From positions 62,001-126,000 of the forward strand of contig JAFTPU010000008.1 in the NCBI GenBank assembly GCA_017463105.1: a stretch of 64,000 nucleotides of DNA. Reading direction: 5' to 3'. This document shows positions 1 to 64,000 of this stretch, piece after piece. Source of the stretch: Clostridia bacterium (lineage in GTDB: Bacteria; Bacillota; Clostridia; Christensenellales; Borkfalkiaceae). Below the pieces are notes generated by a model, which saw only the letters and a program-made list of their open reading frames with translations, was not told where the DNA came from and ran no database searches. How positions within the stretch are numbered: position 1 is the stretch's first letter; each line of letters starts with the position of its first letter. Both the position numbers and the translations under genes were made by a program.

Positions 1-1
1 C

Positions 2-1126
2 ACGGGTACGGAGCCCGAGTTTGCGGCGCAGATCTGTAACGCAGTGCTGGATATTTGGCAGCCGACGGCGGACAAAAAGGCGATCGTCAACCTGCCCGTG
101 ACGGTGGAAAATTCGATGCCGCACGTGTACGCAAGTCAGGTCGAGTATATGTGCAAAAATCTGCACGGCAGAGAAAACGTGGTGATCTCCCTGCATCCGC
201 ACAACGACCGCGGCTGCGCGGTAGCGGACAGCGAAATGGGTCTGCTTGCGGGCGGCGACAGGATAGAGGGCACGCTTTTCGGCAACGGCGAACGCACCGG
301 AAACGTCGATATCGTCACTTTGGCGTTGAACATGTATTCGCAGGGGGTCGACCCGAAGCTGGATTTCTCCGATCTGCCTTCGATCACCGAGGTGTACGAG
401 AGAGTGACGAGAATGAAGGTGAGCGAGAGACAGCCGTACAGCGGACAGCTGGTGTTTGCGGCGTTCTCGGGTTCGCATCAGGACGCGATCGCGAAAGGTA
501 TGAAATATCGGGTGGAAAGGAACACGGGAACGTGGACGGTGCCTTATCTCCCGCTCGACCCTGCCGACGTAGGCAGAGTGTACGAGGCGGACGTTATCCG
601 CATCAATTCGCAATCGGGTAAAGGCGGGATCGGGTACATTCTCGAAACGCAGTTCAAGCTGGTGCTTCCGCCGAAGATGCGCGAGCAGTTCGGTTATCAC
701 GTGAAGAGCATTTCCGACCACGAGCACAGAGAGCTTGCCCCGAAAGAGGTGTACGACATATTCCTCCGCGATTTCGTCAATCTGACGGAGAAGCTGAACG
801 TATTGGAAGCGGGCTACGACGACGTATCCGCCGAACACGTGAGGGGTAAGATCGTGATCGAATATAACGGCAAAGCGGAGACGGTCGAGGTGGAAGGCAA
901 CGGCAGACTCGATTGCGTGAATATGGCGATCAAGCAGGTGACGGGCAAGGACTACGTGCTGGAAAACTACGTCGAGCACGCATTGGAGGAGAAGTCGACC
1001 TCGCAGGCGGCGTCGTACGTATGTATCGTATCGGAAGGCAAACCCTATTGGGGCGTGGGCATCCACACCGACATCATGACTTCGTCGGTAAAGGCATTAG
1101 TGTCCGCCGTCAACCGTATGCTGTAA
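2..1126 (+). CDS. leuA: 2-isopropylmalate synthase, 5'-truncated by the window edge
   Basis: This enzyme condenses acetyl-CoA with 2-ketoisovalerate, the first committed step of leucine synthesis. The reading frame is open from base 2 with no start, so the N-terminal part lies outside the window; 374 codons remain. The metal-binding motif HPHNDRGCAVADSEMG, then LFGNGERTGNVD and SGSHQDAI, are typical of the long LeuA2 (yeast/actinobacterial) type, and the C-terminal part (VSEGKPYWGVGIHTDIM) fits the LeuA regulatory dimer domain that binds leucine. It is followed by ilvB after a palindromic repeat, so it is probably the first gene of the leu/ilv cluster. Any T-box or leader peptide upstream cannot be seen. 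Confidence 0.95.
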   Translation, partial: TGTEPEFAAQICNAVLDIWQPTADKKAIVNLPVTVENSMPHVYASQVEYMCKNLHGRENVVISLHPHNDRGCAVADSEMGLLAGGDRIEGTLFGNGERTGNVDIVTLALNMYSQGVDPKLDFSDLPSITEVYERVTRMKVSERQPYSGQLVFAAFSGSHQDAIAKGMKYRVERNTGTWTVPYLPLDPADVGRVYEADVIRINSQSGKGGIGYILETQFKLVLPPKMREQFGYHVKSISDHEHRELAPKEVYDIFLRDFVNLTEKLNVLEAGYDDVSAEHVRGKIVIEYNGKAETVEVEGNGRLDCVNMAIKQVTGKDYVLENYVEHALEEKSTSQAASYVCIVSEGKPYWGVGIHTDIMTSSVKALVSAVNRML

Positions 1127-1249
1127 AACGTCGTATTTGCGGCGAAATACGGCGTCAGACTTGCGTTTTGCCTCGCTCGTTTACTATCTGTAAACGTCCC
1201 GTCGGCAAAGCCGCGTCTTCCTTGTCTTTCTTGCAACTACGACGTTTTA
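1124..1249. repeat. Palindromic intergenic repeat, family A, copy 1
   Basis: The outer arms TAAAACGTCGTA (1124-1135) and TACGACGTTTTA (1238-1249) are perfect inverted repeats, and the left arm includes the leuA stop codon. Inside, GTTTAC and GTAAAC flank a 5-base loop, with further pairing around GCTCG and CGGC. The whole element can fold into one long hairpin. Copies 2-5 lie at 6562, 10781, 15501 and 56777. Confidence 0.8.
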
Positions 1250-1306
1250 TTTCGTTGGAAACGACAAGGAGAAACATTACTTCAAACAATCAAGGAGAAA
1301 TATCTT

Positions 1307-2983
1307 ATGAAATTAACAGGTGCGCAGATTTTAATAAAGACCCTCATCGAACAGGGCGTGACCGACGTTTTCGGCTACCCCGGCGGGCAGGTCATCAATA
1401 TTTACGACGCGCTGTATCAGTATAAAGACGAGATCAATCACGTATTGACGGCGCACGAACAGGGCGCGGCGCATGCCGCGGACGGGTATTCCCGCGCGAC
1501 GGGCAAGGTCGGCGTTTGTATCGCGACCAGCGGTCCGGGGGCGACCAACCTCGTAACGGGTATCGCGACGGCGATGCTCGATTCCATACCCATGGTCGCG
1601 ATCACGGGCAACGTGCCTTGCTCGCTCATCGGTAAGGACAGCTTCCAAGAGATCGACATTACGGGCATTACCCTGCCGATCACCAAGCATAATTTCTTCG
1701 TCAACAAGATCGAGGACTTGGCGGACACGATCCGCGAGGCGTTCTCGATCGCGAAATCGGGCAGACCGGGACCCGTGCTCGTCGATATCCCCAAGGACGT
1801 GCAGGTGGGTTCGTTCGAATACGAGCCGCAACCGATCGCGGAGAAGCTCCCGTTGCCCAAGGTGGGCGAAAGTCTGATCGAACAAGCGGCGAAGCTCGTC
1901 AACGAAGCGGAACGCCCGTATATCTATATCGGCGGCGGCGCGGCGGGGCTCGGCATGGGCAACGACGTGGTGGCGCTTGCGGAGAAGATCGACGCGGTGA
2001 TCGGCTGTTCGTTCATGGGGCTTTCCGCAGTACCGCAGGAGAGCGAGCGTTTCCTCGGCATGCAGGGCATGCACGGGCATTACGCGTCCTCGGTGGCGCA
2101 GGACGAAGCCGACCTTATCCTTGCCGTCGGCGTGCGTTTCTCCGACCGTGCGACGGGTAACGTCGCCAAGTTTGCAAAGCGCAGTAAGATCGTACAGCTC
2201 GACCCCGATTGCGCGGAGATCAATAAAAACGTGCGCGTCGATCTGGGGCTTGTGGGCGACGTATACGATTCGTTTACGCGGATCGCGGCGAAGTGCAAGA
2301 AGAAGAGCAGTCCCGAATGGATATCCCGCGTGCGGCAACTGAAAGCGGACGAGCTTGCGTTCGAGGAAGAGATTGCGCAGGCGGACAAATCGCCTCTTAC
2401 GCCCAAACAGGTATTCGAGATCATCAACGCGGAGAAGCCCGCGGGTACGATCATTACCACGGACGTGGGACAGCATCAGATGTGGACGGCGCAATACGTG
2501 ACGTTCGACCGTCCCCGTCGGTTCGTTTCGAGCGGCGGCTTGGGCACGATGGGCTTCGGTTTGGGCGCGGCGATGGGTGCGTACGTAGCGACCAAAGACC
2601 CCACGATCCTGATCACGGGCGACGGAAGCTTCGGTATGAACCTCAACGAGTTGGCGACTGCGGTTACGTACAAGATCCCCGTCGTGATCGTATTGATGAA
2701 CAACGGCGTGCTGGGCATGGTGCGGCAATGGCAGACGCTGTTCTTCGGCAAGCGGTATTCGAACACGGTGCTGGAAAGAAAGACGGATTTCGTAGCGCTT
2801 GCAAAGGCGTTCGGCGCGGACGCATATTTGGCGGAAACGCCCGTTGATTTCCGCAAAGCGTTCAAAGCGGCGATGGGTGCGGGCAAGCCCGTCGTGATCG
2901 ACGTACGTATCGACAAGGACGAGATGGTGTTGCCTATGTTGCCCCCCGGAGGCGCTATTAGTGACATTATTACCAAAGTATAA
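1307..2983 (+). CDS. ilvB: Acetolactate synthase large subunit
   Basis: The thiamine-diphosphate enzyme forms acetolactate or acetohydroxybutyrate, the first common step of valine, leucine and isoleucine synthesis. The 558-residue length is normal. The N-terminal Pyr domain carries HEQGAAHAADGY with the catalytic glutamate. The C-terminal PP domain has GDGSFGMNLNELATA followed by VLMNN, the ThDP/Mg motif. The start is fixed by AAGGAG a few bases before ATG at 1307. It precedes ilvN, its regulatory subunit, as is usual. The C-terminal tail is short after VLPMLPPGG. Confidence 0.97.
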   Translation: MKLTGAQILIKTLIEQGVTDVFGYPGGQVINIYDALYQYKDEINHVLTAHEQGAAHAADGYSRATGKVGVCIATSGPGATNLVTGIATAMLDSIPMVAITGNVPCSLIGKDSFQEIDITGITLPITKHNFFVNKIEDLADTIREAFSIAKSGRPGPVLVDIPKDVQVGSFEYEPQPIAEKLPLPKVGESLIEQAAKLVNEAERPYIYIGGGAAGLGMGNDVVALAEKIDAVIGCSFMGLSAVPQESERFLGMQGMHGHYASSVAQDEADLILAVGVRFSDRATGNVAKFAKRSKIVQLDPDCAEINKNVRVDLGLVGDVYDSFTRIAAKCKKKSSPEWISRVRQLKADELAFEEEIAQADKSPLTPKQVFEIINAEKPAGTIITTDVGQHQMWTAQYVTFDRPRRFVSSGGLGTMGFGLGAAMGAYVATKDPTILITGDGSFGMNLNELATAVTYKIPVVIVLMNNGVLGMVRQWQTLFFGKRYSNTVLERKTDFVALAKAFGADAYLAETPVDFRKAFKAAMGAGKPVVIDVRIDKDEMVLPMLPPGGAISDIITKV

Positions 2984-2993
2984 GCGAATTGAA

Positions 2994-3064
2994 AATGCAA
3001 AATACAGAATGCAAAATGACGGTAAAATAATAAATTATTCCAACATTCCGCACTTCGCATTTAA
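2994..3064. repeat. TGCAAAAT/TGCAGAATGC repeat, family B, copy 1
   Basis: A run of ATGCAAAATACAGAATGCAA type units follows the ilvB stop and ends in a partly complementary GCACTTCGCATTTAA segment. The same words recur after ilvA (12133), uvrA (20632), era (36194) and the aminotransferase (54173). Confidence 0.7.
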
Positions 3065-3106
3065 CACAATGGCTTAACGGTTATTAAATTAAGGTAGGGT
3101 TACAGT

Positions 3107-3607
3107 ATGGAAAACAATAAATTCGTAATTGCAGTATACGTAGAAAACAAAGCGGGCGTGCTGACGCGCGTAACGGGTATGTTCACCCGCCGCGGCTTCA
3201 ACATCGACGCGCTGACCGTGGGCGAGACCGAACGCCCCGAATATTCCCGTATCACCATTTGTATGAGCGGGGACGATTACGCCAAGGCGCAGATGATCAA
3301 TCAATTGAAAAAGCTCCTCGTCGTGAAAAAGGTCGAGGTGCTCGACGACGAGCCCATCAAGCGGGAGTTGATGTTGATCAAAGTCAAGAACGAATCGGAG
3401 AACAGAAGCGAGATCATGACGGCGGTGGACGTGTTCCGCGCAAGCGTGATCGACTATTCGACGGAGGGTATGTGTATCGAAGTGACGGGAAATCCTTCGA
3501 AGATCGACGCGTTCGTGAAGCTGATGCAGCCCTTCGGGATCCTCGAAATGTGCCGTACGGGTATCGTCGCGCTCGATAGAGGTACTTCCACTCTTTTTTC
3601 CAAATAA
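3107..3607 (+). CDS. ilvN: Acetolactate synthase small (regulatory) subunit
   Basis: This is the regulatory partner of IlvB, which binds valine through an N-terminal ACT domain and activates the catalytic subunit. The 166-residue protein opens with VIAVYVENKAGVLTRVTGMF and GFNIDALTVGETE, the classic ACT signature, and has the C-terminal ALS_ss_C domain (EVTGNPSKIDAFVKLMQPFGI...RTGIVAL). It lies 123 bp after ilvB, the gap being filled by a family B repeat, with GGTAGGG ahead of the ATG. Confidence 0.96.
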   Translation: MENNKFVIAVYVENKAGVLTRVTGMFTRRGFNIDALTVGETERPEYSRITICMSGDDYAKAQMINQLKKLLVVKKVEVLDDEPIKRELMLIKVKNESENRSEIMTAVDVFRASVIDYSTEGMCIEVTGNPSKIDAFVKLMQPFGILEMCRTGIVALDRGTSTLFSK

Positions 3608-3637
3608 GCAAAATAAAAAATAAAAATAAATCTATAA

Positions 3638-4675
<1,038 letters not shown>

Positions 4676-4676
4676 T

Positions 4677-4880
4677 TTAAAACGCGTATAGCACGACATT
4701 TTAAAGTAAAAGTGAAGTTTTTGGCTCAAGCAAAAGCGATGTTTTTTGCTAACGCAAAAAGTTGTGGCTGTTGTGGCTCCCTCTTTGAGGGAGCTGTCAC
4801 GAAGTGACTGAGGGAGTTTCCGCAATTGCAAGCTTTGCTTGCAACTTCACTTGCGTTAAAAGCGCAAAATTCACTTTTCC
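4677..4880. repeat. Composite intergenic repeat block between ilvC and ilvD
   Basis: The block starts with a remnant left end of family A (TTAAAACGCGTATAGCACG at 4677-4695). It continues with AGTGAAGTTTTTGGCTC and TTTTTTGCTAACGCAAAAAG hairpin units, then CTCCCTCTTTGAGGGAG and TGTCACGAAGTGACTGAGGG (family C), and ends with GCAAGCTTTGCTTGC and a further AACTTCACTTGC unit. Every unit is a short self-complementary word. Related blocks occur at 12171, 17617 and 54195. Confidence 0.75.
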
Positions 4881-4896
4881 AATAAGGTAAACGACA

Positions 4897-6558
4897 ATGA
4901 TCAAAGAACAAATTGTAGACGGATTTCACAATGCGCCCCATCGCTCGCTTTATCACGCGCTGGGGCTTACCGACGAGGAACAGGCGCGCCCGCTCATCGG
5001 CGTCGTTTGCTCGTATAACGAGATCGTTCCGGGACATATCAACCTCGACAAGATCGCCCAAGCCGTAAAGCTGGGCGTGGCGATGGCGGGCGGTACGCCC
5101 ATCATGTTCCCCGCGATCACCGTTTGCGACGGTATCGCTATGGGGCATACGGGTATGAAATACTCCCTCGTCACCCGCGATCTGATCGCGGATTCCACCG
5201 AGGCGATGACGCTTGCGCACGGCTTCGACGGGCTCGTTATGATCCCCAATTGCGACAAGAACGTTCCCGGGCTTCTGATGGCGGCGGCGAGACTCAATAT
5301 CCCCACCGTATTCGTGAGCGGCGGACCGATGCTCGCGGGCAGAGTGGGCGGCAAAAAGCGTTCGCTTTCGAGTATGTTCGAGGCGGTCGGCGCGTACAAA
5401 GCGGGCAAGATCGACGACGAACAGCTTTGCGAATTCGAAAAGAAGGTATGTCCTACCTGCGGTTCTTGCTCGGGTATGTATACGGCGAACTCGATGAACT
5501 GTCTCACCGAGGTGCTCGGTATGGGCTTGCGCGGTAACGGGACGATCCCCGCCGTGTATTCCTCGCGTATCGAGCTTGCGAAGCATGCGGGTATGCAGAT
5601 CATGGAGCTTGTGAAAAAGAATATCCGTCCCCGCGATATCATGACCGCTTCCGCGATCAGAAACGCGATCACTGCGGATATGGCGCTCGGCTGTTCGACG
5701 AACAGTATGTTGCACCTGCCCGCGATTGCCAACGAATGCGGTGTGAAATTCGACCTCGACGAAGTGAACGAGATCAGCGAAAAAACGCCCAATCTTTGTC
5801 ACCTTGCGCCTGCGGGACCTACCTATATGGAGGACCTCAACGAGGCGGGCGGGGTGTACGCGGTGCTCAAGGAGCTGGAGGCGTTGAACCTTATCGATAC
5901 GAGTGTGATGACCTGTACGGGCAAAACGATGAAAGAGAACCTCGAAGGGGTGGTGAACCTCGACGCGGAGGTGATCAGAAAGCCCGAAAATGCGTTCGGC
6001 AAAACGGGCGGTATTGCCGTGTTGAAGGGCAACCTTGCGCCCGACGGGTGCGTGGTGAAGCGTGCGGCTGTGGCGAGCGAGATGCTTGTGCACGAAGGTC
6101 CTGCGAAGGTGTTCGAGAGCGAGGAAGAATGTATCGCGGCGATTTACGGCGGGAAGATCGTGAAGGGCGACGTGGTGGTGATCCGCTACGAAGGTCCTGC
6201 GGGCGGTCCCGGCATGCGCGAAATGCTTTCGCCTACCTCCGCGATTGCGGGCATGGGCTTGGATAAGGACGTGGCGCTCATCACCGACGGCAGATTCTCG
6301 GGCGCGACGCGCGGGGCTTCGATCGGGCACGTGTCCCCCGAAGCGGTTTCGGGCGGACCGATCGCCTACGTGAAGGACGGCGATATCATTGCGATCGATA
6401 TTCCCAATTACAAGATCGAGCTGAGGGTTTCCGACGAGGAGCTTGCGAAGCGCAAGAAAGAAACGGTTTTGAAAAAGAAAGAAGTTTCGGGATACTTGAA
6501 GAGGTATGCGGCGCAGGTGAGTTCTGCCGATAAAGGGGCTATTATTAACAAGATATAA
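4897..6558 (+). CDS. ilvD: Dihydroxy-acid dehydratase
   Basis: The iron-sulfur enzyme removes water from dihydroxyisovalerate or dihydroxymethylvalerate to give the 2-keto acids. The 553-residue length is standard. Cluster ligands are visible in NCDKNVPG and in [21 protein letters not shown] (split here: [11 protein letters not shown], then NSMNCLTE). The C-terminal substrate region [20 protein letters not shown] is intact. AAGGT precedes the ATG. It lies in the ilv/leu cluster between two intergenic repeat blocks, in line with ilvC. Confidence 0.97.
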
Positions 6559-6561
6559 CAT

Positions 6562-6690
6562 TTAAAACGCGTATAGCACGGCGTCTTATCCGCAAAATCG
6601 GAACGTGCCCTTGGTCACGTACGTCTATGTACGCTCCCTGCGGGCACAACCCGAGTTTTGCGGCAATACGCCGCCCTCTCCGCGTTTTAA
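6562..6690. repeat. Palindromic intergenic repeat, family A, copy 2
   Basis: Outer arms TTAAAACGCG (6562-6571) and CGCGTTTTAA (6681-6690) are perfect inverted repeats. The interior contains further inverted words, GTGCCC/GGGCAC and ACGTAC/GTACGT, so the element can fold end to end. It begins 4 bp after the ilvD stop. Confidence 0.8.
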
Positions 6691-6748
6691 CGGAAATACG
6701 GTTGAGTAACAAACAAAAACACCCTTTAAGGGAATGAGGAAACGCATT

Positions 6749-8008
6749 ATGGCAATGACAATGACGCAGAAAATTCTCGCGGCGCACGCGGGATTGGATA
6801 AGGTAGAGGCGGGGCAGCTCGTACTCGTGAACGTCGATCGCGTGTTGGGAAACGACATCACTTCTCCCGTGGCGATCAAGGAGTTCGAACGTATCGGGGC
6901 GAAGGACGTGTTCGACAAGGACAAGGTGACGATGGTCATGGACCACTTTGCGCCGAACAAGGATATCAAGGCGGCGGTGCAGTGTAAAATGTGCCGTGAC
7001 TTTTGCAACGAGCACGAGGTGACGCATTTTTACGACGTGGGCAGAATGGGTATCGAGCACGCGTTGCTTCCCGAAAAGGGCTTGGTCGTGCCCGGGGACG
7101 TGGTGATCGGGGCGGACTCGCACACCTGCACGTACGGTGCGATCGGCGCGTTTTCGACGGGCGTGGGCTCGACGGATATGGCGTGCGGCATGGCGACGGG
7201 CAAGGCGTGGTTCAAAGTGCCCTCCGCGATCAAATTCGTACTCAAAGGCAAGCTGAACAAATACGTATCGGGCAAGGACGTCATTTTGCATATCATCGGC
7301 AAGATCGGCGTGGACGGCGCGCTGTATAAGTCGATGGAGTTCGTCGGCGAGGGTGTGAAAGCGCTCACCGTTTACGACCGTCTTACCATTTCGAATATGG
7401 CAATCGAGGCGGGCGCGAAGAACGGTATTTTCGAGGTGGACGAGCAGACGGAGGCGTACGTAAAAGCGCGTTCGGACAGAGCGTTTACGGCGTACAAGGC
7501 GGACGAGGACGCGGCCTACGACGAAACGTACGAGATCGATCTGTCGCAAATCAAATCGACGGTGGCGTTCCCGCACCTGCCCGAAAATACCAAGACTTTC
7601 GACGAGATCGGCGACGTGGCGATCGATCAGGTGGTGATCGGTTCGTGTACGAACGGGCATTATAAAGACCTCGAAGAGGCGGCGGAAATTTTGAAGGGCA
7701 GAAAGGTGGCGAAGCGCGTGCGCGCGATCGTGATTCCCGCGACGCAGGATATTTATCTGAAAGCGATCGAAAACGGGCTGGTGAAAACGTTTATCGAAGC
7801 GGGCTGCGTGGTTTCGACGCCCACTTGCGGACCCTGCCTCGGCGGATATATGGGTATTCTCGCGGCGGGCGAAAGAGCGGTGGCGACGACGAACCGTAAT
7901 TTCGTCGGGCGTATGGGACACGTGGAGAGCGAGGTGTACTTGGCTTCGCCCGCGGTGGCGGCGGCTTCCGCGATCGCAGGTAAGATCGCCGATCCTATGG
8001 AGGTATAA
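6749..8008 (+). CDS. leuC: 3-isopropylmalate dehydratase large subunit
   Basis: LeuC with LeuD isomerises 2-isopropylmalate to 3-isopropylmalate using a 4Fe-4S cluster. At 419 residues this is the shorter LeuC2 (archaeal/Clostridia) form. Cluster cysteines are in GSCTNG and [30 protein letters not shown] is the aconitase-family signature. I chose the ATG at 6749 because GAGGA ends 8 bases upstream; an in-frame ATG at 6734 overlaps that SD and would add five residues. leuD follows after 3 bp, so the two are translationally linked. Confidence 0.95.
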
Positions 8009-8011
8009 AAA

Positions 8012-8506
8012 ATGAAATTCAACGGCAAAGCAATCAAATACGGCGACAACGTCGATACGGACGTAATTATTCCCGCTCGCTATCTTAACACGAGCGATCA
8101 TAAAGAATTGGCAAGCCATTGTATGGAAGATATCGACAAGGATTTCACGAAGAAAGTGGAAGCGGGCGACGTGATGGTGGCGGGGTACAACTTCGGTTGC
8201 GGTTCCTCGCGCGAGCATGCGCCCATCGCCATCAAGACAAGCGGGATATCGCTGGTGATCGCGAGAAGCTTCGCGCGTATCTTTTACCGCAATTCGATCA
8301 ATATCGGGCTTGCGATCGTCGAATGCGACGAGGCGGTGGACGGGATCTCCGAAGGGGACAAAGTGGAAGCCGATCTCGACAACGGCGTGATCTACAACCG
8401 CACGACGGGCAAGAGCTTCAAAACGCAGCCCTTCCCCGAGTTTATCCAAAAGATCATTGCGAACGGCGGTTTGGTGCAGTCGATACGGAAAGGAGAGATC
8501 GTATGA
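8012..8506 (+). CDS. leuD: 3-isopropylmalate dehydratase small subunit
   Basis: This is the swivel-domain partner of LeuC. The 164-residue length and the motifs [14 protein letters not shown] and [16 protein letters not shown], which binds substrate, are typical of LeuD2. It starts 3 bp after leuC, and its TGA overlaps the ATG of leuB (ATGA at 8503-8506). Confidence 0.96.
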
Positions 8507-9576
8507 AAAATTATAAGATCGGTTTATTGCGTGGGGACGGTATCGGTCCCGAGATCGTGGACAGTGCGGTGCGCGTGCTGGAGGCGGTCGGTAAAAAATA
8601 TAATATCGGGTTTACCTTTACGCCTTACCTTATCGGCGGGGCGGCGATCGACGCGTGCGGCGAGCCGTTGCCCAAAGAAACGGTAGAGGGGTGTCTTGCC
8701 TCCGATTCCGTGCTGCTCGGCGCGGTGGGCGGACCGAAATGGGATAATCTCGCGGGCAACGTGCGCCCCGAAAAGGCGCTTCTCGGAATCCGTGCGGCGA
8801 TGGGATTGTTTACGAATCTCCGTCCCGCAAAGCTGTATCCCGCGCTCAAGGACGAGTGTCCGCTCCGTAGCGATATCGTGGCGAACGGGTTCGATATTAT
8901 GATCGTGCGCGAGCTGACGGGCGGTATTTATTTCGGCGAAAGAGGATATCGCGAGGGCAAGTACGGCGAAGAGGCGTACGACACCGAGGCGTACAGCCGT
9001 ATGGAAATAGAGCGTATTGCGCGCGTGGCGTTCGAAACGGCGAGAAAGCGCAATAAAAAATTGACGAGTATCGACAAGGCGAACGTTTTGGAGACCTCGC
9101 GCTTATGGCGCAAGATCGTGCACGAAATAGCGGCGGAGTACCCCGACGTTACGGTAAGCGATATGCTGGTCGACAATGCGGCGATGCAGCTCGTGAGAAA
9201 CCCGTCGCAGTTCGACGTGATCGTGACGAGCAACATGTTCGGGGATATTCTGTCCGACGAGGCGTCGCAGATCACGGGTTCGATCGGTATGCTTCCCTCC
9301 GCGTCGCTCGGCGAGAGCACGCGCGGGTTGTACGAGCCCATTCACGGCTCTGCGCCCGATATCGCGGGGCTCAATAAGGCGAACCCGATCGCGACGATCC
9401 TTTCGGCGGCGATGATGCTCCTGTACGCGTTCGACGAAAAGGAGGCGAGCGAGGCGATCGTTGCGGCGGTGGATAAGGTATTGAACGAGGGCTTACGTAC
9501 GGCAGATCTTGCGCGCGGGGAAACGAAAGCGCTTTCCACGAGCGAGATGACGGACGAGATCGTCAAGAGATTATAA
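8503..9576 (+). CDS. leuB: 3-isopropylmalate dehydrogenase
   Basis: LeuB oxidises and decarboxylates 3-isopropylmalate to 2-ketoisocaproate with NAD. The 357-residue protein shows [11 protein letters not shown] at the N-terminus, [12 protein letters not shown], the substrate arginines in [14 protein letters not shown], and the metal/NAD region [20 protein letters not shown] with HGSAPDIAG. The start is the ATG at 8503, overlapping the leuD stop by four bases and preceded by AAGGAGAG. The frame stays open far upstream inside leuD, but that stretch is not LeuB-like. Confidence 0.96.
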
Positions 9577-9596
9577 TTCTTTCGGAAGTAAGAAAA

Positions 9597-10778
9597 ATGA
9601 ACCAAAGCAAATTAACGGCAATATACGACGGGCTGTGCTTGACGAGCGTCTTTTTCAAGGTAACGGAAAAGCCGCTCTTTAAAGCGTTTGCGGCGTATAT
9701 AAAAGCGGAGGCGGAGGAAAAACGGAAGGCTTACGCGGCGTTCGTTTCCTGCGTATACGAGAGCGGCGGCTCGCTGACCGAGCTGGTGAAAAAGGATATC
9801 TCCGAGGACGAAAACGTATACGTAAAGGCGGCGGCGCACGGGAAAAAGCTCCCCGCCTGTATCGAAAGGTCGGCGAAGCGGGAGCTTGCGGGCTTTGCTG
9901 AGTTCGCGGCGTTGAAAGCGGCGGATTTTGCGGCGGATATGGATATAAACGAGGCGGAGATACCCGCGTTCGACAGCGTGAACGCGGACATGGGTGCCTT
10001 CTATCGCAAGAGATTGAAGGGCTTGAGCAAGTACGGCTACGGGATATTTTCCTCGCACGGCATGTTCCGACTTTCCGACAACAAGGAGATCGAGCCGATC
10101 GTCAGTGCGGACAGGATCGGAATGGACAGCTTCGTGGGCTACGAGGCGGAGAGAGAAAAGGTGGTGGCGAACACGCGGGCGTTCGTGGAGAGCAGACCTG
10201 CCGCGAACACGTTGCTTTGCGGGGACGCGGGTACGGGAAAATCGTCCACGGTGAAAGCGGTGGCGAACGCCTTTTTCGACGAGGGCGTAAGGCTTATCGA
10301 GCTTCGGAAAGACCAGCTTGCCTTGCTTCCGTACGTGATGGGCAAGATCAGCGGGAATCCGCTCAAATTCATCGTGTTTATCGACGATCTTTCGTTTAAT
10401 CAGAACGACGACAATTTCAGTATGCTGAAAGCGGCGTTGGAGGGCTCGGCGAGCGCGAAAGCGGAAAACGCGGTCATTTACGCGACGAGTAACCGTCGGC
10501 ACATTATCAAGGAAAGCTTCGGCGATCGCGACGGCGACGACGTGCACAGGAACGATACGTTGCAGGAAACGCTGTCGCTTTCCGAACGGTTCGGACTCGT
10601 GGTGCTGTTCTCCAAGCCCGACAAAAAGCTGTATTTGGAGATCGTGCGCGAGCTTGCGGAGAAGTACGGCGTTACGATGCCCAAAGAACAGCTCGAGATA
10701 CAGGCAGAAGCGTTTGCGCTGAAGAAGGGTTCGCGTTCGGCGCGTTGCGCAGAACAGTTTATTGACAGTTTATTATAA
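9597..10778 (+). CDS. DUF815-family AAA+ ATPase
   Basis: The protein belongs to the DUF815 family of P-loop ATPases, whose role is unknown. The 393-residue protein has a helical N-terminal half (about 1-170) and a C-terminal ATPase. Walker A is GDAGTGKSS near residues 208-216, Walker B is FIVFIDDLSF near 257-266, and ATSNRRHII is a sensor-like segment. It starts 20 bp after leuB, with GGAAG upstream, so it is probably cotranscribed with the leucine genes. A link to amino-acid synthesis is not established and may be only positional. Family A copy 3 follows directly. Confidence 0.85.
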   Translation: MNQSKLTAIYDGLCLTSVFFKVTEKPLFKAFAAYIKAEAEEKRKAYAAFVSCVYESGGSLTELVKKDISEDENVYVKAAAHGKKLPACIERSAKRELAGFAEFAALKAADFAADMDINEAEIPAFDSVNADMGAFYRKRLKGLSKYGYGIFSSHGMFRLSDNKEIEPIVSADRIGMDSFVGYEAEREKVVANTRAFVESRPAANTLLCGDAGTGKSSTVKAVANAFFDEGVRLIELRKDQLALLPYVMGKISGNPLKFIVFIDDLSFNQNDDNFSMLKAALEGSASAKAENAVIYATSNRRHIIKESFGDRDGDDVHRNDTLQETLSLSERFGLVVLFSKPDKKLYLEIVRELAEKYGVTMPKEQLEIQAEAFALKKGSRSARCAEQFIDSLL

Positions 10779-10780
10779 GC

Positions 10781-10906
10781 GAAACGCGTATAAGGGCGCG
10801 CCTTTGCACCTCAACGGCATTCGCCTTGCTCGTTTACTTTTTGTAAAGTCGCGGCGGCGAAGCTTCCGCATTCGGCGCAAATTCGCAACCCTTCTCCGCG
10901 TTTTAA
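10781..10906. repeat. Palindromic intergenic repeat, family A, copy 3
   Basis: Outer arms GAAACGCG (10781-10788) and CGCGTTTTAA (10897-10906) pair with one change. The centre GCTCGTTTACTTTTTGTAAAG matches copies 1 and 5. It lies between the DUF815 gene and ilvA. Confidence 0.75.
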
Positions 10907-10941
10907 CGGTGACAAGACAGTAAATAAAAAAGAGGTAAAAA

Positions 10942-12135
10942 ATGCTTACGATCGATAACGTATACAGAGCGAGTAACGCGCTCAAGGGCGTGATCAGAAA
11001 GACGGACGTGATCTACGCGCCCAAGCTTTGCGAGGGCGTAGACCTGTATTTGAAAACGGAAAATTTGCAGGTGACGGGTTCGTTCAAGGTGCGTGGGGCA
11101 TATTATAAAATGACCCGACTTTCCGACGAGGAAAAACAGCGGGGCGTGATCGCGTGTTCGGCGGGCAATCACGCGCAGGGTGTGGCGCTTGCGGCACAGA
11201 AAAACGGCATCAAAGCGGTGATCTGTCTGCCCGACGGCGCACCCATTTCCAAGGTGGAGGCAACCAAGAGCTACGGCGCGGAGGTTTGTCTTGTCGAGGG
11301 GGTTTACGACGACGCGTACAACAAGGCGTTACAGCTCCGCGACGAAATGGGATACACGTTTATCCATCCGTTCAACGACGAGGACGTTATCGCAGGACAG
11401 GGCACGATCGCTTTGGAGCTTGCCGAGCAGATCCCCGATCTGGACGCGGTGCTGGTGCCGATCGGCGGCGGCGGACTGATCTCGGGTATTGCCTATACCA
11501 TTAAAACGCTGAACCCGAAAGTGAAGGTATACGGGGTGCAAGCGGCGGGCGCGCCGTCGATGAAGAATGCCGTGGAGCACGGTAAGATCGAAACGCTGAC
11601 GGGCGTTTCGACCATCGCGGACGGCATTGCCGTGAAAACGCCCGGGGAGCACACGTACGAGATCTGCAGTAAGTACGTAGACGAGATCGTGACGGTGACG
11701 GACGACGAAATTTCCGCGGCGATCTTGGCACTGATGGAACGGCACAAGCTCGTGACGGAAGGCGCGGGCGCGGTACCCGTGGCGGCGGCGATGTTCAATA
11801 AGGTCGATTTGAAAGGCAAAAAAGCGGTGTGCGTTTTGTCGGGCGGGAACATTGACGTGACGATCCTCTCGCGTGTGATTAAGCGCGGACTTTTGATGTC
11901 GGGCAGAAGCTGTCAGCTGATGATCGAGCTGATGGACAAACCCGGACAGCTCAAGAACGTATCGCGTATCATTGCCGATCTCGGCGGGAACGTGACCTCG
12001 GTGCACCATGAGCGTGCGAACGAGGGCTCGGACGTCAACGGCTGTTATTTGCGTATCGTTTTGGAAACGAGGAATTACGAGCATATCGCGCAGATACGGC
12101 AAGCGTTGACGGAGTACGGGTTTAAGCTTTTGTAA
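10942..12135 (+). CDS. ilvA: Threonine ammonia-lyase (threonine dehydratase), ACT-domain type
   Basis: This PLP enzyme converts threonine to 2-ketobutyrate, the entry to isoleucine synthesis. The 397-residue length matches the TIGR01127-type enzymes with a single C-terminal ACT domain. The PLP lysine lies in TGSFKVRGAYYK near residue 50, the phosphate-binding glycine loop is PIGGGGLISG, and the ACT-like part begins near LMIELMDKPGQLKNVSRII. SD AAAGAGGT precedes ATG. Its place after leuB and before ridA fits the pathway. The ACT domain makes isoleucine or valine feedback likely; catabolic activity cannot be excluded. Confidence 0.93.
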   Translation: MLTIDNVYRASNALKGVIRKTDVIYAPKLCEGVDLYLKTENLQVTGSFKVRGAYYKMTRLSDEEKQRGVIACSAGNHAQGVALAAQKNGIKAVICLPDGAPISKVEATKSYGAEVCLVEGVYDDAYNKALQLRDEMGYTFIHPFNDEDVIAGQGTIALELAEQIPDLDAVLVPIGGGGLISGIAYTIKTLNPKVKVYGVQAAGAPSMKNAVEHGKIETLTGVSTIADGIAVKTPGEHTYEICSKYVDEIVTVTDDEISAAILALMERHKLVTEGAGAVPVAAAMFNKVDLKGKKAVCVLSGGNIDVTILSRVIKRGLLMSGRSCQLMIELMDKPGQLKNVSRIIADLGGNVTSVHHERANEGSDVNGCYLRIVLETRNYEHIAQIRQALTEYGFKLL

Positions 12136-12245
12136 ATGCAAAATGCAAAATTGTGGTAAAATTAAAAAATAAAGCCATAACTTTTTGCGTTAGCAAAAAA
12201 CATCACTTTTGCGAAGCAAAAACTTCACTGTTTTTAGCGATAGTG
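12133..12245. repeat. Family B repeat copy 2 plus GCAAAAA/GTTAGC hairpin units
   Basis: ATGCAAAATGCAAAATTGTGG (read as separate ATGCAAAATGCAAAA and TTGTGG words) follows the ilvA stop. Then come ACTTTTTGCGTTAGCAAAAA and ACTTTTGCGAAGCAAAAACT hairpin words and CACTGTTTTTAGCGATAGTG. The latter units match, in reverse, those at 4698-4765 and 17617-17700. Confidence 0.7.
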
Positions 12246-12270
12246 AAAAATAAAAAAGAGGTATAAAAAA

Positions 12271-12648
12271 ATGGAATTAAAAAAAGTAGCGACGGAAAAA
12301 GCGCCTGCGGCGATCGGACCGTATTCGCAGGCGATCGTGTGCGGAGAAATGATATTCACTTCGGGACAAATTCCCATCAACCCCGCGAGCGGGAACGTGG
12401 AAGCACAAACGATCGAAGCGCAGACGGAGCAGGTAATGCAGAACCTCGGCGCGGTATTATCGGCGGCGGGGAGCTCGTTTGAAAAAGCGGTGAAGACCAC
12501 CTGTTTCCTTGCGGATATCGCGGATTTCGCGGCGTTCAACGCCGTGTACGCGAAATACTTCACCACGAAGCCCGCGAGAAGCTGTGTGGCGGTAAAAGAC
12601 CTGCCCAAGGGCGTAAAGGTCGAAGTGGAAGTGATCGCAACGCTGTAA
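12271..12648 (+). CDS. ridA: RidA family enamine/imine deaminase
   Basis: RidA hydrolyses the reactive 2-aminoacrylate and 2-aminocrotonate released by PLP dehydratases such as IlvA, which is encoded just upstream. The 125-residue trimer subunit shows APAAIGPYSQAIV, FTSGQIPINP, and the C-terminal signature KPARSCVAVKDLPKGVKVEVE with the key arginine. SD AAAGAGGTA precedes the ATG. A strong terminator follows at 12661, so this is the last gene of the cluster. Confidence 0.95.
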   Translation: MELKKVATEKAPAAIGPYSQAIVCGEMIFTSGQIPINPASGNVEAQTIEAQTEQVMQNLGAVLSAAGSSFEKAVKTTCFLADIADFAAFNAVYAKYFTTKPARSCVAVKDLPKGVKVEVEVIATL

Positions 12649-12660
12649 AAATATGTAAAT

Positions 12661-12688
12661 AAAACGCTCGGCGAAAGCCGAGCGTTTT
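12661..12688. terminator. Bidirectional terminator between ridA and the UMF1 permease
   Basis: AAAACGCTCGGC-gaaa-GCCGAGCGTTTT is a perfect 12-bp stem with a GAAA loop and T-runs on both strands. It serves ridA on the + strand and the permease gene on the - strand. Confidence 0.9.
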
Positions 12689-12703
12689 ATTATGCCTTGT
12701 TAT

Positions 12704-13996
12704 TTATTCTTTATTATCCGTGTTGGCGGGGATCTTCATCGATACGATAAATAACACCAAGCCGATGGCGAATAATATCGGAAGCGGGATAAGGTTGATG
12801 TTTATCCAAGTCGCTTCGGAGAGAGGATAGAACAGCCCCAAAAGGCTGGTCAAGCCAAGACCGAGGATAGCGGCACTCTTGCCGAAGATGTCGTAAATAC
12901 CAAAGAATTCCCCCGTTTTATTCGCAGGGATAAGCTTGGTGAAGTAGGAACGGGACATAGCTTGCACGCCGCCTTGGAACATGCCAACCGAGATAACGAG
13001 AATCCAGCACTGCCATTCTTGTCTTAAAAATACGGTAAACACACCGATAGCGGTGTATGCCGAAATGGCAACGAGAAGTAGCTTTTCGCAAGGCACTTTG
13101 GAAGCGAGCTTACCAAAAATAAGCGCGCATGGGAAGGCAACGAACTGCGTCGCAAACAGCATAATAACCAACTTTACTTGGTCAAAGCCTAAGTCCGTGC
13201 CGAGTGCAGTTGCCATTTTGATAATGGTATGTACGCCGTCGATATAGAAGAAGAACGCAACAAGGAAAACGAGCGCTTTTTTATTCTTTTTGAATTCTGC
13301 GAAAATAGAGCCGAGCCGTTTAAAAGTTTCCCGAATGGGTTTTTCGGGACGGGGCATAAAGTTTTTCTGTTCGTAGTTTTTGAGCAAGGGCAGTGTAAAG
13401 AACAGCCACCATACCGCCGTAATTAAGCAACCGATAGAGAAAGCGTAGCCTTCAAACCATTCCAATCCGGGTACCATCGTACCGAGCACGTATGCGATCA
13501 AGCAGAAAGCGAAGGGGATACAGCTGCAAATATACCCCCAAGCAAAACCGTTTGCCGAAACTCTGTGCATATTCTCGTCCGTGGTGATATCGTTGAGCAT
13601 CGAATCGTAAAATACGTTTGCCGAAGCAAAGCCCACTTCCGTAATAATATACATAATCAAGAACAGGATACCTGCAATCGTGAATTTAGAAATAAACGAA
13701 AAGAGGGAAAGTGCGCCGCAACTGATAATGCCGATTAAGGCAAAGCTCATAAAGACGGCTTTCTTTTTACTGAAATCGGCATACGTACCGAGTATGGGAC
13801 AAAGGAATACGGCAATCACCGTAACGATGACGTTGGTAAAGCCCCAAACGGACGAAAGGTTATCCGACGGCGAAAGATACTTGAAGTACAAGGACAAAAG
13901 TGCCGTTGCCAGCATAACGTAGGCGGAGTTTGCCACGTCGTAGAGTATCCAGCTCTTTTCTTTCTTGGTAAAACGTGCCTGTTTTACTTTTTCCAT
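12704..13996 (-). CDS. UMF1-type major facilitator permease
   Basis: The 430-residue integral membrane protein has about 12 hydrophobic segments and the Atg22/UMF1-like opening FTKKEKSWILYDVANSAYVMLATALLSLY. GTYADFSKKKA lies in the loop after the second helix as in MFS proteins. The substrate is unknown; relatives are annotated as vacuolar amino-acid effluxers in fungi, and that does not define a role here. The TAA is near the shared terminator, and the start lies 1 bp beyond the end of the upstream phospholipase-like gene, which implies a two-gene operon on the minus strand. Confidence 0.88.
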   Translation of the reverse strand: MEKVKQARFTKKEKSWILYDVANSAYVMLATALLSLYFKYLSPSDNLSSVWGFTNVIVTVIAVFLCPILGTYADFSKKKAVFMSFALIGIISCGALSLFSFISKFTIAGILFLIMYIITEVGFASANVFYDSMLNDITTDENMHRVSANGFAWGYICSCIPFAFCLIAYVLGTMVPGLEWFEGYAFSIGCLITAVWWLFFTLPLLKNYEQKNFMPRPEKPIRETFKRLGSIFAEFKKNKKALVFLVAFFFYIDGVHTIIKMATALGTDLGFDQVKLVIMLFATQFVAFPCALIFGKLASKVPCEKLLLVAISAYTAIGVFTVFLRQEWQCWILVISVGMFQGGVQAMSRSYFTKLIPANKTGEFFGIYDIFGKSAAILGLGLTSLLGLFYPLSEATWININLIPLPILFAIGLVLFIVSMKIPANTDNKE

Positions 13997-13997
13997 A

Positions 13998-14822
13998 TTA
14001 GAATTCCTCCGTAGGTTTGTTGCCGCTGAAATCGTAGCGGAAATATTTTTCGAAAACGGGGTCGGAAAGCGTCGGCTTGCCGTCCGCGTTTACTTCGTTG
14101 AAATACGCCGTGATGAGCTCGCGCGCAGGCGCGATCGCGTTTCCGAATTTTTCTTCAAGCACTCTATTCGGCGTTTCGCACAAGGAGTCGTCCTTTTTAT
14201 GCAGGAACATATCTCCGAATTTGCGTTCCATGTTCGCGAGGCGCAAAAGCGCGTGGACGAACGTGTGGAAGAGCTCGCATTTTTTGGAAAACCAGCCGTT
14301 GATTTTTTTCATCGTTTTGATGGCGACGGCGATATTCTCTTGCGGTACGCCCAAAAGCAAAGCCGCCGCTTCCCGCGTGCCGTTTTCATCCTTGATCGGC
14401 GTTGCCGTGTTATAGCCGCGAATGGGCTTGCCGTCCTTGCGGAGCAGGAATTTATCGAATTCCGATTCGATTTTCCCGTGCGTGACCTTATCGTTCATTG
14501 TTTGGTCGATATAAGGGTGGCAAAACAAATCGAGGGTGAAGTGGCACAAAAAGCCGCAAAGATAGGCGTTATAAGCCGAGGGCTCGTCCGTACGTTTTTC
14601 GCCTGCCGCCGAAAAGACCTCGAAAGCGGTTTTTTCGTGGAGTTCGGTGCCGTATTTTCTGATCTCGTTCTTTTTCAACGGGTGATGATAGAACAGGATA
14701 TCGGGACCCTGTGTGCCCAAGGCGAACGCTTCGGGGTATTTTTTTACAAGATCTTGCAAGGGGGCGGGGAGGGTTTTGGAAACTTCCTCGCCGAAGCGCA
14801 GGTGCGCGTACAGTGCGGGCAT
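13998..14822 (-). CDS. Zinc-dependent phospholipase C-like protein
   Basis: The protein matches the zinc-dependent phospholipase C-like family of Clostridia: an N-terminal MPALYAHLRFGEEV, then LGTQGPDILFYHHP and a conserved HFTLDLFCHPYID segment whose histidines and aspartates are likely metal ligands. There is no signal peptide, so an intracellular role is likely and phospholipase activity is unproven. The ATG at 14822 was chosen because AGGAG lies just upstream and family members start at this point; the frame stays open for 35 more codons. Length 274 residues. The permease follows directly. Confidence 0.8.
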   Translation of the reverse strand: MPALYAHLRFGEEVSKTLPAPLQDLVKKYPEAFALGTQGPDILFYHHPLKKNEIRKYGTELHEKTAFEVFSAAGEKRTDEPSAYNAYLCGFLCHFTLDLFCHPYIDQTMNDKVTHGKIESEFDKFLLRKDGKPIRGYNTATPIKDENGTREAAALLLGVPQENIAVAIKTMKKINGWFSKKCELFHTFVHALLRLANMERKFGDMFLHKKDDSLCETPNRVLEEKFGNAIAPARELITAYFNEVNADGKPTLSDPVFEKYFRYDFSGNKPTEEF

Positions 14823-14940
14823 AGAATTCTCCTCAAGGGCGGTTTTTACGTACCCGCCTATCTTATTATAACACATCTTTTTCAAAAAAGATAGCGTTCG
14901 CGGGAAAAAGAGTGACGGAAAGTACAAAAAAAGAGAAAAT

Positions 14941-14953
14941 GTGTAAATTACAC
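14941..14953. promoter_or_regulatory. 13-bp palindrome in the divergent intergenic region
   Basis: GTGTAAATTACAC is a perfect odd-centred palindrome midway between the minus-strand phospholipase-like gene and the plus-strand gene at 15076. It could be an operator for either. No regulator can be assigned. Confidence 0.35.
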
Positions 14954-15075
14954 GGCGGGGCGCGACCGCATTTTTCCACGAATGACGGCGTGGGAAAAGG
15001 GGAATACTATGATAAGAAGAATACTGTTGAAAGAGAAAACGTGCGGGGCAGGTACGAGACGAAAGGAGGAAAACG

Positions 15076-15432
15076 ATGTTAAGCAGACGGGAGAGCGAGG
15101 TGATGAGCGCGGTGTATACGCTATGCCGCGACGGAGGCGTGTGTCTGATCTCGCCCGCAGAGCTTTTGTCCCTTTTGCCGCCGAAAAAGAAATATACCGA
15201 GGAGCAGGTGGAAAAGATACTCGGGGAGCTTGCGCTCGACGATTATTTTCAGCTTTTGTCCTCCGAGCGGAAGGGCGAAAAGATGTACGTAATTTCCTTG
15301 CATGCGAGCGGGTATGCCTTTCAACGTTGTAACGTACAGCAAAAGCGCGATCTCGTTTTAAAGCTCGGTTGGGCGATCGCTTCGGCGGTGATCGCCTTCC
15401 TCGTCGGCGTGATACTCAAATCCATATTTTAA
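15076..15432 (+). CDS. Small C-tail-anchored protein of unknown function
   Basis: I do not recognise this 118-residue protein. Residues 1-75 are predicted to be helical and polar (RESEVMSAVYTLCRDGG, then KKKYTEEQVEKILGELALDDYFQLL) and resemble a winged-helix fold. One C-terminal membrane segment follows, WAIASAVIAFLVGVILKSIF. It begins with a good SD (AAGGAGG) before ATG and ends just before the uvrB promoter. Such an architecture suits a cytoplasmic domain anchored at the inner face of the membrane. Confidence 0.75.
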   Translation: MLSRRESEVMSAVYTLCRDGGVCLISPAELLSLLPPKKKYTEEQVEKILGELALDDYFQLLSSERKGEKMYVISLHASGYAFQRCNVQQKRDLVLKLGWAIASAVIAFLVGVILKSIF

Positions 15433-15450
15433 AAAACCGCGTTCAAGCAG

Positions 15451-15495
15451 TTTACTTTTGGTATTAAAAGTGGTATAATATAAACAAATGTTTGT
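15451..15495 (+). promoter_or_regulatory. uvrB promoter with LexA-like box
   Basis: TTTACT (15451-15456), a 17-bp spacer and TATAAT (15474-15479) form a good sigma-A promoter. Immediately downstream, AAACAAATGTTTGT (15482-15495) differs by one base from GAACAAATGTTTG-type LexA (Cheo) boxes of Firmicutes. This position would block transcription, which fits uvrB/uvrA as SOS genes. Confidence 0.65.
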
Positions 15496-15500
15496 TGAAA

Positions 15501-15622
15501 CGAAGTATATACGTCGTAATACGGCGTCGGATTTGCGTTTTGCCTTGCTGGTTTACGACGCAGTAAACTCCCGTCGGCAAATACGCATCTTCCTTGTCTT
15601 ACTCGTATCTACTTGGTTTTAA
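15501..15622. repeat. Palindromic intergenic repeat, family A, copy 4 (degenerate)
   Basis: TACGTCGTAATACGGCGTCG on the left and CGGCAAATACGCATCTTCC on the right match copy 1 closely, with the central GGTTTACGACGCAGTAAAC in place of the usual loop. The terminal arms are eroded. It lies in the uvrB 5' untranslated region, downstream of the promoter, so it would be transcribed. Confidence 0.7.
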
Positions 15623-15650
15623 TGAAGGACGGGCGAAAGGAAAAATTTCC

Positions 15651-17612
15651 ATGGAATTTAAATTACATTCGGCGTACGAGCCTACGGGGGACCAGCCGCA
15701 GGCGATCGAAAAATTGACGGAGGGCGTTCTGGACGGCATGCGCGCGCAGGTGCTTGTCGGCGTTACGGGCAGCGGTAAAACGTTTACGATGGCGAACGTT
15801 ATCAAAAACGTCAACCGTCCCACGCTTGTGATCGCGCACAACAAAACGCTCGCGGCGCAGCTTTGTAACGAGTTCCGTGAATTTTTCCCCGAAAACCGCG
15901 TGGAGTATTTCGTTTCTTATTACGATTATTATCAACCCGAAAGCTATATCCCCTCGACGGATACCTATATCGAAAAAGACCTGAGCATGAACGACGAGAT
16001 CGACAAGCTCAGAAACAGCGCGACGGGGGCTTTGATGGAGCGAAAGGACGTGATCGTGGTCGCGTCCGTGTCGTGTATTTACGGACTCGGCGCGCCCGAG
16101 GAATATTTCCGTTTGTCGATATCCCTCCGACCCGGCATGGAGTGGGAGCGGAACGAGCTGATACGCAAGCTGATCGAGCTGCAATATGCGAGAAACGACG
16201 TCGATTTCAAGCGTTCGACCTTTCGTGTGCGCGGGGACGCGTTGGAGATATTTCCCGCCTCCAATTCGGAAGTGGCGATACGGGTCGAGTTTTTCGGGGA
16301 CGAGATCGAGAAAATTTACGAGGTCGAGGCGTTGACGGGGAAAAAGCTGAACGAGCTTTCGCACGTGGCGATCTTTCCCGCGAGTCAATACGCCGTGGGA
16401 ACGGAGAAGCTGAGAAGCGCCCTTTCCATGATCGAAGAGGACTTGCGCGGCGAGGTGCAAGCGTTCGAGGAAGCGGGCAAGATATTGGAGGCGCAACGTC
16501 TGAAACAGCGTACCGAGCACGATCTCGAAATGATGCGGGAGATCGGGTATTGCAGCGGTATAGAAAATTACAGCCGCTATTTCGACGGGCGGCAACCGGG
16601 CGAGCCGTCGTTTACGTTGCTCGATTATTTCCCTGCGGGGGAGTTTTTGGTGTTTATCGACGAGAGTCACATGACCGTACCGCAAATACGCGCGATGTAC
16701 AACGGGGACCTTTCCAGAAAGAAAAATCTCGTGGAATACGGGTTCCGTATGCAATCGGCGTACGATAACAGACCGCTTACTTTTCCCGAGTTCGACGCGC
16801 GCGTACCGCAGGTGGTATTCGTGTCCGCGACGCCCGCGCAGTACGAGCTGGGGGAGGCGGGGCAGACCGTCGAACAGATCATAAGACCAACGGGCTTGCT
16901 CGATCCCGAGATCACGTTGAAGCCCACGCGCGGGCAGATCGACGACCTGCTTTCGGAGATACACACGGTGGTAAACGAGGGGGGCAGGGTCTTGATCACC
17001 ACGCTGACGAAGAAGATGGCGGAGGAGCTGACCGACTATTTAAAAGAACATTCGGTGAAGGTGAAATATATGCACAGCGATATCGACACGCTGGAGCGTA
17101 TCGACATCGTGAACGGTTTGCGATCGGGCGAGTTCGACGTTTTGTGCGGTATCAATCTTTTGCGCGAGGGGCTTGACCTGCCCGAGGTGAAGCTGGTGGC
17201 GATACTCGACGCGGACAAGGAAGGGTTCCTTAGAAGCGACACTTCGCTGATACAGACGATCGGGCGCGCGGCGCGTAATAGCGAGGGGCGCGTGATCATG
17301 TACGCGGATACGGTCACGGACAGTATGAAGCGGGCGATCGGGGAGACGAACCGAAGAAGGAAGGCGCAGGACGAATATAACAAGGCGCACGGGATCGTGC
17401 CGAAAACGATCGTCAAGGAAGTGAAGTCGACCCTGAACATCACGAAGAAAAAGACGGACGACGATATCAAGACGCAGGATATTCCCGACGAGATCGAGAA
17501 GCTGAAGGAGTTGATGAAGGTAGCGAGCGGGCAGCTCGATTTCGAACGGGCGATCGAGATAAGAGAGAAGATCGCGGAGCTGAAAATGCGGCTCAGAAAA
17601 GCGGGGAAGTGA
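15651..17612 (+). CDS. uvrB: Excinuclease ABC subunit B
   Basis: UvrB is the damage-verifying helicase-like subunit of nucleotide excision repair. The 653-residue protein has Walker [11 protein letters not shown] near residue 45, the beta-hairpin region [21 protein letters not shown] (split as [12 protein letters not shown] and STDTYIEKD), helicase motifs DESHMT and [29 protein letters not shown], and a C-terminal UVR domain that contacts UvrC. The ATG at 15651 follows GAAAGG; the frame is open for 19 codons upstream but those are repeat DNA. Confidence 0.97.
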
Positions 17613-17616
17613 GAAA

Positions 17617-17768
17617 AGTGAAATTTTTGTTTTCGCAAAAGCGAGGTTCTCGCTAACGCGAGAGTGAAGTTTTTTGCTAACGCAAAAAGTTAAGGCTATA
17701 CTTTATAAATTTTACAATAACCGCAAGCTTTGCTTGCAACTTCACTTGCCCACAGGGCAAACTTCACT
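17617..17768. repeat. AAGTGAAGTTTTTTGC-type hairpin repeats between uvrB and uvrA
   Basis: The words GTGAAGTTTTTTGCTAACGC, GCAAGCTTTGCTTGC and AACTTCACTTGC recur from 4698-4880. TTTTCGCAAAAGCGAGG and TCTCGCTAACGCGAGAG are further hairpins. The spacer separates uvrB from uvrA but shows no terminator with a T-run, so read-through is likely. Confidence 0.7.
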
Positions 17769-17783
17769 TAAAAAGGTGTGATC

Positions 17784-20606
17784 ATGCAAGAAGAAATTAT
17801 CATTAAAGGTGCAAAGGAAAACAATTTAAAAAATATCGACGTGAGAATACCCCGCAATAAGCTGACGGTGTTTACGGGGCTTTCGGGGAGCGGAAAATCC
17901 ACGCTCGCGTTCGACACCATTTTCGCCGAGGGGCAAAGACGGTACGTCGAGAGCTTGTCCTCGTACGCGAGACAGTTTTTGGGACAGATGGAAAAACCCG
18001 ATGTCGAGAGTATCGACGGGCTTTCGCCCGCGATTTCGATCGATCAGAAAACCACCTCGCGAAATCCCCGTTCGACGGTGGGGACCGTAACGGAAATATA
18101 CGATTATTTCCGTCTTTTGTTCGCGCGTATCGGCGTGCCGCACTGTCCGAAATGCGGGCGGGAGATCCGCCGTCAGACCGTCGACGAGATCTGCGATCGC
18201 GTGATGGCGATGCCCGAGGGGAGCAAGATACTCGTCAACGCGCCAGTCGTGCGCGGGAGAAAGGGCGAGTACGTAAAAGAGCTCGCGGGTTTTAAAAAGA
18301 GCGGTTACGGCAGGGTGAAGATAGACGGGATCGTGTACGATCTGCAGGAAGAGATCAAGCTGGAAAAGAATATCAAGCACAATATCTCCGTCGTGGTGGA
18401 CAGACTCGTTATCAAGCCTACCGTGCAAAAGCGACTTACGGACAGTCTCGAAACGGCGTTGAAGCTTGCCGAAGGGTTGGTCGTGATCGATTGCGAGGGG
18501 AACGAGGCGCTGTATTCGGTCAATTACGCCTGTCCCGATTGCGGGATCTCGATCGAGGAGATCGAGCCGAGAATGTTTTCGTTCAACACCGTTTACGGCG
18601 CGTGTCCGACCTGCTCGGGCTTGGGCTTTAAGCAATTCGTCGATCCCGATCTGGTATGTCCCGATAAGAACAAGACCTTGCGGCAAGGGGCGATGAAGGT
18701 CACGGGTTGGAATTTGGGCTCTAATTCGATGGCGCTTATGGAGCTTTCCGCGCTTGCCAAAGCGTTTGGTTTTTCGTTGGACGTGCCCGTGAAGGACTTG
18801 CCCAAAGAGGTGTACGATATTTTGATGTACGGCAGCGACGAGCGGGTGGACATGGCGTATCAGACGCGTTCGTTTTCGGGTAGCTTCAAAAAGACGTGGG
18901 AGGGGTACGTGAACAACCTCCAACGCCGTTACGCGAACTCTACTTCCGACGGCGTGAAAGCGGATATCGAGCGGTTGATGCGCAACGCGCCCTGCGACGG
19001 GTGCGGGGGGAAGCGGTTGAAAAAGGAAGCGCTCGCCGTATACGTGGGCGGGAAAAATATATGGGAAGTGTGCGAGATGTCCGTAGACGACCTCTGCGCG
19101 TTTATGGACGGGCTCAAAGAAACGCTGACGCCCACCGAGCACCTGATCGCCGACGCGATCATCAAAGAGATCAACAACCGTTTGGGCTTTCTGCATAACG
19201 TGGGGTTGAACTATCTCACGCTTACGCGGACGGCGGTCACGCTGTCGGGCGGGGAGAGCCAACGTATCCGACTTGCCACGCAGATCGGCAGCGCGCTCAC
19301 GGGCGTTTTGTATATTTTGGACGAGCCGAGTATCGGTCTCCACCAAAGGGATAATGAAAAATTGCTCGCTTCGTTGAAGGGATTGCGCGATTTGGGGAAC
19401 ACGCTGATCGTCGTCGAGCACGACGAGGACACGATGCGGGCGGCGGACTATATCGTGGATATCGGACCGAGAGCGGGCGTGCACGGCGGCGAGGTGGTGG
19501 CGTGCGGTACGCCCGAGGAGATACAAAAAGAATCGCGCTCGATCACGGGCGATTATTTGGCGGGCAGAAGAAAGATAGAAGTACCCGCGGTGCGCGCCAC
19601 GCCAAGCGATAAATGGTTGCGTGTGTGCGGTTGCAGGCAGAATAATTTAAAGAATGTCGAAGCGAAAATTCCCGTGGGGCTGATCACTGCCGTGACGGGC
19701 GTTTCGGGGAGCGGAAAATCGAGTTTTGTAAACGAGATCGTATACCCGACTCTGGCGAACGAGCTGAACGGGGCGAAGCACGCGCTCGGGAAATACGATA
19801 AAATGGAAGGGATCGAGTATTTCGATAAGGTGATCGCGATCGACCAATCGCCGATCGGCAGAACGCCGAGGAGCAATCCCGCGACGTACACGGGCGTGTT
19901 CAACGCGATACGGGATCTGTTTTCGATGACGCCCGACGCGAAGGAGCGGGGGTATAAAGCGGGGCGGTTTTCGTTCAATATTTCGGGCGGCAGGTGCGAG
20001 CACTGTTTCGGCGACGGTATCATCAAGATCGAAATGCATTTCCTGCCCGACATTTTCGTGCCGTGCGAGGTTTGCGGCGGGAAGCGGTATAACCGTGAAA
20101 CGTTGGAGGTGCGTTATAAAGGCAAGAGTATTGCCGACGTGCTGGATATGACGGTCGAGGAGGCGTGCGAGTTCTTCCAGCCGATACCGAATATCTACAA
20201 TAAAATAAAGACCCTCAACGACGTGGGGTTGGGGTATATCAAATTGGGACAGAGCTCGACGACGCTTTCGGGGGGCGAGGCGCAACGCGTGAAGCTGGCG
20301 ACGGAGCTTTCCAAGCGATCGACAGGCAAGACGTTTTATATCCTCGACGAGCCGACGACGGGCTTGCACAGCTACGACGTGGACAAGCTGATCAAGATAC
20401 TCTTGAAATTGCGCGAGGGCGGGAACACGGTGCTTGTGATCGAGCACAACCTCGACGTTATTAAAACCGCGGACTATATTATCGATTTGGGACCCGAAGG
20501 GGGAAACGGCGGGGGCGAGATCGTATGCGAAGGCACGCCCGAAGAAGTCGCGAAGCACCCGACGAGCTATACGGGCAGGTTTTTGAAAAACGTGTTGCCA
20601 CAGTAA
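17784..20606 (+). CDS. uvrA: Excinuclease ABC subunit A
   Basis: UvrA is the ABC-type ATPase dimer that finds DNA lesions and loads UvrB. The 940-residue length is standard. Two Walker A motifs, [14 protein letters not shown] and [14 protein letters not shown], two signature motifs ([13 protein letters not shown] and [13 protein letters not shown]) and zinc modules (CPDC with CPTC, and CEHC with CEVC) are intact. ATG at 17784 sits 7 bases after AAAAGG; a GTG at 17778 is a less likely start. Probably expressed with uvrB. Confidence 0.97.
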
Positions 20607-20631
20607 AAACAGCCTTGGCAACGGTTTTTAA

Positions 20632-20767
20632 ATGCAAAATGCAGAATGCAGAATGCAAAATGGCGGTGTAATTTTAAAAAACAGTTTTGCGCCGAATACG
20701 GCGTAAGCGGTCAGTCGCCTATGGGCGAAAAATAAAAATAAAACGCGCTTTTTCAAAGCGCGTTTTA
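20632..20767. repeat. Family B repeat copy 3 and terminator after uvrA
   Basis: ATGCAAAATGCAGAATGCAG and GAATGCAAAATGG follow uvrA (20632-20672). AAAACGCGCTTT-ttc-AAAGCGCGTTTT at 20740-20767 is a perfect bidirectional terminator; its last bases overlap the stop codon of the minus-strand XRE gene. Confidence 0.8.
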
Positions 20768-20974
20768 ATCTTCTGAACCTAATAGATAACCGACGGAAAC
20801 CTCGTAATATTTTGCGATTGCGATAAGAGTATCCAAATCGGGGTCGTGTACGCCCGTTTCCCAAGTACTTACCGTTTGGTTGGATACGTTAAATAGCTCG
20901 CCAAACCTCCGTTGGGAGATACCTTTTTCTATTCGAAATTCTCTTAGTTTTTTACCTAAAAAATTATCTTTCAT
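20765..20974 (-). CDS. XRE-family helix-turn-helix regulator
   Basis: The 69-residue protein is a single Cro/C1-type domain: LREFRIEKGISQRRFGELFNVS followed by NQTVSTWETGVHDPDLDTLIAIAKYYEVSVGYLLG (recognition helix around NQTVSTWE). There is no effector domain. Its ATG directly abuts the stop of the upstream XRE gene (TAAATG), so the two are translated together. The targets are probably the twin 19-bp sites at 21210 and 21241. Confidence 0.85.
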   Translation of the reverse strand: MKDNFLGKKLREFRIEKGISQRRFGELFNVSNQTVSTWETGVHDPDLDTLIAIAKYYEVSVGYLLGSED

Positions 20975-21187
20975 TTATTCAAAATCAAAAAGCTCGTTAG
21001 GGGTAATTTCTAATCTTTCGCAAAGATAAACGATTTTTTCGTAATCCAATTGTATTTTTCCCGTTTCGTAATCGCTGTAATCGGATTGATATTTGTTTAA
21101 TTCCTTGGCAATTTGCGCTTGGGTCAGCCCTTTTAGCTTCCGCGCGTTTTTTAAATTTTCTCCGACGATTTTTGCAATATCCACCAT
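20975..21187 (-). CDS. XRE-family helix-turn-helix regulator
   Basis: The 70-residue protein is a second single-domain Cro/C1-type regulator (LKNARKLKGLTQAQIAKELN, then YQSDYSDYETGKIQLDYEKI). It is the first gene of a two-gene minus-strand operon with the 69-residue XRE protein. AAGGAGT lies just upstream of the ATG. It is divergent from the small ORF at 21291, with two similar 19-bp operator-like sites between. Confidence 0.85.
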   Translation of the reverse strand: MVDIAKIVGENLKNARKLKGLTQAQIAKELNKYQSDYSDYETGKIQLDYEKIVYLCERLEITPNELFDFE

Positions 21188-21209
21188 AAGTACTCCTTAT
21201 CTATATAAT

Positions 21210-21263
21210 TATAGAAAAAATACCGATAAATTCCTTGACTTATAGGGAAAAATCCTATAAAAT
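21210..21263. promoter_or_regulatory. Promoter and twin XRE operator-like sites
   Basis: On the + strand TTGACT (21235-21240), 17 bp and TAAAAT (21258-21263) form a promoter toward 21291. TATAGGGAAAAATCCTATA (21241-21259) is an inverted repeat that fills the spacer exactly. A related 19-mer, TATAGAAAAAATACCGATA, lies at 21210-21228, closer to the XRE start. Two sites of the same length and frame suggest an autoregulated switch. Confidence 0.65.
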
Positions 21264-21290
21264 ATTATGCGTAGAATCAAGGAGTAAAAA

Positions 21291-21413
21291 AATGAAAATA
21301 TGTGTTAGGATTATAATTATAGTAATATTATTATTTGGGGGAATATCCGATAAAACAAAAATGAAATCGGGTTGGCGACGGCGGAAATGCGAAACGTGGA
21401 AGCAGGAGAAATA
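21291..21413 (+). CDS. Small single-span membrane peptide, possibly a frameshifted gene
   Basis: A 40-codon ORF begins 7 bases after AAGGAG. It encodes a hydrophobic stretch, RIIIIVILLFGG, followed by a basic, tryptophan-containing tail. I do not recognise it. A second, protein-like frame (GLATAEMRNVEAGEIGG and GNPPTKPATFELKEV) runs from about 21350 to a stop at 21518, so the intact gene may have been longer and a frameshift may have cut it. Divergent to the two XRE genes and controlled by an operator-bearing promoter, it resembles a regulated toxin-like or membrane peptide, but no function is claimed. Confidence 0.45.
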
Positions 21414-21518
21414 GGGGGGTTTTGTGCCGTTTTGGAGGGAAATCCGCCCACGAAGCCTGCAACGTTTGAGTTGAAAGAAGTGACAATCAGTGATAGTTTT
21501 ATATCCGACAAACGCTAA
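21387..21518 (+). pseudogene. Possible 3' fragment of the frameshifted small gene
   Basis: From the ATG at 21387 this frame gives 43 residues rich in Glu, Ala and Gly, ending in SFISDKR. It has no SD of its own and overlaps the end of the membrane-peptide ORF in another frame. It may be the disrupted C-terminal part of that gene or a chance ORF. Confidence 0.3.
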
Positions 21519-21550
21519 CGAAGTGTTCTTTTGAACGAATAATAAACGAA

Positions 21551-21577
21551 AAAAGGAAGTCCTTGCGACTTCCTTTT
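21551..21577. terminator. Bidirectional terminator
   Basis: AAAAGGAAGTC-cttgc-GACTTCCTTTT is a perfect 11-bp stem with T-tracts on both strands. It separates the small ORF region from the minus-strand veg gene. Confidence 0.85.
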
Positions 21578-21585
21578 ATGTTGGG

Positions 21586-21825
21586 TCATATGCGCTTGAT
21601 CTTTACGTTCCCGCAAAGTACGTCCGAATAGGAGTACGCGGTTTTGCCGAGGAAATCTTTGTCGTCCGGCTTCACCGTGAACAGCGCGGGGTATACCCCC
21701 GATAAAACGCCCGAGTAGCTCACGCTTTTGTTTCTGCCTAAATTTACGTGCACGGCGACCCGTTGCGCCGAGCAGTCTTTTACCATTCGTTTGACGTCGG
21801 AAATTTTTTTGGTTGGCTTGATCAT
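21586..21825 (-). CDS. veg: Veg-family protein
   Basis: This small protein matches Veg, which affects biofilm formation in Bacillus. The segment KISDVKRMVKDCSAQRVAVH, the loop GRNKSVSYSGVLSGVYPALF and TAYSYSDVLCGNVKI follow the family pattern. The ATG at 21825 gives 79 residues, close to the usual size; no clear SD is visible, and the frame is open for 56 more codons that do not resemble Veg. In Bacilli veg lies just upstream of ispE on the same strand. Here it is divergent to a SipL-like gene that separates it from ispE. Confidence 0.8.
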   Translation of the reverse strand: MIKPTKKISDVKRMVKDCSAQRVAVHVNLGRNKSVSYSGVLSGVYPALFTVKPDDKDFLGKTAYSYSDVLCGNVKIKRI

Positions 21826-21975
21826 AACGAAAGTATGGGCTTTTTTTCGCCTTTTTATGCCGAAAACGCCAAAATTTCCCAAAAAATTCTTTTTCGACGC
21901 TCCGTCCGACGTTCTATATCCGTATGGAAAAGCATACGATAAATAGGCAATAAAAACGCAAAGGGAGTGAATAAA

Positions 21976-23463
21976 ATGTCTATCAAACCGCAATATGAAA
22001 CTTATCGTTATACGGGGGAGATCACCCGTTTACAAAGTCAGTCTATCGTAGAATGTCGGCTGCCGGGGAGCGAGATCGGGACGATCCTTGCCGTACAGGC
22101 GAACGCCGTGCCCGTCGAGTGTACGTGTGCGGACGGGGAGGTGCGTTACGGCGGTAAGCTTCTTTTATGTATCGTATACGAGGATATCGAGCGGCGTATT
22201 TGCCGTGCGGAGCGGGGTGCGGAATTTTTCCACAAGGCGGACGGCGCGCTCGTCAGCCCTGCGTGCTTTGCCAAGACCGCGTTTTCCATTGAAAACGTTT
22301 CCCACCGCCGCGAGGGGTCGGGACTGTATATTTCCGTGATCGTCGGCGCGGACGTGAACGTCTACGGCGGCAAGCAGATCGAATATCTCGTCGGGGGCGA
22401 GGGGCTCGTGGTGCAAAAGCAACCGATCGTGCTGAGCAAGACTATCTGCGTTTCGGGGGAAACGGAAGCGGAGGACGAATTCGATACCGATTACGTGGGC
22501 GATATCCTCTTGCACGGCGAAAACGCCGTCGTTACCTCCTGTCGCGTGGGGGCGGGACAGCTCGAGCTCGAAGGGGAGATCGACTTGAACGTATGCGTTC
22601 TGAAAAGCGACGAAACGCTTTGCTCGTACGAACGAGTGCTTCCGTTTACGATGCAGATCCCCTGCGAGGAGGCGTTCGGGCGGGTATCCGCAAGCGCGCG
22701 CGTTTGCGTGAAGTCCACCACGCTTACGGCGAGCGTCGACGAGGAGAAGGGCAAGAGCAAGATCCTTTTCGCATATTGTCTCTCCGCCGACTGTTTTATC
22801 TCGGGCAGGGAGGAGCTCGAAGCGGTGAGCGACGCCTTTTCACCCGAGGTCGAAATCGAGCTTTCCGAGAAAAACGACGGGGGCAGGTATTTGACGAATC
22901 AGACCCGACGCGTGGAACGGGTGAGCGGCGTTGCGGCGCTTTCGCCCGCACCGGAGGGCGAGTACGCTTTGGAGGCGGCGGTGCTTCCGAAAGCGGAGGC
23001 GGTGATCAGAAAGGGAGAACGCGGATACGAAGCGGAGGGCGTCGTCGGTGCGGAGGTATTGCTTCGCGGCGCGGACGGAAGCAGACGGGCGTGCAGTCTT
23101 TCGTTGCCGTTTGCGTTCCCGATCGACGCGGAGGGGGAAGAAACGGAAGCGGATTGTCTGGTCTGCGGATTGAATCTCAGAAGAAAGAAGGACGGCGAGA
23201 CGGAAGCGGAAGCGACGGTGAAGATGTGTTTGCGCTCGTATAACAGAGCCGAATGGGCGTACGTCGGGGAAGCGGTCGAAGGGGAAAAGCGGGAGGAGAG
23301 CGACGCGGCGGTTTCGGTGTACGTACCGCGCGCGGGCGAGGATCTGTGGCAGGTGGCGAAGCGACTTTCGCGCGATCCCGAGGAGCTGAAAAAGAGCAAT
23401 CCCGAGCTGGAATTTCCCGTGCGCGAGGGAGAGAGGATATTCGTTTATCGGCAAATTAAGTAA
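21976..23463 (+). CDS. SPOCS (DUF3794) and LysM protein, SipL/SpoVID-like
   Basis: This 495-residue protein resembles SipL, the Clostridial partner of SpoIVA that ties the spore coat to the forespore. It has three DUF3794/SPOCS-like stretches (around residues 20-150, 160-290 and 310-430) and a C-terminal LysM domain with VYVPRAGEDLWQVAKRLSRD and NPELEFPVREGERIFVYR. There is no signal peptide. ATG at 21976 follows AGGGAG; a GTG three codons earlier overlaps that SD. In Clostridia genes of this type often sit next to ispE, as here. Confidence 0.85.
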   Translation: MSIKPQYETYRYTGEITRLQSQSIVECRLPGSEIGTILAVQANAVPVECTCADGEVRYGGKLLLCIVYEDIERRICRAERGAEFFHKADGALVSPACFAKTAFSIENVSHRREGSGLYISVIVGADVNVYGGKQIEYLVGGEGLVVQKQPIVLSKTICVSGETEAEDEFDTDYVGDILLHGENAVVTSCRVGAGQLELEGEIDLNVCVLKSDETLCSYERVLPFTMQIPCEEAFGRVSASARVCVKSTTLTASVDEEKGKSKILFAYCLSADCFISGREELEAVSDAFSPEVEIELSEKNDGGRYLTNQTRRVERVSGVAALSPAPEGEYALEAAVLPKAEAVIRKGERGYEAEGVVGAEVLLRGADGSRRACSLSLPFAFPIDAEGEETEADCLVCGLNLRRKKDGETEAEATVKMCLRSYNRAEWAYVGEAVEGEKREESDAAVSVYVPRAGEDLWQVAKRLSRDPEELKKSNPELEFPVREGERIFVYRQIK

Positions 23464-23490
23464 ATTTCAGAAAATTTTTGCGATAAAGCA

Positions 23491-23519
23491 TTGAATTTTC
23501 GGGAAGAATATGTTACAAT
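23491..23519 (+). promoter_or_regulatory. ispE promoter
   Basis: TTGAAT (23491-23496), a 17-bp spacer and TACAAT (23514-23519) precede ispE. A GCGGCGGGG...CCTCGCCGC hairpin lies in the 70-base leader. Confidence 0.7.
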
Positions 23520-23588
23520 GATATAAAGGGACCGTGCGGCGGGGAGAGAAACCTCGCCGCAACGATCGGATACGGACGAACGGAAGAG

Positions 23589-24527
23589 ATGAACACGGCA
23601 AGGATAAAGGCATACGCAAAGATCAATTTAACTTTGGAGCTCGTGGGGAACGAGGGCGGCTTTCATATGCTCGATTCTCTCGCGGCGAGTATCGATTTGT
23701 TCGATCTGATCGTTTTGAAAAAACGGAAGGACAAGCTTTCGTCCGTGACGATGCACGGCATGGGAAGCGAAAATATCCCGCCCGAAAAGAACAACGCGCT
23801 CAAAGCCGCGGAGGCGTTTTCGGAAAGATTCGGCGTAAACGGCGCGGAGATCACCGTGTATAAAAATATTCCCATGGGCGCAGGACTCGGCGGCTCGTCC
23901 GCAGACGTCGCGGGCGTGCTCAACGGCATGGCGAAGCTGTACGGCGTAACGGACGAAAACGCGCTCGGCGAGATCGCCGATTCGCTCGGCAGCGATACGA
24001 AATATATGCTTCGCGGCGGATTTGTGCGTATGCGCGGGCGCGGGGAAAAGCTTACCCCCACAGGGATCGCGGAAAAGCTGCATATGCTCCTTATCTGTCC
24101 GCAATCGGACGTGTCGACGGCGGCGTGTTACGGAAAATACGACGAGCTGCCGAAAACGCTCGAATGGCGGGAAAATCGGACGGAAGGCTGTATTGCCGCG
24201 CTGAAGAAAAAGGATATAAACGGGGCGGGCAGGTATTTAACGAACGATCTTTTCGTGCCCGCGTTGCACCTCAATCCCGACGTGCAAAAGGCGTTTGAAG
24301 AGGCGCAGTCGTTCTCGCCGATCGCGGCGTGCATGACGGGCTCGGGTAGCTGTGTGTTCGCGCTGTTCGAAACGAAAGAGCTGTGCGAATGGGCGAAGAG
24401 CCGATATAAGGGGAAATTCCGTACGATCGTAGCGTCGACGGTGCTTCCCGAGGCGGAGAAAAACGGGAAGCGTTGGCGCAATCCGTTCGTGTTGTCGGAC
24501 GGGGAAGCGCGGCTCGAGGATAATTAA
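23589..24527 (+). CDS. ispE: 4-diphosphocytidyl-2-C-methylerythritol kinase
   Basis: IspE phosphorylates the CDP-ME intermediate of the MEP isoprenoid pathway. The 312-residue GHMP kinase has the catalytic lysine in YAKINLTLEL, the ATP loop PMGAGLGGSSADVAGVL, the catalytic aspartate in LGSDTKYML, and the C-terminal motif MTGSGSCVFALF. Two otherwise conserved places differ: GGFH stands for the usual DGYH and SDTKYM for ADVPF. Catalytic residues are kept, so the enzyme should be active. A SD is weak (GGAAGAG). Confidence 0.93.
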   Translation: MNTARIKAYAKINLTLELVGNEGGFHMLDSLAASIDLFDLIVLKKRKDKLSSVTMHGMGSENIPPEKNNALKAAEAFSERFGVNGAEITVYKNIPMGAGLGGSSADVAGVLNGMAKLYGVTDENALGEIADSLGSDTKYMLRGGFVRMRGRGEKLTPTGIAEKLHMLLICPQSDVSTAACYGKYDELPKTLEWRENRTEGCIAALKKKDINGAGRYLTNDLFVPALHLNPDVQKAFEEAQSFSPIAACMTGSGSCVFALFETKELCEWAKSRYKGKFRTIVASTVLPEAEKNGKRWRNPFVLSDGEARLEDN

Positions 24528-24546
24528 GAAAAACGGAGAAAACGAA

Positions 24547-25497
24547 ATGGAAGAAAGGATCATCGACGACGAATACGGAAGAGGGATTCGCCTGAAAAAG
24601 ACGAAAGACGGATACGTGGACGTAACGGACGAGCTTGCGGAAAACGGCGAGGCGGAGGTCTACGAGGAGGACGCGCAGGACGAGATCGCCTTCGAATTTC
24701 CGATGTCGGACGCGGACGAGGACGACGAGGACCTTGTGGGACTGTCGCCCGAGGAAGCGGCGCGGGTGCGCCGTGAAAAGGAGGAAGCGGCGGCGAAGCG
24801 CAAAGCCGATTACGAGCAGGCGTGCAAAGAGGGTGAGCAGCTTTTGGCTTCGGGTAGTTTTAAAGCGGCGGAGCTCAAATACGAAAAGGCGTTGCAGCTG
24901 GACGACGAGGCGACGGACGCTTCCGTGGGATATTGGCGGGCAAAGACCGCCGATTTTACCGAGCCCGACGCGTTGATCGGGGAATACGCCGACGCGGGGA
25001 TCGAAAGTCTCGAATACGACCTCGGCGCGGACGCCGTGGACAAGCTCAGAGTGCGGTATGCGGAGGTGTTCCGAAGACGGGTGCGGGAGCTGGAGACGGA
25101 GGAAGCGCCGCTTGCCGAAGCGCTCGAGGGCAAACGGCAAAAGCGCAGAGGGATCCTTTCCGAACGGCTTAAAAAGGCGGCGATCGGGTTCGGAGTGCTT
25201 GCCGTGCCGACGATCGTACTGCTTGTGTTGACGATCGTGCTAGGAATGAAGAATTTCACGACGAGCAAAAACACGTATATCGTGCCGACGGTGATCTGCG
25301 GCGTGGCGTTCTTCGCGTGCTTTATCGTCTTTGTACTCGCTTCGAACAGACTGATCAACGTGCTCCGTCTGCGGTCGAGCAACGAACGGACGGAATCGAC
25401 GGAGGAGGGCGCGCGGCTGGTGAAGATACGCGATTATAAGGAGTTGTACGAATGTCTGCTTTTGCCGACGGAGGAGAGCGTCGGCGCGGGCGAATAA
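24547..25497 (+). CDS. Membrane protein of unknown function with acidic N-terminus
   Basis: I do not recognise this 316-residue protein. Residues 1-75 are very acidic (DADEDDEDL), 75-125 are helical with a TPR-like pair (ACKEGEQLLASGSFKAAELK, then YEKALQLDD), and two membrane segments lie near residues 215-240 and 250-270, with a cytoplasmic tail. It starts 20 bp after ispE, preceded by GGAG, and is probably in the same operon. The TPR-like part suggests it binds a partner at the membrane. Confidence 0.75.
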   Translation: MEERIIDDEYGRGIRLKKTKDGYVDVTDELAENGEAEVYEEDAQDEIAFEFPMSDADEDDEDLVGLSPEEAARVRREKEEAAAKRKADYEQACKEGEQLLASGSFKAAELKYEKALQLDDEATDASVGYWRAKTADFTEPDALIGEYADAGIESLEYDLGADAVDKLRVRYAEVFRRRVRELETEEAPLAEALEGKRQKRRGILSERLKKAAIGFGVLAVPTIVLLVLTIVLGMKNFTTSKNTYIVPTVICGVAFFACFIVFVLASNRLINVLRLRSSNERTESTEEGARLVKIRDYKELYECLLLPTEESVGAGE

Positions 25498-25571
25498 AGG
25501 CAAAAAACGGAATTTGCGGGAGCGGAGCGGAAAACTTCGTTCCCTTTATTTTATAAGGAAGCGAAATTCGT

Positions 25572-25600
25572 TTGCGTTTCCGTCGCTTTCGTGTTATAAT
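25572..25600 (+). promoter_or_regulatory. Possible promoter close to the ABC exporter start
   Basis: TTGCGT (25572-25577), 17 bp and a perfect TATAAT (25595-25600) lie only 9 bases before the ATG at 25610. Transcription from here would give an almost leaderless mRNA. The -35 is poor. Confidence 0.45.
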
Positions 25601-25609
25601 AAGGTCGGT

Positions 25610-27358
25610 ATGAAAAAGCTTTTTTCCTATTTCAAACGTTATAAATGGCAGAGCTTGCTGGGTCCTTTCTTTAAATTGTTGGAGGCGACCTTCGAGCTTT
25701 TGGTGCCTTTCGTGGTCGGTTTGATCGTCGACAGGGGGCTCGGCGCGTACGTGGACGGCGGTTATCCCAATGCCGATATCGGGTATATCGTGGGCATGTG
25801 TCTGCTTCTTGCCGCGTTCGGACTTGCGGGCTTGGCGTTTTCCGTAACGGCGCAGTATTTCGCGGCGCGCACGGCGACGGGCGTGGCGGCGGATATAAGG
25901 CGGGACCTGTTCAAAAAGATACAGTCACTGTCGTATAAGGATATCGACGAGATGGGCGCGTCGACGATGCTCACGCGTATGACGAGCGACGTCGACAGGT
26001 TTCAATCGGGCGTGAATCTGGCGTTGCGCCTGTTTTTGCGTTCGCCGTTTATCGTGTTCGGCGCGATGATCACGGCGTATATCATCGATCCCGAATCGCT
26101 CGGCGTGTTCGCGGTGACGATCGTCGCTTTGGCGGTCGTCGTATACGCGGTGATGTTCCTCTGTATGCCCTTGTACAAAAAGACGCAGAATAAGTTGGAT
26201 AAGGTGCTCCTTTCCACCCGCGAAAATCTTACGGGGGCAAGGGTGCTTCGCGCGTTTTGCCGCGAGGACGGGGAAAAGAAGCTGTTCGATACCCGTAACG
26301 AGGAGCTCAACAAGGGCAGAAAATTCGTGGGCGGTATCGCCGCGATCACCAATCCGCTGACGTACGTGCTCGTGAATTTCGCGACGATCGTATTGATCTG
26401 GACGGGCGCGCTCCGCGTGGACGCGGGCGGACTGACGCAAGGCAACGTGATCGCCCTGTACAATCTGATGGGGCAGATACTCGTCGAGTTGATCAAGCTG
26501 GCGAATCTGATCGTTACCGTCACCAAGGCGGCGGCGTGCGGCGGGCGTATTTCCGCCGTTTTGCAAGCGCAACCTTCGCTTTTGCTCGAGGAGGAAACGG
26601 AGGCGAAGGGAAGCGGCGCGTTTATCGAATTCGATAACGTGACGATGCGCTATATCGAGGGCGCGGACGTCGCGCTGGAAAACGTTTCGTTTACGGTCGC
26701 ACGCGGCGAAACGGTAGGCGTGATCGGCGGCACGGGCAGCGGAAAGACCACGCTCGTCAACCTCATTCCCCATTTTTACGATACGACGGAGGGCGAGGTG
26801 CGCGTGGACGGGAAAAGCGTGCGGGACAAGGCTTTGCAGACGCGGCTTCGGGAAAATATAGGCGTCGTGCCGCAGAAGGCGGTCCTGTTCAAGGGTACGC
26901 TTCGCGAGAACCTGTTGTGGGGGAAAGCGGACGCGACGGACGGGGAGCTTTGGAGAGCGCTCGAGATCGCCCGTGCGGACGAGTTCGTCAAGGAAAAGGG
27001 CGGGTTGGATATTCCCGTCGAGCAGGGAGGCAAAAACTTCTCGGGCGGACAGAAGCAACGGCTGACGATCGCCCGCGCTTTGGTGCGGGAGCCCGAGATC
27101 CTGATACTCGACGATTCGTCGTCCGCGCTCGATTATGCGACGGACGCGGAACTGAGAAAAGCGATACGTAAGCTGGATTTTACGACCTTTATCGTGTCCC
27201 AGCGGGCTTCGTCCGTGATGAATGCGGACAAGATCGTCGTGCTCGACGACGGCGTTGCGGTGGGTATGGGTACGCACGAGGAGCTTATGCGTTCGTGCGA
27301 AGTGTATCGTGAAATTTATTTCTCTCAATACGAGACGGAAGGAGGACAAGCGGTATGA
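25610..27358 (+). CDS. ABC exporter subunit, degenerate-site half (TM287-like)
   Basis: This 582-residue type IV ABC exporter half has six membrane helices (about 1-320) and an ATPase domain. Walker A is GGTGSGKTTL near residue 373 and the signature is FSGGQKQRL. The Walker B ends in LILDDSSSALD, with Asp in place of the catalytic Glu, and the H-loop has Gln (VSQRASS). This is the pattern of the noncatalytic half of heterodimeric exporters such as TM287/288. The start at 25610 fits the family; the stop overlaps the partner gene by four bases (ATGA). The substrate (drug, lipid or peptide) is unknown. Confidence 0.92.
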   Translation: MKKLFSYFKRYKWQSLLGPFFKLLEATFELLVPFVVGLIVDRGLGAYVDGGYPNADIGYIVGMCLLLAAFGLAGLAFSVTAQYFAARTATGVAADIRRDLFKKIQSLSYKDIDEMGASTMLTRMTSDVDRFQSGVNLALRLFLRSPFIVFGAMITAYIIDPESLGVFAVTIVALAVVVYAVMFLCMPLYKKTQNKLDKVLLSTRENLTGARVLRAFCREDGEKKLFDTRNEELNKGRKFVGGIAAITNPLTYVLVNFATIVLIWTGALRVDAGGLTQGNVIALYNLMGQILVELIKLANLIVTVTKAAACGGRISAVLQAQPSLLLEEETEAKGSGAFIEFDNVTMRYIEGADVALENVSFTVARGETVGVIGGTGSGKTTLVNLIPHFYDTTEGEVRVDGKSVRDKALQTRLRENIGVVPQKAVLFKGTLRENLLWGKADATDGELWRALEIARADEFVKEKGGLDIPVEQGGKNFSGGQKQRLTIARALVREPEILILDDSSSALDYATDAELRKAIRKLDFTTFIVSQRASSVMNADKIVVLDDGVAVGMGTHEELMRSCEVYREIYFSQYETEGGQAV

Positions 27359-29124
27359 AAAACTCCCGTTCCGTTCCGAAAAAAGGAGGCGTGCTGAAAC
27401 GCGTGCTGGGCTACGTAGGCAGATATCCCGCGTCGCTCGTCGGCTCGTTCGTCTTTGCGCTTTTGTCCGTGGCGGCTACCCTCTGCGTGCCCGTATTCTT
27501 CGGGGACGCGATCGACTGTATCATCAAAGCGGGCAAGGTCGATCTCGTCGCGCTGAAAAGCGTGTTCGTCAAGACCGCCGTCGCCGTCTTGATTGCCGCG
27601 CTTTCGCAATGGCTTGCCGGCATTTGCAACAACCGTATTTCCTGTAACGTGGTGCGTGATCTCCGCAAGGACGCGTTCGGCAAACTCGGGAAATTGCCGC
27701 TTAAATATATCGACACCCATTCGCACGGGGATACGGTGAGCCGCGTGATCGCGGACGCCGATCAGTTCTCCGACGGATTGCTGATGGGCTTCACGCAGTT
27801 TTTTACGGGTGCGCTGACCATACTCGGTACGATCGCGTTTATGCTTCTGACGAATTGGAAGATCGGACTGATCGTCGTATTGCTTACGCCCGTTTCGCTG
27901 TTCGTCGCGCGGTTCGTGGCGACCCATACGCATAAATTTTTCGTGGAGCAGACCTCCGCGCGCGGGGAGCAGACGGCGTTTGCGGAAGAGGCGATCGCGG
28001 GGCTCAAGACCACGCAAGCGTTTGCGCACGAGGATGAGAACGAGGCGAAGTTCGATAAGATCAACGCGCGATTGGAAAAGGCTTCGCTCAAGGCGACCTT
28101 CTATTCCTCGCTCACCAATCCCTCGACGCGGTTTATCAATAATCTCGTATACGCCGTCGTAGCGCTCGTGGGGGCGATCGACGTGGCAAACGGCACGATC
28201 GTCGCGGGCGCGGCGTTTACCGTCGGGGGCTTGACGAAATTCCTGTCCTATGCCAATCAATATACCAAGCCGTTCAACGAAATTTCGGGCGTGGTGACCG
28301 AGCTGAAAAGCGCGTTTACCTGCGCGGCGCGGATATTCGAGCTGATCGACGAGACGGAGGAGGTTTCCGACGGCGGGAACGAAGAGCTGCCCCGCGCGGA
28401 GGGTATCGTCGAGCTGGAAAACGTGAGCTTTTCGTACACGGAGGAGCGCAAACTGATCGAGGCGCTTTCTTTGCGCGTGCCGCAGGGTAGGCGGGTCGCG
28501 ATCGTCGGACGGACGGGGAGCGGAAAGACGACGCTCATCAATCTTCTGATGCGGTTTTACGACGTCGACAAGGGGGCGGTGAAGATCGACGGCAGGGACG
28601 TGCGGAAGCTTACGCGCAGGTCGCTTCGGAAGAGCTACGGCATGGTATTGCAGGAGACGTGGCTCAAATGCGGTACGGTGCGGGAGAATATCCGCATGGG
28701 TAAGCCCGACGCGACGGACGAGGAGATCATCGAGGCGGCGAAAAAGACGAGGGCGCACTCGTTTATCAAGCGTATGGAAAGGGGATACGACACGTTGCTT
28801 TCCGAGGACGGCGGGAATTTGTCCGAGGGACAAAAACAGCTTCTTTGCATTACCCGTGTGATGCTGGCGTTGCCGCCGATGCTGATCCTCGACGAGGCGA
28901 CGTCCTCGATCGATACGCGCACGGAGAAGAAGATAAGCGAGGCGTTCGATCGCTTGATGGAGGGCAGAACGACCTTTATCGTCGCGCACAGACTTTCGAC
29001 GATCGTACACGCGGACGCCATTCTCGTAATGGAAGCGGGGCACGTGGTGGAGCAGGGTACGCACGCGGAGCTGTTGGCGCGCAACGGCGCGTATGCCAAG
29101 CTTTACAACAGTCAATTCGCTTGA
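27355..29124 (+). CDS. ABC exporter subunit, catalytic half (TM288-like)
   Basis: The 589-residue partner has six membrane helices and an ATPase domain with Walker A GRTGSGKTTL, Walker B LILDEATSSID carrying the catalytic Glu, and the H-loop histidine in VAHRLSTI. Its signature is LSEGQKQLL instead of LSGGQ, a degeneracy often seen in heterodimers. It overlaps the upstream half by four bases and has AAGGAGG just before the ATG. No substrate can be assigned. Confidence 0.93.
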   Translation: MKNSRSVPKKGGVLKRVLGYVGRYPASLVGSFVFALLSVAATLCVPVFFGDAIDCIIKAGKVDLVALKSVFVKTAVAVLIAALSQWLAGICNNRISCNVVRDLRKDAFGKLGKLPLKYIDTHSHGDTVSRVIADADQFSDGLLMGFTQFFTGALTILGTIAFMLLTNWKIGLIVVLLTPVSLFVARFVATHTHKFFVEQTSARGEQTAFAEEAIAGLKTTQAFAHEDENEAKFDKINARLEKASLKATFYSSLTNPSTRFINNLVYAVVALVGAIDVANGTIVAGAAFTVGGLTKFLSYANQYTKPFNEISGVVTELKSAFTCAARIFELIDETEEVSDGGNEELPRAEGIVELENVSFSYTEERKLIEALSLRVPQGRRVAIVGRTGSGKTTLINLLMRFYDVDKGAVKIDGRDVRKLTRRSLRKSYGMVLQETWLKCGTVRENIRMGKPDATDEEIIEAAKKTRAHSFIKRMERGYDTLLSEDGGNLSEGQKQLLCITRVMLALPPMLILDEATSSIDTRTEKKISEAFDRLMEGRTTFIVAHRLSTIVHADAILVMEAGHVVEQGTHAELLARNGAYAKLYNSQFA

Positions 29125-29190
29125 AAAACGAAGGGACCGCCCGAATTTCTTTTTCGGGCTTTGGATAAATTTTAACGGGTTTGATTGCAT

Positions 29191-30822
29191 ATGAGAAAAA
29201 CCATACAAAAAAAACACGAGAAGAAGCATGCGAGCGTTTACAAAAACGCCTTACAACTGATCGTTGTCGGGTCGGTGACGGGGATATTTGCGGGCGCGGT
29301 CGTGACCTTCTTCAATATTCTTGCCGCGAGGGCGGAGGAGATCGCGTACGACGGGTATGAATTTTTGCGGAACAATCCCGCGTTCATTCCCCTGCTTTTC
29401 GTCGTGCTGGCGTTGGGCGCGTTTTTGCTCGGCGTGGCGGTGCAGGTCTCGTCGGTGGCGCGCGGTTGCGGTATTCCGCAGGCGGAGGGCGGCACACGCG
29501 GCGCGGTGCGCTTCCGTTGGCTGCGCGACGCGACGACGATGTTTGCGGCGTGCATTTTGAGTACGTTTATGGGACTTTCGATCGGCGCGGAGGGACCGAG
29601 CGTTCTGATCGGCGCGTGTATGGGCGACGGCGTGGCTTCGTCTACGCACCGTAACGAGATGATCAAGCGTTATCAGATCACGGGCGGCGCGTGTACGGGT
29701 CTTGCCGTGGCGAGCAACGCCCCGCTTACGGGTATGATCTTCGCGTTCGAGGAGGCGCATAAACGCTTTACGCCCGAGGTTTTTGTCTGCGCCTTTTCCT
29801 CCGTGATCTTCGGCGTGCTCACGCGCTCGGCGATCTATAATCTTTTAGGCATGGAGATGCAAAGCGCTTTCCATTCGTACGTGTTCAACCAATTGCCCGT
29901 AGAATATTACGTATGGGTGATTTTGGCGGGGATACTGTGCGGCGCGTTGGGCGTGCTTTTCCACAAGCTCTGCTTCACAATGCGCGCGTTGTTCAAAAAG
30001 ATCAAAACGAAAGATCCCAAGATACGGTACGGCTTGCGTATTCTGATCGCCGTTATGCTGGGCGGCGCGTTTTCATTGGCGACGACGGGCGCGCTGGGCG
30101 GCGGACACGGCTTGATCGAGGCGCTGGGCACCTACGGCGGGACGAAACTCTCGACGGTGGAAAGTATCCTCGGCGAGCTGGGCGTTTCGGTGCTTTGGAC
30201 GTTGCTTTTCGTTTTGTTGTTAAAGGCGTTGATCACGACGGTGAACGTCGGGTCGGGGATCCCCTGCGGGATCTTTATTCCGATCATTGCCATCGGCGCG
30301 TGTATCGGCGGCGTGCTCAGCCGCTCGTGCGTGGCGCTCGGCGGGATGGACGGAAAATATTGCGATATCATGGTGATGATCTGTATGGCGGCGTTCTTTA
30401 CGACGATCGTTCGCGCGCCGTTGACGGCGATCATTATGATCTGCGAATTTACGGGCAGCTTCGCGCCGCTTTTACCCGCGATCATCGCCGTTTCGATCGG
30501 ATATACGATCGGCGAAATGTCGAGGACGGAGGGCATTTACGAGGAGCTTTTGGAGGCGTACGAAAGGGAGAACGGTATACACGAGAACGCCGTGCGCGAG
30601 GTGTATATTTTAAGCGTTGCCCACGGCGCGCTGGCGGACAGGCGCGAGGTGCGCGACGTGCTTTGGCCCTCGGGGGCGAGAGTGACGGAAATACGCCGCG
30701 GAGAGGAGGTCATTTTGCCCGACGGCGACACGGTGCTCCATCACGGCGATACGCTTACGATCGTGTGTAAGACGGACGATCCGCAAAAGGTCAAGGACGA
30801 GCTGGTGCATATCCTCGAATAA
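29191..30822 (+). CDS. CLC-family chloride channel or H+/Cl- antiporter with a TrkA-C domain
   Basis: The 543-residue membrane protein has the CLC motifs GCGIPQAEG (for GSGIP), GAEGPSVLIG with the gating glutamate, and GIFIPIIAIG. The external-gate glutamate favours antiport, as in ClcA, but this is not proven. The C-terminal 70 residues (REVRDVLWPSGARVTEIRRG, then LPDGDTVLHHGDTLTIV) form a TrkA-C/RCK_C domain. The ATG at 29191 is preferred to a TTG six bases earlier; no strong SD is visible. It is preceded by a short GGACCGCCCGAATTTC...CGGGC hairpin after the ABC operon. Confidence 0.88.
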   Translation: MRKTIQKKHEKKHASVYKNALQLIVVGSVTGIFAGAVVTFFNILAARAEEIAYDGYEFLRNNPAFIPLLFVVLALGAFLLGVAVQVSSVARGCGIPQAEGGTRGAVRFRWLRDATTMFAACILSTFMGLSIGAEGPSVLIGACMGDGVASSTHRNEMIKRYQITGGACTGLAVASNAPLTGMIFAFEEAHKRFTPEVFVCAFSSVIFGVLTRSAIYNLLGMEMQSAFHSYVFNQLPVEYYVWVILAGILCGALGVLFHKLCFTMRALFKKIKTKDPKIRYGLRILIAVMLGGAFSLATTGALGGGHGLIEALGTYGGTKLSTVESILGELGVSVLWTLLFVLLLKALITTVNVGSGIPCGIFIPIIAIGACIGGVLSRSCVALGGMDGKYCDIMVMICMAAFFTTIVRAPLTAIIMICEFTGSFAPLLPAIIAVSIGYTIGEMSRTEGIYEELLEAYERENGIHENAVREVYILSVAHGALADRREVRDVLWPSGARVTEIRRGEEVILPDGDTVLHHGDTLTIVCKTDDPQKVKDELVHILE

Positions 30823-30841
30823 AAGCGCGCGCCGCGTTAAG

Positions 30842-30870
30842 GCATATCTTTTCCGTAACCGTCATATACT
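30842..30870 (+). promoter_or_regulatory. Sigma-E-like promoter for yqfC
   Basis: GCATATC (30842-30848), 14 bp and CATATACT (30863-30870) fit the mother-cell sigma-E consensus (GHATATT-N14-CATACAHT). The yqfC start is 34 bp downstream. yqfC and yqfD belong to the sigma-E regulon in Bacillus. Confidence 0.55.
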
Positions 30871-30903
30871 GAATAAAGACGGCGAAAGGCGGGGTGAAAG
30901 GGT

Positions 30904-31173
30904 ATGCGCTTATACGAAGAGATCTTCAAAAATCCGGAGGGTATGGCGTTGTCGAGGTTTACCGTCGCCGTGGGCGGCGGGGGATATTTCGAGGGCGTGA
31001 AAGCGGTGGGGGATTTTTCCCCGCAGAAGATCGTACTGTATTTTCCCCGCGGGAGCGTCGATATCGAGGGTGCGGATCTGTTTATCCGCAAATATTGCGA
31101 CGGCGATTTGGAGCTTGCGGGCAGGATATGTTCGGTGAAGATCGGGCAGGAAACGCCGCAGAAGGGAGCGTAA
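30904..31173 (+). CDS. yqfC: Sporulation protein YqfC
   Basis: YqfC is a YabP/YqfC-family protein needed for engulfment-stage sporulation in Bacillus. The 89-residue sequence shows the family pattern SRFTVAVGGGGYFEGVKAV and VLYFPRGSVDIEGADLFIRK. AAAGGG precedes ATG. It is the first gene of the operon and is followed 4 bp later by yqfD. Confidence 0.85.
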   Translation: MRLYEEIFKNPEGMALSRFTVAVGGGGYFEGVKAVGDFSPQKIVLYFPRGSVDIEGADLFIRKYCDGDLELAGRICSVKIGQETPQKGA

Positions 31174-31177
31174 GCGT

Positions 31178-32092
31178 ATGGCAGTGTGGACGGTACGCGA
31201 GAAGCTTTTGGTGGAGGGCTTGATGCCCGAACGGGCGTTGCTTCGGCTCAGACGGGCGGGGATCGACGTCTATAACGTAAAAAAAACGCAAAAAAATCAA
31301 ATACTTTTAAGCGTAAAGAAAAAAGACGTCGAAAAAGTTTTTGCAATTTACCCGAAGGTATGCTATAATATAAACGCGTACAGTCCGTATACCGTGCGTC
31401 GCGCGGGCACGGAGGGCGCGGGCAAATTGCTCCGATTTTTGAAAAAACGCGGGTTTTTCGTCGCGGGCGCGCTGCTCTTTTGCGCGTGTACTCTGTTTGC
31501 CGACTCCTTCGTGTTCGACGTGGAATTCGTCGGCTCGTCCGTGTATAAGCGGGAGGCGTACGCCGCGCTCGAGGAATACGGCATAGCGCCCTTCCGAAAG
31601 TACGACGGCAGTCGGGTCGATCTGATCTGTTCGAAGCTGTTGTCTCTCGACGGCGTGGAATTTTGTTCGGTAAAAAAATCGGGCGCGTACGTGCGCGTGG
31701 AGATGCGGCTGGACAACACTCCGACGAGGACGTTCGTCAAAGGGGATATGGTCGCCGCGCATACGGGCGAGATCGTGGCGATCACGACGCTTCGCGGCAC
31801 GCCCCTGAAACGGAAAGGGGAGAAAGTGCAGGCGGGCGAAATGCTGGTCGGGGGTTGGTTTACGCCCGCAGAGGGGGGGCAGGTACGCGTCGAACCGATC
31901 GCGCGGGCGAGTATCGCGTGCGTGTACGAGGCGGAGATCGCGGCGGAGGACGAGGAGAGCGCCTTTGCGGCGGCGTATCTTGCGCTGGGGCTTTCGGAAA
32001 GCGATACGCTGACGAAGCGCGAGGTCGTAAAAAAGGACGAGAGCTACGCCGTACGGATAGAGTATACGGCAATCGAGCGAATGAATTTGTGA
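31178..32092 (+). CDS. yqfD: Sporulation protein YqfD
   Basis: YqfD is a membrane-anchored sporulation protein. The 304-residue protein has an N-terminal domain (EKLLVEGLMPERALLRLRRA), one membrane helix around residues 90-110 (GFFVAGALLFCACTLFADS), and an extracellular part with FVFDVEFVGS and PTRTFVKGDMVAAHTGEIV, a carboxypeptidase-regulatory-like or barrel-sandwich region. At 304 residues it is shorter than the usual near-400. The operon position next to yqfC and phoH is diagnostic. Confidence 0.85.
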   Translation: MAVWTVREKLLVEGLMPERALLRLRRAGIDVYNVKKTQKNQILLSVKKKDVEKVFAIYPKVCYNINAYSPYTVRRAGTEGAGKLLRFLKKRGFFVAGALLFCACTLFADSFVFDVEFVGSSVYKREAYAALEEYGIAPFRKYDGSRVDLICSKLLSLDGVEFCSVKKSGAYVRVEMRLDNTPTRTFVKGDMVAAHTGEIVAITTLRGTPLKRKGEKVQAGEMLVGGWFTPAEGGQVRVEPIARASIACVYEAEIAAEDEESAFAAAYLALGLSESDTLTKREVVKKDESYAVRIEYTAIERMNL

Positions 32093-32130
32093 AAACGGGC
32101 GGCGGCGAGCCGCGAAAGAGGGAGGACGCA

Positions 32131-33174
32131 TTGACGAAGGGCGTACGGAAAACGGAAACGGTGGACACGAAGTCTGTGGACAGGCTTTCGCGCGTATTGG
32201 GCGCGTTCGACGAGAATTTAAACGCGCTTACCCGCGCGCTCGGCTTGGTAGCTTACGTAGAGGGAATGAAGATCCGTCTGGAGGGCGAAGCGGAGTCGGT
32301 GGCGTTGGGCGTGAAAACGCTGAACGCGCTTTTGAAGCTTGCCGCGGGCGAGGAGATCGACGCGGGCAGGATTGCGTATTGTATCGAGCTTGCCAAAGAG
32401 GATAAAGCGGACGAGATCGCTTCTCTTTCCTCGGGCACGGTCGCCGTGACGGCGAAGGGCAAGCAGATCAAGTGTAAGACGGTGGGACAGAAGGCGTACG
32501 TGGATTCGATCAAAAAGAACACGGTGGTGTTCGGAGTCGGTCCCGCCGGTACGGGAAAAACGTATCTTGCCGTATGTATGGCGGTATCCGCGTTCAAGAG
32601 CAAACAGATCGAGAGGATCATTCTCACCCGTCCCGCCGTGGAAGCGGGGGAGAAGCTCGGGTTTTTGCCGGGCGATCTGCAAACGAAGGTCGACCCGTAT
32701 CTGCGACCTTTGTACGACGCGTTGCAGGAGCTTTTGGGTTTGGAAACGTACGGAAAGTTGATGGAAAGGGGCGCGATAGAGGTCGCTCCGCTCGCGTACA
32801 TGCGCGGGAGAACGTTATCGAATGCGTTTATCATTTTGGACGAGGCGCAGAACACGACGCGCGAGCAGATGAAGATGTTTCTTACCCGAATGGGCGAGGG
32901 GAGCAAAATGGTGGTGACGGGCGACGTTACGCAGATCGATCTCGACGGCAAGGAGAGCGGATTGGTGCACGCGACGCAGATACTCGACGGCGTGGAGGGG
33001 ATCGGCGTTTGCAAACTGACGGCGAAGGACGTCGTGCGGCATCCGTTGGTGATGCGCATTATCCGCGCATACGAAAAGGACGGAGAAACGCGGGAGAGCG
33101 AACGGAAGAAAAAAGAAAATCGGCGGAAGGAGGGTTCCGCGAACGACCGCGGTAAGGACGCGGAAGGAGATTAA
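32131..33174 (+). CDS. phoH: PhoH-family ATPase, probable TTG start
   Basis: PhoH proteins are P-loop ATPases with a proposed role in RNA metabolism, often next to ybeY. The 347-residue protein has an N-terminal KH-like part and the PhoH ATPase: Walker A GPAGTGKTYLA near residue 136, RPAVEAGEKLGFLPG, and FIILDEAQNTTREQMKMFLTR. I chose the TTG at 32131 because GAGGGAGG lies 5 bases upstream and there is no ATG in the first part of the frame. The C-terminus is a charged tail. Confidence 0.9.
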   Translation: MTKGVRKTETVDTKSVDRLSRVLGAFDENLNALTRALGLVAYVEGMKIRLEGEAESVALGVKTLNALLKLAAGEEIDAGRIAYCIELAKEDKADEIASLSSGTVAVTAKGKQIKCKTVGQKAYVDSIKKNTVVFGVGPAGTGKTYLAVCMAVSAFKSKQIERIILTRPAVEAGEKLGFLPGDLQTKVDPYLRPLYDALQELLGLETYGKLMERGAIEVAPLAYMRGRTLSNAFIILDEAQNTTREQMKMFLTRMGEGSKMVVTGDVTQIDLDGKESGLVHATQILDGVEGIGVCKLTAKDVVRHPLVMRIIRAYEKDGETRESERKKKENRRKEGSANDRGKDAEGD

Positions 33175-33180
33175 CGAAAG

Positions 33181-34692
33181 ATGACGGAAAAAATGTTGGG
33201 AAAGGAATGGACGAGATCGCACACGCTGAAAAGCGCGTTGTGGTTTTTGTTGCATTTCGCGATCTTCTTGCTGATCGGGGCGGTGCTGTTGCTGAGCAAC
33301 AAGTTTTCGCAACTCGGCGAGTTTATGAGCGCGCAGGGGGCGAATTATCTATACGCGATCTTCTGCGTGTTCCTGTTGTTGATGATCACGTATTTCTATT
33401 TCTTTTTCGAGGACAGAGAGATGATCTCGGGCGGGAAAAACATCGCGCTATTGTTCATGGTGCTCGATCTGCATTTGGTCTTGTCCTGCCTGATCGGTTA
33501 TAACATCGCCATTTACGCCCGTCCCGTGGCGTTGGTGGCGCTACTTATCTGCATACTCGTCGGACGCAAGGACGCGATCTTTATGAACATCATCGCGGCG
33601 CTTCTGATCTTCGTGATCGATACCTTCGCGGTGCCCGACGTGTCGAACAAGGAATGTTATTCCTCGCTGATCATTTCTTTCTCGGCGGGCATGATCGCGA
33701 TCTTCCTTGCCAGCAAGGCGCGTACCCGTTTCAGTATCGTGGCGATCGGACTTCTGATCGTGATTCCGATGGATATCATTATATTCCTGCTGGAGGTGAC
33801 GGGGCTGATCGGTCCCGAAACGGGCGCGATAACGGTCGAGCCGTCCTTTCAAAGGATCGTCACGCAGATGGGTTACGGGCTGTTCGGCGGCGTCGCTTCG
33901 ACGATACTTTTCCTGTTCGTGTTGCCCGTATTCGAAAGCATATTCAATCGCTTGACGGTGTTCCGTCTGCGGGAGCTGACGAGCTCGGACGCGAAGATAT
34001 TGAAGAAGCTGAAAGCGGAAGCGCCGGGAACGTATAACCATTCGGTAATGGTGGCGCAGCTGGCGGAGGCGAGCGCGGCGGCGATCGGCGAAAACGTCGA
34101 TTACGCGCGTGCGGCGGCTTTGTATCACGACGTGGGAAAACTGCATTATCCCGAGCATTTCACGGAAAACCAAGGGGATTACAACCTGCACGACGAGTTA
34201 ACGCCCGAGCTGTCCGCGGACATTATCCGTTCGCACGCGAAGGACGGATATACGCTGATCCGCGCGCAGCATTTGCCCGAATTTTTGGCGGATATCGCGC
34301 TCGAGCACCACGGCACGATGCCTATCCGCTATTTCTACGCGAAGGCTTTGAAGATGACGGACGGGGAGCTGAATATCGAGGATTTCTCGTATATGGGACC
34401 CAAACCGCAGAGTAAGCTGGCGGCGATCATTATGATCTGCGACGCGTCGGAGGCGGCGGTGCGTGCGGTGAACGCGCGTTCGCCCGAGGAAGCGGAAAAG
34501 GCGATCCGCGCCGTTATCGAGGAAAGAATGGATCTCGAGCAGTTTTCCGAATGCGATATCACGATGGCGGACCTTACGAAGATACGGTTGGCGCTCGTTA
34601 ACGCGCTTACGGGCGTATATCATCACAGGATCAAATATCCGAGCATCAAATACCGCCGTACGGAAAACGGCACGAAGGGTGAAAATCAATGA
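33181..34692 (+). CDS. pgpH: 7TM-HD cyclic-di-AMP phosphodiesterase, PgpH-like, without the extracellular domain
   Basis: PgpH-type enzymes hydrolyse cyclic-di-AMP with a C-terminal HD domain. The HD motif ALYHDVGKLH lies near residue 316, with NHSVMVAQLAE and LEHHGTM. The N-terminal 270 residues contain about eight hydrophobic segments. The family is normally over 700 residues because a large extracellular 7TMR-HDED domain follows the first helix. Here only about 10-15 residues follow it, and the protein is 503 long. It overlaps ybeY by four bases (ATGA). Confidence 0.88.
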   Translation: MTEKMLGKEWTRSHTLKSALWFLLHFAIFLLIGAVLLLSNKFSQLGEFMSAQGANYLYAIFCVFLLLMITYFYFFFEDREMISGGKNIALLFMVLDLHLVLSCLIGYNIAIYARPVALVALLICILVGRKDAIFMNIIAALLIFVIDTFAVPDVSNKECYSSLIISFSAGMIAIFLASKARTRFSIVAIGLLIVIPMDIIIFLLEVTGLIGPETGAITVEPSFQRIVTQMGYGLFGGVASTILFLFVLPVFESIFNRLTVFRLRELTSSDAKILKKLKAEAPGTYNHSVMVAQLAEASAAAIGENVDYARAAALYHDVGKLHYPEHFTENQGDYNLHDELTPELSADIIRSHAKDGYTLIRAQHLPEFLADIALEHHGTMPIRYFYAKALKMTDGELNIEDFSYMGPKPQSKLAAIIMICDASEAAVRAVNARSPEEAEKAIRAVIEERMDLEQFSECDITMADLTKIRLALVNALTGVYHHRIKYPSIKYRRTENGTKGENQ

Positions 34693-35165
34693 GCTTTCAT
34701 ATTTACGGCGAGGAAGAGGAGCTGGCGGGGCTGAACGTTGCGGCGATCGAGAAGGCGGTGGCGGCGGACGTCGATACGGACGTCGGACTTGCGATCGAAT
34801 TTTTGTCGGTATCGGGGGAAGAGATACGCGATCTCAATTCGAGGACGCGCGGTATCGACAAGGTAACGGACGTATTGAGCTATCCGACGTTGGACGGTAT
34901 CAAGGGTAAACCGCTGAAAAGGGCGGAGCACGCGTGCGAGATCGACGAGGAGGGGCGGCTTTTGATCGGTTCCGTGGTCGTCTGCAAGGACAAGGCGAAG
35001 GAACAGGCGGAGGAGTACGGACACTCGTACGAGCGGGAATTGCATTATTTGCTCGTGCACGGCATTATGCACTGTCTCGGGTACGATCATATGACGGACG
35101 GGGAAAAGGCGGAAATGCGCGAGCGGGAAGAACGGGTGCTTGCGAGGCTCGGTATCGTAAGATAA
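34689..35165 (+). CDS. ybeY: Endoribonuclease YbeY
   Basis: YbeY is a zinc-dependent RNase for 16S rRNA 3' maturation and ribosome quality control. The 158-residue protein has the metal motif HGIMHCLGYDH near residues 123-133 and the upstream REIN-like LNSRTRGIDKVTDVLSYP. ATG overlaps the pgpH stop. It stands in its usual place after phoH and pgpH. In Bacilli dgkA and cdd come next; both are missing here. Confidence 0.95.
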   Translation: MSFHIYGEEEELAGLNVAAIEKAVAADVDTDVGLAIEFLSVSGEEIRDLNSRTRGIDKVTDVLSYPTLDGIKGKPLKRAEHACEIDEEGRLLIGSVVVCKDKAKEQAEEYGHSYERELHYLLVHGIMHCLGYDHMTDGEKAEMREREERVLARLGIVR

Positions 35166-35305
35166 AAACCGACGAGAATTTTTGCGGACGCAACAAAGAC
35201 GCGATCGATACGTACGTCGTCGTGAACGGATGCCGATACGCGATCCCTGCAGGGGAAACGGTGAAGATCGGCGAATTATCAAAAGGAAAGGAGCTGTTTA
35301 AATAT

Positions 35306-36193
35306 ATGAGAAGCGGATATATCGCCGTAATAGGCAGGGCGAATGCGGGCAAAAGCACGCTTATAAACGTGATGGTCGGGGAGAAGGTTTCTATCGTTTC
35401 ACCCAAACCCCAAACCACGCGCGACCGTATTTTGGGCGTGCTGACGGAGGACGAGTATCAGATCGTGTTCGTCGATACTCCGGGGATATACAAGGCGCGA
35501 AACGCCCTCACCGATATGATGATGAAAACGACGGAGACGAGCGCGAAATCGGTCGATTTCATTTTGTACGTGGTGGACGGTCACGACGGCATTACCGAGG
35601 AGGACTTTTCTCTGATGAGAAAGTATAAAGACCTCGGTATCCCCATGGCGGTGGCGTATACCAAGATCGATATCATGCCGAAGGAAAATATTCCGCTCGA
35701 TATGGCGAAATTCGCCGATTCGGGTTTGGACGTGGACGTGTTCCCCGTGTCCGCGCGCAAGGGCAGAAACGTGAAAAACCTGAAAGAGTTTCTCGTGAAA
35801 CAAATGCCCGAGGGTGAAAAGGCGTTCGAGCAGGATATCGTATCGGACAAGAGCGAAAAGTTTATGATATCCGAGATCATGCGCGAAAAGATCCTTTTGA
35901 AATTCGATAAGGAGATCCCGCACGGGGTGGCGATCGTCGTGAACACGTTCGAGCAAAACGAGCGGGGCGTGTACGAGATCAGTCTCGATATCGTATGCGA
36001 AAGAGCGAATCACAAGGCGATCCTGATCGGCAAGCAGGGCAGAGCGATCAAGGAGGTTTCTTCTTTCGCCCGTCAGGACATGGAGAAGTTTTTAGGCGCA
36101 AAGGTCTTTCTTACCACGTACGTGAAGGTGAAGGAGGATTGGCGGGAAAGACCGAACCTTATCCGCGAGTACGGGTACGAGGAAACGGAGTAA
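35306..36193 (+). CDS. era: GTPase Era
   Basis: Era binds 16S rRNA and the 30S subunit during ribosome assembly. The 295-residue protein has the G1 motif GRANAGKSTLIN (Ala where the family usually has Pro and Val), the G3 motif DTPGIYKARN, the G4 motif TKID, and a C-terminal KH domain with LIGKQGRAIKEVSSFARQD. The ATG at 35306 gives the normal N-terminus MRSGYIAVIG; GGAAAGGAG is 12 bases upstream. The frame is open far upstream through ybeY in another frame, including a readable stretch VVVNGCRYAIPAGETVKIG, which I do not count as Era. Confidence 0.95.
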   Translation: MRSGYIAVIGRANAGKSTLINVMVGEKVSIVSPKPQTTRDRILGVLTEDEYQIVFVDTPGIYKARNALTDMMMKTTETSAKSVDFILYVVDGHDGITEEDFSLMRKYKDLGIPMAVAYTKIDIMPKENIPLDMAKFADSGLDVDVFPVSARKGRNVKNLKEFLVKQMPEGEKAFEQDIVSDKSEKFMISEIMREKILLKFDKEIPHGVAIVVNTFEQNERGVYEISLDIVCERANHKAILIGKQGRAIKEVSSFARQDMEKFLGAKVFLTTYVKVKEDWRERPNLIREYGYEETE

Positions 36194-36275
36194 ATGCAAA
36201 ATTCAGAATGCAGAATGCAAAATGATTGAATTATTTATAATTTTACCGCAATTTTGCATTTTACATTTTGCATTA
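36194..36275. repeat. Family B repeat, copy 4, with inverted arm
   Basis: ATGCAAAATTCAGAATGCAG and AATGCAAAATG follow the era stop, and ATTTTGCATTTTACATTTTG with CAT on the far side is the inverse. The arms are separated by about 25 A+T-rich bases, so the element can form a hairpin. Confidence 0.75.
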
Positions 36276-36317
36276 AAACGCACCCGTTTTCCCAAACTGT
36301 TACGGGAGGGAGAAACT

Positions 36318-36431
36318 ATGCGGGATAAGAACGGGGAAAACGAAGCGGCGAAAATGGCTTGGCAAATGTTCGAAAAAACGGGCAGCGTCAGCTATTATAT
36401 GCTGTATTACGATCTGATGCGGAAAAGGTAG
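36318..36431 (+). CDS. yqzL: YqzL-family small protein
   Basis: The 37-residue protein matches YqzL, found between era and recO in Firmicutes (here KMAWQMFEKTGSVSYYMLYY). Its function is unknown. GGGAGGG sits 7 bases before the ATG, and recO starts 25 bp downstream. It is easily missed because of its size. Confidence 0.8.
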   Translation: MRDKNGENEAAKMAWQMFEKTGSVSYYMLYYDLMRKR

Positions 36432-36456
36432 GTTAAAATAACCAAAGAGGAACGGC

Positions 36457-37182
36457 ATGGAAGTCAAGACGGAAGCAATCGTATTGCAAGCGATCGATTA
36501 CAAAGATAACGACAAGCTGCTCACGCTGTTTTCGCCTACGCTCGGCAAGATCACCGCGGGCATACGCGGGGTCAAAAAACCGAAAGCCAAACTCTCTTTC
36601 GCCGCCCAGCCCTTTTGTTTTGCGGAGTATATCCTCGCCGAAAAAGGGGGCAGGTACACGGTAACGAACGCGTATCTGCACGAGAGCTTTTTCTCGCTCC
36701 GATCGGATATCACGCGTTTCTACGCCGCGTGCGCGGCGGCGGAGATCTGCCGTGAGATCTCTATGGAAAACGAGGACCACGAAGCGCTGTTTATCGGATT
36801 CGTCGAGTGTTTGAAATCGCTTTGCCTCACGGGGGAGGACGAAGCGGAGGCGCTCGTATCGTTTGCGATCGTTGCGCTTCACGAAAGCGGATACCCCCTC
36901 GATTTAAGCTATTACGAGGAATGCGGCGGGGATATCGGCGACAAGCTGTGGTTCGATTTTTCGGACGGTCGGTTTACGACCTTCGAGCGTTGCGCGCAAG
37001 GGGAGCGCGCCAGCGTTTCGACCTATTTCACCCTGCGCAAATGCGCGGGACTCACCTACGAGGAGGACAAGCTGGCGGGGGGGAACAAACGCGCCCTTCG
37101 GCTCGTCAAAGCCTTTCTTACCGAAAAGACGGAGCTTCGCTTCGACGGCGTAGGTGATTTTATCCGCATGTACGGAGAATGA
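36457..37182 (+). CDS. recO: DNA repair protein RecO
   Basis: RecO loads RecA on SSB-coated DNA and anneals strands. The 241-residue protein starts with the RecO OB-fold sequence EAIVLQAIDYKDNDKLLTLF and TLGKITAGIRGVKKPKAKL, followed by the helical part with cysteines in YEECGGDIGD. The zinc cysteines of some RecO proteins are incomplete. AGAGGAACGG precedes ATG. It ends the era operon and is followed by the Mrr-like gene 86 bp on. Confidence 0.93.
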   Translation: MEVKTEAIVLQAIDYKDNDKLLTLFSPTLGKITAGIRGVKKPKAKLSFAAQPFCFAEYILAEKGGRYTVTNAYLHESFFSLRSDITRFYAACAAAEICREISMENEDHEALFIGFVECLKSLCLTGEDEAEALVSFAIVALHESGYPLDLSYYEECGGDIGDKLWFDFSDGRFTTFERCAQGERASVSTYFTLRKCAGLTYEEDKLAGGNKRALRLVKAFLTEKTELRFDGVGDFIRMYGE

Positions 37183-37268
37183 CGCGTACGGCGGACGGGG
37201 CATACAAAAATTAAGAGTAAAAAGGAACAGAAAACGGAAGAAACGCCCCGCCGTGAAAAGAAAAAAGT

Positions 37269-38870
37269 ATGGCGAAGGAACAAGAAAACAAAACGGTAAC
37301 GACCCGCGCGGAAAAGAAAGACGCGGCGAAAAAGATCATTCTCGAATTGCTCGGGAAATCGGAGCTTAAAAGCAACGCGCTGATCGACGAGGCGGCGAAG
37401 CAATATGCCGTGAAGCTCGGCGGCGGGGAGAACGAAAATCCCAACGACGTCAAAGGCAGGATCGGTTCCGTGCTCGACGTAATGAAAAAAGACGGCGAGG
37501 TGTCTTTCGAGGGGGGTATGTATGCGTTGAAACGGGAAACGCCGCCCGAAAACGCAGAGGAAAAGCCTAAGAAAACCACCCGCGCGAAAGCGAAGAAGAA
37601 AACGGAAGAAGTAAAGGAAGAAGTCGCCGCGGAAACGGCGGAGGAAAAGCCCGTCAAGGCGAAGCGTACGAGAAAGACGAAGGCAAAGGAAGAATCGCCC
37701 GCGGAGGAGAAACGGGAGGACGGGGAAGAACGTCTGCCGTTGCCCGCTTCGCCCCTGCAACCGATCGCGCCCGTCGTGCCCGTAACGCCCGAGGTCGCGC
37801 CCGAGCCCATGCCCGAGGATAAGCCCAAAAAGCGAGCCACGAGAAAGGCGAAAACGTCGGTAAAGTCGGAAGAAATAAAAATGGAGACGGCGGAGGAAAA
37901 GCCGAAGGCGGAACCCGCGCCCGCGGAAATAAAGGCGGAGGAAAAGCCCGTCGAGGCGTCCTTGCCCGAACCCGAACCTGCGCCCGCGCCTGCGGAAACG
38001 AAAACGGAGCCCGTCAAGGGGGAGGAGAAAAAGGAAGAGGGCCCGAAGGGCACGCTGATGGATATGAGTTTCCTGTTCGGCGATATCAAACCCGTTAAAC
38101 GGGAGGAACCGAAAAAGCTCGAGGCGAAGAAAGAACCCGTCGGGGAAGTGAAAACGGAGCCCGTTTCCAAGACGGAAGCGAAACCTGTACCGAAAGCGGC
38201 GCAAAAACCCGAACCGAAAGCGGAAGAAAAGCCCGTAACCAAGGCGGAGCAAAAGCCCAAGCAGACGAGAAACGAAAAGAGAACGGAGCGGAGCACAAGC
38301 GTGAAAAAGTCCCGTGCGCTGACGGCGGACGAGAAATTGCAGGAAGCGTTTTTGAAAAAGTTGCACCGTTTGGGCGGAGACTATTTTGAATATTATTCGG
38401 TGTATTTGCTCGAACGGTATTCGAGAATGAACGGCAGAAGATTGGAGGCGTTGAAGATCACGGGCGGCGACCGCGACGGCGGGATCGACGGCGAAATCGA
38501 GCTGACGGACGGACTCGGTTTCCGTGAAACGATCTACATACAGGCGAAGAATTGGGATCCCGACAAGGGAGACGAGAAGCTGTGGGTCGTAGGGGAGACG
38601 CTGTTGCAACAGTTCATCGGCGCGTGCGTATGCCGTCAGGCGAAGGACGGCAAACAGCATTGTCGGGGTATCTTTATCACCACGTCGCGTTTCACGCCCG
38701 AAGCGAAACGTCTGCTCGACGACACTGCGGACAAATTCGTGGGGTACGACGCGAACGATCTGTTCGAAGCGGCGAAAGAATGTCAGTTCGGTATCGTGAA
38801 AAAGAACGGCGAATGGGTGCTCGACGACGAGCTTCTCTCGGGCGAAAAAGCGTTTTTTAAAATGTTTTAA
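37269..38870 (+). CDS. Winged-helix/Mrr-like nuclease-fold protein with long charged linker
   Basis: This 533-residue protein has three parts. Residues 1-90 (KKIILELLGKSELKSNALID, then VKGRIGSVLDVMKKDGEVSF) look like a HARE-HTH or Mrr_N winged helix. Residues about 95-345 are a Lys/Glu/Pro/Ala-rich linker with repeats of the EEKPxK type. Residues 350-533 form an Mrr_cat restriction-endonuclease fold with GGDRDGGIDG near 399 and IYIQAKNW near 424, the D-(Q/E)xK catalytic pattern, and an upstream FEYYSVYLLE. No methyltransferase is nearby, so it is not an ordinary restriction system. Start support is weak. A terminator follows. Confidence 0.7.
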   Translation: MAKEQENKTVTTRAEKKDAAKKIILELLGKSELKSNALIDEAAKQYAVKLGGGENENPNDVKGRIGSVLDVMKKDGEVSFEGGMYALKRETPPENAEEKPKKTTRAKAKKKTEEVKEEVAAETAEEKPVKAKRTRKTKAKEESPAEEKREDGEERLPLPASPLQPIAPVVPVTPEVAPEPMPEDKPKKRATRKAKTSVKSEEIKMETAEEKPKAEPAPAEIKAEEKPVEASLPEPEPAPAPAETKTEPVKGEEKKEEGPKGTLMDMSFLFGDIKPVKREEPKKLEAKKEPVGEVKTEPVSKTEAKPVPKAAQKPEPKAEEKPVTKAEQKPKQTRNEKRTERSTSVKKSRALTADEKLQEAFLKKLHRLGGDYFEYYSVYLLERYSRMNGRRLEALKITGGDRDGGIDGEIELTDGLGFRETIYIQAKNWDPDKGDEKLWVVGETLLQQFIGACVCRQAKDGKQHCRGIFITTSRFTPEAKRLLDDTADKFVGYDANDLFEAAKECQFGIVKKNGEWVLDDELLSGEKAFFKMF

Positions 38871-38890
38871 GCGGGCATACCCGTAAAAGT

Positions 38891-38927
38891 ACACTCCGAA
38901 AGCGTGAAGTTTTCGGAGTGTTTTTGC
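38891..38927 (+). terminator. Terminator after the Mrr-like gene
   Basis: ACACTCCGAAA-gcgtgaag-TTTTCGGAGTGT followed by TTTTTGCTTTT forms a strong rho-independent terminator that ends the yqfC-recO-Mrr unit. Confidence 0.85.
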
Positions 38928-39015
38928 TTTTTAAAGCGGAAGAATGTTAAGTTTCTTTACAATAAGGTATCGCGGACGTAAAAAAAGCACAAAAAGCAAA
39001 AAAACATAAAAACAC

Positions 39016-39043
39016 TTGTTTTTTAAAATGTAAGTAGTATAAT
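39016..39043 (+). promoter_or_regulatory. Promoter of the frameshifted secreted protein
   Basis: TTGTTT (39016-39021), 16 bp and TATAAT (39038-39043) lie 52 bases before the ATG at 39096. Confidence 0.55.
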
Positions 39044-39095
39044 AAAGTAACAAAAACAAAGGTAATTTGGGAAACGGATTACAGGAGGTATTTTT

Positions 39096-39906
39096 ATGAA
39101 GAAAATGAGCATTTTGGCGGGTTTGGCGCTTTGCGTAACGATCGGCGGGCGTATATGCTTCGTGGGCGTTTGCGGAAGAGTCCGCCAATTCTCTTAACAT
39201 GGGAGTCGGTATGGGTGTAAACGCTTTCATTTATACGCCCGAAGAAATGCCCGACGAGGAAGTTACCGTTGTACAAAGACTTTCGGACATATTAAATAAA
39301 CGGTATACGACGGATACCGTGGACAACTCGTTGGAGTTTTTGTTGGAGGAAACGATACAGGTCTATTGGAACAACGATAAGAGCCAAGACCCGTTCGTGG
39401 GAAGTATGGGCGAAACGTATGCCGATGAAATAGCAGAGCTGTTCGGCGACGTTTTGACGGAGGAGTCGAACGTTTCGTTTATCTTGAAAAATCAAGACTT
39501 GAACGGCGACGGATATAACGAGATCGCAATGTATTCCACGTCGGACACGCTGGATAATTCGTCGAGTAGCTATGAGGGCGTGGTGTGCGTATACGTTACC
39601 GTATTTACGCCGACGGTCAATTCTTTGGGGCAAGTCATCGGATACGAGCAGGTGTGCGAGTCTTTGCGCGGATATTGCTACGAAATTTATTATTCGCCGA
39701 GCTATAAAGTGCCGTCGTTTTCCACTGATACGTGGCTGGATAGCGTGGGCTACACGAGAAACAACCAAAACACCGAATTGCCCGAGGACGCGCAGTTGGA
39801 TTACGATCAATATAATCTCTCGTACAGACCTTCGGGGAGTTGGCGTAGCTATACCACGAAGCCTATGGGGGACAGCTTGTCCGTTCTCTTGCAGGATCGA
39901 TTATAA
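39096..39906 (+). pseudogene. Secreted protein of unknown function, frameshifted in the signal peptide
   Basis: An ATG at 39096, 5 bases after ACAGGAGGT, starts a signal peptide MKKMSILAGLALCVTIGG, but the frame then hits a stop at about 39196. Removing one G from the run at 39147-39149 restores GVYASWAFAEESANSLNMGV and joins it to the long frame that ends at 39906 (about 269 residues). The mature protein has QDLNGDGYNEIAMY, a VCBS/EF-hand-like Ca-binding repeat, and several Asp/Asn-rich loops. Without the shift, translation could start only at 39199 with no signal peptide. The GVYASWAFA motif recalls a secreted family of uncultured Clostridia. It may be a sequencing error, or phase variation in a G tract, or a dead gene. 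Confidence 0.7.
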
Positions 39907-39923
39907 TATAGTATATAAAGGGG

Positions 39924-39960
39924 CGCGCCGTATTTGCAAAAGCGGATACGGCGCGTTTTT
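39924..39960 (+). terminator. Terminator before ppdK
   Basis: CGCGCCGTAT-ttgcaaaagcgg-ATACGGCGCG followed by TTTTTGG is a 10-bp stem terminator for the secreted protein gene. Confidence 0.85.
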
Positions 39961-40035
39961 GGTAAGCGGATCGGGCGTAAAAGCAAAATTTTTTGCAAAT
40001 TTTTTGAAAAAATCTCAAAAAGGCGCGCGAAAGGC

Positions 40036-40064
40036 TTGATATTTCTTTTAATTTATATTAAAAT
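40036..40064 (+). promoter_or_regulatory. ppdK promoter
   Basis: TTGATA (40036-40041), a 17-bp spacer and TAAAAT (40059-40064) form a good promoter. It leaves a 115-base leader before the ATG of ppdK. Confidence 0.7.
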
Positions 40065-40178
40065 GGAATATGCTAAAAACGTAAAGAAAAGATTCGCGCA
40101 TCGAAAAAAAGAGAGAGGCGTGAGCGTTTTTGCGGTTAAAACGAAACGAAAAAAATCAACTTGGAGGAAATAAACACT

Positions 40179-42830
40179 ATGGCAAAAAAATATTGCTATC
40201 TCTTCACCGAAGGCAACGCGAAGATGCGTGAGATCCTCGGCGGTAAAGGCGCAAATCTTGCGGAAATGACCAACATCGGGCTTCCCGTACCTCAGGGTTT
40301 CACCATTTCTACGGAGGCTTGTACCCAATATTACGAAGACGGCAGACAGATCAACCCCGACATTCAGGCGGAGATCATGGAATACATCGACAAGATGGAA
40401 AAGATCTGCGGTAAAAAGTTCGGCGACAAGGAAAACCCTCTGCTCGTTTCCGTGCGTTCGGGCGCTCGCGCTTCGATGCCCGGCATGATGGACACGATCC
40501 TCAACCTCGGTCTCAACGAAGAAGTGGTAAACACCCTTGCGACGAAATCGGGCAACCCCCGTTGGGCATGGGACTGCTACCGCCGTTTTATTCAGATGTT
40601 CTCGGACGTCGTTATGGAAGTCGGTAAGAAATATTTCGAAAAGCTCATCGACGAGATGAAGGAAAAGAAGGGCGTTACGCAGGACGTAGAGCTCGACGCG
40701 AACGACCTCAAAGAGCTTGCGAACCAATTCAAGGCAGAATATAAGAAACAGCTCGGTAAGGATTTCCCCACCGATCCCAAAGAACAGCTTTTCGAGGCTG
40801 TAAAAGCGGTGTTCCGTTCTTGGGACAACCCCCGTGCGAACATCTACCGTATGGACCACGATATCCCTTATAGCTGGGGTACCGCAGTCAACGTACAGAT
40901 GATGGCGTTCGGTAACATGGGCGAGACCTCCGGTACGGGCGTTGCGTTCACGCGTAATCCCGCGACGGGCGAAAAGGGTCTTATGGGCGAGTTCCTCACC
41001 AACGCACAGGGCGAGGACGTCGTTGCGGGCGTTCGTACCCCGATGCCTATCGCACAGATGAAGGAAGTGTTCCCCGAAGTGTACGAGCAATTCCTCAAGG
41101 TTTGCGATATCCTCGAAAATCACTATCGCGATATGCAGGATATGGAGTTCACCATTCAGGACAGAAAACTCTATATGTTGCAGACGCGTAACGGTAAGAG
41201 AACGGCTGCGGCGGCTATCAAGATTGCTTGCGACCTCATCGACGAAGGCATGATCACCGAGAAAGAAGCGCTTATGCAGATCGACGCGAAGAGCCTCGAC
41301 ATGTTGCTTCACCCCACGTTCGACGCGAAAGCGCTCAAAGACGCGGACAAGAACAACGTAGTGGGCAAAGGTATCGCGGCTTCCCCCGGCGCGGCGGCAG
41401 GTAAGATCGTATTCACGGCTGAGGACGCGGTCGTGGAAGGCAAGAAGGGCGAAAAGGTTATCCTCGTACGTTTGGAAACCTCTCCCGAAGATATCGAAGG
41501 TATGAAGTACGCGCAGGGTATCCTTACCGTTCGCGGCGGTCAGACCTCGCACGCGGCGGTCGTTGCCCGCGGTATGGGTACGTGCTGCGTATCCGGTTGC
41601 GGCGATATCAAAATGCACGAAGAAGAAAAATGGTTCGAGCTTGCGGGTAAGATCTTCAAAGAAGGCGACGTGCTTTCCCTCGACGGCTCGACGGGTAACA
41701 TTTACGATTGCATCATCAAGACCGTTCCCGCAGACCCCAACTCCGGTTATTTCGGACGCATTATGGAACTCGCGGACAAATATAAAGCGCTCGGCGTAAG
41801 AACGAACGCGGATACGCCTTCCGACGCGAAACAGGCGGCGGCGTTCGGCGCGCAGGGTATCGGTCTTTGCCGTACCGAACACATGTTCTTCGATCCCGCA
41901 AGGATCGGCGCGTTCCGCGAAATGATCTGTTCGGATACCGTAGAAGAAAGAGAAGCGGCGCTCGCAAAGATCGAGCCTATGCAACAGGCGGACTTCGAGG
42001 GCTTGTTCGAAGCGCTCGGCGGTTATCCCGTAACGATCCGTTTCCTCGATCCTCCCCTTCACGAGTTCGTTCCTACGGCGGACGAGGATATCGCGGCGCT
42101 TGCGAAAGCACAGAATAAGACGGTTGCGCAGATCAAAGATATCATTTCGAGCTTGCACGAGTTCAACCCGATGATGGGTCACCGTGGTTGCCGTTTGACC
42201 GTAACCTATCCCGAAATTGCTGTCATGCAGACGAAAGCCGTTATCAAAGCGGCGATCAACGTTGTGAAAAAGCACCCCGATTGGACGCTTGTTCCCGAAA
42301 TCATGATCCCTCTTACGGGCGAAACGAAAGAGTTGAAGTTCGTGAAAGATATCGTCGTTAAGACGGCGGAAGAAGTGATCGCGGCAAGCGGCGTGGCGCT
42401 TAAATACGAAGTCGGTACGATGATCGAGATCCCCAGAGCGTGCTTGACGGCTGAAGAGATCGCGAAAGAAGCGGAATTCTTCTGCTTCGGTACGAACGAC
42501 CTGACGCAGATGACGTTCGGCTTCTCGCGTGACGACGCAGGCAAATTCCTGCCCGCATACTATGCGAACAAGATCTACGAATCCGATCCGTTCGCAAGAC
42601 TCGATACGACGGGCGTCGGCAAGCTGATGAAGATGGCGGTTGAAGACGGCAGAAAGGCGCGTCCCGAAATGCACTGCGGTATCTGCGGTGAGCACGGCGG
42701 CGATCCTTCCTCGATCGAATTCTGTCACGAGATCGGTCTGTCCTACGTTTCCTGCTCGCCTTACCGTGTGCCCATCGCACGCTTGAGCGCAGCACAGGCG
42801 AATATACGACATCCGAGGGCGACAAAATAA
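40179..42830 (+). CDS. ppdK: Pyruvate, phosphate dikinase
   Basis: PPDK converts pyruvate, ATP and phosphate to PEP, AMP and PPi, and in many anaerobes runs in glycolysis. The 883-residue protein has an ATP-grasp N-terminal domain (EGNAKMREILGGKGANLAEM), the phosphohistidine motif GGQTSHAAVVARGMG, and the PEP/pyruvate barrel with the cysteine in HCGICGEHGGDP. The start is ATG 40179 with GGAGG 11 bases before; a TTG at 40161 overlaps that SD. The last 11 residues (QANIRHPRATK) and the terminator lie in a 168-bp direct repeat whose second copy is 1,400 bp downstream. Confidence 0.97.
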   Translation: MAKKYCYLFTEGNAKMREILGGKGANLAEMTNIGLPVPQGFTISTEACTQYYEDGRQINPDIQAEIMEYIDKMEKICGKKFGDKENPLLVSVRSGARASMPGMMDTILNLGLNEEVVNTLATKSGNPRWAWDCYRRFIQMFSDVVMEVGKKYFEKLIDEMKEKKGVTQDVELDANDLKELANQFKAEYKKQLGKDFPTDPKEQLFEAVKAVFRSWDNPRANIYRMDHDIPYSWGTAVNVQMMAFGNMGETSGTGVAFTRNPATGEKGLMGEFLTNAQGEDVVAGVRTPMPIAQMKEVFPEVYEQFLKVCDILENHYRDMQDMEFTIQDRKLYMLQTRNGKRTAAAAIKIACDLIDEGMITEKEALMQIDAKSLDMLLHPTFDAKALKDADKNNVVGKGIAASPGAAAGKIVFTAEDAVVEGKKGEKVILVRLETSPEDIEGMKYAQGILTVRGGQTSHAAVVARGMGTCCVSGCGDIKMHEEEKWFELAGKIFKEGDVLSLDGSTGNIYDCIIKTVPADPNSGYFGRIMELADKYKALGVRTNADTPSDAKQAAAFGAQGIGLCRTEHMFFDPARIGAFREMICSDTVEEREAALAKIEPMQQADFEGLFEALGGYPVTIRFLDPPLHEFVPTADEDIAALAKAQNKTVAQIKDIISSLHEFNPMMGHRGCRLTVTYPEIAVMQTKAVIKAAINVVKKHPDWTLVPEIMIPLTGETKELKFVKDIVVKTAEEVIAASGVALKYEVGTMIEIPRACLTAEEIAKEAEFFCFGTNDLTQMTFGFSRDDAGKFLPAYYANKIYESDPFARLDTTGVGKLMKMAVEDGRKARPEMHCGICGEHGGDPSSIEFCHEIGLSYVSCSPYRVPIARLSAAQANIRHPRATK

Positions 42831-42966
42831 ACCAAAAATGCTATAAAAACACTCAAAAACGGGCAGTTTGCGAAAGCGAGCTGTCCGTTGATTTTTACTA
42901 AAAATGAGAATTTGACAAAAAATGCGTTTTTTCGAAGGTTAAAAAGCACGTTTTTTATATTCATAA
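42798..42966 (+). repeat. Direct repeat copy 1: ppdK 3' end plus terminator
   Basis: The first 33 bases (42798-42830) match copy 2 (44198-44230) exactly and end at the ppdK TAA. The rest, to about 42966, is roughly 80-90% similar. The repeat contains a terminator stem AACGGGCAG...CTGTCCGTT at 42858-42889 followed by GATTTTTAC. The sharp 5' edge of identity is in the coding region, like an attachment site. Confidence 0.8.
42858..42897 (+). terminator. ppdK terminator
   Basis: AACGGGCAG-tttgcgaaagcgag-CTGTCCGTT followed by GATTTTTACT is a 9-bp stem (one G:U pair) with an internal TTGC/GCGA part. The same structure is repeated at 44258-44297. Confidence 0.75.
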
Positions 42967-43070
42967 TGTAGAATAATTATGAGAAAATGATATTGTGAAA
43001 TGTAAGCAGTTTTTTCTTGATACAATAGGGATAATATAAGCATAGTATAACGGAAAAGTATAATAAAAAT

Positions 43071-43094
43071 AACCGCGCCGAATACGACACGGTT
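43071..43094 (-). terminator. Terminator for the DUF4160/DUF2442 operon
   Basis: On the minus strand AACCGTG...CGCGGTT forms a stem followed by ATTTTTATTA. It lies just beyond the stop of the DUF2442-HTH gene. Confidence 0.6.
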
Positions 43095-43111
43095 AGGGGG
43101 AAAAGTAAAAC

Positions 43112-43579
43112 TCAAATATCAGTTATGGAAAGAGTTAATCCTAACGGTTCAAGTATTTTTAAGAAAGTAGTTAATTGTGGATCGGTTATGCCAGTTTCCA
43201 TTCTTGCGATACAAGGTTGTGCAACACCTGAAAGAATTTCAAGTTGTTTTTGCGAGAGTTTAGCGCTTTTGCGCGCGGCGACAAACTTTTCAATAAGTTC
43301 TTGCTTATAGCTTTCGATATTTTGGGGCGGTTGGCAAGGTTGACCTTGTTCATATAAACCGTCAGCGGAAAGATCGAGTTCATCATTCCATACAAGACCG
43401 TATCCACCTATATCAATTTTAACTTGTTCGTATAAGCCGTTGATTTGGGTTAAGGCTTTGAACGGAGGATATTTCGCAATAAGCGGTTTAATATCGAATT
43501 GCTTAAATTCTCCCGTAGAAAAGCCGACGAGTAAGATATAGTCTGGCAATGCTGCCACAGAAGTAATTTTTACAAACAT
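43112..43579 (-). CDS. DUF2442 and XRE helix-turn-helix fusion protein, possible antitoxin
   Basis: The 155-residue protein has an N-terminal DUF2442 domain (residues 1-80: DYILLVGFSTGEFKQFDIKP, then GGYGLVWNDELDLSADGLYE) and a C-terminal XRE domain (SAKLSQKQLEILSGVAQPCIARMETGITDP). DUF4160 and DUF2442 genes commonly occur as neighbouring pairs and are considered toxin-antitoxin-like; the biochemical activity is not established. It lies 17 bp downstream of the DUF4160 gene, in one operon, and its HTH is the likely binder of the palindrome at 43893. Confidence 0.8.
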   Translation of the reverse strand: MFVKITSVAALPDYILLVGFSTGEFKQFDIKPLIAKYPPFKALTQINGLYEQVKIDIGGYGLVWNDELDLSADGLYEQGQPCQPPQNIESYKQELIEKFVAARKSAKLSQKQLEILSGVAQPCIARMETGITDPQLTTFLKILEPLGLTLSITDI

Positions 43580-43596
43580 AGTAATCTCCTTTTGAA

Positions 43597-43851
43597 TTAG
43601 TCGATAGGGGGCAAGGGTTTAATGTCTTGCGTTTCCCACATTTCAAGCAATGCTTTTTGGTGGATTTGCGTCCATTCCTGCACGATTTTCAAGGCTTTAT
43701 TGGGAAGATCGCCTTGTATCATTTGTAAGGTGCGAATATCAATCACGCCGACATATTCCCCGTAAACGACGTGAATATGAGGGGGATTGTGTTCGGAAGC
43801 AAGGAAGAACATTTTGATAATCATTCCGTAGAATCTTGATATAACAGGCAT
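43597..43851 (-). CDS. DUF4160 protein, partner of the DUF2442-HTH gene
   Basis: The 84-residue protein is a typical DUF4160 member: ISRFYGMIIKMFFLASEHNPPHIHVVYGEY with the conserved His-Asn-Pro-Pro-His pattern near residues 20-25. Its role is unknown; it is often paired with DUF2442 proteins. It is the first gene of the minus-strand operon. AAGGAG lies 11 bases before the ATG, and a strong promoter overlaps a palindrome upstream. Confidence 0.8.
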   Translation of the reverse strand: MPVISRFYGMIIKMFFLASEHNPPHIHVVYGEYVGVIDIRTLQMIQGDLPNKALKIVQEWTQIHQKALLEMWETQDIKPLPPID

Positions 43852-43886
43852 TTGGTTGTAATCTCCTTATCTTTATTTACAACTTA

Positions 43887-43915
43887 ATTATAACATATAA
43901 TTTATTATATGTCAA
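43887..43915 (-). promoter_or_regulatory. Promoter with a perfect palindrome between the -35 and -10 boxes
   Basis: On the minus strand TTGACA (43915-43910), a 17-bp spacer and TATAAT (43892-43887) form a near-consensus promoter. A perfect 20-bp inverted repeat ACATATAAT-tt-ATTATATGT (43893-43912) fills the spacer and enters the -35 box. It is well placed for autorepression by the encoded HTH protein. Confidence 0.8.
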
Positions 43916-43945
43916 TAACTTGAAAGTTATTATTTTGAAAAATGT

Positions 43946-43986
43946 ATTATTCTAATCACGATTATTATAATCCAAATTAGAATAAT
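43946..43986 (+). promoter_or_regulatory. 11-bp inverted repeat around a TATAAT box before the small ORF
   Basis: ATTATTCTAAT (43946-43956) and ATTAGAATAAT (43976-43986) are perfect inverted repeats. Between them is TATAAT (43966-43971). No good -35 was found. The arms would bracket the -10 box of a promoter for the ORF at 44006. Confidence 0.5.
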
Positions 43987-44005
43987 TGAAACTTTGGGGG
44001 TAAAA

Positions 44006-44125
44006 ATGTCGGAAAAAATACGAGTAATAAAGAAAGAAATAGGCAAAAGTGCGGAAATTGTTGAGTTAGACGACGTGGAAAAGGAAATCGAAACGTTTGT
44101 AAAAGATAATATATGTTATTATTGA
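44006..44125 (+). CDS. Small 39-residue protein, possibly a 3'-truncated DUF3846-like protein
   Basis: The ORF starts with GGGGGT five bases before ATG and reads MSEKIRVIKKEIGKSAEIVE followed by LDDVEKEIETFVKDNICYY. The start resembles the first strand and loop of DUF3846 proteins common on mobile elements, where about 60 more residues would follow. It could be truncated or a genuine short peptide. It lies on the + strand, divergent from the DUF4160 operon, 72 bp before the second direct repeat. Confidence 0.45.
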   Translation: MSEKIRVIKKEIGKSAEIVELDDVEKEIETFVKDNICYY

Positions 44126-44197
44126 ATTCAAAAATAAACAATTTTAGTTTGAGATAATAACATTATCGCCCCTCAAAGTCTATCAGCGGTATCCCAA

Positions 44198-44367
44198 GCG
44201 AATATACGACATCCGAGGGCGACAAAATAAGCCAAAATTGATATAAAAACACTCAAAAACGGGCAGTTTGCGAAAGCAAGCTGTCCGTTAGTTTTTACTA
44301 AAAATAATTATTTGATAAAAAATACGTTTTTTTCGGCAATCAAAAAGCCGATTTTTTTGTATTCATA
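44198..44367 (+). repeat. Direct repeat copy 2
   Basis: This copy starts with the exact 33-base ppdK 3' end (44198-44230), including a TAA, and continues through a copy of the terminator (44258-44297). It is at exactly 1,400 bp from copy 1. Its right end runs into the open frame of the truncated DUF4838 gene. Confidence 0.8.
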
Positions 44368-45778
44368 TGAAGTTCTTTCCGATTTGAAGTTGTTCGACTT
44401 CGACGTGACGGAAATTCCCGAATTCGATTCTCGTCGAGTGGGCGTAAAGAATTTAACGGAAAATTTGGAATACCAACGGTATATGCGCACGGAAATTATT
44501 ACGGAAAGCCGTTTGGATTATTCGGGACATAGTCATTTTGAGGTACTCCCGATTTCGGAATATGAGGCTGTGCATCCCGAATGGTATGTTTGGGAAAAAG
44601 GCTACGATGCAAATTCTGTAAACGCCGAGAAACACGGACAGCTTTGTTTGACGAACGAAGAAATGACGCAAGAGTTTATCAAACAAGTTGCGGCGGATTT
44701 TAAAGCCAAGCCCGAGGCGGATTTTGCGCATTTGGGTCAACAAGATAATTCTATTAGTTGTCATTGTGAAAATTGCGAAGCGACGAAGGCACAATATAAT
44801 ACGAACGACTCTGGATTGATGGTAATGTTCACGAACAAAGTGGCGCGTGGAGTAACGAAAATTATTCAAGAGGACGAACCCGATAGACAATTGCAGTTTG
44901 AAATGTTTGCATATTTGGGGTCTATCGTACCGCCCACGCACAAGGAGGGGAATACTTACGTGGCGGATTGTAACGAAGTTGTTCCCGACTCGAACGTAAT
45001 TGTGCAGTTTACACCGCTTGGTTCGAACGCAAGTGAAACGATGGACAGCCAAGAGAACGCAAAGTATTATAGCTATTTGCAGGGCTGGCGTGCAATATGC
45101 GATAATATCAGCGTTTGGACGTATAATACAAATTTCCGTTGGCTTGTATTCAATCATAAGAATTGGGACACGATGTTGGCGGATATGCGTATGTACTCTG
45201 AAATGGGAGTTCGCCGTTTTTACAATCAAGGCTCCGTTCACTATACGGTTGCTCAAATGACGGAAATGCGTATTTTCATTGAATCTTCGCTGATGTGGAA
45301 TAGTTCGTTGAACTTTCAATCCCTTGTGGAAGAATTTATAGCGCAATACTATGGCCCAGCCGCACCGTATATTCAGCAAGCATACGATGCGATGACAACA
45401 TATTACGAGCATATAAATACGGATTTGGAATTGTCGGGTACGGTCTATATTTCATTGAATGACAAAAAATATTGGTCGTTTGGCTACGTGGAAAGCGTTC
45501 GTCGGCTTATGGAAAAGGCATACGAAGCCATAGAGTATTTGAAGGAAACGGATAGAGTTACTTACGAAAAGTATTATTGGCGAGTTGGCGGTGCGTATAT
45601 GGAAAATTTGTTTATGCAAATGGAGTACCATAAAGCAAATTACGGCAAAGCATACTCTTTGAAAGCGATTGATTTGTTTGAGGCTATTTCGCAGCGACTT
45701 AATGTTTCAGCGATGGATGAATCGAACGCAAACAAGCTTTCAAGCTACATTTCCAAATGGAGGGCTGCCTATGTATAA
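44312..45778 (+). pseudogene. 5'-truncated DUF4838 carbohydrate-related protein
   Basis: The protein matches DUF4838, a glycosidase-related domain of polysaccharide-processing proteins (SGHSHFEVLPISEYEAVHPEW, then SCHCENCEATKAQ and SVWTYNTNFRWLVFNHKNWD). The usual N-terminal signal peptide and beta-sheet domain are missing. In the first 18 codons (44312-44365) the frame runs through the direct repeat, with no Shine-Dalgarno site, and family similarity begins only at about 44370. It is therefore a gene fragment joined to the repeat end, probably not expressed. It overlaps the next lipoprotein start by 8 bases. Confidence 0.75.
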
Positions 45779-46397
45779 GAAAAAGCTTTTAAGCATCGTT
45801 GCGGCGTTGGTATTATCGTTATTTATTGTTTGTTTTGGCGCTTGTAAAACTTCAAATGGGCAACAATCCTCGGAAGAACCTAAATTGTATGCGCTCAACG
45901 AATTGTCGCTTTCGCTTGACGTGGACGAAACTTTTCAGTTAGAATTACTCGGAATTGACGAAAACGAAGAGGTTAAGTGGACGACAGATAATTCAAGCGT
46001 GGCGAAAGTAGCAAACGGCGCAGTAACGGGCGTTGGTCCGGGAAAAGCAAATATTCGGGCTTCGATAGACGGAAAAAGCTTTACTTGTCAAGTAACGGTT
46101 TCTTTTGCTTATGATAACGCAGTATATCTGACATTGGAAAACGAAATAGCCGTCAATGGGAGTTATTATCTTACTTTGTTGAAAGGCGAAAAGTATTTTC
46201 TTTCTCCTGCGTTAATCGATGGGGAAAAGGTAAAGGGGATGAGTTTCCTTTTGGACAGTGAAAATGCTGCGTTGCAAATTTCAGGAAAGGAAATACAAGG
46301 CGTTTCGGTTGTGGAAAATGCAAAATTGATTGTTTCTTGCAACTATGAACAGCAAGAATACAAGATTAACGTATTCGTGACGGTAAAGGAGGGGTAA
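45771..46397 (+). CDS. Lipoprotein with a bacterial Ig-like (BIG_2) domain
   Basis: The 208-residue protein begins with a lipoprotein signal, KKKLLSIVAALVLSLFIVCF followed by GAC, and has a BIG_2 domain at residues 45-110 (LSLSLDVDETFQLELLGI, then VKWTTDNSSVAKVANGAVTG). The rest is a second beta-rich unit. The ATG at 45771 overlaps the end of the DUF4838 fragment by eight bases; GGAGGG lies 5 bases upstream. It is likely a surface-attached carbohydrate-binding or adhesion module. It is followed after 1 bp by another lipoprotein gene. Confidence 0.75.
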   Translation: MYKKKLLSIVAALVLSLFIVCFGACKTSNGQQSSEEPKLYALNELSLSLDVDETFQLELLGIDENEEVKWTTDNSSVAKVANGAVTGVGPGKANIRASIDGKSFTCQVTVSFAYDNAVYLTLENEIAVNGSYYLTLLKGEKYFLSPALIDGEKVKGMSFLLDSENAALQISGKEIQGVSVVENAKLIVSCNYEQQEYKINVFVTVKEG

Positions 46398-46398
46398 G

Positions 46399-48423
46399 AT
46401 GAAAAAGATATGGACGTGGATAAGCGTTGTCGTATTGTTTTCTACTTGTTTCTTTTCTTTGATGTCGTGCAAGCAAACGGGTGGTACTCAAAATGACGAA
46501 AATACGTCTGCTGAAGAATACTATTTGACGCTCAATGCGTATGAGATTACACTCGGGATAGAGGATACCTTTTCTTTGGACGTTAAAAAATTCAGTAAGG
46601 AAGGCGACGAGAAAGAAGTAAAGCAAATTTCTTATACTTCGGATGCACCTAAAATAGCCACAATCGAAAACGGTGTTATCAAAGGCTTACAAAAAGGGGA
46701 AACTTACGTTCACGTAACTGCAGATGAGCAAAGCGTTTCTTGCTTTGTAACGGTAGATTCGTTGTCGGAAACTAAAAGCGGGCTTGTTATTGGGTTTGCG
46801 TCTAACAACCTGTATTGTGGTATTGTCTCGCAAGCTTATGCGACGATTTTGCAAGACGGTAGAGAGATCTCTGTATCTGATGTGGAATGGTCGGTGGAAG
46901 ACGATGCGATTCTTTCGATTTCTCAAACGGGCGAAGTAACGCCAAAGCAAGTGGTTGGCGCAACCAAGATATTTGCTGCCTGCGAATATGCAGGCGAAAG
47001 CTATTCTGCCGAATTGCAGGTTTCTATATTAGAGCCTTGCTATTACGCTTTTTCCAGTCCGTCCATTAAGCTTGCGACGGCAACCACCCTTTCGGGAAAG
47101 GTCAATTCGTCTTATACCGCAACGAAAATGACGGTGGTAGGCGTAAATATCTTAACTGGGGCAGTTACCAAGTATACGGCGGCGGAATTTACGATTTCCG
47201 ATTATGACGAAACGGTGGCGAATTTTACGACGAGCGCAAATGGTGAGATAACTGTTTCTTCCGTTGCCGTCGGGGAAACCTATTTAACCGCGCATCTTAC
47301 GGATTTGGGGCAAACCATACAAGGCAAGGTGGAAGTGGTTACGGCAATTTCTGGGATTGCGGATATGGATATTCTGGCGTTGGCTTGTCATAGCGATAAA
47401 CCGTTGCTTGGCGAAAGCTATATGCTGGTGAACGACATTGATTATGAAAACGACGTAATCTATCCTATCGCGCCGTTTACGGATAATTTAAACGCAAGAA
47501 CCCCTGGGATACAATGGAAATACCGTTTAAAAAAGACGTCGGGCGGATACGCTTTTGAAGAAAGAGAAAACTTTGGAAAGGCGGGCTACGGTTTAACAGA
47601 CGAAGAGTTTAAAACGTTTGCGCAAAACGGCGGACTTAATCCCAAAAACGGACTGAGCTTTTCTGGAAATTTTGACGGCAACGGACATTCGATAAAAAAT
47701 GCAAAACTCTTTTACGGTATCACTACGCTGAACGTTGCAGGCTCTTACAATGCGGCTTATTCAAATATTTTCGGGCAATGCACGGGAACGATAAAAAACG
47801 TGTCCTTTGAAAATATTTCCTTGCAAGACCCCAAAGACGTCGTGATAGAGGGGAGCGATTACGGCTTGGACAGAATGTACGTGAACGCAAGTACCCCTAT
47901 TATTGACGGCGGATTGAGAAAGACCGCGGACGGAGAATATTATTACCGCGGTGCGTCTTTAATCGGGCGCGGGAACGGCTGCGTTGTCAAAAACGTATAT
48001 TTTGAATTGACCTGCAATCTCAAAAGCGACGCGTTTGCGCCCGGTGCGTTGATATGCTGGGGTTCAAACAGCGTAAACGTAAGCAACTGCGTAGTCAGCG
48101 TTAACGATCCCGAATACCGAACGAAGGCATTAAACGGCGCAGGCGCGAAAACGGCTGGTACGTTTATGAACAACTTGGCAATCGGCGTTTTGTACATAGA
48201 AGAAGAAATCAGGGATTCTCAATATGGGCAGAACGGCAACTGGTGGACGAAAACCCTTGCGTGGCAAGATATTTTCTGGCAAGAGGCAGGGGGAGAGGCA
48301 GTAAATCTTTGTTCGTTGGAGCAAACGTTGAGCACCTTTGATGCTAACGTTTGGGATATGAGTGAGTTTGCCTCTACGAAAGAAGGACGGCCTATTCTTA
48401 TTAAGGGTTGTTCTGTTGGATAA
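46399..48423 (+). CDS. Large lipoprotein with BIG_2-like domains and a C-terminal beta-helix-like part
   Basis: The 674-residue protein has a lipoprotein signal (WISVVVLFSTCFFSLMSC), two BIG_2-type domains (residues 45-115: TLGIEDTFSLDVKK...ATIENGVIKGLQKGETYVHV split in the sequence; a second at 120-200), then GNFDGNGHSIKNAKL and NIFGQCTGTIKNVSFENISL, the GLUG/beta-helix style found in surface proteins. No catalytic motif is seen. SD AAAGGAGGGG is in the end of the preceding gene. It is one of several exported proteins in the truncated locus. Confidence 0.7.
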   Translation: MKKIWTWISVVVLFSTCFFSLMSCKQTGGTQNDENTSAEEYYLTLNAYEITLGIEDTFSLDVKKFSKEGDEKEVKQISYTSDAPKIATIENGVIKGLQKGETYVHVTADEQSVSCFVTVDSLSETKSGLVIGFASNNLYCGIVSQAYATILQDGREISVSDVEWSVEDDAILSISQTGEVTPKQVVGATKIFAACEYAGESYSAELQVSILEPCYYAFSSPSIKLATATTLSGKVNSSYTATKMTVVGVNILTGAVTKYTAAEFTISDYDETVANFTTSANGEITVSSVAVGETYLTAHLTDLGQTIQGKVEVVTAISGIADMDILALACHSDKPLLGESYMLVNDIDYENDVIYPIAPFTDNLNARTPGIQWKYRLKKTSGGYAFEERENFGKAGYGLTDEEFKTFAQNGGLNPKNGLSFSGNFDGNGHSIKNAKLFYGITTLNVAGSYNAAYSNIFGQCTGTIKNVSFENISLQDPKDVVIEGSDYGLDRMYVNASTPIIDGGLRKTADGEYYYRGASLIGRGNGCVVKNVYFELTCNLKSDAFAPGALICWGSNSVNVSNCVVSVNDPEYRTKALNGAGAKTAGTFMNNLAIGVLYIEEEIRDSQYGQNGNWWTKTLAWQDIFWQEAGGEAVNLCSLEQTLSTFDANVWDMSEFASTKEGRPILIKGCSVG

Positions 48424-48472
48424 TCAAGATATTTTTGAATGCTAAAATAAAAAAATCAAGGAGGATTAAAAA

Positions 48473-50683
48473 ATGAAAGCATTTAAAAGAAAAATTGTCG
48501 CAATGACAATTTTGGCAGGTATTGGCGCGATGGCTACCGGCTTTGGGCTTTATGCCTCAGGTTCTTCCGTAAAGGCGGAAGAGGTGAGCGGTCCTATTTA
48601 CGTAAATATTGAAGATATCGTAAATGAGGGGAAAGATATCTACGCGGTAAGCGGTTATAGCGCGCTTGGCGTACTTTACAACGGAAACGCGAATACGACG
48701 GCGAAGCTTAATCAAGTGAATCAGAGCAGTAGCAACACAGATTTAGAGTATGCGATTTACGATCGGGCAAGCCAAGCTACCGATACGCACGATTTCACCT
48801 ATTATGCGAAAGGAACTGTGGCTACTTCGGTTACTGGCGTAAACGTTAACGCAAACGCTTACGACGGCAATTACAGCTATTGGATGAACAATAGCACGGG
48901 GGCTGTTGGGGCAAACGGCGGTATGTATATCCCTAATGCGACGGATAAAAATACCATTTTATCCTTTAAGACGAACTGGACGGGGGATTATATTTGGTTG
49001 GTTGCACGCCGTTGTAGTGCGGCTGGGGCGCAATATATCAACGATGGAAGTTATTATAACTTTATGTTAAATTTCAGCACAAGTTGGTTTATCAATGCAA
49101 AATATAAGAACTCAACGGGCGTAGGAACGTTATCCCCCTCAAATGCTGTCAAAGAATTTAACAGCGCAAACGGAACGTCGTATACTTCGTTTAATCAAAT
49201 TTTATCCAAGGGAGATATCGTTAATATTTCCTACGGTGTATATGATACGGCGGATAAAAGCGTTATGTACATCAAAATTTATAACGATACAAAGGGCTGG
49301 CTTGTAACGGAAAAATCCTTTGAAACAACGTTAGACACTACTGATTATAGTGTAAACGGAAGTAAAATGTATATTGCAACCAAAATGAACGATGGTTGGA
49401 AAAACGATATTGTTTACGACCGTAGCCCTAATACGATTGCAGGCGTTACCGAGCCTTTGATTTGCGACGGTTACGATTATACGGTAGAGGGCACGTATCA
49501 AGAAGGGGATGCAATTTCGTCTGTAACCTTGCCTACGGGTTACGCTTGGAAAGATTCGTCCGCTACGCTTACCGAAGGGGTAAACGAAATTGAGGCGACC
49601 TATACTTACGATTATTATAACGGCACGTACACCAAGGACTGCAAAGTTACCGTAACGGTAACCGAAGCTCCGAAATATACAATTTCGGTGAAAGATTCGA
49701 CGGGCTTGGAAGTGTTTAACGATGCGGTGAAACAGGGCGCGCAATATACTTTCGTTACGGCAGAGAATAGAGATAAGAAATTTATCGGCTACGTATATGA
49801 CGGCGAACTATACAACGTAGGGGATACGGTTACGCCCACGGAAAACGTGGAAGTGACTCTTTTGGAAACGAGTCTTACTTTGCAAGAGAAAGTTTCCGTT
49901 AGAATGTCGGACAACGAAAACGGTTACGGCGGTATTCGTTTTAAAGCGGAAATTCCTGCGGTAGAATGGAACGCAATAAAAGCAAGTGTTCGTTTGTATT
50001 CGCTTTTGATTCCTACCGATTTAATTGTCGGGGAATTGGAATACAACGAAACGGATGCGGCAATTAAAGAACTCACGCAATCGGATTTGGTGATGGTAAA
50101 CGACGCTTATTGCGGAGCATTTTCGCTTACCGATATTCGTCATTATAACTATAATAGAACTTATACGGGTATGGCATATTTGGCGGTAACGTATGCGGAC
50201 GGCGACGTTGCCTATGTGAAAACGGAGGCGAGAAATGCGTCCGTTTACGAGCTTGCCGTACAAGCGTATGCTGCGCACATTCAACAAAAAGCTTTAGATA
50301 GCGTAGGTTTATACAGTTCCTCGAACGTGGATATGCTTGAACGCTATATTAACGGTGTTCTTGACGTGAAATATACGGTGAATAGCGGAACTGCTACCGT
50401 AGAAATTGCGAAAGACGAAAACGGGTTATTGCTCGAAAAGGGATATGCGTTAAATGCGCAGAGTGAAACTTCTTTTGAAGAAACAGATGGCAAATACGTC
50501 GTTACTTTAAAAATTGACGTAAACGAGGATTCTGCACTTGCTTTTTTAGCATCCGAGGGAAATATCAATGTGCCTGTTATCATACGTTCTGCGGCGAATT
50601 ATGAAACCTATGAGGCTGTAAAAGTATTGTCGCGCGCTTATGATAATGGAGTGTTGACCATTTCTTTTGAAATTCTTGCATAA
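48473..50683 (+). CDS. Large secreted protein of unknown function
   Basis: I do not recognise this 736-residue protein. A signal peptide (IVAMTILAGIGAMATGFGLYASGSSVKAEE) ends near residue 36. Residues 60-320 look beta-rich with many Asn/Tyr/Ser, possibly a lectin-like fold. Residues 330-400 are an Ig-like unit and 405-450 a short repeat unit (FIGYVYDGELYNVGDTVTPT), followed by a C-terminal domain in which TLQEKVSVRMSDNENGYGGI opens a repeated pattern. SD CAAGGAGG precedes ATG. No anchor is visible. Confidence 0.7.
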   Translation: MKAFKRKIVAMTILAGIGAMATGFGLYASGSSVKAEEVSGPIYVNIEDIVNEGKDIYAVSGYSALGVLYNGNANTTAKLNQVNQSSSNTDLEYAIYDRASQATDTHDFTYYAKGTVATSVTGVNVNANAYDGNYSYWMNNSTGAVGANGGMYIPNATDKNTILSFKTNWTGDYIWLVARRCSAAGAQYINDGSYYNFMLNFSTSWFINAKYKNSTGVGTLSPSNAVKEFNSANGTSYTSFNQILSKGDIVNISYGVYDTADKSVMYIKIYNDTKGWLVTEKSFETTLDTTDYSVNGSKMYIATKMNDGWKNDIVYDRSPNTIAGVTEPLICDGYDYTVEGTYQEGDAISSVTLPTGYAWKDSSATLTEGVNEIEATYTYDYYNGTYTKDCKVTVTVTEAPKYTISVKDSTGLEVFNDAVKQGAQYTFVTAENRDKKFIGYVYDGELYNVGDTVTPTENVEVTLLETSLTLQEKVSVRMSDNENGYGGIRFKAEIPAVEWNAIKASVRLYSLLIPTDLIVGELEYNETDAAIKELTQSDLVMVNDAYCGAFSLTDIRHYNYNRTYTGMAYLAVTYADGDVAYVKTEARNASVYELAVQAYAAHIQQKALDSVGLYSSSNVDMLERYINGVLDVKYTVNSGTATVEIAKDENGLLLEKGYALNAQSETSFEETDGKYVVTLKIDVNEDSALAFLASEGNINVPVIIRSAANYETYEAVKVLSRAYDNGVLTISFEILA

Positions 50684-50697
50684 TAGAGGTGAAGAAG

Positions 50698-50820
50698 ATG
50701 AAAGCATATAAAAAAGTGACGATAGAAATTAAGTTGTTTGACAAGCAGGACGTGATTACTTCGTCTGATGAAGGTGTGCACGTTAGGGACGGTTGGGATG
50801 AACGTTCCTTCTTTGATTAA
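50698..50820 (+). CDS. Small 40-residue peptide with a DVITSS motif
   Basis: The ORF starts 14 bp after the secreted protein, with AGAGGTGAAG ahead of the ATG. It reads KKVTIEIKLFDKQDVITSSD and ends in GWDERSFFD. Short peptides of this sort, with DVITTS or DVITSS near the middle, are common in uncultured Clostridia and have no known role; this recall is from memory and untested. It could be a signalling peptide, a RiPP-like precursor or a chaperone for the neighbouring secreted protein. Confidence 0.55.
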   Translation: MKAYKKVTIEIKLFDKQDVITSSDEGVHVRDGWDERSFFD

Positions 50821-50838
50821 CGAATAGAGAGCAATTTT

Positions 50839-50867
50839 ACGCACGGCGACAGATTGTTGCCGTGCGT
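50839..50867 (+). other. Stem-loop between the peptide gene and the next lipoprotein
   Basis: ACGCACGGC and GCCGTGCGT pair perfectly across an 11-base loop. No T-run follows, so it is not a standard terminator; it may stabilise the mRNA or act as an RNA-processing site. Confidence 0.55.
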
Positions 50868-50893
50868 GAGAAAGCTTTTAAGGAGAATTAAGA

Positions 50894-51403
50894 ATGAAAA
50901 AAAGAATTATAGGTTTTATTTTGGCTATATCGTCTGTTTTATGCGTGGGGTGTAATGGGAACGATACGTCATATACGATTACGTTTATTCAAGAAGGACA
51001 CGCCGAGATAGTCAAAACCGTAAAAAGCGGGGAATCGCTTGCGGATATACCTTTACCGCAAGAGAAAGAAGGGTATGACGTGGCTTGGGATAGAGAGAAT
51101 TTTGACAACGTTACAAGTGATCTGCAAGTCACGGCAGTATTGACGCCGAAAAACTACACAATTACCTATACTTATGATGAATTGCTTATTAACGGTGGAT
51201 ATACCGTTGTGTTGGAAAAACAATCTCAAACGGTAAGTTTTAATTCCGAGTACGCATTAGCTACGGCAAGCTGTGAGGGTTTGAGCTTTTTGGGTTGGAA
51301 AAATATTGAAACGAACGAAATGGTGGTTTCTGGTACATATACGCAAGCCAAGGATATTACTTTGATTGCGCAATTTGAACCGGAAGATCAAGAATGGTCT
51401 TAA
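50894..51403 (+). CDS. Lipoprotein with InlB-type B-repeats
   Basis: The 169-residue protein has a lipoprotein signal RIIGFILAISSVLCVGC and two units of the InlB B-repeat (Flg_new) pattern: YTITFIQEGHAEIVKTVKSG with GYDVAWDRENF, and LSFLGWKNIETNEMVVSGTY with ITLIAQFE. SD AAGGAGAATTA precedes ATG. It lies in the A+T-rich exported-protein cluster. Confidence 0.72.
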   Translation: MKKRIIGFILAISSVLCVGCNGNDTSYTITFIQEGHAEIVKTVKSGESLADIPLPQEKEGYDVAWDRENFDNVTSDLQVTAVLTPKNYTITYTYDELLINGGYTVVLEKQSQTVSFNSEYALATASCEGLSFLGWKNIETNEMVVSGTYTQAKDITLIAQFEPEDQEWS

Positions 51404-51446
51404 AAACGAAAAGGAATAAATAGGATAATATTGCAAGAGGTATGAT

Positions 51447-51932
51447 ATGGCTATAGAAATTAAAGGCGAGCTTTGCCATCAACAGTTAATAAAAAAGCAT
51501 AAGCCGCTTCTTTCATATGATGAAACAAAGAATTATGCGGAGTGGAAAAAGTCGATTCGTGAAAAACTTATCGAGCTTGCAGGTATCAATCAAATACGTG
51601 AAAACGCTTGCCCGTTGAACATTCAAATCGAAAGCGAAGAACAAAAAGACGGCTATAAGCAAATTCGGTTTGTTTTTGAAAGCGAAGTGGGTGCATTCGT
51701 ACCTTGTTATTTGTTGATTCCCGATACGGGAAAAGATAAGTATCCCGTTGCGATTACATTGCAAGGACATTCTTCGGGATTTCATCATTCAGTATCCGTC
51801 GCCGAAGGTCGGCGTCGGCGAAATTTCGTTTCCGTCGCCAAAACGCAAAACGTTTTCGGGCTTTGCAGACACTATTTTTTATTTTTATATCAAATCTTGT
51901 TGACAAACAGGAAAAAATATGTTATCATATGA
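51447..51932 (+). pseudogene. 3'-truncated alpha/beta hydrolase (acetyl-esterase-like)
   Basis: Residues 1-115 match the N-terminal part of Clostridial alpha/beta hydrolases (LLSYDETKNYAEWKKSIREK, then GAFVPCYLLIPDTGKDKYPV and ITLQGHSSGFHHSV, with the oxyanion HG). The similarity fades after about 51865, and the remaining frame reads CRHYFLFLYQILLTNRKK in low-complexity A+T-rich DNA that contains the degV promoter. The catalytic nucleophile, Asp and His part is missing. The ORF was cut off by the same event that set the border at about 51.8 kb. Confidence 0.7.
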
Positions 51933-51949
51933 ATGTTGATAAATCAACA
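51900..51949 (+). promoter_or_regulatory. degV promoter and adjacent palindrome
   Basis: TTGACA (51900-51905), 17 bp and TATCAT (51923-51928) form a strong promoter. TGTTGAT-aa-ATCAACA (51934-51949) is a 7-bp inverted repeat at the expected start of transcription and could be an operator. Confidence 0.75.
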
Positions 51950-51971
51950 AGTATGCAAATAGGGAGAACGT

Positions 51972-52820
51972 ATGGCAATAAAATTGATTATAGATTCCGC
52001 TTCGGATATCAACAAAGAGGAAGCGGCGACGCTGGGCGTAACGCTCGTATCGATGGAAATACGGTTCGGGGAGGAGGTTTATCTCGACGGGGTCGATCTG
52101 TACCCCAAACGGTTTTACGAAAAACTGATCGAGAGCGACGAGCTGCCCAAAACGAGTCAGATCAACCCTTTCCGTTTCGGGGAAGCGTTTGAAGAGGCGA
52201 CGAAAAACGGCGACGAGGCGGTGGTGATCACCATTTCGTCCAAGCTTTCGGGAACGTACGAGAGCGCGAAACAGGCGGCGGGGAAATTCGCGGGCAAGGT
52301 GTTCGTTGTGGACAGTATGAACGCTTGCGTGGGCGAAAGGTTGCTTTGTCAATATGCGCTTCGCCTGATCTCGGAGGGATTTTCCGCCCAATCAATCGCG
52401 GAGAAGCTGGAAGAGAAAAAGAATAAGATCAACGTAATGGCGGTGTTGGGTACTTTGGAGTACTTGAAAAAAGGCGGGCGCATTTCCGCGGCGGTGGCGT
52501 TTGCGGGAAATCTGCTTTCCATCAAACCCGTCATAGCGGTGGAAGAGGGCGAAGTCCGTCTTGTCGGCAAAGCTATGGGCTCGAAGAAGGGGAACAACCT
52601 TTTGACGCAGCTTGTGGAGAAGAAGGGCGGGATCGATTTCTCGATGCCGTACGGCGTCGTATGGTCGGGCGCAGACAGATCGACGCTCGACAAATACGTG
52701 CAGGATAGCGCGAAGCTTTGGGAAGGGCAAACCGAGGATCTGCCCGCGTATATGATCGGTTGTACGATCGGAACGCACGTGGGTCCCGGCGCGATCGGCG
52801 TCGCGTTCTTTGAAAAATAG
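51972..52820 (+). CDS. DegV family fatty-acid-binding protein
   Basis: DegV (FakB-like) proteins bind fatty acids and present them to the FakA kinase. The 282-residue protein begins with LIIDSASDINKEEAATLGV, has TSQINPFRFGEAF and ITISSKLSGTYESAKQAA, and the hallmark TLEYLKKGGRISAA with GSKKG. No FakA is in the window. AGGGAG lies before the ATG. It is the first core gene after the truncated locus. Confidence 0.92.
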   Translation: MAIKLIIDSASDINKEEAATLGVTLVSMEIRFGEEVYLDGVDLYPKRFYEKLIESDELPKTSQINPFRFGEAFEEATKNGDEAVVITISSKLSGTYESAKQAAGKFAGKVFVVDSMNACVGERLLCQYALRLISEGFSAQSIAEKLEEKKNKINVMAVLGTLEYLKKGGRISAAVAFAGNLLSIKPVIAVEEGEVRLVGKAMGSKKGNNLLTQLVEKKGGIDFSMPYGVVWSGADRSTLDKYVQDSAKLWEGQTEDLPAYMIGCTIGTHVGPGAIGVAFFEK

Positions 52821-52866
52821 TTGATCCCGCCGACGGGCACCTGTCGACGTGTGATAATACCTCCCG

Positions 52867-52900
52867 TACCTCGCTACGCCAACAGCGAGGTACTCCTTTT
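52867..52900 (+). terminator. degV terminator
   Basis: GTACCTCGCT-acgccaac-AGCGAGGTAC followed by TCCTTTTTAT is a perfect 10-bp stem terminator. Confidence 0.9.
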
Positions 52901-52914
52901 TATATAAAAAAGAG

Positions 52915-52943
52915 TTTACAAATCCGCGCGCGCGTGGTATAAT
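52915..52943 (+). promoter_or_regulatory. Aminotransferase promoter
   Basis: TTTACA (about 52915-52920), 17 bp and TATAAT (52938-52943). The first in-frame ATG at 52947 lies only 3 bases after the -10 box, so it cannot be in the mRNA. This supports the start at 52977. Confidence 0.75.
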
Positions 52944-52976
52944 GATATGGAAAATAAAACGACGGGGGTCGCTGTT

Positions 52977-54173
52977 ATGTTGAATGAAAGAATGTACGGG
53001 CTTGGCAGTAAACGCTCGACGATCCGTGAGCTGTTCGAATACGCAAAGGTGCGCTCGGCGGAGATCGGCGCGGAAAACGTTTTCGATTTTTCAATCGGGA
53101 ATCCGTCCGTACCCGCGCCCGACGCGGTGAACGAAACGATAAAAAGGCTGGTGGCGGAAACGCCGTCCGTGGCGTTGCACGGCTACACTTCCGCGCAGGG
53201 GGATAAGACCGTCCGCGACAAGATCGCGGAAAATTACGCCCGCCGTTTCGGGGCGGCGATCTCGGGCGACGATCTGTATATGACCTGCGGCGCGGCGGCG
53301 TCCCTGACGATCACGCTCAACGCATTGTACGAGACGGGCGACGAGGTGATCGTGTTCGCGCCGTATTTTGCCGAATACCGCGTGTTCGTAGAGGGCGCGG
53401 GAGCGAAGCTGGTCGTCGTGCGTTCGGACGAAAAAACCATGCTTCCCGACTTCGAAACGCTTAAAAAAGCGATCAATCCGCATACGAAAGCGGTGTTGAT
53501 CAATTCCCCGAACAACCCCTCGGGCGTGGTGTACGGCGAGGACGTGATGCGAAAGCTGTGCGATTTGTTGAAAGCGAAATCGGGGGAATACGGCAAGCCC
53601 GTGTTCCTGATCTCCGACGAGCCGTATCGCGAGCTGGTGTACGATAAAAAGACGGCGGTGCCCTGCCCGATGAAATATTATAAGGATAGCGTGGTGTGTT
53701 ATTCGTATTCGAAATCGCTTTCCCTTCCCGGGGAACGCGTGGGCTATATCGCGGTCAACCCGCAAGCGACGAACGCAAAGGCGATATACGCGGCGGTGTG
53801 CGGGGCGGGCAGATCGCTCGGCTTCGTGTGCGCGCCCGCTCTTTTTCAAAGGGTGGCGGCGGAATGCGACGGCATGACGGCGGATCTGAGCGTGTACAAG
53901 CGCAACCGCGATCTTTTGTATAACGGGCTGACGGCGTGCGGCTTCACGTGCATATACCCCGACGGCGCGTTCTATCTGTTTATGAAAGCGGCGGAGGCGG
54001 ACACGCAAGCGTTTTGCGAGCGAGCGAAGAAATACGAATTGTTGCTTGTTGCGGGCGACGATTTTGGGTATGCAGGCTGGGTGCGTATCGCGTACTGCGT
54101 GAACACCGACCGTATCGAAAAAGCCCTGCCGCTGTTTAGAAAACTGGCGGAAGAATACAACCTGTGCAAGTGA
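52977..54173 (+). CDS. PLP-dependent aminotransferase (aspartate aminotransferase family)
   Basis: The 398-residue fold-type I enzyme has the family start MLNERMYGLGSKRSTIRELF, LINSPNNPSGVVY near residue 177, SDEPYRELVYD, the PLP lysine in YSYSKSLSLPGERVGYIA and GAFYLFMK. It is likely to act on aspartate or another 2-amino acid; substrate is not certain. The start is ATG 52977, because the promoter's -10 box lies directly before the ATG at 52947; GACGGGGG is a modest SD. The gene ends in family B and C repeats. Confidence 0.9.
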   Translation: MLNERMYGLGSKRSTIRELFEYAKVRSAEIGAENVFDFSIGNPSVPAPDAVNETIKRLVAETPSVALHGYTSAQGDKTVRDKIAENYARRFGAAISGDDLYMTCGAAASLTITLNALYETGDEVIVFAPYFAEYRVFVEGAGAKLVVVRSDEKTMLPDFETLKKAINPHTKAVLINSPNNPSGVVYGEDVMRKLCDLLKAKSGEYGKPVFLISDEPYRELVYDKKTAVPCPMKYYKDSVVCYSYSKSLSLPGERVGYIAVNPQATNAKAIYAAVCGAGRSLGFVCAPALFQRVAAECDGMTADLSVYKRNRDLLYNGLTACGFTCIYPDGAFYLFMKAAEADTQAFCERAKKYELLLVAGDDFGYAGWVRIAYCVNTDRIEKALPLFRKLAEEYNLCK

Positions 54174-54330
54174 ATGCAAAATGCAGAATGCAGAATGGCT
54201 CCCTCAGTCACTTCGTGACAGCTCCCTCGGGGAGGGAGCCTTGCAATCCCTCAGTCCGCTTTGCGGACAGCTCCCTTTGCACAAGGGAGCCTAAGCCTCC
54301 CTCTTGGAGGGAGGGGGGGACCGCGGTAGC
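54173..54330. repeat. Family B copy 5 and family C hairpin repeats after the aminotransferase
   Basis: ATGCAAAATGCAGAATGCAG runs from the stop codon. Then come GGCTCCCTCAGTCACTTCG with GTGACAGCTCCCTCGG, CCCTCAGTCCGCTTTGCGG with GACAGCTCCC and AAGGGAGCC. These are three tandem variations of the GGGAGCTGTC...CTGAGGG word at 4770-4820. The stretch to 54421 otherwise shows only A+T-rich sequence. Confidence 0.75.
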
Positions 54331-54421
54331 GGTGGAAGGAGTCTCTTTGCTTTTTATATTTACGTCGTTTGTGACAAAAAATAAAAAATTAAAAAAAATT
54401 CGAAAAATCTTTCAAAAAAGA

Positions 54422-54450
54422 TTGACAAGCCCTTCAAAGTGTGGTAAACT
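54422..54450 (+). promoter_or_regulatory. rpmG-secE-nusG promoter
   Basis: TTGACA (54422-54427), a 17-bp spacer and TAAACT (54445-54450). It lies 50 bases before the rpmG start. Confidence 0.8.
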
Positions 54451-54501
54451 CTATATACGCGCCTGACGAAGGGTGTAATTTTTTTGTATGGAGTTTTGAT
54501 T

Positions 54502-54666
54502 ATGGCAACCAAAACGGCAAGAGCCAAAATTACTTTCGAATGCACCGAATGCAAGCATAGAAACTATGACAGCATCAAGAACAAGAAGAACGATCCCGAC
54601 AGACTTACGCTGAGCAAGTACTGCCCGTTCTGCAAAAAGCATACGGAACACAAAGAATCCAAATAA
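54502..54666 (+). CDS. rpmG: 50S ribosomal protein L33
   Basis: The 54-residue protein has the four zinc-binding cysteines CTEC and CPFC with [16 protein letters not shown] and [14 protein letters not shown], i.e. the C+ form of L33. ATG at 54502 follows GGAG. It precedes secE and nusG, the usual order. Confidence 0.95.
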
Positions 54667-54732
54667 TTTCTGAAATCAAACGCGCGCTTCCTTAGCTTAT
54701 ATACAGGGGGGCGAGCATATTTGAGGTACGCG

Positions 54733-54957
54733 ATGGCAAACGCAACTAAATCGAAGAACAAGAAACCCAATTGGTTTCGTCGCGTAGGCGCCAAGTTCAA
54801 GGAAACCTTTTCCGAACTCAAAAGAGTAACGTGGCCTACGTTTACCACCGTTTTAAAGACGACGGGCGTCGTGCTCGTGATCGTCGCGGCTTTCCTTGCG
54901 GTCGTAACGGGCGTTGACGCTCTGTTCGGCTGGTTGCTTGGATTGCTGGCGGCGTAA
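54733..54957 (+). CDS. secE: Preprotein translocase subunit SecE
   Basis: The 74-residue single-span protein has the SecE motif FKETFSELKRVTWPTFTTVLKT followed by a membrane helix VVLVIVAAFLAVVTGVDALF. ATG 54733 follows TTGAGG with a 6-base gap. It lies between rpmG and nusG. Confidence 0.95.
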   Translation: MANATKSKNKKPNWFRRVGAKFKETFSELKRVTWPTFTTVLKTTGVVLVIVAAFLAVVTGVDALFGWLLGLLAA

Positions 54958-54976
54958 ATCGGAGGGAATAAGCATT

Positions 54977-55540
54977 ATGCCTATGAACGAAGAACCCAAA
55001 TGGTACATCCTTCACACCTATTCGGGGTATGAAGCGATGGTCAAAGACAGCTTGGAAAAATTGATCGAAAACAACAATCTGGGCGATTATATCGTGGATC
55101 TGAAGATCCCCATGGAACAGGTCATCGAGGAAAAGAACGGCAAGCGCAAGGTCGTGGAAAGAAAGCTGCTTCCCTGCTACGTTTTCATTAAGATGATCTA
55201 TACCAACCAAATTTGGTATTACGTAACGAGTACGCGTGGCGTAACGGGTTTCTGCGGACCTCAGGGCAGACCCAAGCCCATGAATGCCGACGAGATCCGT
55301 AAGATGCGTTTAGAGGACGTATTGGTGGATCCCAATGCGTTCAAGCTCGGCGACACCGTTTCGGTGGAGGACGGTCCTTTGAAGGGCTTCCTCGGCAAGA
55401 TCAAGGAACTCAACGCAAGCACGCAGAAAGCGAAGATATCGACGAGCATGTTCGGCAGAAACACGGACGTGGAGGTCGAATTCGTACAGATCAAAAAAGT
55501 GGACGCGGAACTTCCCGACGCTCCCGCCGAAGAGGAATAA
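54977..55540 (+). CDS. nusG: Transcription termination/antitermination protein NusG
   Basis: The 187-residue protein begins with EPKWYILHTYSGYEAMVKDS, has the NGN domain with TRGVTGFCGPQGRPKPM, and the KOW domain GDTVSVEDGPLKGFLGKIKEL. GGAGGG lies 10 bases before the ATG at 54977. In line with secE it is cotranscribed with rplK and rplA. Confidence 0.95.
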   Translation: MPMNEEPKWYILHTYSGYEAMVKDSLEKLIENNNLGDYIVDLKIPMEQVIEEKNGKRKVVERKLLPCYVFIKMIYTNQIWYYVTSTRGVTGFCGPQGRPKPMNADEIRKMRLEDVLVDPNAFKLGDTVSVEDGPLKGFLGKIKELNASTQKAKISTSMFGRNTDVEVEFVQIKKVDAELPDAPAEEE

Positions 55541-55584
55541 GCTTCGGACAAGTCCTTTTATAAGGACGATTCATTTCGTTAAAA

Positions 55585-55630
55585 AGTGGGAGAGACGTCA
55601 AATCTTTCAGGGCGTCTTGCTAAAACCACT
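55585..55630 (+). other. Structured leader before rplK
   Basis: AGTGG (55585-55589) pairs with CCACT (55626-55630), and AGACG (55593-55597) pairs with CGTCT (55613-55617). The asymmetric inner loop GGAG/TGCTAAAA resembles an L1-binding site on mRNA, and the outer CCACT abuts the SD AAGGAG. Regulation by L1 (rplA) is an inference. Confidence 0.45.
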
Positions 55631-55645
55631 AAGGAGAAAATATTT

Positions 55646-56071
55646 ATGGCTAAGAAAATCATGGCAGTCGTAAAATTGCAGCTTCCCGCAGGTAAAGCCA
55701 CCCCGGCTCCTCCCGTAGGTTCTACGCTCGGTCCGTTCGGTATCAACCTTCCCGGCTTTACGAAGGAATTCAATGCAAAAACGGCAGACAAACCCGGTCT
55801 CATTATCCCCGTGGTCGTAACGATCTATCAGGATCGTTCCTTCACGTTCATTTTGAAGACGCCCCCCGCTCCCGTTCTGATCAAGAAAGCGCTTGGTTTG
55901 GATACGGCAAGCGCGAAACCCAACAGCGTTAAAGTCGGTAAGCTTACGAAAGCGCAGGTAGAAGAAATCGCAAAGACGAAGCTGCCCGACCTCAATTGCA
56001 CCAGCTTGGAAAGCGCGATGAGCATGATCGCAGGTACCGCTCGCAGCATGGGCGTTACGGTCGAGGACTAA
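55646..56071 (+). CDS. rplK: 50S ribosomal protein L11
   Basis: The 141-residue protein has [20 protein letters not shown] and [18 protein letters not shown] in the N-terminal domain and the RNA-binding C-terminal part with [17 protein letters not shown] at 55646 follows AAGGAG. It forms the base of the stalk with L10 and L12. Confidence 0.96.
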
Positions 56072-56088
56072 TAAGGAGGCGCTGAAAG

Positions 56089-56775
56089 ATGAAACACGGT
56101 AAGAAATATCAGGATAGCGTAAAAGCATTCGATTTGACGAAGCAGTATGAAGCGGCGGAGGCTGTTTCCGTTCTGCTCGAAACGGCAAAAGCAAACTTCG
56201 ACGAAACGGTGGAAATGCACGTTCGTCTCGGCGTCGATCCCCGTCAGGCAGACCAGCAGGTTCGCGGCGTACTCGTTCTTCCCAACGGTACGGGTAAAAC
56301 GAAGAGAGTGTTGGTTATCGCAAAGGGTGCGAAAGCGGACGCGGCGGCTGCGGCAGGCGCGGATTTCGTTGGCGCAGAAGAAATGATCGCGAAGATCCAA
56401 AACGAAAACTGGTTCGACTTCGACGTGATCATCACCACGCCCGACATGATGGGTATGGTCGGTCGTATCGGTCGTGTGCTCGGTCCCAAGGGCTTGATGC
56501 CTAACCCCAAGAGCGGTACGGTTACGATGGACGTTGAAAAGGCGATCAAGGAAGTGAAAGCAGGTAAGGTCGAATACAGACTCGACAAAACGGCTATCAT
56601 TCACTGCCCGATCGGTAAAAAGAGCTTCGGCAAAGAGAAGCTTGTGGAGAACTTCACCGCGCTTATGGACGCGATTGTGAAGGCGAAACCCGCGGCGGCG
56701 AAAGGTCAGTACGTGAAGAGCGTTGTGATCGCTTCGACGATGGGTCCCGGCGTAAAAGTTCTGCCTAAGCTTTAA
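56089..56775 (+). CDS. rplA: 50S ribosomal protein L1
   Basis: The 228-residue protein has [20 protein letters not shown], the L1 signature [19 protein letters not shown] and [27 protein letters not shown] precedes ATG. The gene ends at the family A repeat copy 5. Confidence 0.96.
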
Positions 56776-56776
56776 T

Positions 56777-56898
56777 TTAAAACGCGTATATGCGTCGCGA
56801 TACGTCGTTGCGCTACGTTTTCCTCGCTCGTTTACGTCAAGTAAACGTCCCCTCGGAAAGCCTCGCGCGCCTTGTCTTGCTCGCATCTCCGCATTTTA
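56777..56898. repeat. Palindromic intergenic repeat, family A, copy 5
   Basis: TTAAAACGCG (56777-56786) and CGCATTTTA (56890-56898) form the outer arms with one change. The core GCTCGTTTACGTCAAGTAAAC with GTTTTCCTCG and CTCGGAAAGC on either side is the best-preserved hairpin of the family. It follows rplA directly. Confidence 0.8.
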
Positions 56899-56930
56899 GA
56901 TAGGCATACGCTTAAAAAATTAAAAATTTT

Positions 56931-56981
56931 CGTCAAAGGCAGTGAAAAAGAGTTGACTGCCTTTGACGGAGATGATATAAT
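56931..56981 (+). promoter_or_regulatory. rplJ promoter overlapped by a 13-bp inverted repeat
   Basis: TTGACT (56953-56958), 17 bp and TATAAT (56976-56981) form a strong promoter. CGTCAAAGGCAGT (56931-56943) and ACTGCCTTTGACG (56956-56968) are perfect inverted repeats 12 bases apart, and the right arm overlaps the -35 box and the spacer. No T-run follows. Confidence 0.8.
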
Positions 56982-56999
56982 AGCATAGTAAAAAATAAA

Positions 57000-57114
57000 T
57001 CGCCGTAGAAAACGAGTAGCGAAAGCTGTGAAGGGAAACCGCTCGTCGAGGTTTGAGGAAATAAGTTTGTAAAAACGCAGAGTCCTTATGCCGCACGGCG
57101 TAAGGGATTTTTTT
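57000..57114 (+). ncRNA. Ribosomal L10 leader with attenuator
   Basis: The 5' untranslated region of rplJ contains a complex, G+A-rich structure (CGAGTAGCGAAAGCTGTGAAG, then CCGCTCGTCGAGGTTTGAGG) typical of the L10 leader that binds L10(L12)4. It ends with CCTTATGCC-gcac-GGCGTAAGG followed by ATTTTTTT (57083-57114), an intrinsic terminator. Confidence 0.7.
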
Positions 57115-57148
57115 ATCGACAGGCGGAAACGCTTAAAGGAGGTAAATT

Positions 57149-57652
57149 ATGTCGGCAAATGTAGAAGCTAAAAAGCAAATCGTAGAAGAAATCAAAGCGA
57201 AAATTCAGGCGAGCAAATCCATCGTTTTGGCAGATTACAACAAACTCACCGTTTTGGAAGTTACCGACCTTAGAAGAAAATTCAAGGAAGTAAACTGCGA
57301 ATACAAGGTATACAAAAACACGCTCGTAAGAAAAGCGTTCAACGAACTCGGGATCACCGATTTCGACGCGGATCTGAACGGAACGACGGCGACGGTATTC
57401 TGCGCGGACGAAACGAGCGGCGCGGCGGTTTTCGCAAAGGAAACGAAAGCAAATCCCGCACTCGTGGAAAAGATCGTGCCTAAGTGCGCGTACGTGGAGA
57501 ACAAGTATCTTGACAAGGACGGCGTGAAAGCGCTTTCCGCAATTCCTTCCAAGGAAGTGCTCATTGCGAAGATGCTCGGTTGCTTCCAGTCTTCGCTTTC
57601 CAAATTTGTTTACGTTTTGGACAGCATTGCAAAAGCAAAAGAAAGCAACTGA
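57149..57652 (+). CDS. rplJ: 50S ribosomal protein L10
   Basis: The 167-residue protein matches L10: KQIVEEIKAKIQASKSIVLA, YKVYKNTLVRKAFNELGIT and the C-terminal helix SSLSKFVYVLDSIAKAKE that binds L7/L12 dimers. AAAGGAGGT precedes ATG. It is followed by rplL. Confidence 0.95.
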   Translation: MSANVEAKKQIVEEIKAKIQASKSIVLADYNKLTVLEVTDLRRKFKEVNCEYKVYKNTLVRKAFNELGITDFDADLNGTTATVFCADETSGAAVFAKETKANPALVEKIVPKCAYVENKYLDKDGVKALSAIPSKEVLIAKMLGCFQSSLSKFVYVLDSIAKAKESN

Positions 57653-57714
57653 TTTTTAAAGTAAACGAAAAAAATTCAAATTAAAAAATCATAAAAAATC
57701 GGAGGATAATTAAA

Positions 57715-58086
57715 ATGGACGTACAGAAACTCATTGAAGAAGTAAAAGCTATGACCGTTCTCGAATTGAACGAACTTGTAAAAGCACTTGAAGCAGAATT
57801 CGGCGTAAGCGCAGCGGCTCCCGTAGCGGCAGGCGCGGCGGCTGGTGCGGCGGAAGCGGCTCCCGCAGCGGAAGAAAAGACGGAATTCGACGTTGTTCTT
57901 AAGGACATCGGCGCGAATAAGATCGCGATCATCAAAGTTGTTCGCGAGGCTACCGGTCTCGGTCTTGCAGACGCGAAGAAAGCGGTTGAAGCTATGGGCG
58001 TGCTGAAAGAAGCTATGCCTAAGGCAGACGCTGAAGCGTTCGTTGCGAAACTTAAAGAAAACGGCGCTACCGCTGAACTTAAATAA
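57715..58086 (+). CDS. rplL: 50S ribosomal protein L7/L12
   Basis: The 123-residue stalk protein has the dimerisation helix [20 protein letters not shown], the Ala/Gly-rich hinge [19 protein letters not shown] and the GTPase-binding domain with [25 protein letters not shown] precedes ATG. A strong terminator follows instead of rpoB. Confidence 0.96.
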
Positions 58087-58104
58087 GTTTTACGACAAGA
58101 AAAG

Positions 58105-58130
58105 ATCCCGTTCTTGGAACGGGATTTTTT
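58105..58130 (+). terminator. rplL terminator
   Basis: ATCCCGTTC-ttg-GAACGGGAT followed by TTTTTTATTTTG is a perfect 9-bp intrinsic terminator. Confidence 0.92.
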
Positions 58131-58194
58131 ATTTTGTGGGGAAAAGCGGAAGATTTTTTCGAAAAAAATCCGTTTTACGGGGCTCGGTTGTCGA

Positions 58195-58219
58195 CACAAT
58201 TCAGGATAATTTGCTTATA
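58195..58219. repeat. Left 25-bp target-site repeat of the insertion sequence
   Basis: The 25 bases CACAATTCAGGATA...TTGCTTATA abut the left IS end and match 59327-59351 exactly. Such a length is unusual for IS3/IS481 elements. Confidence 0.85.
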
Positions 58220-59326
58220 TGTAGGTTTGTCAAACATATGAGACAAGATTTTAGAAAAAAATTTTAATTATGTAAAAGACCGTTGTGTAAGTAATCCAAG
58301 ATATATTGTTTTGGCGATTTCCAGTGCAAAGGACGCATAGGGAAAGAATTGTACCAACGAAGATGAACGGAAAGCTGTTTTTTGAAATCTTCAAAGGAAT
58401 AAAATTTATGAGTAGCATAAAAATATTCGTTATCCTTTCTGTGAGATCTTTCTACTTTACCATTATGTCTTGGAGTAAAAGGGCGAATAAGTTTATGTCT
58501 GATCCCCAACTCTTTGAGGTGCGCCTCAAAGAGTGAAACTTTTCCCTTTTTGCGCTCGTCAAAGGATTTAATAAACTCTAATCCGTTATCCGTTTGAATA
58601 CACTCTATCTTGAAAGGGAAAGCCTTAATCATAGCATTGACAAACTGAACGGAAGAATAGGTGCTCTGTTCCTTAAAAGCCATAACGAAACGAAAACGAG
58701 AGTATTCGTCAATAGCCGTATATTGGTAATAGCGTTCCTGCAAGCCGTCTGCATCGGGAACAATACAGGATTTGGGAACAATTTTCACGTCAACCTGAAC
58801 TCTTTGACCGGGATAAAGCATAGGCTCGTAGGGTTTTGGAATATATTTAGGATTCGGTGGTTTAACGGGTTGCAGGGATAGTTTTCTCAAAATGCGCCAA
58901 AGCGCAGGAATAGAACGTTTGTAGCCACGCTGCATAAGTTTAGTCCAAAAGAAAACCAAACCGTCGTTAGGATTACGTCTACGCATATCGGAGATAAGTT
59001 TAAGCTCTTCGGGTGTATGTTGATTGGGGTGGCTGTGTGGACGCCGAGAGTATTCTGCAAGGGATTGAGTAGTACCATTATACCGTTTACGCCAACGGTA
59101 GATGGTGGCTCGAGAGACACCAAAACGGCGAATGGTAGCAAAAATAGAATTTCTAAAAGAATAGAGTACAACTGATTGACGAAAGTTAGCTTTTTGTGAT
59201 ACAATGTTCATAGTAGCGAATAAATTTTCCTTTGTTAGTTTTTTGTGCTGATTAAACTTTAACATAAAGAAAATTTTTTCGCTACCTTTTTTATGCCTTT
59301 TGTCTCATATCTATTGTAATCCTACA
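58220..59326. mobile_element. Insertion sequence, IS481-like, 1,107 bp
   Basis: The element starts with TGTAGG and ends with CCTACA. The 27-base terminal inverted repeats match at 21 positions and share ATATGAGACAA near their inner end (58236-58246 and, inverted, 59300-59310). It carries one transposase gene on the minus strand and is flanked by a perfect 25-bp direct repeat. It lies between rplL and the exopolysaccharide operon. Confidence 0.9.
58264..59265 (-). CDS. DDE transposase (IS481-like)
   Basis: The 333-residue protein has an N-terminal HTH (FGVSRATIYRWRKRY) and a rve integrase core with the catalytic triad: Asp in GQRVQVDVKIVP, Asp in IECIQTDNGLEFIKSF and Glu in RHNGKVERSHRKDNEYF. 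A complete reading frame in an element with matching ends suggests recent activity. The family placement rests on the single ORF, size and motifs; IS1202-type elements are an alternative given the 25-bp target repeat. Confidence 0.85.
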   Translation of the reverse strand: MLKFNQHKKLTKENLFATMNIVSQKANFRQSVVLYSFRNSIFATIRRFGVSRATIYRWRKRYNGTTQSLAEYSRRPHSHPNQHTPEELKLISDMRRRNPNDGLVFFWTKLMQRGYKRSIPALWRILRKLSLQPVKPPNPKYIPKPYEPMLYPGQRVQVDVKIVPKSCIVPDADGLQERYYQYTAIDEYSRFRFVMAFKEQSTYSSVQFVNAMIKAFPFKIECIQTDNGLEFIKSFDERKKGKVSLFEAHLKELGIRHKLIRPFTPRHNGKVERSHRKDNEYFYATHKFYSFEDFKKQLSVHLRWYNSFPMRPLHWKSPKQYILDYLHNGLLHN

Positions 59327-59351
59327 CACAATTCAGGATAATTTGCTTATA
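59327..59351. repeat. Right 25-bp target-site repeat of the insertion sequence
   Basis: Perfect copy of 58195-58219 directly after CCTACA. The original target extends into TTATACCT, giving an imperfect inverted repeat AGGATAA-tttgc-TTATACCT. Confidence 0.85.
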
Positions 59352-59355
59352 CCTC

Positions 59356-59384
59356 TTGACAAACCGATACGAAAGTGATAAAAT
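59356..59384 (+). promoter_or_regulatory. Promoter of the exopolysaccharide operon
   Basis: TTGACA (59356-59361), 17 bp and TAAAAT (59379-59384). It starts 4 bases after the right target repeat, so the insertion left the promoter intact. Confidence 0.8.
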
Positions 59385-59390
59385 GTATAA

Positions 59391-59629
59391 AAGGACTCGT
59401 TGCAAAAATATATTAAGAGGAAATAAGCGGTCCGAAGGAATGGGGTGAACGTAGACCCGTTGTTCCGCGGTGAGTAAAATCACAGTATCCGTTGTTTAAT
59501 ATTTTGACGTACGTACAGGCGCGCGTATCGCCTTTCGTACGCGGTGCGCCGCCGGCGTAAGCTGACGACGGGCGAGCTCGTTTGCCGTAAAGCAGACAAA
59601 ATATTATTGGGAAGAAGTGAAAACGAAAG
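59391..59629 (+). other. Long structured 5' leader of the exopolysaccharide operon
   Basis: About 240 bases separate the promoter from the first gene. The segment CGTACGTACAGGCG...CGCCTTTCGTACG (59503-59541 region) folds into a stem with an AGGCG/CGCCT top, and CGCCGCCGGCG with CGACGGGCG follows. No known riboswitch was recognised; it has the size and G+C-rich character of a cis-regulatory RNA. No terminator was seen. Confidence 0.5.
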
Positions 59630-60388
59630 ATGAACGACGCAAAAAAAGAACAAAAACAGCAAGCGAAGCGCGATAAGAAAGAACGCAAAAGACGGCGGAA
59701 GTGTATCTTATCGGACGTGGAATTTAACTGTAATATAAAATATCCCGACGAATATTACGAAAATTTTATACGTAATTTTCAACCGAACAAGAAAAAGAGA
59801 GTGTTTTACCGTTTTTGCAAGCGTTCGTTCGATATGATCGTATCGCTTATCGCTTTGGCTGTACTTTCTCCGATCATGCTGATCATTGCGATCGCAATCA
59901 AGATTGATTCGAGGGGACCTATTTTTTTCAAGCAAAAGCGTATGGGGCGGCACGGCAAACCTTTTAATTGCTACAAATTCCGTTCGATGAAGATCGAGAC
60001 GCCGCACGATATGGCGACTTCGGTGTTGCAAAATCCGGAACAGTATTATACGCGGGTAGGGAAATTTTTAAGGCGATTCAGTTTAGACGAGTTGCCGCAG
60101 CTTTGGTGCTGTTTTTGGGGAACGATGTCGATCATCGGGCCGCGTCCGTTGGTGATGACGGAGGAAAACTGCAACGGAATGCGTTTGCGGCTTGGCGTTT
60201 ATCAGATGCGACCGGGGCTCTCGGGATACGCGCAGGTAAGCGGCAGAGACGACGTATACTATAAAAATAAAGCGATCATGGACGCGGAATACGTGCGAAA
60301 CGCTTCGTTGGGATTGGATATCAAACTGATATTCAGAACGGTGGCGGTCGTGGTGAATCGCGAAGGAAATGCGGCGGAGGAGAGCTGA
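59630..60388 (+). CDS. Polyprenyl-phosphate sugar phosphotransferase (monotopic PGT)
   Basis: The 252-residue protein moves a sugar-phosphate to undecaprenyl phosphate, the first step of a repeat unit. It has a basic N-terminus (DKKERKRRRK), a hydrophobic re-entrant segment MIVSLIALAVLSPIMLIIAI, and the catalytic pair region RSFDMIVSLI, PIFFKQKRMGRHGKPFNCYK, RRFSLDELPQLW and MSIIGPRPLV. It has no extra membrane helices and belongs to the WcaJ/PglC fold. It is the first gene of the operon. Confidence 0.9.
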   Translation: MNDAKKEQKQQAKRDKKERKRRRKCILSDVEFNCNIKYPDEYYENFIRNFQPNKKKRVFYRFCKRSFDMIVSLIALAVLSPIMLIIAIAIKIDSRGPIFFKQKRMGRHGKPFNCYKFRSMKIETPHDMATSVLQNPEQYYTRVGKFLRRFSLDELPQLWCCFWGTMSIIGPRPLVMTEENCNGMRLRLGVYQMRPGLSGYAQVSGRDDVYYKNKAIMDAEYVRNASLGLDIKLIFRTVAVVVNREGNAAEES

Positions 60389-60508
60389 TTTCGTCGCACT
60401 TTTCCCTTTTCGGGGAAAAATCGGATGTTTGAAAACATATAAACCCGAAGCTGTGAGGCGGCGACGGGGCGTTGGACCAAAAAATAAAACGGATTGAACG
60501 GATTGGAC

Positions 60509-62011
60509 ATGTCTTTAACGAGAGAGGGAAAAATTTATAAGCTACCGCTGTTGCCTTTTGCCGAAAAGCTGAGCGCTTTTCTCGGTTCGGCGGGATTTAT
60601 CGTTGTCGTTGCGGCGATCGTTTTAGTGGCGAATATTTTCGCCTTGGAGCTGATTGCGTACGGATTTTTTACGCTTGTAGCCGTATTCGTGAGCGTATTC
60701 GGGAAGGATTACCTTTCCTATACGCCCATGCTGTTAGGGTGCTACATAACGCCGAATTTCAAAAACAATCCGGGTCGCTACGGGGATTCGATTTTTTCTT
60801 TTACCAACGGCGGCGGAGCGATCCTTATTATGGCGGCGGTCATCGTTGCTGCGCTTATTTACCGTTTGATCGCCGATAGAGAGCTTGGCTCGAAAATGTT
60901 CAAAACCAAGCGTAAGTTGCTTTGGGGCATGTTGGCGCTCGGCACGGCGTACGTGCTTTCGGGCGTAGGCGTGAAAGGGTATACCACGGTCGCGGTAAAG
61001 AATATCCGTTTCGGGTTGATACAGTTTGCGGCGATCTTTGTGCCGTATTTCCTTTTGAGCGGCGGCGTGAAGTGGAAAGACGTCGACAAGCGTTACTGTG
61101 CGCACGTGGGGCTCGTTATGGGTTTGACGGTCGGGCTGGAGCTGGTCGGCGTTTATATCATGAACGGCGTATTTATAGACGGCGTATTGCACCGAGAGAA
61201 TATTTTCGCGGGTTGGGGGATCAACAACAATATGGGCGTGCTGATCTCGATGGCGATCCCGTTTGCGTTCTATTTCGTCCATAAAAACGATCGCCCGATC
61301 CTATATAACGTTTTGGCGGTAATGCTTTGCGTGTTTTCGTTACTGACCTGTTCGAGGACGTGTATTCTTGCTTCGGCGGCGGTCTACGTCGGGTGTTTGA
61401 TTTTTATTCTTTCGAAGTCGCCTTGCAAGCGGGTGAAGAAGATCACGATCGTGAACATTTTCGTGTTGATCGCAACGCTTGGAGTAATGAGCGTTTTGAC
61501 GTATAAGGCGTTTTGGTCGGCGTTTTCGGCGGGATTAAAGTCAGACGCGAGATTACGCCTTTATAAATTAGGTTTACAGATCTTTTGGCATGATCCGATT
61601 TTCGGATCGTCGTTCTATACGCTCAACGATTTGGCGCATGGCGAGAATGCGAGCTGGATATGGTCGCAGATGGGCGGATTCAACGATATTATTCCCGGGC
61701 GTTGGCACAATACGATCGTTCAGATCGCGGCGGCGTGCGGGCTCGTGGGGCTTGCGGCGTATCTTTTGCACCGCGTGCAGACAGTCTTGCTGATCTTCAA
61801 AAAGCCGACGGCGGAGAAGGTCTTTATCGGGCTTTCGATCATGGTATTGCTCGTGATGAGTCTTTTGGATTGCCATTTCTTCAACATCGGACCGACGCTG
61901 TTTTATTCGGCGGCATTGGCGTTTATAGAGAGTTCCAGTTGCGGGGAGGAGATGGCATTAGATAAAAAATTATCTAAAAGTTCAAAATTAAGAGGTAAAA
62001 ATGAAAAATAA
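60509..62011 (+). CDS. O-antigen ligase/polymerase family membrane protein (Wzy-like)
   Basis: The 500-residue protein has about 12 hydrophobic segments and a long extracytoplasmic loop with IFGSSFYTLNDLAHG and FNDIIPGRWHNTIVQIAAACG, the Wzy_C region (PF04932) with its conserved histidine. It probably polymerises or ligates the oligosaccharide repeat unit. The ATG at 60509 was taken; an in-frame TTG lies 5 codons earlier, and no strong SD is visible. It overlaps the next gene by 11 bases. Confidence 0.8.
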   Translation: MSLTREGKIYKLPLLPFAEKLSAFLGSAGFIVVVAAIVLVANIFALELIAYGFFTLVAVFVSVFGKDYLSYTPMLLGCYITPNFKNNPGRYGDSIFSFTNGGGAILIMAAVIVAALIYRLIADRELGSKMFKTKRKLLWGMLALGTAYVLSGVGVKGYTTVAVKNIRFGLIQFAAIFVPYFLLSGGVKWKDVDKRYCAHVGLVMGLTVGLELVGVYIMNGVFIDGVLHRENIFAGWGINNNMGVLISMAIPFAFYFVHKNDRPILYNVLAVMLCVFSLLTCSRTCILASAAVYVGCLIFILSKSPCKRVKKITIVNIFVLIATLGVMSVLTYKAFWSAFSAGLKSDARLRLYKLGLQIFWHDPIFGSSFYTLNDLAHGENASWIWSQMGGFNDIIPGRWHNTIVQIAAACGLVGLAAYLLHRVQTVLLIFKKPTAEKVFIGLSIMVLLVMSLLDCHFFNIGPTLFYSAALAFIESSSCGEEMALDKKLSKSSKLRGKNEK

Positions 62012-62843
62012 TGTGCAATTTTCCGTATTGATGAGCGTTTATAAGAAAGAGGAGGTAAAATATTTCATTGAAGCGTTGGATAGTGTGATAAATCAAACGG
62101 TTTCGCCCAGTCAGATTGTTTTAGTCCGAGATGGATTGGTACCGCAGGAGCTGCAAACAACCATTGATAAATATTTGGAAAAATATTCGGGACTTTTTAC
62201 TTACGTGCCACTTGAAGAAAACGGGGGATTGGGAAAGGCTTTACGGTTAGGATTAACATATTGCAAGTATGATTTTGTAGCCAGAATGGATACAGATGAT
62301 ATTTGTGTTTCCGATCGTTTTGAGCAGCAACTTTCATTTTTACGTGATAATCCTGACGTGGATATCGTAGGAGGGGATATTTCCGAATTTAGTCTTTCGC
62401 CTGATCAAGTGGTAGATTTTCGTTTGGTTCCCAAAACACATGAAGAGATTGTAGCATGTTTAAAAAAGCGTTGCCCATTTAATCACATGACCGTGATGTT
62501 TAAAAAAGAGGCGATTGAAAGAGCAAATTCTTATGAAGATTTTTATTTGTTTGAAGATTGGTATTTATGGATAAGAATGTATTTACATAATGCTAAATTT
62601 GCAAATTTAAATAAGGTTCTTGTAAATGTGCGGATAGGCGATATGGCTAATCGTCGTGGTGGCATAAAATATTATAAAAGTTATGCGGCTTTGTTAAAAT
62701 ATATGAGAAAAAATAAAATGATAGGTGGTATAGCTGCATTAAAAATGAAAATTATTAGATTTACAGGCTATGTATTGTTACCCGCAAAATTGAGAAAAGC
62801 AGCATATAAGAAATTTTTGAGGAAAAGCAAGAATGTTCAATAA
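62001..62843 (+). CDS. Family 2 glycosyltransferase
   Basis: The 280-residue GT-A protein shows FSVLMSVYKKEEVKYFIEAL, VARMDTDDICVSDRFEQQL with the DxD motif, and EDWYLWIRMYLHNAKF. It probably adds a sugar to the exopolysaccharide repeat unit. AAGAGGTAAAA precedes ATG at 62001. Codon usage is A+T-rich, unlike the core. It overlaps the next gene by 11 bases. Confidence 0.88.
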   Translation: MKNNVQFSVLMSVYKKEEVKYFIEALDSVINQTVSPSQIVLVRDGLVPQELQTTIDKYLEKYSGLFTYVPLEENGGLGKALRLGLTYCKYDFVARMDTDDICVSDRFEQQLSFLRDNPDVDIVGGDISEFSLSPDQVVDFRLVPKTHEEIVACLKKRCPFNHMTVMFKKEAIERANSYEDFYLFEDWYLWIRMYLHNAKFANLNKVLVNVRIGDMANRRGGIKYYKSYAALLKYMRKNKMIGGIAALKMKIIRFTGYVLLPAKLRKAAYKKFLRKSKNVQ

Positions 62844-63858
62844 TGAGATTTCTTCTGTCGACAAGGCGGCTCCGCTTGTCAGTTTGATTATTCCGATTTA
62901 TAATGTAGAAAAATATTTAAGTCGTTGCTTGGATAGCGTAATTGGTCAAACATATAAAAATATTGAGATTCTTCTAATCAATGATGGGAGTACGGATACT
63001 TCCGCTGAAATTGCGGAAGATTATATGCATTTAGATGATCGTATAACTGTTTATCACAAGGAAAATGGTGGGTTGTCGTCTGCTCGCAATTATGGATTGG
63101 CATATGCAAAAGGCGCATATATATGCTTTGTTGATAGTGATGATTGGATTGCTTTGGACACAATAGAATATTCTGTAAATTTAATACTTAATTATAATGC
63201 GGATATCGTTCAATTTGGCGTGTATAAAACCAATGGTAAAAAAAATATAAAAGAAAGAAAGGAAAAAAGAATTATTCTTAGGGGGAAAGAAATAATCCAT
63301 TTTTTAATGGTAAAATCTACAATAGACGATTCTTATTATGCAGCGTGGCGTTGCCTTTATACAAAAGAGGTTTTAAAAGATTTATTATTTCCTATTGGCA
63401 AAATTAATGAGGATATCGTATGGAAATATAAAGTTTTTAGTAACGCCGATTTAATAGTTGACACTTCAAAAGTTAAATATTTTTATTATAGTAATAATGG
63501 CAGTATTACAAAAAATGGATTGAAAAAGCGCGATTTTGATTTGTATGCCGCGGCAGAAGGAATTAAGGAATTAACTCAATCGGAAGAATATGGAAAAATT
63601 AAAGAATTGGGAGAAGTTAAATATGCGAGAACGAGTTTGTCGTTGCTTTGTAAAATAGCATTTTATGGTATTTCCGATACGTCCATAAATAAAAAAGATG
63701 TAGTATCTAAGTTAAAAAAGGATTTAAAAAAAGACTTGCGATTATTGTTGCATTCGCCAATGAAGAAGAGTAGAAAAATTTTAGCGTTAATGTTCTCTAT
63801 TAGCTACAATATGACGGAATGTTGCATAAGAATTGCGAAGAAATGTATTGGGAGTTAA
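62833..63858 (+). CDS. Family 2 glycosyltransferase (GT-A, EpsJ-like)
   Basis: The 341-residue protein has VSLIIPIYNVEKYLSRCLDS, LLINDGSTDTSAEIAEDYM, NGGLSSARNYGLAYAKG and VDSDDWIALDT (DxD), the classic GT2 start, and a C-terminal alpha-helical region. It starts at ATG 62833, with TGAGGAAAAGC just ahead, overlapping the previous gene. A+T-rich. It most likely extends the repeat unit. Confidence 0.9.
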   Translation: MFNNEISSVDKAAPLVSLIIPIYNVEKYLSRCLDSVIGQTYKNIEILLINDGSTDTSAEIAEDYMHLDDRITVYHKENGGLSSARNYGLAYAKGAYICFVDSDDWIALDTIEYSVNLILNYNADIVQFGVYKTNGKKNIKERKEKRIILRGKEIIHFLMVKSTIDDSYYAAWRCLYTKEVLKDLLFPIGKINEDIVWKYKVFSNADLIVDTSKVKYFYYSNNGSITKNGLKKRDFDLYAAAEGIKELTQSEEYGKIKELGEVKYARTSLSLLCKIAFYGISDTSINKKDVVSKLKKDLKKDLRLLLHSPMKKSRKILALMFSISYNMTECCIRIAKKCIGS

Positions 63859-63859
63859 A

Positions 63860-64000
63860 ATGAAGAAACTTTTAATAGTTGGATGTACAAGCACTGTTGG
63901 AGGCATCGAAACTTTATTTAAAGGGCTATTTGAAATTAAAAACGATTGTTTTGATATATCGTTTTTATGTTTTGACAATGAGTGTGCTTTTTCTGATATA
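63860..64000 (+). CDS. Glycosyltransferase, 3'-truncated by the window edge
   Basis: Only the first 47 codons are in the window. They read KKLLIVGCTSTVGGIETLFK followed by GLFEIKNDCFDISFLCFD, the GGIETL pattern of GT4 transferases. ATG starts 1 bp after the previous stop, with GGGAG 7 bases upstream. The operon continues outside. Confidence 0.6.
   Translation, partial: MKKLLIVGCTSTVGGIETLFKGLFEIKNDCFDISFLCFDNECAFSDI

Follow-up and report, generated by a model that had tools for sequence, protein, structure and literature searches.

In the window, as the whole stretch of 64,000 nucleotides analysed here is called, an IS481-like insertion sequence of 1,107 bp with TGT...ACA ends occupies positions 58220-59326 on the minus strand. 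Its neighbour on one side is the gene for ribosomal protein L7/L12 (57715-58086, plus strand), which is followed by a terminator-like inverted repeat (58097-58133). On the other side lie a predicted promoter, a bacterial sugar transferase gene (PF02397; 59630-60388, plus strand), which is the first gene after that promoter, and an O-antigen-ligase-like gene. The element is bounded by its TGTAGG...CCTACA ends and by two 25-bp direct repeats, and comparison of these repeats placed the promoter-distal copy of the target duplication at 58195-58219 and the promoter-adjacent copy at 59327-59351. Both copies read CACAATTCAGGATAATTTGCTTATA and are identical. A repeat finder gives 26 nt because an A is present both at 59326, the last base of the IS, and at 58194, just before the left copy. 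The right copy ends at 59351 and is followed by CCTC and then by TTGACA (59356-59361, plus strand), the -35 box of the target promoter, which lies 4 bp outside the duplication, the same offset as in relatives of the element. The -10 box, TAAAAT (59379-59384, plus strand), was read from the sequence and is separated from it by a 17-bp spacer. Because the 25-bp upstream stretch was duplicated, the window promoter is native out to 29 bp above its -35 box. The first-pass annotation of this DNA had already given the 1,107-bp IS between identical 25-bp copies and the 4-bp distance from the right copy to the -35 box; both were confirmed, and the latter proved to be the real clue to a shared target.

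An Rfam scan of positions 58000-60000 returned three sub-threshold matches, none of them between the promoter and the gene. The rplJL flank was matched in 49 of 57 genomes of the genus, the matches mostly stopping near the rplL stop (query 587-606; to 646 in G022), short of the target. A search with the flank on the sugar transferase side revealed no intact pre-insertion site.

The left end of the element (LE, upstream of the transposase gene; 59300-59326, minus strand) begins with TGTAGGATTACAATAG and carries TACAAT 8 bp from its tip, and the right end (RE, downstream of the gene; 58220-58246, minus strand) finishes with TTTGACAAACCTACA and carries an outward TTGACA, again 8 bp from its tip. 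The two terminal inverted repeats match at 21 of 27 positions when counted by eye, the count that the first-pass annotation had given. Between them lies an open transposase gene (58264-59265, minus strand; 333 aa) with a DDE (rve) core, which was defined from the ORF, Pfam and an alignment. At E<=1e-3 the product matches the Pfam domains rve and rve_3 and HTH domains. Residues D159, D226 and E272 show no variation across a 44-row alignment and are taken as the putative catalytic triad. Among the NCBIfam models the top match by far is NF033577 (IS481), and NF033594 (ISNCY_2) is absent from the matches at E<=1e-3. The likeness to the IS481 family therefore comprises a single-ORF rve/DDE transposase, the TGT...ACA ends and the best NCBIfam model. 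The element differs from that family in its score (196.9 bits, below the 224-bit cut-off of the model), in its promoter targets and in its target site duplication (TSD), which at 25-27 bp in the window element and its relatives exceeds the reported range of prokaryotic IS481 elements, 2-15 bp (PMC10045372), so that the repeat is indeed longer than usual for IS481, as had been pointed out in the first-pass annotation.

The source genome, a 14-contig assembly with a listed completeness of 80%, yielded a single copy of the IS. A relative with 95% DNA identity (L009) is present in another genome of the genus. In a sheep-colon MAG (L008:3277-4383) a copy is identical to the window IS over 1,107 of 1,107 bp, with unrelated flanks and another promoter. 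The presence of an identical copy at an unrelated site indicates recent movement, by transfer or by transposition.

A scan of genome_contigs yielded 262 relatives, of which the best 80 were analysed. Most carry Clostridia or other Bacillota labels, and one of these best 80 of the 262, L082, is labelled Gastranaerophilales. Together with the window they make 81 copies; both ends were located by motif in 69, while 12 were without an end (L014, L015, L040, L044, L047, L055, L056, L064, L076, L078, L079 and L080). L004-L007, being partial or not delimited, were left out. At least 30 bp of flank was available on both sides of 59 of the 69 two-ended copies. A repeat was accepted if its length minus four times the number of mismatches was at least 12, a rule by which shorter repeats would be missed. 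Direct repeats of 25-27 bp with two mismatches or fewer were found directly outside the ends in 38 of the 69 copies, the window included; they measure 25 bp in 19 copies, 26 bp in 16 and 27 bp in three. The same picture was obtained from a search that demanded TGT/ACA alone, without the inner motifs. Since the 38 repeats differ in sequence, the duplication was made at insertion and did not pre-exist, and the view that the 25-bp repeat of the window is a true target duplication is upheld by these repeats of unrelated sequence at the same kind of termini. The question raised in the first-pass annotation, whether each other copy has 25-bp repeats, receives a divided answer: repeats of 25-27 bp occur in the 38 copies, and no clear repeat was seen in 21 of the 59 copies with both flanks, two of which (L048 and L083) have degenerate ones of 25-28 bp.

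When the targets of the 38 copies were aligned, no common motif was evident inside the duplication; a promoter was found just outside it, on one side. Promoters were scored as matches to TTGACA (6) plus matches to TATAAT (6) at a spacing of 15-19, the maximum being 12. At a distance of exactly 4 bp from the outer edge of the repeat, 31 of 37 copies score at least 9/12 (mean 10.05), and at any other of 29 offsets within 0-29 at most two of the 37 do; L019, with a flank under 110 bp, stands outside this count. The register also emerged when the repeats were ignored. Measured from the IS end, promoters of at least 10/12 were located at 29 bp in 19, at 30 bp in 17, at 31 bp in 3 and at 32 bp in 2 of 125 flanks of the 69 copies, against 11 matches at the other 46 positions combined. 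A distance of 29-31 bp from the IS end corresponds to the 25-27 bp repeat plus 4. Another 31 copies, in which no repeat was scored (both flanks present in 21, a flank shortened by a contig end in 10), had not been used to find this rule, and 21 of the 31 have a promoter of at least 9/12 at 29-31 bp.

With a looser cut of at least 8/12, an in-register promoter is present in 61 of the 69 copies and absent from eight (L009, L017, L022, L051, L058, L059, L066 and L083). Two of these exceptions, L017 and L051, show one flank only, and in L066 inspection by eye places a promoter at offset 6. L075 possesses a perfect TTGACA at offset 4 but a -10 match of only 2/6, and L035 and L062, in which the repeat is present, nevertheless score at least 8 on both sides. 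Two copies without repeats have an in-register promoter on both sides (L023 at 30 and 31 bp, L067 at 30 and 30 bp), a pattern such as would be expected of recombinants between two copies.

The 63 promoter flanks show a sigma-A profile, with TTGACA, a spacer of 17 bp in 57 of the 63, and an enriched TG before TATAAT; as these flanks were chosen by promoter score the strength of the hexamers is partly selected, that of the TG not. LE faces the promoter in 50 flanks and RE in 13; the p value, assuming independence, is 3e-6. AT content on the promoter side of these flanks peaks at about 6, about 16 and weakly at about 26 bp above the -35 box. The peaks could be UP-element/alpha-CTD contacts; they were given no weight because a control from ordinary promoters of these genomes is lacking.

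A further set of one-ended copies (L358-L361, L346 and L089) was inspected, with mixed results, none of the new copies having both ends and flanks of 80 bp on both sides. L358 has an 11/12 promoter at 29 bp on the RE side, and L361, on the LE side, a 9/12 promoter at 29 bp but also one of 9/12 at 35 bp. The 12/12 promoters of L359 and L360 are located 33 and 32 bp from the tip picked by pattern and fit only if the true tips lie 1-3 bp outward. In L346 and L089, where the RE side alone is visible, no promoter was found. L360 is the same as L164, and L362 was left out since it shares a contig with L043.

The two end hexamers are as regular as the target. In all 38 copies delimited without these motifs, the RE TTGACA lies exactly 8 bp from its tip, and the LE TACAAT, likewise present in every one of them, lies 8 bp (27 copies) or 9 bp (11 copies) from the LE tip; for this count a manual shift of 2 bp was applied to the LE tip of L050, and L048, with mis-set ends, was left out. 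As the copies are related, these figures represent conservation and not 38 independent events. The hexamers are kept in L160 and L163, relatives at 42-43% identity, despite different outer bases. Their orientation is such that abutted ends would form a TTGACA-N16/17-TACAAT promoter. Junction promoters of this layout belong to the copy-out/paste-in IS3, IS30, IS21 and IS256 families. We infer a circular form of the element with nearly abutted ends; a search for the IS-IS junction gave none in 50 genomes and none in viral_contigs. The ends would join with about 0-2 bp between them, as against a 25-bp target stagger, a difference that points to the target complex as the source of the long stagger. 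In other insertion sequences (L305, L307 and L308 of group G180; L314 and L315 of group G162) TATAAT is present at one tip and TTGACAA near the other, a possible junction promoter as well.

Among relatives with about 40-47% amino acid identity, nine copies were delimited, and in seven of the nine repeats or near repeats of 25-26 bp were accompanied by a -35 box at offset 4 (L160, TTGACA; L163, TTGTAT; L170, TTGACA; L175, TTGCTA; L181, TTGATT; L182, TTGACA; L183, TTGATT). L181-L183 share a genome, and the repeats were used to place their RE tip by hand. L179 scores 7 and is off the rule, and L180 fits on one reading of its ends only. Fourteen further loci at 36-45% identity were left out as not delimited, and L143 is unsettled. 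In L142, at about 51% identity, the repeat measures 14 bp and the -35 box is poor. This repeat is shorter than that of the 25-bp clade by approximately one helical turn; by analogy with IS481EU, for which this has been reported, one type of element may make more than one class of TSD.

Outside this clade, an IS481-like element of genome G101 (L290-L294) makes a TSD of 14-16 bp and has a promoter 18-20 bp from LE, that is, TSD plus 4, in five of five copies. Elements matching the ISNCY_2 model (NF033594) are taken as the 16-17 bp subgroup of the IS1202 family, on the basis of their size, their ends, their TSD and, for some matches, an IS1202-like label in PLSDB. Twenty such loci were fetched and 17, from seven genomes, were delimited (L227-L234, L236-L243 and L246); L235, L244 and L245 had no clean ends and were left out. 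In all 17 a repeat of 16-17 bp (two mismatches or fewer) abuts a -35 box on the LE side with a promoter score of at least 8/12, and in 14 of the 17 the abutting promoter reaches at least 9/12. Two groups with short TSDs served as small controls: neither G112 (6-bp repeats, two copies) nor G120 (short or unclear repeats, five copies) shows a fixed promoter distance. Repeats of 4 bp were seen by eye in the six copies of G159, which with G153, G077, G134, G180, G162, G101b and G150 is a control group outside the promoter scoring. Of the viral_contigs loci (34-41% identity, not delimited), L348 shows a 9/12 site at 19 bp of the visible RE flank and L347 none. In the transposase tree L290 and the short-TSD rows are long branches.

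The likeness to IS1202-type elements that the first-pass annotation had put forward has to be divided. As kinship it failed, since NF033577 was hit and NF033594 was not among the hits, and membership of the window element in the IS1202 family was rejected (333 aa versus 394-507 aa; NF033594 not matched at E<=1e-3). As a likeness in TSD length it stood, the IS1202-type elements also targeting promoters: common to both are a long TSD and insertion against sigma-A promoters. The IS1202 type differs in its larger transposase, which matches another model, and in its TSD, which measures 16-17 bp in the copies covered and lies 0 bp from the -35 box instead of 4, always on the LE side (17 of 17). The 25-bp TSD of the window compares with 16-17 or 27-28 bp in the long-TSD subgroup of IS1202 (PMC10132070).

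The best explanation of these data, and in our judgement a very likely one, is that the window element is a promoter-homing IS481-like insertion sequence. That promoters are targeted at all appears close to certain from the alignments. They show the element and its relatives inserted upstream of predicted sigma-70/A-type promoters in a fixed register, and of the two strand-transfer points they place one 4 bp above the -35 hexamer and the second another 25-27 bp upstream. To judge from the repeats, the 25-bp duplication restores the upstream stretch of the promoter to about 29-30 bp above the -35 box, so that native promoter sequence is kept. Both orientations occur, LE facing the predicted promoter in about four of five cases. 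Taken over the IS481-like and IS1202-type transposases with long duplications, promoter homing is, on the sequence evidence, a real and unusually regular target rule.

That RNA polymerase acts as the guide is probable. The transposase would dock on the promoter-bound RNA polymerase holoenzyme, through sigma region 4 or alpha-CTD, and would not read TTGACA alone. Docking is favoured because the -10 box (23-28 bp from the start of the -35 box) and the TG preceding it are conserved and because the two nicks bracket the stretch of the alpha C-terminal domains. These domains sit in the part of the promoter upstream of the -35 box, which both nicks bracket. The upstream DNA held in the RNA polymerase complex would set a long, helically phased stagger of 15 or about 25-26 bp, the proximal nick being fixed relative to the -35 box and the distal nick falling one or two helical turns further out. 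With the proximal nick at 4 bp, the distal nick is found at about 19 bp (G101) or 29-30 bp (the 25-bp clade), roughly one turn apart, and the IS1202-type elements are nicked 0 and 17 bp above the -35 box. Transposition would proceed by copy-out through a circle with nearly abutted ends, the junction promoter of which would drive the transposase gene.

A wider statement is offered tentatively, with confidence slightly short of even: the long TSDs of the IS481/IS1202 superfamily may be the footprint of integration into promoter-bound RNA polymerase. Sigma or RNA polymerase would fix the proximal nick (4 bp; 0 in IS1202) and the held upstream DNA would place the distal nick (15 or 25-26 bp; 17 in IS1202). 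On this view these elements would home to promoters as a general way of life, duplicating the upstream promoter region so that host expression is left untouched, and this would be one answer to how a DDE transposase comes to a 25-bp stagger. The long stagger might instead be built into the transposase, as a consequence of how far apart the active sites lie in a larger multimer, and be independent of the promoter complex. Kojima and Bao (2023) propose models of this kind, with inner and outer subunits or multimers, for the 4-, 15- and 25-bp TSDs of IS481EU (PMC10045372). We consider this rather doubtful for the window element, as among the bacterial groups resolved long staggers (15, 17 and 25-26 bp) accompany promoter targeting and the 6-bp stagger of the two-copy control does not, and as the geometry of the ends speaks for a junction of about 0-2 bp, not 25; neither point is more than suggestive.

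Direct reading of TTGACA as DNA by a transposase whose own RE carries TTGACA, promoters being hit only because they contain that hexamer, seems unlikely. It would suit the invariant RE TTGACA 8 bp from the tip (38 of 38), the IS1202-type elements, whose RE ends in TTGACA and whose duplication abuts a target TTGACA, and L075, the target of which has TTGACA without a -10 box. Such a reader would, however, need no -10 box, whereas the -10 hexamer at 17 bp and the TG are strongly conserved in the flanks (these were promoter-selected, which leaves the TG unaffected), and the target bases after TTGACA are unlike the sequence that follows TTGACA in RE.

Random insertion, with survivors only upstream of promoters since insertion there is harmless, is very improbable. 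Intergenic sites upstream of genes are indeed the harmless ones, and downstream of the promoter in 60 of the 63 flanks an ORF of at least 60 codons begins no more than 350 bp away, by a loose test without a control. Harmlessness would permit any distance, though, and the observed distance is fixed to the base, on which ground this explanation was rejected; the short-TSD groups G112 (two copies) and G120 (five copies) show no such fixed distance. The first-pass suggestion of a recombination-like (Xer/dif) target with an inverted repeat, for which AGGATAA-tttgc-TTATACCT in the window target and the distance of 5 bp at which some relatives in the IS1202 family (ISAjo2 type) lie from dif sites (PMC10132070) might speak, has a negligible probability and was discarded, since the 38 duplications have no common motif inside, the targets of the relatives share a promoter and no inverted repeat, the clade aligning on the promoter instead, and the inverted repeat of the window 25-mer is weak (RNA.fold energy 0.0, z +0.77 versus shuffles; mean over the 38 copies -0.69, lowest in L082, L066 and L065). 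The ISAjo2 group, a short-TSD part of the IS1202 family, likewise has TGT...ACA ends and inserts at a fixed distance, 5 bp, from a site that is bound by a protein, the XerC site; unlike the window element, it targets dif/pdif and makes a TSD of 5 bp (PMC10132070).

Homing to promoters as such is known from TnGBS, ISLre2 and part of ISKra4 (Mutator superfamily, p-MULT 3 and 4); TnGBS and its relatives insert 15-17 bp above the -35 box of sigma-A promoters, and an interaction with the RNA polymerase initiation complex was proposed by the TnGBS authors (PMC3942029). The window element likewise lies at a fixed distance upstream of sigma-A promoters and is not a member of that group, having an rve transposase instead of a Mutator transposase and an inverted repeat end 29-31 bp from the -35 box instead of 15-17 bp. 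The TSDs of TnGBS and ISLre2 are shorter than the 25-27 bp of the window clade. IS481EU, from parabasalid eukaryotes, has TSD classes of about 4-6, about 15 and about 25 bp, close to one helical turn apart (PMC10045372). It differs from the window element in being eukaryotic and in showing several TSD classes within one family, and the available excerpts of its description mention no promoter targeting (PMC10045372). Kojima and Bao (2023) state that they had no clue how the IS481EU duplications of about 15 and about 25 bp arise (PMC10045372), and in the long-TSD subgroup of IS1202 no conserved target was recognised by Harmer et al. (2023), who noted that there were few independent examples (PMC10132070). 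Among the matches listed from the open-licence PMC literature, as represented by titles and abstract openings, none reports that elements of IS481 or IS1202 target promoters.

For bacterial elements of both these puzzling kinds, those with long TSDs like IS481EU and the long-TSD IS1202 type, a sigma-A promoter together with a register is the target to which the present data point. Promoter homing, which we found described for Mutator-type elements, is thereby extended to other transposase families. The promoter and its upstream region are handed back intact, which suggests how such elements are tolerated by their hosts. As a marker of active promoters, such a transposase could also be put to use in mapping.
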